Source of the DNA: Aptenodytes patagonicus
Lineage: Eukaryota > Chordata > Aves > Sphenisciformes > Spheniscidae
Direction of reading: 5' to 3'
NCBI RefSeq assembly: GCF_965638725.1
Contig: NC_134954.1
Coordinates: forward strand, 5,389,001-5,453,000
DNA: 64,000 nt
Shown: positions 1 to 64,000 of the stretch, piece after piece
Numbering within the stretch: the stretch's first letter is position 1
Layout of the letters: each line of letters starts with the position of its first letter
The notes under the pieces: model-generated
What the model was told of the DNA's origin: nothing
What the model saw: the letters and a program-made list of their open reading frames with translations, nothing else
Databases searched by the model: none
Position numbers and translations under genes: made by a program

Positions 1-119
1 CAGGAGGTTTGGCGAGGCTTTTGTTGAGGCTCCTGCAGGACCACCTTCGCCTCAGCCTCTCCTCTCACGAGCTCCCGTGACCGAGTTTTCAGGCTTTCGG
101 GAGGCGAGGGCGGCTTAGA

Positions 120-1740
120 GGGCCACAGGGAGCGGCGGGGCGGGGGGGGGGGGCCGAGGTCGGTGTCCGCCGTTTGGTGGAACAGGCTCCCCTCCCCAGC
201 CGGCCTGAGCCCGCCCTCACCGCGCGGGGCTGAGGGGCGTGTGGAGACCGGCGGCCGCGGACCCCGGCGGCCGCGCCTCGCCCTCACCCCCGGGGCGGGG
301 AGGGGGCGGCCCCGGGGGCGTCGCGGACCGGCTCGCCCCGAGCACACGGCGGGGAGGGGGCGACCCCCTCCTCCCCGAGAAAAGGCGAACCGCACGTTTT
401 ATTGAGATGTTTCCGTTAGCATTCTCCACAGGACTGTCCCGTGTGTGTGTCCCCCCCCCCGGCCCCGCGGCGTTCTCTCTCCGGGGTCGCATCTCTCCCC
501 GCTCCCCGGAGCAAGCCCCCCCGCTCCGCCGGGTCACGCCAGGTGACACGGCCCCCGCGGCGGCGGCGGCGCCTCCCCCGGGCCGGGGTCCCGGCGGGAG
601 GGGAGCGCGTCCTCCCGCGCGAGAGGGGGCGCTGCCGCCGGCGGGCGCGTTCGGCTCCGCCGCTCCGCCGCCGCCATCTCTTTCTCTGATCTCATGAAGG
701 TGTCGCGCAGGTTCCGCCTGGGCTCGTCATTCAGCCGCCCCGGGCCTGGCGCCGCGGCCCTCGGCCCGCCCCCTCCCGCCCGCCCTCTCTCGCGGTGCCG
801 CCGGCCGGCGTGAGCGGCGACCGCGCTCCCGCCCCGGCTCGTCGGCGGGCGCCGGTTGCCCTCCCCGCCCCTTCCTCCCCTTCCTTCCCCCCCCCCCCTC
901 CCCCCCGCCCCGGCCCCCTCTCCCGCCGGCCGGGCCCCGGAGCGCCGCCGCCGTCGGGGTGTGAGCGGGGCCCGGCGCCGTGCCGGGCCGTCCCCTCGCC
1001 GGCGGGGCCATGGCCGCGAGCGCCAAGCGGAAGCAGGAGGAGAAGCACCTGAAACTGCTGCGGGAGATGAGCAGCCTCCCGCCCAACCGCAAGTGCTTCG
1101 ACTGCGACCAGCGCGGCCCCACCTACACCGACATGACGGTGGGCAGCTTCGTGTGCACCTCCTGCTCCGGCATCCTGTGAGTGCGGGCGGCGGGGGGGCT
1201 TTCGGCTCTATCCCTCCGGCCGGCCCGGGAGCGGGGGAGGGCGGCCTCGGTGCCGGCGGGGTGACCTCCGCCCCTGGCCGGCCTCTGGGCTCGCTTCGCC
1301 CCCGAGGAGACGCCTCTGCTGGGGCGGCGGCGGGGAAGCGAGCCGCTACGCGGGGTGTAGCGCCCCGCCTTTGGTTTCGCCTCGCCGGCCGTTCCCCCCC
1401 CCCCCCCCCCCCCTTGGGTTCGCCCTTCCTCCCTGCCGCAGGGCAGCGCCGGGCGGCTGGCTCAGCCACGTCGGAGGGGAGCAGGCGGGGGGGCTTTCCC
1501 GGGGAGGGGGAGGGAAGGCAGCCGGGAGGCTTTCCCCGGGGGGTATTCCCTAAAAATCCCCGTCGGAGCCCCCGGTCCGGGAGATGGCGGTTGGCGGCCG
1601 GGTGGGTGCGCGCGGGGCCGGCGGGCAGCAGCGGTCCGGAGTTCATCCCGTAGCTGCTCCCGGGGAGGTGTTTCCCTGCACCTAGGGAGTGTGAGCGTTT
1701 GCCTGCGGCACGCACGTGAAGGGGGGGAGCACCCCCCCAA
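120..1740. promoter_or_regulatory. AGFG1: CpG island covering the AGFG1 promoter, 5' UTR, exon 1 and start of intron 1
   Basis: This stretch is extremely GC- and CpG-rich and lies against AT-rich flanking DNA. It holds several GC-box-like ggggcgg/ccgccc motifs, and YY1-like matches at about 671-679 (gccgccatc) and 1582-1590 (agatggcgg). No TATA box is obvious, as expected for a housekeeping promoter. The transcription start cannot be fixed from sequence. Long reading frames on both strands here reflect base composition and are not annotated as genes. A run of about 20 C at 1394-1413 and a G run near 139-151 could be length-variable or assembly-sensitive. Confidence 0.85.
1010..1176 (+). CDS. 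AGFG1: AGFG1 coding exon 1
   Basis: Encodes residues 1-55 and two bases of codon 56, including all four zinc-binding cysteines of the ArfGAP finger. The donor is gtgagt at 1177. The 5' UTR extends upstream for an unknown length. Confidence 0.96.
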
Positions 1741-4700
1741 CCACCACCCCCCCGGAAATCACCGAAGGTGTGGTTAATGAAACAAGTGCTTGGGGAATAC
1801 TTTTGGAAAGGGAAGGGGGCACATGGCTGAACAGTTCACTTTCGTGACAGTCTTGAAGACGTGGGGGAGGCTAGCCCTCTCGTGAATACCGAGTTTAACG
1901 GTTAAAAATCTTTCTTTAATGTTAACTTAAATCACCAGCCTAGCCTTTCGTGTATTAAATTATGCTTGGTAGCAGTTTGCAAGACGGCTCTCTAAACTCT
2001 AGCTTAGAGCATAAGCTCTAGCCTTAAGAGTTTAATATACTTGATCGGAAAAGTAGTAGAAGGTTTTTTCTTACATCTATGACTTCCTACAAACTATATA
2101 TATAAACCTTAGAAAGGGGTTGGCTCTGATAAAGTGGATTGCATTTTTCCTGTTCCTCATTCCTTCATGGGCCTTCCCCCCTACTCCTCCTCCCTCTTCC
2201 ACCCTTCCTCCTCCGCGATAGCGTGTATGAAACTAAGAGTTGAGATCAGTCGGTTCTGAATTTCAGTTACATATATGTAACTTGGGTAGAAAAACCCCTA
2301 CTGTCTTCAGCGTTGCCGTTTCTGTAGCTAAATGTTTGCTTTATGTTTCTGTGGCATTGTGCTTATGGAATGGAGCAGAATCAAAGAGTGGCCAAAGTAA
2401 GTAATAAATAGTATGTCAAAGGATACAGATTCGTGTTTGTAAGGGTTAGAGTTCATAAAAGGTATTCAGGAGCCTGAACTAATTTCTGTCCCCTTACTAA
2501 GAAGGACTAAGTACCCCACACAGGCCTTCCAAGTAAGGTCTGGTGTTTTAGAACAAAGTTGGTAATTATATTGAGATTCAAACCAAAGCAAACATGTTAG
2601 TTCTGTGCTGAATTTACATGGAACAAGCTGCCTTTTATACTACTAGACAGCTAATTAGTCTTGGGGTTTTTTTTTCCCTTCTTCTACTTTGTGTAGATTT
2701 TTCGAACAGGCTTGACGCAAATACAGAAAATACATTCAGGTTGTGGAACTGAAAAGAGACTCTAGTTTTTGATATATACATGCTACTTAATCAGGCAGCT
2801 CTGGCTATTGTTTGCTCTGTTAGCAAACTGTTATTTGTGCTGGCATGTGAAACTATTTTAAGCTACTGCACAGAGCTTATTTAGTGGTTGCACATGTTCT
2901 TACTGGTTAAACTGACAGCACGATAAAACCGCTCCATGAGAATATTTTCCTTCATTTTTCAGGCTTCTTGACCTTAATAGACAAATATATCATGAGTGCT
3001 GCTGAGATGTTTAGCATGGGTTCAGTAGGATTTGTTCCCTTTATCTGTTGGCTGGGAGGTATGGGCTACTAAAGTCCATAGTCCAATTTACAGTAGCCAA
3101 AAGGATGTACATGCAGCAAAACAGCTAATAAGCAGGGGACAGCTGTCACTTGCTGTTAAGTTGGCCATCATTTGGATGTTAACATGCTTAAAGGAGGAAG
3201 ACTTTTTCTAAAGAACAGTTGTTAATGTATTCTAATAAAATGCAAATAGCTCTTTCATTCTAAATATGCAGTGTTTTTGTGTTGCTATAAAAAAGAAACT
3301 GCAAACAACACTTTTAGTTGTTACAGCTAGTAATACCTACGCTTAAAGCTGGAGTAAAGGACTGTTAAGAGGACTTAAAGCTTTCTTCCGAAATAAACTT
3401 GGGCTCATTCTTTCATGTTGACTTGGAAATGCTTTCTTAAATCGTGTGTGCAAGATCATATGTATTGGTTAACACCTTAGAACCTAGCCAGTGGGATATT
3501 TTTGTTAGTGATGAGACTTAGTGTAGAGATAGGTCATGTCTGTTTCATAACTAGAAACTCTTATTTTTAACACTTCTATCGGAATAGTCCTTCATACAAC
3601 TTGTTTATTTCCAAATGCTTTTCACTGTAGAATTCCACAGTGGAGGGAAATTACTTGGGAAGAAACCACATAATGGCAAATAAGTGTAAAAGTACTGCTG
3701 ATTCTGGAGTGCCTAATGGCTGCTTGCATTCTACCTCATAATACTTGCTTTACTGTAAGGCTTTAATAATCTTATTACTTCATCTTGTTTGTATGCTATG
3801 TGAATGACTTGCATTGCTTCTTGTTTTAATTATTTTTTTTTCTTATCTGGTACGGGAAGGACTCTTGGAGTCGAGTAGACCAGTTTTTTCAAGTATGAAG
3901 TGCCCAATGCAAGATTAAAATACTAGTACATTAACAAGTCTCCTTCAGAAAGGTTGCTCGATTAATTAAAAGTGGTTGCTAACATCGGTATCATCTTAGA
4001 CAGGAGTGCTGTTCTAGATACAGTTTACTCTTAACTTTTTAAATCTGAAGTCTAATTTTTTTTTTCCCAAGTTTTCTGAAGTGTTTTTTCATTGTCCTGG
4101 CAAGGACAGTTTATTCAAACCCAAAACCTTCATTCTGGATCCATCATTAATTTCCACTAATGATTCCATGTGTAGAAAGAGAGCGATGCTATTTATTACT
4201 AGATACAGCGTTAAAAACCTACCATTTTCTTAACTGTTTCCAAAAATAGTATGTCTAGCTTGTTCCAAGTACTGCTAAAAATGATGAGAGAACTAGCGAC
4301 TTTGCTAAAAAAATCTGTTTCCGACTTTAATGTTGAAGGTGAGTCTTAAAGTACAAGTAACATAGAGGAGGGCCTTTTCTGTAATACCTAGGTTTTAAGT
4401 TTTCTCATCAGATTGGGTTTACCAGAGCAAGAGTTTCGCTGTACAAAATGGTGCATGCAGGAGAAAGTTCATGGGTAGTGGAGTGGATAGTGGCTTCCTC
4501 GTAACATACCTCTGCTTGTCCCGTGTTTAAATTCTCTTCATGTGGAAAAAAGCACACTAGCATCACACAAGCTGTGCCTAATTCAACTCTTTGGTGTTGG
4601 ACAAGAATATAGAATATGTGGAAATACACACACAACCTTTTCTTCCCCGAGGGTGGGAGGAGGTGCTGTGAAGGAGCAGTCTTCTCAGGTCAAGTATTAC

Positions 4701-7700
4701 GGTAATGCAAAACGAGAAGACTTCTCTTTATCATAGCAAAACCGCATCTCGGGAAATGTTGGCAGAGAGATTCTTTTGGTTTGACAGAAGTCCTTTGATT
4801 CAAAGGATTATGTTGGTAGCTATGTCCATTGTCTTTCTGGATGCTACCGTGTGTCCTGCTGACAGTGACATCCTTCCCTTTGTCTTATCAAATGCCTCTT
4901 TGCCTTGCTTCTCAGCTGTCTCTGCGTATCTTTGCTTTCAAGCGCTTCTGTACCACTCCTGGTCAGCCTGCTCCTAACTTCTATAAAATTAACCTGTTTT
5001 TAAATTCTCGAATGGAAAATATTCCTGTTTGACTAAGAGTCCACTTCCGCAAGTTTTGTACTATAGAAATTTTTTATTTAATCTTGACTTTTTTTTTTTA
5101 GTATCTGCTGATGTGATGATTAGGACACTCCTTCTACCCTCTCCCTCACTGCTGCCCTCTTTACTCCCTCCCTTCCAACGCACTGAGGAAGTCTCTTGTT
5201 CAGATGTTTGCACTTCTGGCTTGTGTCAGGAAGGAACAACAAAGAATGTTTAGAACATATGGTTACTGTGGGGAATGCTAAAGTCCTTTTATGCTATTTC
5301 TTACCATTATTGGCTCATGTGGCCTTCTTTTGGCTGCTTATAATATTCCCAGTTGAAATTTTAAATTTAAAATTTTCCTGGGTAAGGGACTTCTGTATCA
5401 GCCAGATTGGAGTATTTGATGGCAGATACTAGTAACAAACCAAAAAATAAATCTTTGCAATGGTAGTGAATTATTGTCCCTTTCCCCAAAAGAAGTTTTG
5501 CAAAAATTAAAATGGTCTAAACAAACAGTGTTAGAGTGAAGGTGATTCTGGCTGTGTTGGCATGACTTTCCAGTCCTTTTTTTCCTTCGGAGCGTGTTTG
5601 GAAAATGTCTCCGTGTGTTATGTGCGTGTGTGTGTATGTGTTTGTATTTTTAAGGGTATTTCCTATATTACTGTATTTCTTGTTTTCAGTGTCATGGCTG
5701 GAGAGCAAAGGAAATGTCTATACCACAGTGAATACTCTGCAGTTCAGAAAGGATGTTTGTGTGTTTTTGTAAGAAAAAAGTTAAATTAACCTTGACTGTG
5801 CTTCTAAATGTGTATGTGAGCCTTTTGCTGTTAAAAATAAATGAGCTTGTGAGATGGTGGAGGGTCTCCGGGGAGGTCTACAAGTATCAGGAATGGCCAG
5901 TACTGCTTATATTCTCTTTTGCTAATAACAATAGCATAGAAATAATAATGAACGCTGTGACACTGGCTTTTCTAAAGCTTGTTCTCCAGACACCTGGGGA
6001 TGGTAGGGTGCTCTGTGATGGCTTGGCATTTGACTTGCCTCATTAACTTCCTGCGTCTTAAGGGATCAGATTTTGCTGGCTTAGACTTGAGATCACACTA
6101 GAATCTGATACAGGGGGACATTAGTGGTGTTGAGTAGCCGTCTGCCCACCGTTCCTCCCACGGAAGTGGCCCTCTATGCCAGCAGAACCCACTCTTTAAA
6201 TATTTCTTTTTTTTTTTTTCCTCCCAGCCCTGGCCTTTGCTGACAACTTTGCTGATATTTGTTTGAGATGAATGCAGGAATGGCTGCTCTGCCAACAATC
6301 ACAAGTTCAACCATAATTTGCTGCTAAATTATGTTAGTAACAAATGCTCAGTGCTCGTTGACAGCGTTTTGAATGTTTAATGTTTCAATTGCCAGACTTC
6401 AGATTCTTTTGTCAGTGGCCTTAAAGCTTCCTTTGTTTGCGAGAGCACCAGTTTTAACAATGCTCTCTGAAGAACGGAGATCTCCGTTCTGCTCGTGTTC
6501 TCTGTAGCTGCCCCTATGATAGCCTGTGTCGCTGGAAGCTTGGACTGATTCAATGGAGGGTCAGTGGAGGATAGTCTCATAGCTGGAAGTTCTGGTCACA
6601 GTGCTATTCCACAGAAATAACCATTGCTGAGCATGAAGAAGCTGGCAGTGATGAGTGGGACCTACGTGTGGGACGTTCTGGCTATGGTGTGCCGGGTAAA
6701 TGCAGATGGCAGAATAGTCTTACTTGGTCATCCTTCCCAAGGGCCTCTTAGGAGATCACTGCCATCTGGATTAAGTGCTGAGGTAGCGCTTGGTTGCTGT
6801 CTTCAGGAACTCTGTAGCAGAGAAAGGAGTAACTGGCACAGCTGCACGGGTGCAGGTTGCAAATATTTGTTCAGGGACAATTTAAATTTAGGCATTATTA
6901 ATTTGGACTAAGGGACTATAATCCTTTTTGTCTCCTGTTAAATAGGGAATATTGTAAAGTATTAGAACTGTGCAAAACACTTGTCAAATACATGGAAAGA
7001 AACAAAGCAAGTGGTAGATACAGTTTTCCTATAAAAAGGTTTGTTAATTCCTCACAAGGGATAATTGTACTTGGCTGTCTACCAGTAAGCTTCCCTCATA
7101 TGTAGATGAGTTGTTTGTGAATCGTTTGGGTTATCAAGTAATCTCTGTAGGTAAGGAAGGGTATAAAGTATCTTAGGATTTTGAAGTAAGAGTTGCTTTA
7201 GTACTTAGGCTTGGTTCTCGAGCTCTTCTTCATAAATCCCCCAACTGCTCTGTTTTAGGGAGATTCTAGTCAGTTCATGGGTATAATGTTATTGAAAGTG
7301 GCTCATGCTAGTTAGAAATCATAAAAAAAAAAAATAGGGTTTTAGCTGTTCTAATGGTAGAATCAAAGTAATTTATCTAAGGAACATAATGCATATGTTT
7401 TGGGTTGTATTTGTATGCTGTATAATGTAGCCTCTTGTCTATTCCTTGTTCCAGTCTGACTTCTTATACTGCTTTAGCATAAGAGGAGGCTTTTCATAGG
7501 CTTCCCCCCACCCCTTGCCATGTTAAATAAACATAAAAATTACATGTATGTATAGTACTGCAGCTTGATGGTTAACTTTGTATTTATGACTATTAACTTT
7601 GTATTTATGACTATTAAAGTTATGTTCAGGATTTCCAATTTTCCTGGACCACCAATGTGGCGACATGCTCTCTTTAATAATGCAAGACATCTGACGCTTC

Positions 7701-10700
7701 TGTGTTGTGATTTGACCTTTAGGAGTGGAGCATGTCTCCCTCCTTTAGCAGGAGGGTGTAAAAGACATGAGAATTCATCTTATCCCACGTCATGGATATA
7801 ATGTGTAAATCGGTGAACTTTATAACCTGAACCTTAAAACTCTAGAGCAGGCTTCACTGGAGAGAGGGGCACATAGGATGTCTCTAGTTAGGCTAAACAA
7901 AATCTAGTCTATGCTTTAAGTACATTTAATATTGCTGCTTAACAGAACTGAAGACGCTCATGTAAATGCTTTGAAGAGCCCTAGTAGATCAGTGTAGAGT
8001 AGGTACTGCTTAAATAACTTGTGCAGTGCCTTTAAATTGCAAACACAGGTACAATATAACACTTAAGCTATACTTCTTGTAAAAATTAGTTTCCAGCAGA
8101 AGATAGTGTGAAAGTTTAGATGTACTACCTGTGCTGGAAAACATGTGAATGTGTTAGTGAATAACCCTAGCTTTTAAAATATCATTAAATCATTTACAAG
8201 TATCTAACCATGCATCTTTCTTAATTAATAGGAGGAGAGTACATTGAACAGACTAAGGTAGACAGAACTACTTTTATACTTACTGTAAAAGCAAGGGACA
8301 GTGATTGTCACATAACGTTTGATGGAGCATATTTATGTGACGTGCCAGGTGGATGCCAACTTTTTTCTATGCTGTCACTTAATATGTGATTCTACAGTGT
8401 CGCTTAGTGAAATGTAATCACATGCACAGACCAAGAAGGTGTTTAAAAAAAAAAACCCCAGACAAACAAAAACTCAAACAACCTAACCTAATACTAGAAC
8501 CAGCTCTGAAACAATGAATTTTAACTGCATAGAACTCTTACAGATTTTTTTGAAGTTGTATCATCTTAAAATGAGTATTTACTTCAGAAGAAATCTTGGA
8601 TAATAATACAGTATTTTAATAAGTGTTGTTTATTTGTGATGTAGATGTGGATTTGGTTTACAACTAGATGAAAGATGTTAAACTGTTAATTTCAATTTAC
8701 CATGGAATTTAAACATTTTGAGACAAGAAATTAATTTGCTGATGGTTGAGTTGAATAAACTATCTTGAAACCTCTCTCACTAACGTTAATAAAACTACTT
8801 CTGCCTTCTTGTCGAGGTGCTGAACCATGGAGTCTAATTTTAGACGCTCGGAATTGAAAAATTTGCTTAAGCAAAGAGCATTCTGTAAAATTAATTCTCA
8901 TATGCCAATAGGTTTGTATGAGACTTCTGTTTTTAAGGTACTCTTAAGTTCATTGCATTTCTTGGCAGAATACAATTAACTGTTTATTTTTATCCAACTG
9001 TTTCAAACATTGAGTGTCTTAAATCTGTTTTTTAGTGAGACTTAGGCTAAAATGTTACTGCTTAGTGTTCTAATAAGTATCCAACTTTTAACTAAAAATG
9101 TGCAGTTTTTTAACACAGGATCAGAATTGTCTTCTTACAGGTCCAGTGTGAATTTACGTGTCAAGGTGAATTTGCAAGCTAAATGCACTGATTTTTTTTC
9201 CCCATTATACTTACTCAGAAACTCAAAGTGCTAAAAATATTCTTTAAAAGTTGAGCAGAAAGCATTAATATTGGGAACATCAGATTTTTGTCATTTGCTG
9301 TTTTGATGGATAACAATTTAATTTATAGCTAGTGTTCTTGGAAGACTACTAGTCTTCTTAAATTGGATGTCAGTGATTTTTTTGTTTTGTTTTTTTAATT
9401 CCTAAAAGCAGTCTGAACCAAATTTATAATTAAAGCAAAGTAACAAATACGAGCAATAAAGCTAACTCTTACCACTTGATTTGTCAGCAATTTGTTAGCC
9501 CTGTATTACATCCCTGGAAAGTTTCCCCCAACTTCCTTTCTGGAAACTTTCTTCTCATATACATAACCACAGAATTTTGTGTTCTGTGATATCTCATAGT
9601 TAATGTATATTCATTTTTTTTTTTAAGATGGTATCACAAAAATCCAGGCCTGATTAGCTTGAGTGTTAAACTAACCCCATTGTATTGCCTGAGTTAGTGT
9701 CTCCGCTGTTTGGCATACGTGGGATGTAATGTTCTTGTTTCCATTGAGCGAAACACGGCTTGATTTTAAGTATTTGTGGGCAAAAGCAGTGGTTAGCATG
9801 TATTTAAAGAAAGAGTTTGAAAAGAAAGAAAGCTTTTTCTTATACTGGCACTGTTGCTCAGCAGGATTTTTCTCTGTGCTTGCAGGTTTTGACTGAACTG
9901 GGTTTGACAATGTCAGGCTTTGGCAGCGCAAGTGACTTGAGTTTCTGTTAGCTCTGCTGCAGCAGCCTGGCGTGGATGTGAGAATGGTGCCAATCTTTGC
10001 TTAAGGCAGAGCTGGTGGAGTTTTGAGCGATTGCATTAGTAATGGTATCTCTCAGTTGAGAGCACAATAACAACATTGTCTTTTTGCTTTTGTTGCTGTT
10101 ACTTGTGTAGTGTTCAGGAGGAGGAAGACAGACCTGTGGATGGAGGGACAAAAAGCAAACTAGAAAAAGATGCTGGGAGGAAACAGGAAATGTAGATTAA
10201 AGCAAGAGAAAAAGAATCTGAGCTGGGGAGTTTAGCTTGAAGAAATCTAGTCATTGGGTAGAAGCTGTAGTAAGAATAGGTTAAAGTGAGGCAGGAGTTG
10301 GAGGGAAAGAAAACTGCAACAGAGGGGCCCAGGACTGAGAGATGAAGGGTAGGGGCAAGGGTGAGCAAGTTTGGGGAAGCAGTTCAGCATTTAAAAGAAG
10401 TCTAATGTTTTCATAAATTTGTATAGAAAGGGTCAGAGTGAGTTTGCATGTGCAGTTACAAACATTGGTCTCCCCTAAAGCTCAATTATTTGACTTTGCA
10501 TGCTGAACGTTATTTTGAGACAAGCTTACACAGCCTGAAGTTGTATGGCAGTACCAAAATGAGCGCATGGCTCATCCAAAAAGGTGGCTCCTGGGTTTAA
10601 AACTGACTGACTTATGGTTGTAATATTAAAAGCGATTGTATGATGACAGATTTCCTGAATACTGACTAAATACTTCTTGCTTCTTCTTTTAGACGGGGCT

Positions 10701-13700
10701 TGAATCCACCCCACAGGGTGAAGTCAATTTCAATGACTACTTTCACACAACAGGAAATAGAATTTCTGCAGAAACATGGAAATGAAGTAAGTATTATTTG
10801 GAGAATATCAAGTGTATTTAGCACTTTAATATTAAACTTTAAAACACTACTTAAGGGAAACTTGATTCCCCCCCCCCTAGCAAAAAGTAGACAGAAGTCT
10901 TTTGAAGCCAACATCATTTGAAGTGATGCTTCTAAAGAGCTCTTTTCACTTAGGTAGCTGATCATCGTGTTATTGCCCAACCCAGACAATCTAGATTCAC
11001 GTGATCAGTGTTTCTGAATTGGGTTTTCTTTTGCGTAAGGCAATATGCATCTCTTTTTTTTTTTCTTGCAAGCCCAGATCTTGAGACTGACTGCAGCAGT
11101 GTTTCCTGAAAGAGCATATCGTGACAAAAATGAATTTGTTGCTTGTAGCTGCGTTTCTTCAGAGTAGGTGTCAGAAAGTCTTCTAGTAGTTCCAGTTGCC
11201 TCTTTCTTTAGTGAAAGTATATCAATGTTGAAGTTTCTTGAAGAGAGGAAGGAAAGGGAGAATTTTTTTCCTCTAAGGGTTGTTATCTAATAAGTGTCTG
11301 TATGTTTAGAGTGCCTTGGGTTAGCTTTGAAGACAAAAAGTTCTAGTGTACTGCCTTTTTGTTCTTTTTAATAGATGAAAACTAAATCTGAGGCAAATGT
11401 TGGATTGGCTCTGTGGGGGCACACAGAGCATGTAAACCCTGGTTGTGGCTATTGCTGTCTTCAATTTGAGGATGAAGTTTGTATTTTAATACCATACTAT
11501 AGCATTGAGGATTTTAGAGGCAGCTTTTGCTTCTGTTCTGAAATAGAAAAAGTTCCATTTCACTTTGATTGGATCTGTATGCTGTTTTAGTAGAACTATT
11601 GATTGTAGGCTACAGAGCATCTTATCAACATGTTCTTGTGAAGCTTTGTGGGGATAAATCCCATCATTAGCTAAAATGCTGATACTTAACTTTCTTAAAC
11701 TTGGCCCTTTCATAACTGTCAGGTTGAAGAATGAAAATGGAAGTAGCAATTTCTTTTTCTGTCCTGGTAAATATGTGTTATTTGTTGAAATGACTGTTAG
11801 TGGATGATTCCTCTAGACAGAGCTGGAGCAAGGCCTAATCTCTTCCAGACATTACAAAAAACTCTTAATGGCTTTGACTAGGTTTTTTTTAAATTGTTTT
11901 GGCATGTTAAAGCTGTATAACATTGCGTATATATGTATATACATATACGTGTGTATATATCGTAGAATCATAGAATAGTTTGGGTTGGAAGGGACCTGTA
12001 AAGGTCATCTAGTCCAACCCTCCTGCCATGGGCAGGGACATCTTCAACTAGATCAGATACATATATGTGTATATATGTATATACATGTATGTGTGTATAT
12101 ATGTATAGCATATTGCTGACTTTTTGCATAGGCAGAATAATAAAGAATCTTTCGTGGGTTCAGATACAGTGTGTTGGAGTCTCTTTCCATAAGATTAGAT
12201 TGTAAACTCCAGCTTTGCTTTAAGCTTCACAGTTGTAAAGGAAAATGTGCGTGTGTGTGTGTCCCTCCCTCCCCGCATCTTTTAATTTAAGTTTTTCACT
12301 GAATCTGCAACGGCTGGAGAATGCTACCAGTTTCATTTTTCACTAATCTGAAACCTTAAGTGATCCCTGCTCAGTTGATTAGTGTAGTTGTCCTTCTCGT
12401 TAGAGACCTGACTAGTCTCCCAATCATAATGATTTAGTTGAGACAATTTATTATTGACATTAAAAAAAAGTTCACACATCTCTGCAATGCTATACCGTGT
12501 TTCACAAGCAGGGGTCTTTGTGTTTGTAGTACTTACTCCTCTAAAGTATTGCAATGATTTACATGAGCTACCTCAAAATGAAGATGTGCTCCTGAGTTTA
12601 GTTTTGGGTTGTTGGATAGCAGTGCATTAGAATTACTTAATTCCAAAGTAACACTGAATAGATACTTGTAATTGCAGATGGTAGATTTAACAGGTGCTCA
12701 AAAACTGAAGTGATATTGTTTTAAACGCTGTTAGAAGTTTAAAACTTAATTAAACATGTTTTCACTTTGTCATGCTGTATGTTGCAGTAGTTAAATAAGC
12801 ATTTTGCTTTCTCTTGTTGGTATTGGACTTTGTCTTATCTGCAGGTGAGTATTCCAAAGTGTTGGGCAGATGAAGTTCATCTGACCTCACAAAAAACCTT
12901 CTTTGCTTAGCTTGCTCTTCAGCATAGGTGGCTCTTGTGTATATATTAAGAAATGAAATTTTCTAGGATAAACTTGTTCAAACATGGAACTGTCCAACAT
13001 TTTAGAATGTGGACATGTGAAACAAAGTACAGTTACTGAATGGTTTGGATATGGTAACATTCAGTTGTTTTAGTTCTGCAGCTATTTATATTAAAAAACC
13101 CTCAACTTTTTGCAATCTGGTATGTTTAACTTACATTTTTCTGAAGCTTGTAAAATACTTCATTCTCACTTTGCCCTCCCAGTCTTTCTCTGACATGGCC
13201 AAGGCCTCTGTGGCAAGCTTTCTTGCTTCCAAATGAGTAGATCACGGTGTACAATAGGGAACTTGTTCTGAATAGAAAGGAAAATAGCAAGAAAGCTTCC
13301 CTGAGATAAGGTAGTTATTAAGGTGGTGAGTTGTTGTTAGAGGAAGTAGTTTTCCACTCTCCTTCAAAGAGTATTTTTAAGGTCAATGTATTGCATGAGG
13401 TTGAGGTTCTCTTAAAAAAAAAAAAAAAAAAAAAAAATTCCTAGTCTCTGAAATAGTAACTTTTTTCCCCAGTTGTCACAAATGGCCATCTTTGTGGCAC
13501 ACTTGGGTAAAACACTCAGTTACTTAAAGGCTTCCACAAAACGGCTGCTTTTGGAAGAGAGCTTCTCTTCAGGTGTGAGACACCATCTCCTTCCCTGTAT
13601 ATACACCTCCAAGGAATGTCTTTCTGGCACAGGTAACTTGAACTTTTTTTTGATGAGTTTTTACTGCTTCAAATACAGTAAGAAGATTTAAATCTGTATT

Positions 13701-16700
13701 AGAAGGCATCTATATTTTGGTGTTGCTTACTCATCTCCAGGTATAAACAGATGTCCAGACCCTGGTTTTGCTAATGTTGGGGTTAGCTCACTTTTGCAGC
13801 AAGAATGGAGACATCTTCAAGCTGATATTCCTCAAGTGCCTTCTGAAGTCCTTTTGAGGGATAAAGGCAATTCTGACTCACTGGGTAGGATTTTCCCCCT
13901 CCTCGTTCTCTTTGTGAAGAGCAGCATGAGGTATTTTCACACTGTATTTTCATGTTAGGAATAATGAGGAGAGAGTGGTATGGAGATGGTTCTGTTTGAA
14001 TACTCATAATCAAATGATGCTAATGTTGATTAGGCCTCTGATAGTAGATAGTGAACTATAGTTCATATAGTAGATAGATATCACTGCAATGATAGTAGAA
14101 AGTGAACTTGCTGTAGAAAGTGGAGGTGGTACTCATCTCATGTTGCCTTTATAGCTGTGAATACTTATTCAGAAGCTTTCCCCTGAAGCTGAAAAATAGT
14201 ATTATGAGGCAAACCAGTTACGTAGTTAATTTTTCTACTACACTTTTGAAAAGTGCCATATGTTTTATATCCTTTCCAAGTAGCCTATTCTAATATGCCT
14301 ATGGTGGAAGAAAATGATTTGGATGGTCTTGTGTTTGGAAAATCTGTGTTCATCTGGGGACAAAGATCATGTTTACCTGAGCTAATGAGTAGAATGCCAT
14401 GCGGGTATGCTCAACTGTTTGGGATTAGTTTATCAGTGCTTAATTTTGTTTTTGTGCCAGTCTTCCTGACTCTTGATAGCACCTGTGCAAGTGTTTCTTA
14501 CCAGTTTTCTGCACTCTGGATTCCAGGAGAACCTACAATTGCAGAACTAGTAGCAGTATGGGGCTGGTTTTTGGCCTGACCACAATGCTTTCCTAGCATC
14601 TCCTTTACTGTGGAATGTGGCCTAGAAACCCCGGAGTGGAAAGAGCAGTACTAAGCTGGAGCTGATGAGTCCTGACAGCATGAGCTGTGCAGTCAGGTGT
14701 CCTTGTAGTACATCCCTGGTTCTGCTAATACGATATAGAGATACATGAGCTGATTGTGTATAGAACAATGTCTTTGTTAGCAGGATTTACTAGCTTGGAC
14801 TGTGTGCTTATGAAAGCAGCTATAGCTTCTGGACCCAAACTGGCTTTGAAATCAGTATACTGGCAGTATAAAATTCTTTTAACCTACATAGATTAATGAA
14901 TAATATTCACATCAGAAGTGCTGAATTACTAAACAAAGCTATAACATGCTTACATAAGGGAACTGTTTCCAAATCTTTCTTCCTGTGGCGAGTGTTATGT
15001 TTTGGAACATAGTTTTGTTGTGTGGTAATCTGTAGTTCTTTGCGCTGTCAGCATTATGTTTGGTGCATAACTGAGGATATTTTATTGGGGGGGAAGGGGA
15101 GAAGAAGAAATCTAGTTTGGCATTTGCCAGACTCCTGAAAGGTAATACCTCGTTAGAGCTTTTTAAACTGGACTGACACGTGTAATCTTCCTATGCAATG
15201 GTATGTCTGGGTCTAAACAAGAAGCGCTTGTATTGCTGTAGGTCTTAGTAGTGTGCTTTTCTAGTTGAAGTGCAGCTTCTACCAGCAGAAGTACTTGTCC
15301 TGTTACAGCTTTTCCTTGCCGTGCTGCCTTCGCTGCGTACAAGAGAAGGCGGCTTCCTGAGCAAAAACTTAATTTTACTGGCCTAACTGTATTTTTATTA
15401 TTCCTAACTAGCACAACTATGCTAACAGGAGTTTCTAAAGTGTGGTGGCTCAATGTGTTGTGTAAGCAGAAGGCCTTTGTCTCTCCCATATCCGCCTTCC
15501 CACACATACTGGAGATCTGTATCAGTGAAATAGTTATGACATGGTAAACTGTTGTTTGGTAGTTGAAATATGTAGCACTGGAATAGAAGTAACTGAAATC
15601 TCAGATTTTCTGAGGCTTTCTGCAAAATTTGATGGATACTGCCGAGTTTTTTGTTTGTTTTTTTTTTCTCTTTATTAGAGGTTTTTTAGTGTGCTTGTCC
15701 TTCCCCACCTTCCCGATTCTATAAAAACACACACAAAAACCCCCAAAACATGACAACAAACCTAGAAGCAAAACCAAAAGCTAAACATTTGTGGAAAACA
15801 GGTACGTTTATGTTCCTCTTAGCCTTTGAGCCCTGCCTGGAACTCCTGAAAGTGTGAAATGTTACTATGAGGCTGGGTTTTAAACCAGAAGCCTTTCTGG
15901 TCAACTTTGTTTTGTGGAGTATGAGATGTGCAATGAATGGGATGAGTTCTTTGTTCCTTTGTGTTAAAGCTGAAAGCAAGGGTAATTACTAAAACTGTAG
16001 GACTACAAACGTAAATAGTGTGTGGAAAACAAGATAGGTAAATGCAGGTATTCTAGGAAAAAATGTTTCTCCCTCAAATAGAATAGCTGTTGAGTGCAGA
16101 TTCAGGGAAACCAATGGTATGAAGAGAAATATAGGTAAAGACTTTATTATAACATACAATATGCACTTGGCCCAATTTCTCCTTTCAAAGATATATTTAA
16201 GTTATGGCAACTCACAGTTTCTGCCTTGCTACCTCCTGGGTTTTTATTTAGGTCAGGGTGAGTAGGTTGAAGCTGGTTGTGATTCTCTTTCCCTCTTTGC
16301 TTCACGCTGTACTTACCTAATTCTGAACTTCTCTGTATCTAGTTGCCAAACGTCTAATGACATCCCTTGCAGGACTGGAGCTTGTTGGCAGTGAACAGGT
16401 ACTGTCCTTCCCAAACCAGTTGTAAAAGGATTCTCAGGAACTTTTAAATTTCATGAAGATAACTGCTGAATCTTGTTTTCTACTCATTGTTACCCAATGA
16501 GATAAAACTTTGCTTTGTCTTGTTACTTTGCAGCTCCCACGATGTAGTAGAGGCAGGCAAAACTTCAAAGTCTTGCTTCTGTCAACCCTTCAACAAAAGT
16601 AGACTTTCAAATGCTGCATACGCTTAATCATTCTGACTTCAATGCTGTCTTTTTTTCTTCTTGCTGCATTCGTGAACCAGTGGGACATGGACTAATTATA

Positions 16701-19700
16701 CTTTTCAGAGACAGTAGACAACGATTATGGATTGTTGGATATGTTCCACTGTTTCTAGGGGCTTCCACATAACTTGAATGTTTACTCTTGGCTCCAGCTT
16801 GCCAGGCTCTTCTCCTCTAAGCAGAGCATTTTGTTTAATAGAGCTTTGGTTATCAAAAGGAGGAGTATAGCAAGGCTTTTGGTGAATGAACAGAGCTTTT
16901 GAGCAGAGGCTTATTTGTGCTGCTGTTGCAAAAAGAACAATATTAATATTAAATGGCTGAACCAGAGTATCCCCAAGAAGACAGTGTGATGTAGAAGGAT
17001 TTCAGAAAGCCATAGAACTTTTAGGCCCCATACCTTACTAGTAATGTTGTGCAGGTTTGTGGTGAGTTGGGATGCTTCTTCATGTATTATCTGTAAAAGC
17101 AAAGGAATGAGTAATTCTGTTAAAATGGAGCTTAAGATGTATCGTGAAACTTGGACAGTAGCATTTTCTGAATCGGCTCTGCAAGTCTGACTTATGTACG
17201 GAGTAGTTAGAGAGGTGTTTTGAAGTACGTGCTCTTTGGGATATTGCATTCAAATTTCTCAAAGCATATATCATTCTGAATTTTTGCTTCTTTTGAAAAT
17301 TACTTCCTTGGGGTTTTTTTTCCCCTCAAATAGTAAGTTTGTATTAGAAAACTAAGAAGAAAACTTGGTGTTTAGTAGAGCGACTGGTCGCTTAAAGCTT
17401 GGTTTTGTGTAGATTTATATGCCCTTTACTACCTTTTTGCACTTTTTTTCCACTCATGTCCTGCAAGTAATGGCTGGGCAAGAGTCAGCACATGCTGTGA
17501 ATAACTGTGTACTACTTTGTTCAGGTGTCCTGCCTAGCCAGCTGTCAGGCCAGACAGAACACAGAACTGAAGCTCATGTTGAAGTATTGGAAACTAAAAG
17601 TTGCCAATGTGATTTTTCTACATTTCCACTAATTTTTTTTTTGTTACAGTTAATCTTTTAGTATCTCAAGTGTTGTCAAATTCAGATAGTGGATTTAAAA
17701 GCTGTGGTTAGTGGGGAATAATCGGGGTACCAAAGATGTAAATGCTGAGTGATCATTCCCCACCGTAACTCAACAGCAAGTTGTATGGCATAAATTTCCT
17801 TGGTGTTTATCATAAGAGTAACTTTTTAAATAGCTTTGAAATAAAAAATGTGATGGCCTGATCAGTAGAAACATTCACGTTTCTCACGGCAAACTTTTCT
17901 TTGCACAAGATTCAGTACTGTTAGTGACTTATTTTAAGACTACGCAAAGATAACTGTTTCAAAAAACAATTGTATGATGGTGCGAATTCTGTCTCTGACA
18001 ATATTTTTAAATTTAATTTCCAATTTTGATTTCATCCTATGGTATTGCACAGCCCACTGCCATTTTCTTTTTTTGTAGGTAGCTGAAAATTGTGTATTAC
18101 GGCTTGTTCGAAGCCTAATCAATGCAGTATTGTGGACCCCTGTCAAGTCAGATGATAGTAACAAAAGTATAGCTAGAAAGAGCATACAGGTCACCAGCAA
18201 ACAAGGAAAGACAACAGGCCTTTTATTGTGCTCTGAATGCTTGCTTGGAACGGCTGCTGATGTTCAAAGCATTGTGTGGTACTTCATACAGAAATAGACA
18301 AAACTGTGCCTTTTAATAGTTTCTTGTGTGATGTTAAAGCTTTAAAATTGGCTTTCTAAAGGACTTGTCTGTATTTAAGGCTTCTAAGAAATTGTACTTT
18401 CTCTGAGAACTCTTTAGGTACAGAAACTTATGTGAAATTTAATTTGCATCTCTGGTGTGGTAAAGTAAATGTTTTAACCTGTGTTTGTATAGCTACTGCT
18501 TTCAGACTCTCTTAAAATGAGAACTTCTTGCTGAAGCATGTGTAAGTAAGTCTAGGTTCTTTTGCTTGGTGGTTGTGTGTTGCCCATTAGCAATACTGTT
18601 CTTTCTGCTACCAGTAACAGAGAACCAATAAAGAGTGCCTGGCAGGTTTAATTAAATAAGTTATAATAGTGACTTAAGGCATATTTCAGTTGTTACTACT
18701 TTTGTGTTAAGTATTTAGAAGAAATTAGTTGCTCCAGGAAGTGTTTTGGGAAGCCTGCTCTCTGAAGGTTTGCAAAAATTGCAATGCAATGCAAGAATTG
18801 ACGCCTTTAAGAAGCTTGCATCATTTTAAACCAATAATGTGTTTGGACAGCACAGTCCTCCTTCGTACCTGTCTGCATATTCATAGAACTGTTATCTGCT
18901 ATAGCTGCATAGCTGGTAAATGATCTAAAGTCACACAGGACCTTGTTTTCTGATTTCTCCTAGAAATTGCCTGTAGTGGTCAGGAAGGCTTGAGACTATT
19001 TGACATGGAGTTGGGTTTTTTGTGGGTTGTGGTGTTGTGTTCCCCCCCCCCGTGCTTATGCACTTCAGGGTGAAGATGAAGCAGAAAACTGGGAGGGAGA
19101 AAGGTGAAAAACTGGATTGTGGTTTGACTGTTGCTTTGAGTTGTTCTCAGAACAGGTTTCAGTGGTACTAGTGACACGATAATTGTGATGAGTTTCATTG
19201 ATCTGACTTGTTTTGGGTGGTAGGAGAAAGGGGAGTAATTTAGTGGCCTGATATGGGTGGGGAAGAGGACCTCCTCTTTCATTCACTAGCACATCTTAGG
19301 CTGGATGCAAACTGATCATCATGGTACAGCCCTGAGTGTTATTCTGGTAGGTGCGGGATCAAGTAGGGGCTGTTCTAACGCTTGCCTTCCTGCTTGTCTG
19401 AAATTAGGCACAGCTTTTTCTTTTCTTCATTGTTTCCTGGTGTTCCTCCCAATACTGAAGTTGGGGGAGGAGGGAGCGTGGGGTGGAATGGGACTGTGTA
19501 GATTTGGATACCACCAGCTCCTGCTGCCAAGTATTCTGTAACTAGCCATAAACAGGACTTCTCTTCCTCCTAGCAATCATATGACAACTAGTTGCTACAG
19601 TTATACTCATAAATCTAAGTATAGAAATACTACTGCTGGCCCACATCAGGCTATCCACTGCAGATATTTAAAGCTTACCCATAAATGCTCTGACTTTATA

Positions 19701-22700
19701 AATTTTGTCAGAAAAAGTAGTGCTTATGTGAAAGATTGCTACTATTAAAATAGCACTTCATGCTGTTGGCTATTATTTTAGAACAGACTTGTGACTTTTT
19801 TTGACTAAGTTTATATCTTCTAACTTTGTATGAAGAAGTATTAAATACCTTCAGTTTCATTTCATCTATTACCATACTGAAAATAATGACTGTTTAAATT
19901 TGCGAACTCAAATCAGTGCATTGAACTTAACCCTTTTGTGGAGTAAAATTGCTGAATGAATGCTGAATAGCTGAGTTTATTTGAAGTAGGAACTACTGAT
20001 CTTATTTTTAGATGAGTATTTAAATCACTAATGTAGAGCTATCCTTTGATCATTAGATCTGTTTCCCATTGTTGTTTGTCTCTATCCAGTAGATGACAAT
20101 AAGGACTGTGTAGTGTTGGACATGCAAGCAGGCTATATGGAATTGAGATATCAAGTATGAAATACATACTTATGCTGTCTGTCTGATCTCTCTAATCCTG
20201 AGCAATCTTGAAATGACCTATAAGATTTATCACATTTCACAACTAGTGCTCCCGAAGATGCTAAGTTGCTACAATTTTGGTGAAGTTAGCTGGCCAGGTA
20301 AAGAAGAGTAAAACCTCTCTGGGGAAAATGATGTAGTGGAAGTATCACAGCTTCTCCCTTGATTTGCCAGCTTTCAGGGCAGTCGGTTTATGCAGCTCTG
20401 GCTTGTTAGAGCATGTGCTTCCTCTGAAGGTCATGGGGACAGTGCTGAAAACCTGACACTATTGCAGGGATAGAGGGCAACAATTGTAGGAGGCATGTAA
20501 GAGGGGTGGTCAGGACTATTTCAGAAAGGGTGTGGGAAGAAAGGGTATGCATCACAAAAAGAAAGCTTTTTTGATTCCACTTCTCTGGAAGAAACTTGTT
20601 CTAAAATGGCAGAGTCTGTTTTTAGAGGGTGGCTAATGTTTGGTGTATCATTTGGGTGTATATTCAGGTTACTTGCAGAGTAGTCTTAAGTGCTTAAAGA
20701 AAACGTTTTAAGTGTGACAACTCCTGTGTCTTGTTTAGTTTTGAGAACAGTCACCTCTCCTCTTGTTTTGGTCAGGAATTGAAGCTGAACATACTGAGAA
20801 TTTTGCAATTGCTTCAACTCCTGCACACTCACAACTACATTAGAAAATTAAAGCAGAGCAAGAGTACTTTTTCCCCTTACACCCTCACTCAAATCATATG
20901 ATACCGTAGAAACTGCATCATGGTAAGAAAGGCTGTTTATAAAAAAGTTTCTGTACTCAAATAGTAATTGAAGTATAAATACTAAACCTCAGATCCTTTA
21001 AAAGCTACCATCTGGGGCTTATGGCATATGGAATCTGTTGAAACAGTTTAAACCCTGAAGTACAGGTAAGGGAATGTGTAAATGAGGTGAAGGAGAAGAG
21101 TCTTAAAGATCACAAGTAGAAGTCAGGTGCTTTGCCCTTTCATGAGTACGTACTACAAATATTTTGTAAAAGTAGTATTTGATGGTGAAATTAGATGCTA
21201 GGATTCGCTTGCCCTGCTGTGACAGATGGTCTTTCAACTTTAAGTATTTAGACCAGTACGTGGTGCGCCAGTCAGTTGTTAAAGCAGCTCAGTCTGGAAC
21301 AAAAAATGTGCAGCCACACACTTTTTAATGGTTTGATGTATTAACAATTGTAACTTAAACAGGTTTTGAATTAAGATACTTTCTCTGATTAATCCATGGT
21401 TTTGTTTTGTTTTGTTTTTTAATAAGGTGTGCAAACAGATTTGGCTAGGACTATTTGATGATAGATCATCAGCAATTCCAGACTTCAGGGATCCACAGAA
21501 AGTAAAGGAATTTCTACAGGAAAAATACGAAAAGAAAAGATGGTAAGATAGCTTTACAATTCTAAAGATTGCCTCCATGACAAGAAGCGAAGATGGACTC
21601 TTATCCTCGCATTCTTGAGTGTGCTTTCCGTCTTTGGACTGTAGATCGCACAGCTCTGTAAAGTAAAATGGTTTCTGGACTTTATTCAGAGCTCCTACAG
21701 GAAGCAGAGAAGACAAACTATTTAAAGAAGTTTCTCAATGTGTAGTTCATACTGATGGAACAGAAATGGCTTAAGGGGATGTCAACAACAGTGTAAAGTA
21801 AGGGTTTTGCAGGCTTTTATTAGGAGGTGGAAGACACGTATGGTTTGCATTAAATAAGTGCTATAAAATATTGATGACTTGGAATTCTAGTCCATTTAAA
21901 AAAGAAGTCTGGCATATTTAAATAATAGGTATTTTGCAAACCACTGATAGAATTTGTTGCAGGGTCAGTGGTTAAAATAGCAAAGTTGAGATCTACCAGT
22001 TCTCGTGCTTGAGTCTTATGAATGTTGAGCAGAACTTTTCATGTTAAACTTGTAAAAACCATTGCTCTTTTTGAATGTAGGTATGTTCCTCCAGAGCAAG
22101 CGAAGGTGGTGGCATCAGTCCATGCATCCATATCGGGGTCTTCTGCTAGTAGTACAAGCAGCACACCTGAGGTGAAGCCACTCAAATCTCTCTTGGGAGA
22201 AGCTGCACCCACACTGCACTTAAACAAGGGCACACCTAGCCAAGTGAGTAATGACAGAGCTGAAGAGCACTGAACTGTTCAGCAGTACTTTTTCTCTTCT
22301 AGTGGCACAAGAATTTTTGCAATCGCAACTGTTACCTAATAATATGATCACTAAAGACAACTTGATGTATTTTGTTGAAGTATACAGGTGTCTGCAGATC
22401 AGGTTCTAAATTAAGCTTGTTTCTATTGACTAAATTGATTTTTTTAAGGGTTATTTTCAGTAAGCAGAATTTTCCAGTGCAATTGACAAGTTTATGATCA
22501 TCTTTTGCTTAAATATCTCTAAAGTTTGAACCTAATGTGATATATTTTCATGTTTGGTTTTTTATTTGAAAATAATAAAACGGCTGCTACTGTTAACCAT
22601 GAGATTAGTAGTGAATATGTGGACGAAAAGCATGCGTGTTCATTATTACTTGCTATGCATTCTGTAACTGTCTTATTGAGTGGCTTTCAGGGAGTGCCTG

Positions 22701-25700
22701 TGTGCTGTTCTGTAAAGCCAGACACCACCATGTACTTAGGTTTTGGAGGGTAGACAGTTTTTTGACAAACTGTTTTACCTTTAGGGTACAGGCAACTCTT
22801 GAATGGACTTCTTAAAACTCAAACAGTAGACATTTGCAGCTTTCAGCCTTGCTATGAAATTCTTCAATTTTTCTCTCCCTGCACTGAATTCTAAAGATGA
22901 TTTCAGAATGCAGTGAATAACTGTGTTCCAACTTGTAAAATTAAATTTTATTGCTTGTATTTGTACAGAATTTACAGTTTTAAATACGTAATTTTGAAGT
23001 TGCTTATACACTGCTACTTTATTCTTCTAGGCCCTATTAATCCATGGAAATCTGCTGCGGAGTTCCTTTAAAAGCCACCATAGTAGCATAAATAGATTGT
23101 CTTTCTCATACTATATGAGGAAGGTCTGTGCTCTATGCAGCGTCTTAAATGTCAGGAATAAATGGCTTGTTAAAGAAATATGCTTAGTCTATCCTTCTGG
23201 TATTTTGCAAAAGTCAGTTTGGTAAAATATCAGCTTTTTTGTATTAGCTAATTGAAATGTTGTTTGTAGTCTCCTGTTGTAGTTCGATCTCAAGGACAGC
23301 AGCAACAAGAAAAGAAACAATTTGACCTCCTCAGTGACCTTGGCTCAGATATCTTTGCTGCTGCTCCTCCTCAGTCAACTGCTACAGCAAATTTTGCTAA
23401 TTTTGCACACTTCAACAGTCATACAGGTAAGTATTCTGAGCAGTGTATCCCTTTTAAATGTATAAAACATAGTTTTAATTTTTGATGACTTTAGACTAAA
23501 CTTCTTCATGAGGTATATGTAATTTCTGTGTCTTGAGAATGTTGTATTGCTCAAGATTTCCTTTGGATCTTTATAAAGAAAGGTTGAAGACATAAAGGCT
23601 GATAATCCTGCTTTTTCAAGTGGGAGTTGCTATAGCTATTTTCTGCGATATGTATGATTAGACTGTTTCTGCCTGCTACTAGGCAGAACTTTAAATTCTT
23701 CGGGGGAGAGAGTGAGAGGATGAGTAACAGAATGTAGGGAGAAGCTGATATTAGACCTTCAATTTTCTTTCTGAAAATTATTAGGAAGAGCATTCATGGA
23801 AAGAGAGCAGATACAGAGACTTTAAGGGAGTTCAAATGCATTGACAATAACTGTCAAATTTGTTAAAAACAAAGGCTTCCTCAGTTTAAAGAACGACCTC
23901 CTCTTTTGTGTGTGTCTCTTTGAAAACTGAATACTAGCCGTGTGGGTAGTATTCTGTAGTTTCAGGAAGAATAAACAAGCTTTGAGCATATGTATTTACT
24001 GAGGATGGGGGTAGGCCTTGAATTCTTAAAGAATGACTTCAGTAAAATATATTGAGCCCTCAGGGTTTATTTTCAGCCAAAGATCTTGAGCCACAGAAGT
24101 CTATCCTAAAGAAAAAGTTGATTCTGTGGTCACTGAAGTATGTTGCTGCTAACTTGCATTGTAATTGTGGGAAAGTACCTTTGCCTGCCTTGTCTGAATG
24201 GCTTTTCATCTAGTTTTTTCCGAGAGAAACTGTGGTGCTGCTATAAGCCAACAAGAATAAGAGCTATTTCTTGCAAATTAGTCCTGAAATTGTTAACAGC
24301 TGAGAGGAAGTGTGATGGAGGGGACTTAAGGCACACCTGAGGAACTGAGCAAAGTACCAAGGCTTTCTCAGAGTAACTTGAAAAAAGAAATGTTGTGAAA
24401 TAATTGGCTGAATTCAGTAATACAGAATAAGAATTGCTGTTGCAGTGTCTTTTGTAAAAATCCTTAACGTAAGATGTCATGTTAATAATCTTTTTGGAGG
24501 TATGTTTAACTGGGAGAACTTGTGCTGGCTGGCCAATGTTGTACAGTGTTACTGAAGAGGCTGCAGATATTTAATTCTTTCTAATAACTTACTCTTTCCA
24601 AACTTGTTGCTGAATGATTCTATATTTATATACTTAATTACTCGTGGGTTTCAGGAGATGAAAATTCCATTAAAGCAATGTTTCAATACTGTGTTCCAAA
24701 TCTAGGTAAAATTCCATTGCATCTCTGCTGGGTAATTTTTAAAAGGATAAAAAGCAATATGAACACTCCAGAATAAATATAATCTTATGAAAGAGTCCGT
24801 TTAATTTCTGGTTGAAATAAGTGCTGGAAATCAAAATTGAGAGGAATACTCAGCTATACTGGCTAGTTTTCTGTTTCAATATTAACCATTGTGGTCATTC
24901 CCATGACTCCTTTCCATAAGTTTTAGAAGCCAAAACAGTTTCAGGACTGGTAAATGAGTTTCTAAAAGACAAAAATGTAATTCTGAGCATGCGATAGCTG
25001 AATGCGTATTGCGGACTGATTTGTCTGAAGGTGTTTTCAGACTTTCTAGGGTAAAAGCCTTATAATAATAATAAGCCTTAAACAACTTGTAAGGCTTGTT
25101 CTGTGTGCAGTAACCACAAGGGTAGTGTTAACTGTAACTAATAATGAAATGTTACAGACTCTTCCCTTTGGAACACAAGAAGGGTTGATCAGGCTGCCAG
25201 CTTTGGCAAAAATGAATTTTAAATGCTCATTTAAGGAGCTGTATAAACATGTAATTTTTGTTAGTAATCACACACTACAGCAAAGGATGGAAGAACTTGC
25301 ACTTAGTCCAGCACTACTTTCTCGATGTTTATGGTCTAGTGTTCTTGTTTTAGGGCTTGGTTTTAGCTATGCCTACAGGGCATGGACTTTTCTCTTTCCC
25401 TTCGTGTACACTATGGCTAACTAAGGAAATCACTGAAGAGCACTGGCAAATTTAAGGTCTTCCAGTATAAGTTACTGTTTCTGCAATTAAGGCACAACTG
25501 AGTGCAGCAGCTGACAGGAAAATATTAACAAACTTGTGCTGTGATCTGTAAAGTGTAAATGTAAAGCTTGAAAATTATGCAGGAAGTGCAATTTTTGATG
25601 TGTTCCTTTTTTCTGAGTTTTCTAATGTAATAAGCTGGCTCAGGACATTGTTGCATCTTGAAGGGGAAACACGCTGACCTTACATTTACTGTCTGTATTT

Positions 25701-28700
25701 AATTTACAAAGTTCCATAACTTCTGCAAAAGGATGAGATTTTGAAGATGATGGTAGACAACTGTTCTCTGTCTGTAGTTTACAGACTGGTAATAGTGACA
25801 AAGATAAAAATTTTGGTCATGTAGGCTTTCTATAAACTGATGGAATAGAAGACCTGCACAAAAGATTTTAAAAAGGCGTAGTGACACAGCACAACTCTCT
25901 CACGGTTAACACGGGAGAAGAGGCTTTAACCAGAAGAAGTAAAACAGTATGACATAGTTACTGTCTTCTAGAGAATTATTTTCAATTTTGTAATTGAATA
26001 TATGTGGACTTTATTTTAGGTTTTTTTGGTTTTGCAGTGTTTCATGCCTTTATTCCACACTAGGTAGTGCAAACCTCACAGAAGAAACCATGCAAAGATT
26101 GTAGGGGCAGCTTGTGTTGCCATGACTGGTGCTGTCGTACTTGAGCTAGCTTTAGCCAGCTAGCTTTTGTACTGCCTCATTGATCCGCAGTCACAACAGC
26201 AGTTGTACGTCTATGCCGATCTGCAATCCACTGCAGTTCCTTAACTTACTTAGGGTTGTTCTTGGGTTTCTATATGGAGAACTGAATTTTGGAATTGCCA
26301 ATCTACATATTGTTCAGGTACAGGAAAGTACAAGTCTTACCTGGTCTTTACCCTTGTGCCACTTTTACATAGGTTTAAACTTCACCACATAAAATAAAGC
26401 AAGATTAATATCTGAATAGTCTGCAGAAGAGTCTTCACAGCTCTACTGTTTTAACATGGGCCCACTTGCAAATCATGCTTTCTGTGTCAGCTGATGCAAT
26501 AAAATTGTTAAAAGTGGCCTGTAATATAATACGTTCCATTTTTTGTTCTAGACCCAAAAGATACTTCATTTAAAATTCTTGACGCAGTATTCTGTTTGTG
26601 TGACTGGTTAAAATGAAAAATGTTGTCACAATTCTAGGAGTGACGTTTTATGTACTTAATCCTACTTGGCCAACTAAACATCAGTCTCTGAGTAGCCCCT
26701 ATCCAATTGGCGCATCGGAATGAAAGCATCACTTTCATCTTAAAGCAAGGTGCAATTGAATTCTTAATCTATTCCTCTTAAAAATCTACTGGTTTAAAAC
26801 CAAAACAAACAAAAAAACAAACTGTGGAATTTGGAGTTGAAGTCTGTAGAATGCTGTTTGAACCAATACAGATGGTATAATAATAGAAACTATTTTTCCT
26901 CTGTTTGTGTCAACTTTTTCTCCTTGCATGCTTTAAAGGTGAATATTTTAGGACAGAACTTTCCCAAGACCTTGCTTTCTCATTGATTTCCCCTCCCCCT
27001 TGCTTGTTGACTCTCATGCTGTGGTGGGTTGACCTTGGCTGGCTGCCAGGTGCCCACCAAGATGCTCTCTCATTCCCCCTCTCAGCAGGATGGGGGCAGA
27101 AAATATGATGAAGCAGCTTGTGAGTCAAGATAAGGACAGGGAGATGGCTCGCCAGTTACCGTCATGGGCAAAACATACTCGACTTGGGGAAGATTAACTT
27201 AATTTATTGTCAATTAATAATAGAGTAGGATAGTGAGAAATAAAAACAAAACTAAAACCACCTTCACCCCTTCTTTCCAGTCTCATTTTCACTTCTGACT
27301 CTTCTACCTCCTCCCCCTGAGCGGTGCAGGGGGACAGGGAATGGGGGTTGCAGTCAGTTCATAACACTTCATCTCTGCCATTCCTTCCTCCTCATGCTGT
27401 TCCCCTGCTCCATTGTGGGGTCCCTCCCCCTCAATGGGATACAGTCCTTCACAAACTTCTTCAACGTGGGCCCTTCCCGTGGGCTACAGTTCTTCAAGAT
27501 CTGCTCCAGCATGGGTCCTTTCCATGGGGTGCAGTCCTTCAGGCATGGACTGCTCCAGCGTGGGCCCCCCGCAGGGTCACAGCTCCTGCCAGAAAAGCTG
27601 CTCCTGCAATGGACTCCTCTCCATTAGCCACAGCTTCTGCCAGGAGCCTGCTCCAGTATGGGCTTTCCACAGGCTCCAGCTTCCTTCAGGGCATTTCTAC
27701 CTGCTCTGGTGTGGGGTCCTCCACAGGCTGCAGTGTGGATATCTGTTCCACCATGGTCCTCCATGGGCTGCGGGGTGACAGCCGCCTTCTTCACCGTGGT
27801 CTTCTCCATGGACTGCAGGGGAATCTCTGCTCCAGTGCCTGGAGCATGTCCTCCCCCTCCCTCTTCACTGACTTTGGTGTCTGCAGGGTTGTTTCTGTCA
27901 CGTTTTTCTCGCTCCTCTCTCTCACAGCTGCTGCACAATGTTTTTTACCCGTTCTTAAATATGTTACCACAGAGGTGCCACCAGCATTGCTGATGGGCTC
28001 AGCTTTGGGCAGCAGCAGGTCTGTTTTGGAGCCGGCTGTCAGAAATAGGGGCAGCTTCTGATCTCTTCTCACAGGGGCCAGCCCTGCAACCCCCCTGCTA
28101 CCAAAACTGTGCTGTGTAAACCCAACATGCATGCACACTTCTAATAAGGAGTGGTATTAAGTAGAGTCAAACCTCACCCTCTCTCCCAGTATCACCTGTG
28201 AAGGGAAATACTTGCACTTTCATTTATATTAGCAGCATTGTGGAATGCAGTAGTTGTATAAAAATGTCCTTTTGGTTTATAAATCTGTAGTACAGATGCT
28301 TTTTTAATAGAAATTAAGTGAAATAATGCAAATTTTTATTAGCGTTATCTGGCTATTAAGTAACAGTACTTAAACAATCAGCATAATTTATTGGTTTTTT
28401 AATACATTTAATCTGCAAAAATCCCTCCAGAATAAACAAATCCCGACCCAAAAATATAATGTATTGCATCTGTTACTCTAGGTGGTGTTTTGTGGGCTTT
28501 CTTTAGATGGTAATTCAAGTTACCTATATATATGGGTTTGTTTTGCATTTGATTAAAACCACTTTTTTCCCTTACTCTTTACTTATAACAATGTTTAAGA
28601 CTTTCTGTGGAGCTTATCAGTTAGGCACACAATTCCTCTTGAATCTGTAGATGCTTGAATGTCCAGCTGTTTGAAATTAGATGGGTGTTAACTTCTATTT

Positions 28701-31700
28701 TCTCCTATAGTATGGCACGAAAGGAAGGCGAAAACTGAAATTCTGTTTGAAATTTCCTTGGATTTTATTTTGTGGATACACTCTATGAATGCTATCTTCT
28801 TGACATTGGTATTGATCTTCCATATTTCTGTACTCTGATTTTTTTAGTTTTTTAAAAACTGAATTTTCCAGTGAAATGAATTTATAAACCTAGCCAAAAC
28901 TATTCAAGTGGTGCCAAACTAAATTCACCCAGGGAAGAAGCACTTTGTATATGAGGAATTCAAGTTGTTCAGTATTCAGGTTGTTCAGTTAGTCCACAAA
29001 TTCTAGTTTTGGAAACTGGCGCTTAGGTTGATACCTCGTTTGGGTTCTACAGGTACGCATCTGCTATGCTGTACTTTTTGGCTGTTTTTCCCTGACCAGC
29101 CACCACTGCAAACACTCTAGGGTTAAGCTGAACTGAACTTGGTCATGCGGTTGTGAGTAGTAGCATGTGTGAGGAGGAGAGAAGTAGCATTAACTGGTAC
29201 AGCTGTGAAGGTGATTTGTGAAAGCTTGTTCAAAGACAACTTTCAGTTGTAGAATATCATGTATAGTTTTTTCATGTAAAAAGAAATTACAAGGTAGGAC
29301 ATAACCCTTGGAGGCTGTCATGACCATGAATTCAGTTAATACATCTGTTTTTGTGTTTATTTCCCATATCCATTAACACGTTTTGTTCCTTTGCAATTTA
29401 CAGCGCAGAACTCTGCAAATGCAGGTTTTGCAAACTTTGATGCATTTGGACAGTCTAGTGGCTCGAGTAATTTTGGAGGTTTCCCCACAGCAAGTCAGCC
29501 TTCTTTTCAGCCCCAAAATACAGGTAGAACTCCTAGCACTTTTGATTAATACTTAATTGAAATAATCCGTTACCTTTATGTTGGAAGGTACTTAAGTTGA
29601 GTTTATTTCTTGCATCTGCCTGCTTTAATGCAATCAAGCCATCTGAAGCTCTGGGGAAACTCAAAATGAATTCCTTCTGTTTGGTGTTGATTTTTTCTTT
29701 TTTTTTTTTCCTCCTATTGCTACTCAGAAGTCTGATTTATGGCACTATGTGTTTGTTAGCTCTACACCTGAAATAACTGTGAAAAGAGTAAACCATACTG
29801 CTTTTGAGAAATATTGAATTGACTCTTTATCTTGTAAGAAAAGTGTTTCAGTAGACCCAAAAGCACATTGCAGTAGCAAAAAAGTGTGTCTATGCGTATG
29901 TATAACACATGCACACACTACAGTTTGACTTCATGTGTAGAGCCTATTGCTAAGATTTATTTTGCTTTCCTTTAATTTGATCATGCTTTAGAACTTCGGC
30001 TTGAGCTTACACTTGCTGTTTGTCTAGATCTTTGGCTGACTGACTTTCTTTTCCTTTTTTTTTTTTCTTCTTCTTTTGAGTGTGGTGGTGTTTTAAACTT
30101 TTTTTTTCAAATTTTCTTTCTCCCTTCTTATGTTAACTTTAACCCACACACAATTTCTGGCTGTCCAGCGTTCAGAACGCTTTCATCTAGCTGCAGTTTT
30201 GGTGAATTTACTTCAGCTTTTCCTCTCCAGGCTGTGCACAGTAAGTTCCACGCAGTGGAAAACTCAGCTTGCTTCATTTTATGCCATTGTAGTATAGCGT
30301 TTTCATTCCTGCTGTTGCATATGTTTTAACTTTGTGATTATGCTATTAGAAGGTTGTGCGTTCTGTAGTATGAGTGGAATCCTCAACCAACTGTTATAAA
30401 ATATGATACACTTAATGGAACAACTCCTTTAAATTTAAGTACGTGACCTGCCTAGATTAAATTGTCTGGACACTGAAGATATGGAAGCTCATGGTTTCAC
30501 GTTTGAACTGAAGTTCAATTGTGTGGACTTAAGTCAGATTTTTAAAATTGATTTATGTATCTCTGATGTCAGTGGAGACTTGGTATAAAGAGAGCTGTGT
30601 TGTGTCTTCCCCCTCTCCTCTTTCCTGATTGGATGTAGTCTAAAAACCTAAGAACAGAGAACCAAACTATCTCTCTAAACCTTGGCATGGAATCATACTA
30701 CTGTTGGAATTCTAGGCACTGTTTTTTGCTTAGAATGATGACTGACATCTGAAACAGTTAAACACTGTGCCATTAAGTAAATGCAAATAGTAGCTATTCA
30801 TTAGACATGTGGCAGGAAAATGAAGCTTCTGTATTTTGAATATTAAAGATTCAGACAAATACTTATTTTTCTAGCAAAATATTATTGTAGAAATTACTTT
30901 AATGGCTAATAAATGGCATAACGTTTTTCAAGATCGAATTATGACTGTGATTTAAGCTGTCAAAGCTTGTTTTTTTTTGTCCCTGATCTGCAGACTGAAA
31001 AATGTAAAAAAAATTTATTTTTTCTGATGACCCAATGTAACTTTGAAGGAAAGGGGAAAGGGTCTTAAACATGTGGGATGGGGCGGGGGAACATTTTTGC
31101 CTCACGTAACCACAAAGAGGTGGGATTATTGTGCCATCAGTTACAGTTGGAGAGACTTTCTCTAGCTTTGGAGTGTTGATCATGTTTAACTTAATTTGTT
31201 ACAGGTGGAAGCGCTGGATCAGTGAATGCTAACTTTGCTCACTTTGATAACTTCCCCAAATCCTCCAGTGCTGACTTTGGAGCCTTCAATGCTTCTCAGA
31301 GCAGCACAACAGCAACTGCAGCCAGTAAAGCTGCAGTGAATAAATCGAATCTCCAGTCAGCTGACAAATACGCAGCTCTTGCTAATTTAGATAATATCTT
31401 CAGCGCAGGGCAAGGTATTAAACTTTATTCTTTGACGTGCTTATTCTACATGTTTATACTTACCACGAGGATGGCTGTGCATGTCAAAATAGCAACCGTA
31501 TTTCAAAATGTCCTTTCTTTAAGTTACCAGTAGAATTTCACATCAGTGTACCCTTAATGTGTAAGATGTAAGTTTTAAGACTAACATCACTCCGAAAGGA
31601 TGTCATCAGAAGACTGCTTTTTGGGAACCTACTTGCTATCAAAATGAATAACTCTTAAGTGGAAATATCTAAATAATTATGACGGCAATGATGAAAATAT

Positions 31701-34700
31701 ATAAAAATATATATTTTGTGTTTGTGCTAGAACCTATAGTGAAGGCTCTTGAATGGAGAGCTACAGTTGTTGCAGAGAACTGCCAGAGTAGCTTTCCTAG
31801 CTCTCTGCCACAAAAAGATTTGGCTTTAGGTTTTTTATGAACTAGTAGCAGTGATGCTTGGATTTAGTTGATTTTAAGTTAAGGAGGAAAAAATCTAGTT
31901 ATTCTGTAACTTTTTTTCTTCTCAAATGGTGTATAAAAACTTGTGTTGGTTTGTAATGTAGAGCTTTGTTCCGAAATGGATAATTTGAGGGTATGTGTTT
32001 TGTTGAATTTTCTAGCTGAAAATGACAGTACTATTGAGTCATCATTTTCCAGGGAAACCAGAGGCTCTCTGGAGCTGCAGAATATCTATAGAAGCATGAC
32101 GCTTTGCTAATAGCTAACGGCTTGTTAAACACTTTTTTTCCCTGTATGCCCTAGCGCATATTTAATTTTTAAGTCTGAAACTTAAACTGTCCATGAACTT
32201 TCATTTAGTTCTCAACGCTGGCAGGGCAGAAAGTGAAACCACCTTCATTGCTTTTAATTTGGTTTTTTTCTTTCTAGGTGGTACTGAGCAAGGAAGTGGC
32301 TTCAGTACAGTAGTGTCAGCATCAGCAGGTCCTGCATTGTCAGCCCCAAATCAGTCAAGTGCGTCTTCAGACAAGTATGCGGCTCTAGCAGAATTAGACA
32401 GTGTGTTCAGCTCCACAGCAACCTCTAGTAACGCATATACTTCCACCAGTAACGTTAGCAGGTACTTTGTTAGAAGTAGCTGACTTTTTCTACATTGACT
32501 TCAGCGACATGCGGAAAAGTAGCTCAAAGTTGTTTCTCAAATCTGGTTTTATGTCTTACACCTAAATGGGGAAATGTTGAATGAGTTTAGAGGTACTACT
32601 GAAACTGCATCCTTTGTTTTAAATAATAGCAGTACTGTCTGATAGGATATTATAAGATAAAATTAAGAATACTTTTTGGCAGCAGAATGTTCTCTGCACC
32701 TTTCTAGTCATTACATGCTAAACCTGTTAGATGGTAACACTTTCCTGTACAGAATATTTGCATGCATACTGAAAATCATAGCATCATCCCTGGCAAAAAA
32801 AAAGTTATTCAGATATTTATAATGTAAATGGTGCCAGCCACTTCTTTTTTTAGATCATTAAAGTAATAAATACCAAACGCCTGTTATAGCTCTGCTTGGT
32901 ATTGCAAGTGCCCCTAAAGCTTCTGCTTTGCAACCTTTATGCTGATGGCCTCTGTTCAATATTCTTTCTCCTGCTGTTGGTGGAGAGGACTTTTCATTGC
33001 TCAGCACTAGTTATAGTCTCTGACCCTGGCATCAGGGGCTCAATTCCTGGCATCAGTGAATCATATTGCAGTTTGCAAACTGCACGTAAGCATTCCTTTT
33101 CTATTCTTTTACATGCCAACAATAATTGTAAGTTGTATTTAATTGTTAAACAAGCAATTCTGACTTCACTGAATGTATGAATTATTTTCAGCAATGCTTT
33201 TGGAACAGTACCTGTGGCTGCTACTGCACAGACACAGCCTGCATCTTCGAGTGTGCCTGCTCCATTTGGAGGTACATAAGTGTTACTAACACCTTTTGAG
33301 GACTGTAAGCAAACATCTTACTAATTTTTAGTTGATAGTGCTATACTTTGGCATTAGTGATACTGAAGTTACTAAAGGATGCCAAAAAAGTACTGTTCTT
33401 GTGATGCATTAAGCATTTTATTATCAATTCCTAATTTTTCACGTAATTTTAGATATTTATGTATTTGTATAAAAGCTGTATAAGTTTAATGTGAGTCAGA
33501 TTGGCTATTTTTAAAAGACTTTATTAAATAAAATGTTCTTAATCTTTCAGCAACACCTTCCACAAATCCATTTGTAGCTGCCCCTGTTGCCCCAGTGGCA
33601 CCTTCAACAAATCCATTCCAGACCAATAGCCGAGGAGCAACAGGTTAGGAAAAAACCCTGAGTGTTTGAGAAACTTTCTTTCAAGACTTGCATTGATTCT
33701 TTTTTTCATAGTGTGTCATTTGTTCCTTAAAGGTTTTCTGTATTATCTGTGTCTAGTCTATTTGACATGTTGTGTGTGTGTGTTCAATGTAGAGTACAAT
33801 ATTTATGAATAGGCTGCAGAAATCAACTTTAACTTTTTTTTTTGAGATAAGTGATGTTTTTGTTGGGCTGAGGACATTAGTTTCCTGTTTCTGGCCCAAT
33901 CCTAGGATTTCAAATGGCGGCCGTGAAAAATGTCAAAATGATCAGTTTAAGATCTTCTAATACTACCTAAGCTATTTGTAGTCTGTGTATTACCAGCTGG
34001 GTGCCTTCCGAGACTATAACCTTGGCTTTGAAGCATGCTTTATCACAGGTTGCCCTGAAATCGGGGATCTTGAAAGCCCTGCTGCTAAGCTGGTACACTT
34101 GCTGTTTTTTCTTTCTTTATTTCAAAGTCCTGCAAGCCCTCAAAACCAAAGAGCTGGGGCTGGAACCAGGAAAGACAAGGCTTTTGGGCTGTTAGCTCCT
34201 CACCAGCCCACTTATTCGGTACATTGGTGCTGTCCTTTATTTTTCCCTTTTGTAACAGTAAAGCAGGTGTTTAAATATAATCTTTACGCTCCTGATTTAC
34301 ATTAATTTTCTGTAGAATCATAATTCCATAGACAAAAACTTAATCACTTTTTAAAAAAGCAAACCTGTACTTTTCTTTAAAACACTGAACTTGGGTTTAG
34401 ATGACTTAGATTATGCTAATTTTCCTCTCCAAAGGCACTGCTAAATTCTAGTACTTTTATTTGTCAACTGGACTTCCACAGACTTAAATCTGCTGATGTA
34501 TGCATTTTAAGAGTTGTGCTTTGCTCAAAGTTTTAGGTAGATTTAATTAAACTGATCAGGCTGAGTTAAAACTGAATTAATCAAATTCATGTCCTCTGCT
34601 AAAATGAATTGTTTTCAGTCCCTTTTGCGATATTATGCAGTTAAACTTACTCAGCTATTTAATGCCCAAAATATCTTTTTCCTTATTTTAATCTCATTCC

Positions 34701-37700
34701 TAATTGTGCTGTTTTGGATCATCGTTAAGAACTTGTAGTTTTGGATCATCGTTAAGAACTTGTAGTTTTGGATCATCGTTAAGAACTTGTAGGCTCTTTA
34801 GATAAGCTTGTTTGAATATGGCAACTTTATCCTTCCACCTTCTAAACTGCCATCCTTGGCTTGCAGAGGTTCCAACCCTTTGGCAGCTATAGTGATGTTA
34901 TGTACTAGGTAACAGAGATAATGACTATACGTAAAGATAATATTCTACCCCTTTCAGTGTGAGGTGTAAACTTGTAGCTTGTCCTTTTATGCTAAGCTTT
35001 CTTTCTGCATGAACTTTGCTATTTATTACATGGGAGATCTTGTTTTCTAGCATTTATTTCTAATGGTTTTCTTAGCTTAATCTATTGCTGGTCATGCTAT
35101 GGACAAGTTGTTTGGTACATATACGTGTGTATATTTTTCTATATATATATATATCTCTAAAACTAAGAAATGACTGTGTATAAATGATTTGACATTGTCT
35201 GGTCTCTTTGTGGCTTCCATAAGGCCTCTCGGGAGCAATGCACTCTCACATATTTCCTCAGGCTCATTTTGGTAGGTGGCCACATTTGGTATCAAGTTTC
35301 TTGTGGCTAATTGTTCTTGCTTGTAAAAGCTTATTGACAGCTATCTGGTTCTCTGCACTTAGAATTTCGGAAGACTTTCTGTGTTTTAAAATCGAGTGGG
35401 TGTGGGCAAAGGGAGAGAAGAGCATACATGGGCAACCTATTAAGCAACTGAAACAAAACCATTATTGATATCCTTCAGGGTCACAATATAATGTGAACAA
35501 GTTGAGTGACTCTTGAAGTTTCTACCAACAGTAGCTTGATGCCTTTTGGGATATCCCAAGTCACTGCTCATTTTGTTGTGCTTTTGTTTGCTGTTTTAGC
35601 AAGTTTTCCTGTCGAATAGCTTCTCTGCTCTCTGTAACTTGAGAACAATGTTAGCACATTAGTTTTGCGTGTACTTTGTCAGCAGTTTATGTATGTATAA
35701 TGTCTTGCCCTTGAATGCTTTTGGGGTAAATTTTTCAACTGATAATTAAGCTATATTCATTAAATACATTAATTTTTTTTAAACAGTTGAGCTTGCATAA
35801 AATCTAACTTACAACATTTCAAAAGAAAAGTCCTGTCTAATGTTTAACTAGAATAAAATGCCTGGTGTGTCTGTATTTGTACCAAAAAAACTTTTATACG
35901 CTTCTCCTTTCAAGAATAACTCCCAAAAGACTGAATAATGGTTTTGTTACTACATTTTTGCACTTGATGTGCTCCTGTTTATTTGCTGAAGGCATGTGGA
36001 ATAGCATATGAGCTGTGTGTTCTTTACTTGAAATGTTCAGCAGAGAATCAGATGAAAAGTTTTGGATTGTTTTTTTGTTTTGTTTTGTTTTAAGTCTTAC
36101 CTCAACAGTAAGAGCATTTGCAGTAGGAACTTTGTGTGCAAATAATGTGCATGGTGAAAATTTCCTTTAAAGTGATGTTAAGGATGGGATGAAGGGAGAG
36201 GGGATGCATGTATCCCTTATGACTACTTTTTTTTTTTTGACTTGTAACTTCCTGTAATGTAGCTTGAAGTAGGAAGATCCTTTCAGGCTTTTCTCGGAAG
36301 GAGAAAAACAGAGGGGCTTATGCTGCCTGAAAGTGCTTGCTTCTGATAAGTACAGACGTTTACCAGAAAAACTCTGGGGGAAGTATATGATAATGTAGAG
36401 AACGTAAAAAATAATTTCCTTTTCAGAAAGTATATCTGAATGTGCTGGATCTAGCAAATTTTAAATTATTCCATTCATTTTTTTAAAGTGCAGAAGTAAA
36501 TTATGCACCTAGTTGGTGGTGATCCAAGCTAACAAATCAGTTCAGTGGCTGTAGAAGTTGAACCAACTTTTGTATGGTCACTGAGGCATTAGGAGACTTT
36601 TCTTAACATGGCATTATAGTAACTTGTCTCATGAAAAAAAGTGATTTCTTACAAATAATTGAACGTTATTTTTTGCCTACCAGCAGCAACATTTGGTACT
36701 GCATCCATGAGCATGCCTGCAGGATTTGGAACTCCTGCTTCCTACAGTCTTCCTACTAGTTTTAGTGGCAACTTCCAGCAGCCCACGTTCCCAACCCAGG
36801 CAGCTTTCCCTCAACAGACTGCTTTTGCTCAGCAGCCAAATGGTAGGTCTGTACGTTTTAGATAATCTTGTTTCAATCAGAAACATGGCGAAAATGATGT
36901 ATCTGTAAGTTAGCAATAATGGGTGTGTACTTACTTCTGTATGAACTTGGTAATAATATTGATGAGGGGTTCCCATGCTCCGTAGTTGAGCTTTCTGACT
37001 TGGCTGTGTGCAGTGACATAACTGAAATTTTGCCATAATCTGATACTAAAATTATAAGTGTTCCCAGGCTTAAAAGGTTTTTGTGCGAGAAGGATTGTTT
37101 TGTCTTCATATTTGGAGTGTCTGCAACCGTTTATAACGCTTTCTCTAACTTCATAGAACACAGGCAAGAGAAAATTGGAAAGTACTTTCTCCATAAATTT
37201 AAATGATAAAATAATAATGAAAAAAGTGCATATGTAGAAATTGGAAACTAATTCGTTCCGAACAGTTGAAAAGAAACAAAAAGCCTAGCCATATTCTTAT
37301 TTACACTTATGTTCCTGATAGTGTTTAAGTAGGATCAATCCTCCTGATTGTGCGGTCCAAGCTTCCACGTATTTTTGTGTGGGAGCTGCAGCAAAGAACT
37401 CTTTGAAGATTGATTACTAGTATTAATATTTTTCACTTCTCTTTCCAAGGAGCAGGTTTTGCTGCATTTGGACAGGCAAAGCCTGTAGTAACTCCTTTCG
37501 GACAAGTTGCAGCTGTTGGAGTATCTAGTAATCCTTTTATGGTAAGTGAGTTGTTGCATGTTATTAATAACTTCTGTATGTCTGAAGAGGCATAATCTGT
37601 AACATTTAATGTAGAGACACACAAAGCTGGGGTTTTTTTCCCCTTCAAATAAGGGAAGGCAGCATGTGAATCTCCTAAATGCAATTCATTATTACGATGA

Positions 37701-37987
37701 CATGGCGTTTGTAAGGCTGTTCAAATCAAAACAGAGGTACTTGTATACCATGCTCTTACAGTAGTGTAATTTCAGAGAACTACCAAAAAAAAAAAAAGAC
37801 TGCAACATAAACCAGAAATATTTCCTAATAGGTTGTTTTCTTTTATATATATCCTGCATTTATGATTTACAATATGGACAAAAATCTTAAATATTTGTCT
37901 TATTTTTCTTCTTTCATTTTCCCCCAGGCTGGTGCACCAACAGGACAATTTCCAACAGGAAGCTCATCAACCAATCCTTTCTTATAG
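1010..37987 (+). CDS. AGFG1: AGFG1, ArfGAP domain with FG repeats 1 (gene span, start to stop codon)
   Basis: Thirteen coding exons join without a frame break into 1695 nt (564 residues plus stop; human about 562). The N-terminal ArfGAP zinc finger is C29-x2-C32-x16-C49-x2-C52, followed four residues later by R57, the usual ArfGAP arginine. A serine/threonine/glutamine-rich region with many FG, FAxF and FxxFG motifs follows, and NPF motifs lie at about 436, 451, 542 and 561, the last just before the C-terminal leucine. In the known family the protein binds EH-domain endocytic adaptors such as EPS15, acts in clathrin-coated pit sorting and acrosome formation, and was first described as a nucleoporin-like cofactor of HIV Rev. 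The start ATG at 1010 has a good Kozak context (gccATGg) and is the human start. Transcription converges on the SLC19A3-like genes. Identity is from near-complete match to remembered human protein. Confidence 0.97.
1177..10692 (+). other. AGFG1: AGFG1 intron 1 (9.5 kb)
   Basis: The first part belongs to the CpG island; the rest is AT-rich. Visible content is short repeats only: a GT-rich run near 5621-5645 and a tandem 21-bp pair at 7572-7613. Several short open frames exist, but none resembles a protein I know. No RNA gene was recognised. Confidence 0.85.
7572..7613. repeat. Tandem duplication, 21 bp x 2
   Basis: Two adjacent identical copies of ttaactttgtatttatgact plus a final a lie in AGFG1 intron 1. 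Confidence 0.9.
10693..10786 (+). CDS. AGFG1: AGFG1 coding exon 2
   Basis: The acceptor ttctttttag-like tract ends at 10692 and the donor is gtaagt at 10787. The exon completes Leu56 and encodes residues 57-87, starting RGLNPPHRVKS, and so supplies the ArfGAP arginine R57. Confidence 0.97.
11927..12112. repeat. TA/TG/TAC-rich microsatellite interrupted by a CR1 fragment
   Basis: Alternating purine-pyrimidine sequence flanks a CR1 insert. The 34-bp left segment 11927-11960 matches the right segment 12069-12102 at 32 of 34 positions. Confidence 0.8.
11961..12055 (-). mobile_element. CR1 LINE 3' fragment (about 95 bp)
   Basis: Begins cgtagaatcatagaatagtt and continues gggttggaagggacct and agtccaaccctcctgcc, the reverse complement of the avian CR1 3' end with its terminal attctatg repeat. 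The element is a 5'-truncated copy oriented on the minus strand, noncoding. Confidence 0.93.
13414..13437. repeat. Poly(A) run, 24 A
   Basis: Homopolymer in AGFG1 intron 2. No retroposed gene body is seen next to it. Length is probably variable or sequencing-sensitive. Confidence 0.8.
21427..21542 (+). CDS. AGFG1: AGFG1 coding exon 3
   Basis: Follows a T/G-rich tract and aataag acceptor; the donor is gtaaga at 21543. Encodes VCKQIWLGLFDDRSS through EKKRW (last codon split), the end of the ArfGAP fold. Essentially identical to human. Confidence 0.97.
22081..22243 (+). CDS. AGFG1: AGFG1 coding exon 4
   Basis: The acceptor is tgtag at 22080 and the donor gtgagt at 22244. Encodes YVPPEQAKVVASVHAS through NKGTPSQ, the serine-rich linker after the ArfGAP domain. 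Confidence 0.97.
23270..23426 (+). CDS. AGFG1: AGFG1 coding exon 5
   Basis: The acceptor is gtag at 23269 and the donor gtaagt at 23427. Encodes SPVVVRSQGQQQQEKKQFDL and on through the NFANFAHFNSH motif block, the first of the F-rich repeats. Confidence 0.97.
27020..28129 (+). mobile_element. Avian LTR-like element (probable solo LTR), about 1.1 kb
   Basis: Starts tgtggtgggttgacc and ends near aaacccaacatg. A GC-rich body stands out from the AT-rich intron. The start and several internal phrases (for example agataaggacagggag, gggcaaaacatactcgactt, ctacctcctccccctgagcg) match a repeat family I know from many bird genomes. catgc occurs just before the 5' end (27015-27019) and twice at the 3' end (28126-28130, 28130-28134), so the exact right edge and target duplication are uncertain. 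The middle has a degenerate array with a period of about 50 bp. Open frames of up to 245 codons inside it come from GC-rich repetition and show no retroviral domain. Orientation is uncertain. Confidence 0.75.
27405..27850. repeat. Degenerate ~50-bp periodic array inside the LTR-like element
   Basis: A ctgctccagcgtggg-like core recurs at about 27405, 27456, 27501, 27550, 27598, 27648, 27701, 27743 and 27790, followed by variable ccttcc-atggg-ctgcag spacers. Spacing runs 42 to 53 bp. Confidence 0.75.
29404..29523 (+). CDS. AGFG1: AGFG1 coding exon 6
   Basis: The acceptor is ttacag at 29403 and the donor gtagaa at 29524. Encodes AQNSANAGFANFDAFGQSSG and onward to PFQ-like residues, rich in F/FG motifs. 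Confidence 0.96.
29524..31204 (+). other. AGFG1: AGFG1 intron 6, containing the cassette exon
   Basis: T-rich intron. The cassette at 30169-30240 splits it into parts of 645 and 964 nt. A long pyrimidine tract lies about 30050-30125, ahead of the cassette acceptor. Confidence 0.8.
30169..30240 (+). CDS. AGFG1: AGFG1 candidate alternative cassette exon (72 nt, 24 residues)
   Basis: A pyrimidine-rich tract and ccag acceptor end at 30168, and a strong gtaagt donor begins at 30241. The 72-nt segment has no stop in the phase left by exon 6 and returns the same phase to exon 7. It adds 24 residues beginning AFRTLSSSCSFGEF, with FG-type content. I recall a mammalian AGFG1 isoform with a very similar insert. 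Skipping it leaves the standard 564-residue protein; including it gives 588. Confidence 0.8.
31205..31414 (+). CDS. AGFG1: AGFG1 coding exon 7
   Basis: The acceptor is ttacag at 31204 and the donor gtatta at 31415. Encodes GSAGSVNANFAHFDNF through ADKYAALANLDNIFSAGQ, matching human closely. Confidence 0.97.
32278..32461 (+). CDS. AGFG1: AGFG1 coding exon 8
   Basis: The acceptor is tttctag at 32277 and the donor gtactt at 32462. Encodes GTEQGSGFSTVVSA and then SSDKYAALAELDSVFS. The DKYAALA-x-LD block repeats the one in exon 7. Confidence 0.96.
33192..33271 (+). CDS. AGFG1: AGFG1 coding exon 9
   Basis: The acceptor is ttttcag at 33191 and the donor gtacat at 33272. Encodes NAFGTVPVAATAQTQPASSS and on to APFG. 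Confidence 0.96.
33551..33643 (+). CDS. AGFG1: AGFG1 coding exon 10
   Basis: The acceptor is ctttcag at 33550 and the donor gttagg at 33644. Encodes two STNPF motifs (EH-domain ligands, N436 and N451) separated by an Ala/Pro/Val spacer that differs from human. Confidence 0.96.
34711..34791. repeat. Perfect tandem repeat, 27 bp x 3
   Basis: The unit begins gttttggatcatcgttaaga and ends acttgta. Three uninterrupted identical copies occupy 81 bp in AGFG1 intron 10. Confidence 0.95.
35140..35154. repeat. (TA)n microsatellite
   Basis: Short TA dinucleotide run in AGFG1 intron 10. Confidence 0.8.
36684..36842 (+). CDS. AGFG1: AGFG1 coding exon 11
   Basis: The acceptor is a cagcag tandem (NAGNAG), with the exon starting after the first cag at 36683; the donor is gtaggt at 36843. 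Encodes ATFGTASMSMPAGFGTPASY and then repeated PTQAAFPQQTAFAQQPN-type sequence. Using the second cag would drop one alanine. Confidence 0.96.
37450..37541 (+). CDS. AGFG1: AGFG1 coding exon 12
   Basis: The acceptor is ttccaag at 37449 and the donor gtaagt at 37542. Encodes GAGFAAFGQAKPVVTPFGQ through SSNPFM, with the third NPF. Confidence 0.96.
37928..37987 (+). CDS. AGFG1: AGFG1 coding exon 13 (last, with stop)
   Basis: The acceptor is a C-rich tract and cag ending at 37927. Encodes AGAPTGQFPTGSSSTNPFL followed by TAG at 37985-37987. The C-terminal NPFL is the family ending. Confidence 0.97.
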   Translation, partial: AGAPTGQFPTGSSSTNPFL

Positions 37988-38680
37988 CCTTATAGACACT
38001 TTACCCAAAAGAACTCTTATGTGGTCACATAACATCTCTGCGCCTCTTGCACTGTTGTCTTGTTTCACTGATATTAGCTTTAAACACAAAAGAAGTCTTT
38101 AAGAAGTAAAAATAAAAGCCTGCATTGTGTACCTTTAAAAAAATTAAAAACAACAAAAAAAAAATTACACAAACCCCAAGAAAATCAACCCCCCCCACCA
38201 GGTAATAACGTGCAAAACAGAGGGCTGTGGTAACATCCTTGAACCTGTGAACTGGCAGGTAAAAAGTAGCGGTATCATGTATATTAAAATTGGCTAATAA
38301 GTTATTGCAGATACCACATTCATTATGCTGCAGTACTGTACATATTTTTCTTAGAAAATAGCTATTTGTGCATATCAGTATTTGTAACTTTAACACATTG
38401 TTATGTGAAAAATGTTACTGGGAAATAGATCAGCCACTTTAAGGTGCTGTTGTATCTCTTGGAATGAATGAGCTACATCATTTTAACCATTGGTATTGGA
38501 AGTCATGAAGTTAAATTGAAGGTTTGTTCATTTCTCAAAATGTTTTCCTTTCCTAAGAGCTCTTCTATTTATACATGCCTAAATCTCTAATGTTAGAGGG
38601 ATACCTGTCTGCGTAATAAAGCTGATCATGTTTTGCTACAGTTTGCAGGTGAAAAAAATAAATATTAGAAAAAACAATTG
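37988..38680 (+). other. AGFG1: AGFG1 3' UTR with candidate poly(A) signals
   Basis: AT-rich sequence follows the stop codon. AATAAA hexamers occur at 38111-38116, 38615-38620 and 38657-38662, so at least a short and a longer 3' end are possible. The actual cleavage sites and the use of more distal sites cannot be read from sequence. Confidence 0.65.
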
Positions 38681-41600
38681 TGTAGCATTATTTCTGTGCA
38701 GTAACATTTTATTGGGTTAAAACGTACATATTGTCAGTCTTGTACACAGATGAGTTATCAGAAGCAAAATGCTTAAAGGTGAGTTAAGCTTAAGACTTTC
38801 GCATGCCTCCCTTGGGTATGTTTCTTTGTGTCCTTGTGATTAAGCTTGCTGTTCTAGCTCCAGTGAAGCGACCTATCGAACAGGAAAATGTTAAGTGAAC
38901 TTGGATTATTTTGACAGAATAGCTGTGCAATGAAGGACACTGGAAGCACTGAGGAGGGTAGTTACTCGCGAAATGGTTAGCGGCAAAAGACACGTAATTA
39001 TGGGTGGCTAATGAGAGTCTTTGAACAAGACTTAGCTGTGATCGGAACAGTGTGCGCAATAGCAGGCCAAGGTACCACAGATGTAATAGCACTCTTTCTA
39101 TTAAAAATTGATATATATTAGTAAGACCTCCCGTGGAATATTAAATTCATCAGTTATTTTTTTAAGTACTGGAATGTTTCCTGTCATACTAAATGCAATT
39201 TGTAGAGGGGGGAAAAAATGTCTGGCTTGTCTAGTCTGTAATAGTGAGAAGGTTCAAGAAAAATGTAACTGCATCACAGCAGTTGGTGTTTTAAACAGAG
39301 ATAACTTGGCTCAAGCGTAACACACGTGGTTGAAGTGTAATACTGGAACTAGGCAAGTAATGTAAATATATCATGAATACATAAACTGCAAGCTTAAAAA
39401 CAGGTTTCTGACCAGCTGGAGAACAAAACTCTCAAGCTTTCAAGATAACGGGAATAAATAAATCGGATAATGTCAGAAGATTTTTGAGAAAAGGTTGTGC
39501 AAGGCCATTTGAGACAAATGCGAAAATTCTTAAAGGTAAGACATCTCACTTGTAACTGACTGCCTGCATGTTAGATCTGCTGATTTCTAGGGGAGCTGAG
39601 AGACTTGACCGCTGCTTGTAAAAACGCTCCTGTGGCAGTGCTTTTGACTTCCATTGCCTGCCTGGGGGGGGGGTAGTCATTTCTCTATCATACCTTTTTT
39701 TTTTTTTGAAGCTTTGGAGATGCCGAAGCAGGGGACAGGCAGCTTGTAGAACAAGCTGCTTAGAGCAGCATTCCTCACTCAAACGTCTGTTTCTGTCCTG
39801 TTGGCATATTTAAAGTTAAAACAGATTTGAAGTCTGTCTTTTCCTGCTGATGAGGACTGCGGGATAGAGTATGGTGTATGGTTTAATTCCCAGGATTCTC
39901 TGGGATATTCACTAAACAAATCCCCAGCAACTGAGGGTTTCCAGGATGTTAGTGATGGCCTCGCTCTCGCCATAGTTTTTGTTTTTTTAGCATAGTATAA
40001 ATAGCTGTAGTTCTTCCCTGTTGTTGACCTTACCTGTTTTGGGGTAGTAACACATAAATGCAGTAGAGAGTGGGGAACTGCAAGGGTTCAGAAGGACTCG
40101 CGGAATGTTTAAATATGCTTATTGCAGGGAACTGGACCAAACCAACTGTCTTGTCAATGAGATGAGGAACAGCCTTGTGGAAGAGGGCCAATCCTGTGCT
40201 CCCTTCACCTAAATTGATGTAAATTAAGCTTTGGGCAAGGGCTAATGAGATCAGGGTCTATTAAAATTGTTGTTTTGATCCAAATGAAGCTGATTACTGC
40301 GAAGAGATACTGAAATTCATTTAAGTATGCAAGGCATGTAGTTTTAGATTATGCTGCAGAAATAGTGGAATACCTTATTTTTCATAACTAGCTTGAATGC
40401 AGATAAAAGGTTGGCAACTTCTGCTACAGACAACCACATCTGTTTAGTGTATGTTCACTAATTTTAAGTTTGTCAAACTCCAGACAAGCGGCTGAAGATC
40501 GTGTGTTGTTTTGAGTCTCCTTTGTTTGAGCAGAAACTGGCACCATAGCTGTTTTGTTGATTAGATTTTTAAAATTATAGCTATGTTTACAAAATGAATT
40601 CTTTGCTCAGGATTGTAAAAGTTTTGTCTTAGAAATCTCTGCAGTTGTTCACGCAATTGCTCATGCAACTAGCATAGTTGCCAGAAAGCTATACTTCCAC
40701 TAGCTTTTCGGTATCCTCTTCTGCTTTAGCATTAAAGAACTTCACTTGATACCTTTAGTCCTCTTATACAGAAATTAATCTGGAGACCTTCTAGATTAAT
40801 ACTTTCACTCCTAATATGTCGGCTCTTATGTGTGTAAGAAGGTGCTGTAAGAGGGTACATCCTGAGTTCTACAAGGCAGACGCGATGCCCAGTTTCTGCA
40901 GTTCAAAGTTACTTAATGGCTGCAAACTCCCAAGCACTGTGTTGAAACAAATGCTGAGGCAAGAAATTCATTTGAAAAGGACCGAATTTAGTTGGAGTTC
41001 CTGAAAGAACTATAAATATGATGCAAGTATTCTGCTCTCTTGAAGGGAAAACTTACTGGGGCATAAAGGCAAGCTCAAGCAGCTTTTAAAAGTATCTTTT
41101 TAAAGGAATTAATGATTTTTACTTGCTTGTGAGCTGAATTGGGGGAAACATTAGTTACTTCTGACTCTTGGCAAATCTGTAAGTTGTGGTAAAGGAACAC
41201 AATGGAATTTGCTGCTGTCTGATATAGTTGACTCCAAAGTGGACATCATTGAACGCAGTTGAAAGAGCATTCCCTAATTAGCTTTAGTTATAGCTAAACC
41301 TCAAGTGGTGTTATTTAAGTAAGACTGCCGTGAATAGAAAACAAAGTGTCTCCCCATGGCTTAAAAATAAGAAGTTAGTTTAGGAGGGTCTTTTGCTTGC
41401 AAAGGTAAGTGTGTGTGGGTCATGGCAGTTGTCAGACGTAATTAATGCATGTGCTTATCAAGACGGACACTCAAAGGGAAGGTTAGTGTGCTGTATTTGT
41501 ACATCTTCAACAAATGCACAGTAAAGCTGTCGCTGCGTCAGTAGCAGTTTGTCTGTACGTAATGAGGTGTTTTCCCTACAGGCCTGTAACTTCGGATTTC

Positions 41601-41874
41601 TGAGGAGTGCATTGGCTGTGTGGAATCCGGAATGACTGCGTTTGGCCATTTGTAAACTAAAGTGGCAGTATTGCTGTGCTGTACAGCATTGTAGTAATCC
41701 ACCTTTGAACATGCAGAAGTAGTGTCTTTTGGAAAAAAAATGGTTTATTGTTATTTGTTAACTTGCTTCAAAAATGCATGTTGCAACTTCCAGTTGAAAA
41801 ACTAAGTTTTCAAAAGGTTTCTGTGGCAAGCTTTCCAGCAGATCCGTCTTGCTGCTATGGGGCAACTGCTCTAG

Positions 41875-42469
41875 TGGTGTGGTTTAACCCCAGCCGGCAA
41901 CTCAGCCCCACCCAGCCGCTCGCTCACTCCCCCCCCGGTGGGATGGGGGAGAGAATCGGAGGAGTAAAAGTGAGAAAACTCGAGTTGAGATAAGGACAGT
42001 TTAATAGGTAAAGCAAAAGCCGCGCACACAAGCAAAGCAAAACAAGGAATCCATTCACTGCTTCCCATGGGCAGGCAGGTGTTCAGCCATCCCCAGGAAA
42101 GCAGGGCTCCATCACGCCTAACGGTGACTTGGGAAGGCAAACGCCATCACTCCAAACGTCCCCCCCTTCCTTCTTCTTCCCCCAGCTTTATATACTGAGC
42201 ATGACGTCATATGGTGTGGGATATCCCTGGGGTCAGTTGGGGTCAGCTGTCCTGGCTGTGCCCCCTCCCAGCTTCTTGTGCCCCCCCAGCCTGCTCGCTG
42301 GTGGGGTGGGGTGAGAGGCAGAACAGGCCTTGACTGTGTGTCAGCACTGCTCAGCAGTAACGAAAACATCCCTGTGTTATCGGCACTGTTTCCAGCAGAA
42401 ATCCAAAACACAGCCCCATACCAGCTACTGTGAAGAAAATTAACTCTATCCCAGCCACAACCAGCACAC
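41875..42469 (+). mobile_element. Avian solo LTR (about 595 bp)
   Basis: Runs from about tggtgtggtttaacccc to ctatcccagcca and cagcacac, a family I recognise from bird genomes. A 4-bp ctag lies immediately on each side (41871-41874 and 42470-42473), a candidate target duplication. A TATATA box at 42189-42194 and a full CRE palindrome TGACGTCA at 42202-42209 suggest plus orientation. No internal retroviral coding sequence or second LTR is present, so it is a solo LTR. Confidence 0.85.
42189..42209 (+). promoter_or_regulatory. LTR core promoter motifs: TATA box and CRE
   Basis: TATATA and TGACGTCA lie 8 bp apart inside the solo LTR. Promoter activity is inferred from motifs only. Confidence 0.45.
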
Positions 42470-42883
42470 CTAGGAATGTTTGAAGGTCTTGTGCCTGTGA
42501 CAAAATTGCCTTTAATTGAAATACTCAGTAGAAGTGAAAGTTCAAAGGTTGTGTTCTAGAAGCTCTTCTGTTGTGAGGTTCAGGCACCTGTATGCACTTG
42601 CTTGTTGTGCTTATCGAGCATTAATAGAAGTTTTGGTGTCAGATCATTCAATTTAAGTTGAAATAGGAGATTGTTTGAGGATTGTTTGGTATTAGAACTA
42701 CTGGTGAAGAAAATGGGCAAAATGCATCATCCTGTTGACAAAGCTCTTTATGCTGTAGGCTTATAAACAGCCTGTTTCACCACTGACCGGTCTTGCTTGG
42801 TTGAGCATTATGTTTCTCCTAATTCATTGTTCAGATGGTGCAGCCTTCGGCACTGTTGCTTGCAGCCATTCTTTTTGTCTCCG

Positions 42884-43006
42884 TTAATGATCAATGCTTT
42901 CACCAGCCACGCTGGTATTTCTGCATTTGATGGAGATAATGGTGTATATGCTTCTGATCAGGAAAATTCCAGCTATGACTGTAAAGTAGCTGCCATAAAT
43001 GAGAAA
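42884..43006 (-). CDS. SLC19A3: SLC19A3-like copy A, last coding exon (with stop)
   Basis: The acceptor is tttcccag ending at 43007. Encodes [20 protein letters not shown] and a short tail ending ESIDH, with TAA at 42886-42884. The tail is 19 residues shorter than in copy B. Confidence 0.92.
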   Translation of the reverse strand, partial: FLIYGSYFTVIAGIFLIRSIYTIISIKCRNTSVAGESIDH

Positions 43007-46000
43007 CTGGGAAATGGAGGGGGGGATGAAGGAGGAAGAAGAGTCAAAAACTGCTTTTGCTGTTAGGTAATAACTGAAGGGGTGTCCCGCCACTGCTGCC
43101 TTCCCTTCCCTGTCACCCCTGCCCCAAAATGATCCCATCTTGAAAGGATTCAAGAAGTCTGGCTGCTTGACTTCATACTGTTGGAAGTCTGCGGTTGTAA
43201 AAGGAGGGGGAGAGAATACTCCGTTACGTGCTTCCTCTCCCCAGCTCCGTGAGGGAGGACGACAGCTCTGCCCTGCGCTTTCTGGCTCCTCTCTCGAAAG
43301 GTGAAAGCTGGAGACTTGGACCCTCCTTCAGCATGTAAGTTTAAACTTTAAACTTAGAAATTTAATGGGGAATCATGAGTTTAGTTAATTTTCAGAATTA
43401 CATTAGCTTAAAGATGCATCCAATGAAACTATGTAACTTAAAATTACCCTAGTAGTAGGCCCGTAGATGGCCTTTCAGCTTGCTTCCTGCTTCCGTTTAG
43501 GGTATTTTGACAATAAACTTGTGAATAGTAAGCCTTTAAATAAAAAAGACCCAACCCTGAGTAATAGGTGGTGGTCTTTCCCTTCTGCTCTACGAAAATA
43601 TTCTTAAAATCATTGCAGAAATGCAAAATTGGCAGGCCTAGAGGACAAGTAGGTGGTAGTAGCTACTGCCAGTTCACTTTAAACAAACCTGTTTTTCAAG
43701 TGAATAACTGCCCTAAGCTAGCCCGCTGCCTAATATCTTGCCAAGGGCTGATCTTGGAGTAGAACCCTCTTTGGGAGGAGAGTAGGGGAACTGAGAGCAG
43801 CGTGAACCATGTGGCTTACCTGGGTGCTGATATCCAGTCCCAGACCTCTTGAATCTACTACAACAACGGTTAAAATTGTCTGAATCGCCAGCGCAACAAA
43901 GTTGTTGAAGCCAAACATCAAGGCGTAACGCTCCATGCTCAGACTGACGGCAATCTGAAACCTGAAAATGAGCGTACAGGTTAACTGAACTTTGGGGAAC
44001 ACGGACGCTTGCAATTTACTTACGGGAGGAAGGTTGGGAACAATTTAATGTGCACAGCGGGATTCTTCATAGAATAAAGCCTCTTCAATCTTAGCTATTA
44101 AGCTTTAACAGCTTCATTTTGGCAGAAATCCCTTGTTTTTCTGGCTCTGGCACTTTTGTGCATCCTACTTATCTTTTACTTATTTGAGTGGATATTTTTG
44201 CGAAATAAAGACCTGCGTATGTTCATTTGATCATTCAGAGAATACTTGTATTTTCATCAATTCATGTATTCATGAACACTTGAATTGATCATTGAACAGC
44301 TAAATGCAGAATAAGGTAGTTTCTGACTTGGAATAACCTATTGTAATGGTTAGGTCATATAATTTTAAGCATAGTTTTATATAAGCTAGAAATAATATGT
44401 GCTGCTGTCATGACCTATTTAAAAATCTTCTAGGGAAACTTTCAGTAAAATTTTGATAAATTTTAAAGATGTGACACTTACTGATTTAAATCAATTTAAT
44501 TGGAACTGTTGTGTACCATACTTACGTTGCTATTGTTATGAGGAGCATATAGCACGCTTTAAACACGAGGTAACCAGCGTAACACGCCCAGATGTTGTCA
44601 GTGAAATGCATGAGAAACAGAGACCCAGCGTCCATTGCAGAGAAAATTCCCAAAGCCAGTTCTCCAGAAAGATCCCAGTTTACTTTGACGTATCCAACTG
44701 CCATGGATGTCGCTGAACCTAAAAAATTACAGGTAAGAATTAAAACTCTGAAACATCATCATCCTTCTAGAGCCCTTGCGTAACTGTCTAAATGGATCAC
44801 GCCAGGAGCTCTTGAGACTGTTAGGGCCACAATGGGCCTTGGTAATGGTGTGGCTTATATTTTCTATTAGCGGTGTGGGAGTCTTCTGCTTGTTTGGGGT
44901 TTTTTTTTTTCCTTGCTTACAGAGCCTTTACAGATGGAAGTACTCTGAGAAAGTGCCTCGTGCCTAAGGCTGGAGGCAGCAGTGTACCATTGTTGTTGTC
45001 TATTGTCGTTACTCCATTTTTTGAAAACTGTGAGCAAAGAGAAGAACAATCCCACCAAGCATTTTCTGCCAAAATACGCATAATGGAGTTTAATTCCTTC
45101 ATGTAAAGATCTTTATGAAATGAAATGCAAATCCGTTGCACTCCTTCATGCTTTGTGGTTTTTTTTTTTATGAAAGCATCTTTTTCAGTTCCTGGTGAAA
45201 AATCTTATAAACTGCATTTCTCAATGCCTTGTTGACCATCACATATAGTAAAAGCCCTTACTTGAGCGTAATATGGTGTAACAAACTCCACTGCCTTGAT
45301 TTTTTTTTTTTTTTTTTTTTAAATCTCTGCAATGATGGTGAGTTTTACTTTTCTCCCCGTCTCCAGTCTGGAGAAATACCGTCTACTGCTGTAAGAAGGT
45401 TATCCAGCTATGGGGTTTTTTTAATGCTCCTTTAGCACACAGGCTCCTGTAGGCTTACGAAAGCTCTTTTGAAACACAGTATGCTGAGTGAGGTTAGTAG
45501 CTCAAATGCAAAGAGAGGTCTGGTCCAGGCAGGTTATACAGCTGTGAGTTACCGGAGTCCAGAGAGTACCAGTTGCCCAGATGTTTTCAGGCAGGCTTGG
45601 CACCCTAGTGCAAGATTGGACTTCATTTGCTGGTTGCACGGGCTCTTCATCAGAATTCAGAAGGTCATAGCAGGCCTACTCCTTTGGTCCATCACTGCTA
45701 TAACCGTAACTGAGTGCTTTCTGTACTCTGAAATGGTATCGAGTGCCAGAGGGTGTACAAGCAAGAAAGCCCTTGGGAGTGCTGCTCAAACCAGTAGTCT
45801 CAGAAGTTTTGGGGTAGCTTCAGTAAAATGCATTTTCATGCTGATTGCAGGGAGGAAGAGCAAACTGAGAGTTCCCTGTAGAAATGTGAGTTAAAGCTCC
45901 TGGTATGAAGGAGGAGAGAGAGCTGTGTAAATGTGAGCTTAAAAATGTGGCTCCATTGGTGCTGCACAGCTATTTAAATGAAGAAGTTATACTTTACCTA

Positions 46001-49000
46001 TATGCCTTCTGTTCTGCGGCCAAAGAGGAATGTCATTTGGATGGACCGCGTAACTGTAATGAGAATCGGAATGGCTGAGGTTGAAAGAGACCTCTGGAGA
46101 TTGCCTAGCCCTAAAAGCAGGGTCAACTAGAGCAAGCGGCTCAGGATGGTGTCCGGGTTTTGAACATCTCCAGGGATGGAGAGTCCACACCTCCGGCCAA
46201 CCTGCTCCAGTGTTAATCACCCTTACAATAAAAATGTTCTTGTATGTTTAAGTGGAACTTTGTTTAAATTTGTGCCCCTTGCCTCTTGTCCTGTCACTGG
46301 GCACCACTGGGAAGAGTCTGGCTCCATCCTCTTTCCCCTTCAAGTATTTATGCACATTAATAATATCCCTCATTTTCTCAAGGCTAAACTACTACAGTAC
46401 TCTCAGCCTCTCCTTGGATGTCACATCCAGAGGCAAACTCATTGACCAGGATACAGATGCAGCCACAGAGTATTTGTTCAGGAGCACTCATCCTGAAATA
46501 ATCTTTAATCCACTGTCTAAACAGACCATCTAGAGCAGTGTATCTGTTAATATGCTCTTAATTTTTAAACAACCAACTTCAGGCGTAGTTGAGGGAGGAA
46601 TAGGCAAGGTGTCATTGCACAGGGTTTTTAAACTGCTTATTTGGGGTTAAATTCATGGTCCAAACAGAGCTGTGAAATGAAAACTCTTAAAACGCTTTGG
46701 TGGAATGAGGCTCCCCTAAGAAGGAAAAGCTTATACCTATGTATTTTTTTAAGATTATTTTTGAAGACCCAACTGATAAAGTTATACAGTAAAAACATGC
46801 TTTGCACACTATTTGTTTGGGTGTTATATATTGGAGGCTGTTGCTGTTGACCTTGGTCCTCATAAGAAATAAACAGGCACCAAAGACATTGCTGAAGAAT
46901 GCCATCAGCACACGATGGGTTAGCAGTAGTTGCTAACGATCTCTTACTTACCTAAAAAAGTTGCTATTGCTTCAACGGCTCCGTTGTACACTGCAGAGCT
47001 GTGAGAGGGGGCTCTGAAGTCCCACAGCACTTGGATATAATTCAGAACCTGGTTAAAGCCTGCCGTAGCCAGAGCCCACCACAGGGACCAGTAGAGAAGT
47101 TTCCTAGAGCTGTAGCAATCCCTCAGGTCCTTGCTCAGCTGCACCAGTACCCTGAGCACGTGATTCTGGGGCTCGGCGTTACTGGCCTGCTGTTCGGGTG
47201 CCGGTCCCCTGTCGGCAGACACGGAGCCCTTGTCCTCTTGGCAGCTCGATGGCCTGTCGGAGCCGACCGTAGGCACACCTTTGTCTGGTCCCGGGAGAGT
47301 TTCTGAGACGTCTTTCCTGTGGAAGAACATACTCTTTTGAGGCATTGGGAGGAAAAAGGAGCACAGGAATGCCAGGGACACGGAAGCCAAAGTAATGGCA
47401 TTAAGGTGAAAGTAGGAGACATCTGCTAAGGAAACCAGCAGCTGTCCCAGCACGGCGGCAACGGTGGCTGCAACAAGAGTGATACTTCTGCAATAGCTCG
47501 TCACTCTCTGATAGTGATCGGTGCTGACGACGCTGTAGATGTAGGCATAATAGGCGACCTCGGTGGCTGTCACCATCCCGTAGAAGAATTCCACCACCTG
47601 CATGGCCGCCACTCCATGTGCGAAGAGGAGCAAGAGCCACGTGACGATGAAGCTGATGCCCTGGAGGAGGAGGATGGGCTTGTAGCGCACGTAGTCTGTA
47701 ATCAGGAAGACTGGGAAAAGGAGTGCAAGGTAGGAGTACGTCCAAACTGGGAAAATATGGTTGGTAACCTGGAAGAGAATAAAAGAGGAAATATTTTTTT
47801 AAAAATACATTTAAAATGTTGGTTTTGAAGTTTTTGATGACGGTGTTGAAGGAACGTAGTTGTGGTGACAGGAAACGTTGAATTGTGTGAATTGTGCTGA
47901 CTTAAACTGCCTTAAATCACAAAACTCTCACTGTACTCCTCAAGAGGCAAAGGTAGTGGTGCTATGCTCCACTACATAAACAGGTAGCCTGGCTTAAAAA
48001 ATAGTTCTAATAAAGGCCCATGAAGAAGGCAGACTTTTTGATGTGCAGCTGTTCAAAGCGGTTATAACAGCGTTTGTCAGAGGAAAGTGTCTAGCATCGA
48101 ATCCTATTCTCCGCAGTAGCTGAAAATGAATGCCTATTTAGTTTTAACTTTTACTGAGGCATTGTATGCCTTTGTTCACCTCTCTCCTTTGTTAGAATTA
48201 GAAAAAAATGCATATGCCTCTCACGGTGGGGGAACTGGAACTGCACATAGCAAGCGTGTCGCTGTTACTACACTATCTTCACCTTGTTTAACCACCTTGA
48301 GTGGTTAAACATTGGACCAGGCTGCCCAGGGAAGTGGTGGAGTCCCCATCCCTGGAGGTATTTAAAAGACGTGTAGATGAGGTGCTTAGGGACATGGTTT
48401 AGTGGGCATGGTGGTATTGGACTCGATGATCTTAGAGGTCTTTTCCAACCTCAATGATTCTATGATTCTACATTTTCTTCAAATTTAATGTGTAAGAAGT
48501 AAGCAAGTCTTTGATGGAACAGTATTTCAGTAAGTTTCAGTTGGCCTTCAATGCATAGATGCTCTGAAAAGAAATTCTTTCTCTTTTTCTAAAACTGATC
48601 TGCACGTTTACTGTCGCCACTAAAGCTCAGTGCTTGCCCAGGGAGCTTGACTACAGCCGCGGCGGGGGTATCCCCTTCTTTCAGGTACGGTCATAGAAAA
48701 AGTTCACTTTGCGATGTGCACGTTGCCTGTTTTGGGGAGGTCTTATCCAGTAACTGCTGGACCCGCTAGGCTATCCGTTCACGATGGCTCGTTCTCTGCT
48801 TAAGCAATTAGACTAGAAAGGGATCGTTTCAAGTGCTGGAGGAACAACAGTAGCTGGTTATCTTTTTACTTCTGAACCGGTACTGGAGTGAGTTGCGTGG
48901 TGAGCAGCAGGTTCACTGTATCTTTCTGGGTGAATTCTTTTGTTTCTCTGAATTTTAATTAGAATTTTTAAGTGTTTGACTGAAACTTATGGAATTAGCT

Positions 49001-49136
49001 CACCAGAGGTGAGTTTGGCTGAAAAAGCCAGTGTCCGTACTACACTTATTTTTGAGTTAAGGATTCTTGCTGAAATCAGAACTACGGCATCCTATCATGC
49101 TGTCTGTGTATTTCATGTGTGAGAGAAAATTTCCCT

Positions 49137-49167
<31 letters not shown>

Positions 49168-50107
49168 TAAAAAAGGGGGACTCCCACTCCCCCCAACAAC
49201 CCAAACCACAAATACCTTTTTTTGGAAGAAACCTTGGGTTCACACTGTGCTGGCAGATTCTGCCTTAACATTTGCTACTGCACATCAGGAATGACTGTTC
49301 TTCTCATTAGCTCTATGTGGGTGTACCAAGCTTGCGTTTTCTAATTATACCATTAGCTCCATGACTCAGCCACTTGTTAACTATGTCCCCTTTTGTTGGG
49401 AAGTGTGCTCCTGATGCAGCCGGTGCTGAACAGAAGAGCAGAGCAAGGAAATTTGCAGTGCGTGCTTTTGTCAAAAACCGTATTTTCTTTTTTGCATGTG
49501 AACCTGACCTCCAGAGGGTAATGAATGCATCAGACAATCTTGTAATGTAGGTCATAATCTAACAGCTCATAAGGGGAAGTCTGCTTGGTTTTCTTATGAT
49601 TTACAATCACTGCGTTACTGTCGGTGTAATCAATTCCACAATAAGTATAAATAAATCTTAGTGTTGCTCCTCTGGGGCTCTAGGTGGGGAGAGGAACTAG
49701 CTGACCTGATTTTGCTGGAAGTATCCATTTCTTAAACAACCACCAAAGTGGTTTCAAACCCTAAGAATGTAGGGACTTTAAAGTTTTGACCTTCTGCAAA
49801 AGAGGTGAGTCCTTAGTCTTTTTCCAGAGCATCTTAAATACAAGTGTCTAGATAAAATATACCTGTATTATTGAGCACTTTATCACCCCTTCAGTTACTG
49901 CTGTAAGACTTAATGCTTTAAGCCTTTTAATTATTACTTAAGAGAATAGTTACGTACCTCTTCAATCGTTAGGTTTTTGTCTGGTCCGGTTAGATAAGGA
50001 GTGAGAAAAGATTCCGATGGCCTCATTGTGGAGAAAAATCCGTTCGCACAGATGATCAGCGTGGGATAAATCCAGCTGCGGCCGACGGCTTCCTTCCAGC
50101 AATCCAT
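42884..50107 (-). CDS. SLC19A3: SLC19A3-like thiamine transporter, copy A (gene span, start to stop codon)
   Basis: Five coding exons join in frame (150+817+193+142+123 nt) into 474 residues plus stop. It is a 12-helix major facilitator family carrier expected in the plasma membrane; human SLC19A3 imports thiamine. Residue numbering matches human through the first half: G23 (a human disease position), E32, N45 in an NLT glycosylation sequon, W59, E110 and Y113 are all present. E32 and E110 are reported substrate-site acids in the human protein. The central loop after [12 protein letters not shown]-type sequence is hydrophilic, as usual. The C-tail is short (ends GESIDH), which explains the length below human 496. 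No frameshift or stop is seen. It lies between AGFG1 and copy B, the position of human C2orf83/SLC19A4P, so orthology to SLC19A4 is possible. Substrate is inferred. Confidence 0.92.
43820..43961 (-). CDS. SLC19A3: SLC19A3-like copy A, fourth coding exon
   Basis: The acceptor is ttttcag ending at 43962 and the donor gtaagc at 43819. Encodes [20 protein letters not shown] through LDISTQ. Confidence 0.94.
44526..44718 (-). CDS. SLC19A3: SLC19A3-like copy A, third coding exon
   Basis: The acceptor is tttttag at 44719 and the donor gtaagt at 44525. Encodes [20 protein letters not shown] through YMLLITIA (last codon split), transmembrane segments in the C-terminal half. Confidence 0.94.
45300..45320. 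repeat. Poly(T) run, 21 T
   Basis: Homopolymer in the second intron of copy A; on the gene strand it is poly(A). Confidence 0.8.
46057..46420 (-). mobile_element. CR1 LINE 3' fragment (about 360 bp), diverged
   Basis: Read on the minus strand this is the CR1 3' region. On the plus strand it shows gttgaaagagacctctggag, ccagggatggagagtccaca, cttgtcctgtcactgggcac and aatatccctcattttctcaa in the typical order. Noncoding, in the second intron of copy A, same orientation as the gene. Confidence 0.88.
46952..47768 (-). CDS. SLC19A3: SLC19A3-like copy A, second coding exon (817 nt)
   Basis: The acceptor is cag (47771-47769) and the donor gtaagt at 46951. Encodes residues 51-322 plus one base, starting [20 protein letters not shown] and ending EAIATFL. 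It covers most N-terminal-half helices, the cytoplasmic loop and the first helix of the second half. It differs from the copy B exon at only about 11 of 817 positions. Confidence 0.95.
48311..48470 (+). mobile_element. CR1 LINE 3' fragment (about 160 bp)
   Basis: Contains aggctgcccagggaagtggt, ccctggaggtatttaaaaga and ttggactcgatgatcttaga, and ends in tgattctatgattcta, the CR1 3' terminus. Plus orientation, opposite to the host gene intron it occupies. Confidence 0.95.
49145..49174. repeat. A-rich run (A23, T, A6)
   Basis: Homopolymer in the first intron of copy A; no retroposed body recognised beside it. Confidence 0.8.
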
Positions 50108-50114
50108 AGTCTAC
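49958..50114 (-). CDS. SLC19A3: SLC19A3-like copy A, first coding exon
   Basis: The acceptor is a poly-T tract and ag at 50116-50115, then 7 nt of 5' UTR and ATG at 50107-50105. The donor is gtacgt at 49957. Encodes residues 1-50 ([20 protein letters not shown] through NLTIEE). The acceptor shows that at least one noncoding 5' exon lies upstream. Confidence 0.92.
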
Positions 50115-53100
50115 CTAAAAAAAAAAAAAAGGTAGTGAAGAAATGAGCACACCAGGAATTTATAAAGATGCTCTTCACAGTTGGTAAAAACTCATTTGTA
50201 AGTTTACTTTTTAACTAACCCTACTTCAGCTAATGTTTCTCTCGCTAAACCCGCCAGTGATCGCAGATGCAGCTTGTAAATGAACAACTTGGATCAAGGT
50301 GCATTGGTGGTGGTAAATGCCAGCCTCTGTATCATCTATCAAAGGTTGTTCTTAATGATGTACTTAGAATCGATTGGATGTATTGTAGTGGAAGAATAAA
50401 GTTCCATTACAGTCTCATTTCTGAATAAATGAGCGGCCAAACTGTGAGATTAAAGCTCAGTCTCGGCATGCTCGGAGGCTTTTTTCCTGTTGATTTGCAG
50501 CCTGAGAGCCAAGTGGAACAATGAAAGTGCAAGCCTTTTTGCAGACAACAAAAGCCACCAGCCAGCTCGCAACCCATTGTGAGCTCGGTTTCTTCAAAAT
50601 ACTTTAATACTCGTCATATTTCTTGCACTCCCGTCATTTGAGTGGGTAAATAAAGATGCGGAAACTATCTGCTCGTGGTACCTGCTCAGACTTAGAAAAG
50701 AGGAACCTTGATTCACTTTTGGAAGTGATCAAAAGGAAAAGCATGGGACTTGTTTCTTCACGGTAGTTGGCAGCAAAAAGAAGTCTAAAGAGATTTGGCG
50801 TTTTAAAGCTTATTTTACTTGTTTTGCTTTAGAAAGTCAATTCCACTGTTCCTGGAAAACAAGTGAAACAAGAATGTTCTGAAACCATAAAAGAATGAAA
50901 GCAAAGCACTGACTAATGTTTAATCAAGCTGTTACAAGCTATTTCTTTTAAATTGTTGGATTCCATTTTATAGCAGGCACTTTATCAAAAGTGCTTCTAC
51001 TTGCACTGAGAGACTATATATTTTATTAAAACTTAGCATAAATAGTCTGTTATTAAGGCAGTATTTCTATGACCTCAGAGGAAGGTTACAAAAACCAACC
51101 CTAACCTTGAAACTTGATTTCAAATGATTGCCTCTTACAAATCATTGTATCTACATATAAAAAAATAGCCCGCTTTATCCTTAACTCTTTATATCTGCTT
51201 TAAAATCCTTTGGTGTCTGTTATCTCTTCAAAATAAAAATATAATAAACCCCGGACTGATCAATGACATCAGCATAAATCTTGCATCCCTTCCAAATGCG
51301 CTGAGCAAGTGAGTGGCCAGCACGCTTCCAAATAACTCCGAAGGTAATACATTACCTGTCAAAACTGTGGCTGTGGTACGTTTGCCGTGGATTCCTGTGC
51401 AGTCCTCTCCTAGGATGACTTTCTGTCTTGTAGAAGTCAGAAACCACCCTTTAGGATTGGAGGCGGTAAGAAATTTCTGTGTCTTATTGTTTCCTAAAAG
51501 TCCTTTCTAAACTGGATAAAATGTTAACAGAATTTAAATAATAATAATAATAATTCATCACAGCTCTTCTTGTTTGCAGGACTTGGCCATGAAGGTTGCA
51601 GGGGCAGCTTTCTCCTTTACAGGTTTTGTCAGCAAACTGAGTTCTAATTTTAAGATAAAGCTTTAAGACTCGCAGTAGCTAATGATTAATAAAAACTGAC
51701 ATGGCAAGAAGGCAATCACTTGATTGCTTTTTTGTGTTAATAAATACCTTTAAAAGCTCTGGTCTCTGATTCATGGGTAAGACACAGCACCCATTTTACG
51801 GTCTGGGCTGACACTGACCCTCCCCGGCGCACAGCACGGTGGCCTCTGGGCTCACGGCGTCTCTGCTGACTGTCCCGGCATTGCTGGGGCTGCGGGGAGG
51901 TAGGACATCGAATACCACGTACTATTAGCTAGCCAGGAATTACTTCTATATAAGGACCAATCTGTCACTTAAGGGCAAATGGACAAGAAGATAAGAACCT
52001 TCTAAATCTAGCTTCTAAGCTAAAAAATCAGAACTGCTTCAGAGAAATGCTGCTGCTGCTTTGCTTTCCTTTACCCAATTTTTTAGACTGGACTCCCTAT
52101 GTCTTCCAAGGTTCATCAGAGGAGGGAGTTGACCCTGAAGCCTGTCGGTGGGATGTGTGTTGACGCTGGGAGCAAATGCTGTGGCCCTGGCAGGAGGGGC
52201 CCCACGTGCTACGCAGAGCAGCTTTGCGAGCTGGACAGAGCCCGGTCTTTTTCCACAGGTATGGAAACTCGTCGCACTGCTTCTAGTGTGTAGTGCAACC
52301 AGGCAGGCAAGCGTTCAGAGAAGCCAGGCTTGCCTCTGCCTCCGTGCTTCATTCTCTTTCTTTACCAATGGCTTCTGAGAAAGGAAAAGAACCATGGGGA
52401 AGATGCTGCTGGGTAGGTCTACCGGCCTGCTTGAAAGGTGGCTGCTGACTAGCATTTCTCTGGTAACCCACGCGGTTCTTGGTTTAATACCTGCTTGCTT
52501 TGAATACAGATACAATTTGTTTGCTCCTGGTTGGCCAGAACTGGCCTTATCTCGCTGGACTGTATCTTCATGGATGACTTGTGCCCAAACCCGCTGATGT
52601 TTCAGAGGTAGGTAGTGTTGTATTTAGAGGGGGTTGTAGCTATGGGGGGCGATGTGCTCAGCTCGGGATTTCCATGTTTACATGGAATCCTTTAGCACGC
52701 TGGGAGAAAGATAAGCACTTAATACTAAAAGCTGCAAGGAGAGGTGGGTTTGTTCAGAGCTTCCTTTTCCTGCAGAACTACAGAGCCTGCGGTTCCAGCC
52801 TTGCTCATAACCTGGCAAGCCTCAACTACCTCCTCTCCGAAGAGAGTGTGTGTGTGTATGTACGTGAACGCACAGGTAGATGTGTACATCTTACTGTTTT
52901 GGATGAAATCTCTGACTGATTTGCAGCTGAAAACCCAGAGTAATGTAAGGCCTTACCTTTCTCTTGCTGTTGTTTCCGCCTCCAATGTGTCATGTCTTTG
53001 CTAACACTCCTAAGAGCTGCCCTCTTCCTTCCCTATTCCTTCCCCCCCCTTCGTCCCCGCAATGCTCCCCCCAACTCCCAACCTCAGAGTCTTTCATTTG

Positions 53101-55222
53101 GAAATTTGAGAGAATAGGAATAGATTTTTTTCTTTTTAAGTCTTATCTGTTTTCTGAAGATAGTGTTCTCTGCAGCTGCGAACAAAATACATGGTGTCTG
53201 CTTGGTTCCTTTGCTCCTTAGTGGCATCCCATATATGCGGAAAGCAGTGAGCTCTGACCAGTTCGGAACAGAAGAATTTTTATGGTTGTTTCTACCAGTT
53301 TTTCTAGCTCCTTTCCTGCAGCTTACCACTGCCATTATTTTTTTAATAAGAGCAAAAAGTTTCACATGTTGCTGATTCCTTCCCTTTTGTCAGATGCTAC
53401 ATAGAGAGAAATATTTGTTAACTTTCTGTACCAAAGGCAGTCGAAGACCATGGAGCTGGAAATACCAAATTCCTCTTTTTCATTTAAACACAAACTCTAG
53501 TTAGCTTTTAGTCCAGGACTGGGACCTAGTTCTTTAACTAAATGCCTCGAAAGAAGATTCCTGCTCACAAGGAAAAGTAAAACAAAATAGCCCTTGCTCT
53601 ACTGGACTTCGTCCCCCTTTCTTCAGGCAGGAATATCATGCTCTCTGTTCTGCAGTAATAAAAGATATTTACTGCTTAGCGGAGACTAAGTACATCTCCC
53701 GCTTTTGCAGCTGCATTGGTTAAGCTGTTCTGCTTAGAGCCAGTTTACAACAAAGAATGTCCACACCGTGCACAATAGTAAACAAAAAGCCTAGAAAATT
53801 GGCTGGGTTCGTTTGGTCAAATCCTACTGCTGCTTCTTGTGACTCGAAACAAATTGCTTGTCTCCCGCCTGCTCTCGCCTCTGGGCAGTTTGGCTAGTTG
53901 CAGCTTGTGACAGTTGTATGAAAAGCACATATGTCTGTACAAATGATAGCTTGTGTCTCTGCAGGAAAAAATTTAATCTGTAAATGCTAAGTGTTTTCTA
54001 TTTTTATTAGTTAGATGTAGGTATTGGAAGCTAGAAGCAAACAGCAGTACAGAAATAACTTTAACATACGGATATAATTTATATTAAATTAGGCATTCAC
54101 TATGCAAACTCATTTATGGTCTCTTTTTTCTTCTCCTGGACTAACTGTCCTTTGTGCCGGACTAAATTAGCCGTAGGACTTGAAGCGTCTTGATAAATTC
54201 TGAGATGCTGACCCTGCCAACTCCTTGGCCAAGATCAGTGGACCTCCCTCTTGGCACTCAAAAGCACACATGATGCTAGCTTTTTGATTCAGTTACAAAT
54301 CTGCTTGGATATTCGTGTTAATCTGGAATTTTCCTGTGCGGAATCAGCCAAATTGCTCCACAATGTACTTCTCTGGTTTTAGTCCATACTACTCAATCCC
54401 TTTGATTTTATTTCTTTTTTTTTCTTTTCCTGTTGAAACGGGAAGACGCTCAGGCCTGAATTTAATTTTACTGGAAGCACAAGGAAAGGAGTGGGGCCCT
54501 TTCGTTTTGTTTTGACTCTGAAGTTTTTCCCTTCTGGGCTGAGGTTGCTATGGACTCAGTACAGTGTTTAGGTTGCAGCTTTCAAATGTGCGCCAAGCAC
54601 CAATTGTGGCTTAGCAGTGTTTTAGCGGACCTTCTCGGATAGGTTGTGCAAACCCTGCTTTTCTGCACCGTCGTGTGCAGAAGGCCCGCTTCTGACGTGG
54701 GCTTTTCAATTAGAAGGGAGGGGTCTGTCACCGAATCGCCTGTAGTTAGGTAGGAAAGAATACAACGCCGCAAACACAATCCCTTCTTCCTTGGGTCAGA
54801 ACAAGGTATGTGCGAAGGGGGGGATAGACCCTTCACCCACACGCATGAGCAAATGTGCACGGAAGCAGCTTGCCAACGCCGTATACGAGAGCTAGAACAA
54901 GCAAGGCGGGGTGAGCTCTGATCTTTGCCGTCGTGCACAGTGGGATGCCAAGGTGGCTGCTCTGTTCTTGTGTATAAATTACTGCTGTTGAGCTATTTAT
55001 AGGCAAGTAAATAAGAATCTAAAGCAACTTATCTTTTCTTCTTGGTACAGTGCCATTATGGTGATCTCTTAGCTGGCATATGTTGTAATGAAGTGCTGTA
55101 ATGATTCAGCGTAGCTTTTCAGGGCTGTGTTGTACGTTCATCTTGCACTGCTGTTCCTGCATGCTGCGGCAGGAGCTCTTCTCCCACAAGGGCCTGGCCA
55201 CGTGAGCCTGTCTGCCTGACTC
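50115..55222. other. Intergenic segment between the two SLC19A3-like genes
   Basis: About 5.1 kb that must hold the promoter and noncoding first exon(s) of copy A and the 3' UTR of copy B. Candidate minus-strand poly(A) signals after the copy B stop are ATTAAA at 54461-54466 and AATAAA at 54407-54412. An (AAT)n run lies at about 51538-51554. No further gene, tRNA or CpG island was recognised. Confidence 0.65.
51538..51554. repeat. (AAT)n microsatellite
   Basis: Short trinucleotide run between the two transporter genes. Confidence 0.75.
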
Positions 55223-55402
55223 CTACAGCCGTGTCGTATAGCCAGGTACAATCTGCTCTTTTGATGCGTGTTCAGCACGGTTCAGATGCTCTTTGCAAGA
55301 TCTTGCTATTTTCCTTTTGCATTTGCTTGACACAAGCAGGCAAATGCTCCTGATCGAGAAAATCCCAGCTATGACTGCAAAGTAGCTGCCATAAATTAAA
55401 AA
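55223..55402 (-). CDS. SLC19A3: SLC19A3 copy B, last coding exon (with stop)
   Basis: The acceptor is cctag ending at 55403. Encodes [20 protein letters not shown] and a long tail ending PGYTTRL, with TAG at 55225-55223. The last helix is well conserved; the tail is not alignable to copy A after the RSI motif. Confidence 0.88.
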   Translation of the reverse strand, partial: FLIYGSYFAVIAGIFSIRSICLLVSSKCKRKIARSCKEHLNRAEHASKEQIVPGYTTRL

Positions 55403-58400
55403 CTAGGAGGGGGAGAGAAAAAGGCAGAAGAATTAATGAGAAGCACATTTGGGAAACGCTGCTGCTTCTGGAGATGGCAGATACTCTAATATTATTTGTT
55501 TACCTGCGTTCTGGCACAGTTTCTCTACGTTCAAGTTTTTCCTTTTGTGATTAAGCAAAAATCTTAGCTTTTCCAGCAAACAGCAGATCTTTGAGGAATG
55601 AAGAACTGCCCCTTGCTTCCAATCCTTATGCCTCTTAATAAACATCAGAGGCGGGGAGGGATAGGTCCTTTTTTGCTCTTACTTGCACATTTCAGTGCTG
55701 TCACCACACTGGCTTCAGTAAATATGCCATGACTTTGTATCAGTATTTCCATCAACAGTGGCAAAGCTATTTATGAAGTCCTACATATTCCTGTCCTTAA
55801 TTTTAAAGTTTTAATTTTTAGTGTTTAATTCATTCTTTAATCTTTTAAAGTAATTTTTGCCTTCTCTGTGCAGAATATCTGAATAGCTTTAGTCTTCCTC
55901 AAATCCATGGGAGTAGGAAGCTGCCCCAGCTGAGATCCCATCTGAGAAAATGCAGAAGTCAGTGCATCTCAGTTGACTCCAACATGAGTGGAATTGCGCT
56001 GACTGAAGTTAGGGACACTGTTGTGAGATAGGATGTCCCACCCCAAATTAAGTGCCCAAACTACAGGCAGAAAACTCTGTTATTCACGTTGAGATACAGA
56101 CCAGGTTTGCTCCTGAGCTGGAATTAGAAGGCAGGTGTCGTTTTCACTTGAGCTGAAATAACTCCAAGAATCTAGGCTGTGTCTCATGGCCTTGAACTCC
56201 CCTAACAACATGCGGTCATGTTGGTCCTGCATCTGAGAAAACCAGCCTGAATTTTTGGGCAGAGAAGATGTAATTCAGTGTCCTATTAATTAGCAAAAGC
56301 TGGTCAGATAGCAGGGCCTGACTTTACGTTCTGGTGTATCTGCCTTTAAAGAGTCAGAGACCAGCATCTGTAATCCTAAATGCTGCACTAGAAGGCAGAA
56401 GGGAAGAATGATGGCCAACACAAGGGAAGAGCAAGATGTCTAGATTTCTATAGATGAAAGAGGGAATTAAATTGTCCTTTGGCATAGCAATTTCTTTCTT
56501 GGTAAACTTTTGAAGAGGAATTGGCTAAGCAGTAAATAGGAAGTAAGTTAATAGCACTTACCTGAGTCACTATGTCCAGTTCCAGGCCTCTTGAATCCAC
56601 GACGACTACTGTAAGAATGGTCTGAATCACCAGCGCAACGAAGTTGTTGAATCCAAACATCAAGGCATAGCGTTCCATGCTCAGATTGACTGCAATCTGG
56701 AACCTAATGTGAGTCTGCCAGGTCAGTTACTTCACACTGGGTGGAAAGCTGTTGCTCTTCATTTAGTTGATGAAGAGAAACGATTCACGCAGATGATATA
56801 TCAAGGAAATGGTGCTTCATTTGTTTGTTTGCTTCCTTGCTTTCTCTAAAAAAAAAGTCTGGACGACTATACTATATTTTGATGTTTTTGTACTTGTCTG
56901 TGTTGCTTTTCCAAACCGTGTTACCGGATGATCTGCTTTATCTAGTAGAATATCAGATCTCTTTAACCTTCCCCTTTGTTCCTTCTCTATCTTCACAGGC
57001 CGTGCCAGACAGGTTGTAAAGTCTCCATGGTTGGAGGCTTTCAAAGACCTGGCCAGACAAAACCGTGACCTCATCTGGCATTGGCAGGAGTTCTGCCCTG
57101 GCTGGGAGGTTGGGCTAAAAGGTCACTACGGGTGTCTTCTAACCAACTTTTCTGTGATGATGCAAATCGCTCTTTGCTTTACGGCTTGACAGCGGAGGTA
57201 GCACACTGTTTATTTCTGTCAAGATCCCGTAGATTCTCCTTGCAATATCTTTTTTGACAATAATCAGAACATCTTTCCTTGCAATATTTACCTCCAAAGT
57301 TCCTATCTGAACAAAAGGGTGTTATTCCTGCAGTACTCTTTTCATTGATTTTTAGCAGGGTTTTTTGTGCAAGCTTTTACTTTTTTTTTATCATAGTTTT
57401 AGCAGTTTTTTTTAAAATGGTATCTGAATAATTTTGTGTTTTGACATAAGAGTGCATCTGGTATTTTTGTTAATGAAATAGTGTGGTATGTCTAAAGACA
57501 TTCCAATCAATAAAATAACTGGAGTAATAAAAATGTTTTCTATTTATTACACAGATTATATATAATCTTTGTTATTTACATTATTTTCATTTTTCTAATT
57601 CTGACAACAGAATAGCTTGGTCTCCTAAGAGATCTTGTCTGAGTTTGTATGTCCAATGTTCTCTTTTATTCCTTCTTTACATCATAATATCGTTAAGAAT
57701 TATATGTATAAAGTTATTTTGGGGAACACTTATTTTGGGGAACACTGTGCCAAATCTTTTCTCGCATTCATGCAGTTTGTACACTTCTTAGCATGCTATA
57801 AAGTGCATCAGCGAGGTGGTCTAGACATAAGGGGATGTTAAAGGATGGTCGTCAAGGCATGCTTGTCCCTATTGTTCACTTTGCATCTTCCATGCCAGGC
57901 AGGAGGAAAACAGCTTATATGTTTTGCTGTTACCATTGCCTTCAGTAATAAAGATACCTTGTACCTTGACTGATTTCTGCCTAGGTAAATGTTCAATGTC
58001 CTTTTGATAATTTTTCTTTTACGGTTGTTTAGAAGAATGAAAACAACATAACTAGACATTTAAGTGTCCTTGTCTTTACCTAAACAGTTATGTCTAGCGT
58101 TAGATCAGCTACCTCTGAGTAAAAGGAGGGATGCCCAAAGTAAACTTAAAGTACGGCTAGTATTCTGTGCATAATGGCAGCACTGTAAGGTTTTATACTT
58201 ACGTTGCTATTGTAATGAGGAGCATATAGCATGCTTTGAAAATGAGATAGCCGGCGTAACATGCCCAGATGTTGGTAGTGAAGTGCATGAGAAGTAGAGA
58301 ACCAGCATCTATTGCAGAGAAGATCCCTAAAGCCAGCTCTCCAAAGAGGTCCCAGTTAATTTTCATATATTGTACTACAAAAGATGTTACCGAGCCTAGA

Positions 58401-61204
58401 AAAAGAGAAAAAAAACACGTAAATGTTGTATCTGTTCTACAGCCTGTATCACCAGGTCTTGCCACCCTCACATGCCGAAAGGCAATGCTGAATAATGAAG
58501 CAGAGTAGTTCTGAAGTGTTTTGAAAGCATTTCTAATCGCTTCTGAAGTCGTGCAGATGACTGGTCATTTTTTGACAACTGCATAAATCAAGCCTCTGCC
58601 ATTCCTTTCTCAATGTTTTATTCCACTTCGCAGGATAAACTGTTATGTAGAAGGATTCATTATTTAGCTGTCTGTACCCGGCATGCATCTCTAGGGAGAG
58701 AATTAGGAACACGGTTTGGAGCTCAAGAACAATTCTTCCAGCTTCTACTAGCTTATTTTATAGCTAAGCTAGTAAACCTTCTAGCTTAACGGTTTAGCTC
58801 TGTGCAGCTCATAAAGGGGCTAAGCTGCCAAAAAAGGGACTGTTGTGAGGCATCAAGTGAGTATATTCAGGGAAATGAGAAAGGATAGGCACTGCTTGCT
58901 TTTGGTGGGCCTGCTACAAAGACGCATCTGTTGCGAAGGTAAGCCACCTGACTATCCATCTTAGGGGTCTCATACAATTTTAAAACTTCTACACCTCTAC
59001 ATTGAGAAATAGCCAATTCCATGAGAAAGAGGAATTCATGAAGGAGTAGACGCTACAGGAGTTAAGTGCTTCTAATTTGCGATTCAGTTGGTCTATTTAG
59101 TTGCCTACCTCCAGACGAGAGCAATTTTTTAACTTAGAAGTACCTGTTCCTCCTTAATGGCTGTAAGGGTAACCTGAATGATGAGGTATGATGTAGACAT
59201 GTTTATTTTCCTTGGTGGGTCACACCCCGATGTCTTGTGCAAGTTCTCTACAGCAGCACAATATAAATATGTGAAACGCTGCCAAGCCAGGGTGGTATCC
59301 TTTGATGTTAACCTTTCATTAACATTGCTTTGCTTGTGTGGTGTGGGCATCTGCTTCCGGTGCAAAAGCATAATGGTTAACGTCAGTAGCGTCATGAATT
59401 CAAGAAGCTCTTTTTCTGCAACTCTCTGTATCTTGGAATGACTAAAATTCTTCTTTCTGTCCTGCTGCACAAGAGTATTTCACTAGAAAATGGTCTTAAT
59501 GAGAGGATTATGTTCTTTTTGTGTAAGACATTTCTGAAAAAATTCTCTCATCTGTGTGAGCTACCACCATTGTTATGGGAACTGTGGGATACTTTGGGGA
59601 AAAAAATCCCCAACAACCTCATCCAAAGAAACACAGGTGCCTCTGAATGGATTTATCAGCTGGGTGTAAAGTCTGTGTGACTTGTACACTCTGTGCATAC
59701 TGGTAGGATAAAGTTGGGTGTCCCAGCGCTAAAGAAAAAATGCATAGCTCACATTTGAACCGTTTTGTACATCAAAGAATGTACTTGAATGCGCAGTGCA
59801 TACACTGGCTTCCTGGAGCGTCTGCAGTGGAACGGCACTTTAAAAGTGTTCTAAAGTAAAACTTTAGAGACTGCCTTTGTGATCGATGCTTAGACACTGA
59901 CTTACTCAGAAAAGTTGCTATTGCTTCAACGGCTCCGTTGTACACTGCAGAGCTGTGAGAGGGGGCTCTGAAGTCCCACAGCACTTGGATATAATTCAGA
60001 ACCTGGTTAAAGCCTGCCGTAGCCAGAGCCCACCACAGGGACCAGTAGAGAAGTTTCCTAGAGCTGTAGCAATCCCTCAGGTCCTTGCTCAGCTGCACCA
60101 GTACCCTGAGCATGTGATTCTGGGGCTCGGCGTTACCGGCCTGCTGTTCGGGTGCCGGTCCCCTGTCGGCAGACACGGAGCCCTTGTCCTCTTGGCAGCT
60201 CGATGGCCTGTCGGAGCCGACCGTAGGCACACCTTTGTCTGGTCCCGGGAGAGTTTCTGAGATGTCTTTCCTGTGGAAGAACATACTCTTTTGAGGCATT
60301 GGGAGGAAAAAGGAGCACAGGAATGCCAGGGACACGGAAGCCAAAGTAATGGCATTAAGGTGAAAGTAGGAGACATCTGCTAAGGAAACCAGCAGCTGTC
60401 CCAGCACGGCGGCAACGGTGGCTGCAACAAGAGTGATACTTCTGCAATAGCTCGTCACTCTCTGATAGTGATCGGTGCTGACGACGCTGTAGATGTAGGC
60501 GTAATAGGCGACCTCGGTGGCTGTCGCCATCCCGTAGAAGAATTCCACCACCTGCATGGCTGCCACTCCATTTGCGAAGAGGAGCAAGAGCCACGTGACG
60601 ATGAAGCTGATGCCCTGGAGGAGGAGGACGGGCTTGTAGCGCACGTAGTCTGTAATCAGGAAGACTGGGAAAAGGAGTGCAAGGTAGGAGTACGTCCAAA
60701 CTGGGAAAATATGGTTGGTAACCTGGAAGAGAAGAGGAAATCTCTGTGTTGTTATTCTTGGGGAAAAGAAGATCATTTATTTTAAATGGCTTTGTAGAGG
60801 GAAGTCTTTTCTCTGAAGGAATTAATAAAATATATAACCACACTGAAGCAGCCTGTGACTGCTGAGCAGGGAAATAGATCTTGAATCCATTAAATGGATC
60901 TTTTATTTGTGCCATCTGCTGCAAATTGTAATCTGCCAAAGCTGGTTACAGTTGTGCTTTTTTGGGTTTTCATCTTTGTTTAAAACTTCGTTTAAAGTTT
61001 TACTTTTTTATTTTTGCTGCTCCATATAAAAGAAAAGGCAGAGTAAAGCCATACCTCATCTATGGTCAGGTTTTTATCTGGTCCTGTCAGATAGGGTGTT
61101 AGGAAAGGTTCTGATGGTTTCATCATGTAGAAGAATCCATAGAGGCAGAGGATCAGGGTGGGAAAAGTCCAGGTGTTGCTTTCCTCTTGCTTCCAGCAGC
61201 CCAT
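55223..61204 (-). CDS. SLC19A3: SLC19A3 thiamine transporter, copy B (gene span, start to stop codon)
   Basis: Five coding exons (150+817+193+142+180 nt) join in frame into 493 residues plus stop, close to human SLC19A3 (496). It has the family MFS architecture and keeps G23, E32, N45 (NLT sequon), W59, E110 and Y113. Position 29 is Lys where human and copy A have Arg. The C-tail is long and basic ([13 protein letters not shown]...), ending TTRL, close in form to the human STKL ending; this fits a class I PDZ ligand pattern. Predicted role is plasma-membrane thiamine uptake. All splice junctions are canonical GT-AG. By length and tail it is the better candidate for the one-to-one SLC19A3 ortholog. 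Nearest neighbour is copy A, 5.1 kb downstream in the same orientation. Confidence 0.93.
56562..56703 (-). CDS. SLC19A3: SLC19A3 copy B, fourth coding exon
   Basis: The acceptor is attag ending at 56704 and the donor gtaagt at 56561. Encodes [20 protein letters not shown] through LDIVTQ. Same length as copy A, with about 25 differences in 142 nt. Confidence 0.94.
57000..57165 (+). mobile_element. Degenerate CR1-like 3' fragment
   Basis: caggttgtaaagtctccatg, ggttggaggctttcaaagac and ctgggaggttgggctaaaag followed by ccaactttt resemble the CR1 3' region but are diverged, and the terminal attctatg repeat is degraded. Plus orientation. Confidence 0.65.
57714..57745. repeat. Tandem duplication, 16 bp x 2
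   Basis: Two adjacent identical copies of ttattttggggaacac in an intron of copy B. Confidence 0.9.
58203..58395 (-). CDS. SLC19A3: SLC19A3 copy B, third coding exon
   Basis: The acceptor is ttctag ending at 58396 and the donor gtaagt at 58202. Encodes [20 protein letters not shown] through YMLLITIA. Same length as copy A (193 nt), with about 40 differences. Confidence 0.94.
59906..60722 (-). CDS. SLC19A3: SLC19A3 copy B, second coding exon (817 nt)
   Basis: The acceptor is cag ending at 60723 and the donor gtaagt at 59905. Encodes residues 51-322 plus one base. Amino-acid differences from copy A are few: I/V, H/N and V/A early, V/I in the loop, S/G, V/M, and the split G/S codon at the end. 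Confidence 0.95.
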
Positions 61205-61209
61205 GGCCT
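61055..61209 (-). CDS. SLC19A3: SLC19A3 copy B, first coding exon
   Basis: The acceptor is ctgcag ending at 61210, then 5 nt of 5' UTR and ATG at 61204-61202. The donor is gtatgg at 61054. Encodes residues 1-50 ([20 protein letters not shown] through NLTIDE). It differs from the copy A exon at about 40 of 150 positions. Confidence 0.92.
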
Positions 61210-64000
61210 CTGCAGCAAAGCTGAGGAGGAAGTTTGTTAGAAGGATGATACTGCCCGTGCACGCGCAAAGGTGTCTTGTAATTGATTTTTATTTTGTGGT
61301 TTCTAATGCTAAGGAGTGCTCTTTAGAGATTGGCAGTTGGAAAACATTTTTCTTCATAACTTTAAAGTGAACAGCTCTTCCTTACATTTGTCTGCTGTTT
61401 CTCTGTCTTTGTAGATAGTGTATAAAGAATGACTTGGAAGATCTTTAACCTGGGAGACAAATCACACTGTCATTCAATCTGCACTGACCGAGTTAACCAC
61501 AGGAAAAGCCTTTCTAGACAAAAGTCGCTGAAGACAGCCGAGCACTGAGATTTCACTCACCATCGTGACTGTTCATAGCCAAGCACCTTGTTGAATGACA
61601 AGTAACTAGTTCACAATTGCTAATTTTTTTTTTTTCTCCTTCGCCTCCTAGATGTGCATGGCTTTCCTGGTACGGAGAGCTGGTAACTCTGGAGCTTAGC
61701 AGATGAGAATCACTAACAAATACAAAAAGGATGTCAAGCCAGATCCTCAGCTGGAATTAACTGCGTCGGAAGTCCAGTTCAGATGCAGACATCCTATTTT
61801 CAGTCTATAAAAAACATTTGTGGTCACTGAAGGTAACAGTTCACGCTAAAATGAAACGAAGCAGGTATTTTTGTTCTTGTCTCTAGCTGAGACTTATGGA
61901 ATAAATTAAACTTTGCAACTCTGCTGGACAGAGCCCAAAGAAATGTCAAAATGGGTGTAATAGGGGGCACGCAAAGGAAACAGTAAGTTATACTCCATAT
62001 TCATGTTGGTATAGGCAATGTCAGGAATCTAAACCTGTACAATTTATCTTTTGGAGCCCTCTGGAGGGTGCTTGTTACCAGCTGGGATTTCCATCACTCT
62101 GCTTTTGACTTTTACCTATTTACCTCCTGAGAACATTTTTTTTTTTTCCTTCTTCCCAGGCAAAAGTTTTAATCTTAAAAATGAAGTATTTTGCAGGCAG
62201 TGTTTTTCCTCAAACTTTTTTGTAAAAGCTGATAAAAGATCTCTTCCAAAACAGCCAAAAAAGTTCATGTACCTGTTGACTACATCACTCCAGACTGGAT
62301 GGGCGGAGGATCCTCTTACAGGGTGTGATATATGTGTAAGGCAGCAGGCATTACGCATCTTCTTTTCTAACTTCACACCATGATAGCACATTTTACTAAT
62401 GGTCTGATGCACTAAGAAATGGGTGCAGATCAAAGGGAATTTGAATTATTTCATTTTATGCATAACGGCTGAAACCATTGACATTACAGGATTTACAGCA
62501 GAAATGAACTTAGCTCTGTGTCAGCTCTGCGGTGTGAACCACTAGAGGGCAAGATGGCCCCAGCAAAGGAAAAATGTGTATGGGGGGAATGTGAGACACA
62601 TTCAGAGCGCTCAAGGAAAGAAGTGTTTCTGCCCCTCGTTCCTCCCCAGGTGTTGTAATAGCTTCTGCTGCAGACGTGGCTTTGGCAGGACCAGTTTTGG
62701 CCCTGCCCAGGATCACACTCACTTAGTCACCATAACATCCCCTCACTCTCCTTTCACATGATAATCATTAAAGTGTTACAGCACCCTAATGCTGTGTGAA
62801 CGCCTCACGTGGCACCAAGAGGTTCTGAGAAAGGCGTCAAGAAGAGGAGGGATGAAGAGCATCTCTAGCACTGTAATGAAGAACATCTGTACAAGTTAGC
62901 TCTGTGACTTAGCCAGGTTATATTTTTCACTTTGCCAGCCTAGGTTCTCTGCCCCAGTCTGTTTCAGGTCTTGCCATGTTTGCTCTCCCCCCGGCAGGCT
63001 GCATGACACAAAGGCAGCAGGTCTCATGGATCCTTTCAAAATATCCTGCCCCTTGGGAGGTGAGCGGGGCAAACTGCTGTATTCCCAGGGCTCACAGGGC
63101 GCAGTGTGCTGCACCTCTGATGCTGCTCATCTGTGGCAGGGCTGTGCCATCGCATGCAGTAATTTCTGTTTTGAGCTATGTACAGAAAAACTTCAGGTGT
63201 GCCCCGGTCACTGCACCCCTCCAGTCCCAGCACATGCACTGTTTGGGGTCTTCTGCTAGACATACACCTCTTTTCTGTAGGTTTACTCTTTGAGGCACCT
63301 GTGTTAGGCTGGCAGATAAGTCAGATGAGAAGTTTCCCACCTGATTTAAGCAGCTGTGCAGGAAGAACCTGCCACTGGTGCTGAGCTGGGAAATGCAGTG
63401 GGCTGAGGGCTTGCAGAGGCAGCCCGCTCTGCCCTTGGGGAGTGGGAGGTGGGTGCCGCTCTGTCTGCCGCGGGGTGTGCGCTCACCTCACACCCCAGCC
63501 CTTCGTAGTTGGTGAAGGGCTCTGCTGCAGCCCCAGCTCAGCTCTGCCGGCTGCTGGTATAACTGCTCCCTTCTGCATTCATAGCCACAAACCTCTGACA
63601 ACGAGATCCGTACCTTGGTGCGTAAGGGGGAGGGATCCAACTTGTTCCCATTCAGTCACCCCTTATGGTCAATTTGTCTTTTATAACTCTAGGGTTTTTC
63701 TTAACTTTTGGAGAGATGGTGGGATGCTCTGGTGTCATTCTCAAGCAAAACCTCCTCTGTTTCTTGTTTTCCCCATCAATTCTTGGTTAGTGCTGGAGCT
63801 GTCCGCTCTTCTCCCACACAGCCTGACCCAGCCCCCCAGTTCCTCACCGGACTGCTCTCTTCTTTCCTCCCTCTTTCCCTTGTCACTGCAGGATTTCTGA
63901 TTTCCAAAGTTCATATATAATCTTACCTTGTCTGCTGGAGCTCTTTCTTTTTTACTTCCAAGGGAAAGGTCCCTTTTTAGTATCTCCAGTCTTTCTTCTG
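61210..64000. other. Upstream flank of SLC19A3 copy B
   Basis: The noncoding first exon and promoter of copy B should lie here or beyond the window. GC rises mildly after 62900, but no CpG island is present. Open frames of up to 152 codons show no recognisable domain or splice structure. A T/C tract at 62136-62158 is the only low-complexity feature noted. Confidence 0.6.

Follow-up and report, generated by a model that had tools for sequence, protein, structure and literature searches.

The window analysed here, a stretch of 64,000 nt from Aptenodytes patagonicus (contig NC_134954.1), contains two complete SLC19A3 (thiamine transporter 2) genes in tandem, both on the minus strand, and raises the question of how one of their five coding exons can be nearly identical in the two copies when the other four are strongly diverged. 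Copy B (493 residues) lies upstream of copy A (474 residues) in the same strand and on one contig, with a spacing of ~13 kb from exon 2 to exon 2, and the DNA of the window is without Ns. The coding exons are as follows.

Copy A coding exon 1, 49958..50107, minus strand: 150 nt, diverged (dS 1.24 versus copy B)
Copy A coding exon 2, 46952..47768, minus strand: 817 nt, homogenised; codes for residues 51-322 and supplies the first base of codon 323 (11/817 differences, dS 0.021)
Copy A coding exon 3, 44526..44718, minus strand: 193 nt, diverged (dS 1.02)
Copy A coding exon 4, 43820..43961, minus strand: 142 nt, diverged (dS 1.00)
Copy A coding exon 5, 42884..43006, minus strand: 123 nt including the stop codon, diverged (dS 0.48 over the first 29 codons)
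Copy B coding exon 1, 61055..61204, minus strand: 150 nt, diverged
Copy B coding exon 2, 59906..60722, minus strand: the homogenised exon
Copy B coding exon 3, 58203..58395, minus strand: 193 nt, diverged
Copy B coding exon 4, 56562..56703, minus strand: 142 nt, diverged
Copy B coding exon 5, 55223..55402, minus strand: 180 nt including the stop codon, diverged and longer than exon 5 of copy A

The identity of both genes is clear from their deduced products, which contain the Folate_carrier domain (PF01770) at full length (4.6e-178 in copy A and 2.6e-178 in copy B). In a PDB search with copy A, the best solved relative was thiamine transporter 2 (683 bits), ahead of transporter 1 (537 bits), and the closest protein to copy A among the matches listed was from the Adelie penguin, with 97% identity. 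A search of the window's assembly (1.35 Gb in 618 contigs) with the DNA of exon 2 retrieved four matches, corresponding to the two copies and to two distant relatives (79% and 72%), one of them in a gene that, from its translated exons, is presumably SLC19A2. Elsewhere in the window, an open frame on the plus strand (31195-31533) may correspond to AGFG1 and had no Pfam match, and four open frames other than those of SLC19A3 were searched against Pfam with no match; a search of the window against Rfam yielded no match at gathering scores. The window also contains a tandem repeat of 27 nt in three exact copies (34711-34792) and 2.2 copies of a repeat unit of 21 nt (7572-7617).

Comparison of copies A and B over whole codons revealed ~40/150 differing sites in exon 1, 39/189 in exon 3, 25/141 in exon 4 and 18/87 in exon 5 (first 29 codons), whereas in exon 2 only 11 of the 817 sites differed, with three of these within its final four bases. 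These values agree with the hand counts of a first-pass annotation, made from the letters alone, which had singled out exon 2 as near-identical (about 11/817) and exons 1, 3 and 4 as diverged. Synonymous divergence was equally uneven: dS was 0.021 in exon 2, far below the values of 1.24, 1.02, 1.00 and 0.48 in exons 1, 3, 4 and 5 (the latter over its first 29 codons only) and the value of 0.95 for these exons pooled. Likewise, 1/138 fourfold sites differed in exon 2 versus 33/67 in the other exons, and among codons with a conserved amino acid there were 3/256 differing versus 58/140 (Fisher p = 8e-27). The silent sites of exon 2 are thus as alike as the annotation had claimed, and protein constraint is insufficient to account for it. 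We also ran a conversion-type test as a permutation of the differences along the coding sequence, in which none of 20,000 permutations equalled the observed segment score or the longest identical run. Blastn comparison of locus against locus matched only the five coding exons and, beyond ~24 nt at the acceptor of exon 2, found no homology, at this sensitivity, between the introns of the two copies; the comparisons of silent sites and introns refer to this window only.

To place the two copies among those of other birds, here represented by predicted proteins only, we ran three protein searches and kept the best 120 matches of each, together 145 different proteins, from a collection clustered at 90% identity in which many species are hidden inside clusters. 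The aligned set consisted of 105 avian rows (85 species), six reptile rows and the two window copies. Each avian row was typed twice against copies A and B of the window, once in exon 1 and once in exons 3-5, resulting in 52 AA, 46 BB and five BA rows; in one more row exon 1 was unclear and exons 3-5 were of type A, and in another exon 1 was of type B and exons 3-5 tied. The pairs used came from all 12 species having both types (Melopsittacus, Caloenas, Myiozetetes, Agelaius, Melozone, Prinia, Limosa, Struthio, Dromaius, Egretta, Corvus, and Opisthocomus) and from the window, making 13 species; rows P0029, P0037, and P0080, also from paired species, were left out. Exon 2 is incomplete in the rows of Egretta B, Corvus and Opisthocomus, which were compared over 225, 222 and 181 columns, respectively, and the Limosa A protein has an unrelated start, its exon 1 being compared over 14 columns only. 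Two of the five BA rows are the B rows of ostrich and emu: their match to window B is limited to exon 1, exons 3-5 fall almost equally to the two copies (109/108 and 102/101), and their assignment to type B is based on exon 1 and on the tree of the flanking exons. Additionally, the two ostrich rows are from differently named records, and some of their differences may be those of two individual birds; the emu B row is named as an isoform.

In exon 2, the paralogue from the same species was closer than the same-type copy from any other species in all 26 rows; this was so in none of the 26 rows for each of exons 1, 3, and 4, nor in any of 24 for exon 5, with two ties. Mean residue divergence of exon 2 between copies A and B of one species was 1.4% (0 to 5.9%), compared with 18.4% for the same copy between species, and in the flanking exons the relation was reversed (24% within and 12.4% between species). 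In 12 extra comparisons of A with B across species of one family or order, some of them reusing rows from the 13 pairs, exon 2 was closer than the flanks in 12/12. The exon 2 proteins of copies A and B differ at one or more residues in 10/13 pairs and are identical in the other three (Melopsittacus, Agelaius, and Limosa). The ratio of divergence within to divergence between species was 0.06-0.12 in three parts of exon 2 and 1.2-2.6 in the other exons. Judging from these proteins, exon 2, and only exon 2, is in concerted evolution, in the sense that paralogues are closer within species than orthologues are between species.

The emu pair has 16 differences in exon 2, of which 14 are in the loop at residues 201-219, and two gap columns. 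This cluster (P0028 versus P0089, Dromaius) is the only dense one in exon 2 among the 13 pairs, and may reflect either true local divergence or faulty annotation. Separately, in the models P0032 (Melospiza), P0059 (Serinus) and P0037 (Melopsittacus), exon 2 connects an exon 1 of type B with exons 3-5 of type A; such joined models could result from read-through splicing (copy B being the upstream gene), from hybrids generated by crossing-over in exon 2, or from mapping artefacts.

Separate trees of exon 2 and of the flanks conflict as conversion predicts, in line with a check proposed in the first-pass annotation. In the tree of exon 2, constructed with the 26 bird rows and six reptile rows, copies A and B of one species were sisters in 12/13 pairs, the emu copies being neighbours but not sisters; this tree implies 13 changes of the A/B label, and the AU test rejected a clade of A copies (three sets of identical rows being unconstrained in this test). 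Conversely, the flank tree contained an A clade (100/95) and a B clade (99/95), with a single A/B change. The presence of both types in ostrich and emu places the duplication no later than the last common ancestor of living birds. A closer dating is prevented by the flank tree, in which crocodile falls beside A (86/78) and lizard beside B (94/83), on opposite sides and with modest support. The two proteins of Crocodylus porosus were considered as a duplicate pair for this dating and discarded: exon 2 shows no difference between them (0/248), exon 1 differs only within its first nine residues, the part beyond exon 2 has 3/116 differing sites, and they look like isoforms of one gene. As to the direction of the last transfer, at the six replacement differences the A protein of the Adelie penguin has the state of window A three times and that of window B three times, favouring neither copy as the donor.

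The edges of the homogenised tract were then located with respect to the splice sites; on the minus strand, the acceptor of exon 2 is at the 47768 side and the donor at the 46952 side.

Intron at the acceptor of copy A exon 2, 47769..47792, minus strand: ~24 nt that align with copy B 60723-60741 across a single 5-nt gap; probable tract end, on moderate evidence
Intron at the acceptor of copy B exon 2, 60723..60741, minus strand: the matching 19 nt
Last four bases of copy A exon 2, 46952..46955, minus strand: three of four differ from copy B 59906-59909; donor-side tract edge

The alignment of the two introns at the acceptor had a score of 13, which was reached in 3/20,000 shuffles; 24 non-homologous acceptor pairs scored no more than 8. 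The acceptor pair of exon 5 also scores 13, so the evidence for intron on this side is only moderate; it suggests that the tract probably runs ~24 nt into the acceptor-side intron. On the donor side, the score of exon 2 (7.5) was no better than that of exon 3, and intron homology was nil past the splice consensus. These edges coincide with what the annotation had described, a similarity fading within about 25 bases at the acceptor and at once at the donor. Codon 323 is split by the intron, its first base being the last base of exon 2 in the window, and encodes Gly in 13/13 A proteins and Ser in 13/13 B proteins. The initial base of a Gly codon is G, and that of a Ser codon is A or T; therefore, provided that the phase of the exon is conserved, A and B differ at the last base of exon 2 in all 13 species. 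Furthermore, 11 residue columns show disjoint sets of residues in A and B across the 13 species (considering rows having a residue), and none of them is in exon 2. As read from the window and from the predicted proteins, the donor-side edge is sharp and stable across lineages. In the window, the exon base immediately preceding the donor is G for copy A (46952) and A for copy B (59906), and the splice context of copy B is less typical.

We consider it very probable that these patterns were generated by recurrent interlocus (ectopic) gene conversion between copies A and B of SLC19A3, occurring between genomic DNAs and confined to coding exon 2. At the protein level, exons 1 and 3-5 track the old duplication and exon 2 alone is homogenised in the 13 species; because this occurs in all of them, conversion appears to be recurrent during crown-bird history and not one recent event. 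Thus, the proposal of an exon-confined gene conversion in the first-pass annotation holds, but not that of a single recent tract. As a mechanism, indels and substitutions accumulated after the duplication would have left the introns unalignable, with the 817 nt of exon 2 as the only homologous stretch of sufficient length for recombination to initiate and proceed. The genome of the window has two copies, and a constant number of two among birds would argue against unequal crossing-over. Exon 2 is ~4 to 7 times longer than the other exons, and the minimal length of homology for efficient recombination in mammalian cells is roughly 200-300 bp. With introns that do not align and only exon 2 above this length, exon 2 alone would be exchangeable, and the other exons (123-193 nt) would escape by being below the needed length or identity. 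Each conversion would restore the identity required for the next one, creating a self-sustaining island, and the exchange would halt where the heterologous intron starts, producing exon-exact edges with no role for splicing. Selection may help to retain converted alleles, as exon 2 carries nearly all of the thiamine site, although the pattern would not require it.

The history of living birds is of the order of 100 million years. In its widest form, to which we incline only slightly, our proposal is that a single exon has been in perpetual exchange through all of this history while the introns and the neighbouring exons diverged, with two transporters built on one interchangeable core, with stable edges set to within a few bases by the loss of intron homology, and with exon length deciding what escapes.

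The sharpness of the edges is also what would be expected from a spliced template, by which a cDNA of one copy, reverse-transcribed from its mRNA, recombined with the other copy and left a tract ending at splice junctions: the tract does end nearly exactly at the exon edges, and donor-side intron homology stops at the splice consensus. Such a template, contemplated in the first-pass annotation, would nevertheless bring neighbouring exons along, and none is homogenised in the 13 species, nor is any exon-exon junction crossed; besides, the last base of exon 2 keeps its copy-specific state in 13/13, and the ~24 nt of acceptor intron are seemingly shared (3/20,000 shuffles), with the reservation that the acceptor pair of exon 5 scores the same. 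We do not favour this origin, which seems very improbable. A single recent conversion in this lineage would fit the window by itself. It is, however, contradicted by the homogenisation of exon 2, with species-specific sequence, in 12 other birds, unless those gene models are artefacts, and its probability appears just as small. Artefacts could take the form of one real exon 2 placed twice in the assembly, or of one exon serving two gene models, and the three pairs with identical exon 2 proteins could indeed be one genomic exon in two models. Against this, the two window exons differ at 11 sites, lie ~13 kb apart in DNA without Ns and are surrounded by unrelated introns, and 10/13 species pairs show at least one difference in the exon 2 protein; an assembly artefact is unlikely as the cause, and we give this whole class of explanations very little credit.

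Recurrent conversion also has to be weighed against selection. Purifying selection alone could keep the membrane helices of exon 2 alike, since residues 51-199 differ by just 12% between species. But dS is 0.021 in this exon versus 0.95 in the others, and a poorly conserved loop (residues 200-258) differs by 49% between species and yet by 2.7% between paralogues of the same species; this loop is homogenised like the rest of exon 2, indicating that protein constraint is not the cause, and the explanation is hardly credible. GC3 is higher in exon 2 than in the other exons (0.67 vs. 0.53, p ~0.002); we dropped it as a mark of GC-biased conversion because, in SLC19A2 of the same genome, the homologous region has the same contrast (0.79 vs. 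0.59). Selection could act otherwise, if other parts of the genes were also converted but only exon 2 were retained, both transporters needing the same thiamine site and their ends having to differ. Of the 14 thiamine-contact residues named in PMC11447181, 13 are kept in both copies, the exception being position 36, where the human protein has Ile and the two bird copies have Thr; from these conserved residues, both copies would be expected to transport thiamine. Twelve of the 14 are encoded by exon 2, all of them conserved in both copies, and the 11 columns separating A from B in all 13 species are all outside of exon 2; moreover, PMC2720389 argues that such a long duration suggests selection. 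On the other hand, silent sites and the variable loop are as homogenised as the core, and the edges are at splice junctions and not at the limits of helices or domains. Retention by selection as the explanation of the pattern is therefore doubtful, albeit clearly less so than the other alternatives, and selection may act jointly with the length limit.

Recurrent conversion confined to exon 2 makes this locus a natural experiment on the limits of gene conversion, in which the longest of five homologous exons is homogenised in 13/13 birds and the other four in none. The avian tandem pairs make possible a direct test, in vertebrates, of tract edges and of the minimum length of homology and, if our proposal is true, exon length would govern which parts of duplicate genes escape homogenisation. 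In practical terms, orthology calls, trees and selection tests made with whole SLC19A3 proteins in birds mix two histories.

We found no description of exon-limited conversion in bird SLC19A3 among the matches listed from the open-licence literature, and the locus can be compared with several known systems. As with the solved structures of SLC19A3 (PDB 8z7r, 8s4u and others), both bird copies are full-length Folate_carrier proteins, and birds differ in having two copies with a common core exon. Among bird genes, segments of the TLR1A/TLR1B and TLR2A/TLR2B pairs were homogenised independently in most lineages, as evidenced by GENECONV and by conflicting similarity to orthologues and paralogues (PMC3125219). 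SLC19A3 resembles them in that bird paralogues were homogenised in segments in separate lineages; however, the conversion regions mapped in that work end inside the coding sequence (e.g., from LRR14 to the TIR domain), whereas the ends of the SLC19A3 tract are splice junctions, and the TLR pairs are immune receptors instead of a vitamin transporter.

The closest parallel is with the mammalian pairs BMP8A/B, DDX19A/B and TUBG1/2, which have been in concerted evolution for more than 100 million years (PMC2720389). As in bird SLC19A3, there are two linked copies in which, in each species examined, some segments are alike within the species and others are long diverged, and the boundaries of the tracts are conserved between species. 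The tracts that PMC2720389 lists from genomic DNA nevertheless span exons and introns, whereas that of SLC19A3 is one exon, with introns that are unalignable in the window. The screen in that study demanded at least one intron of high similarity; an intron homogenised together with the exon, a requirement that served for screening and does not define the process, was not found here. Since homogenisation is limited to the exon and the introns do not align, a screen of that type would miss SLC19A3 and, in general, screens demanding homogenised introns will overlook cases like that of its exon 2. Bird SLC19A3 is thus a variant of long-lived segmental concerted evolution that involves a single exon, between introns that do not align in the window.
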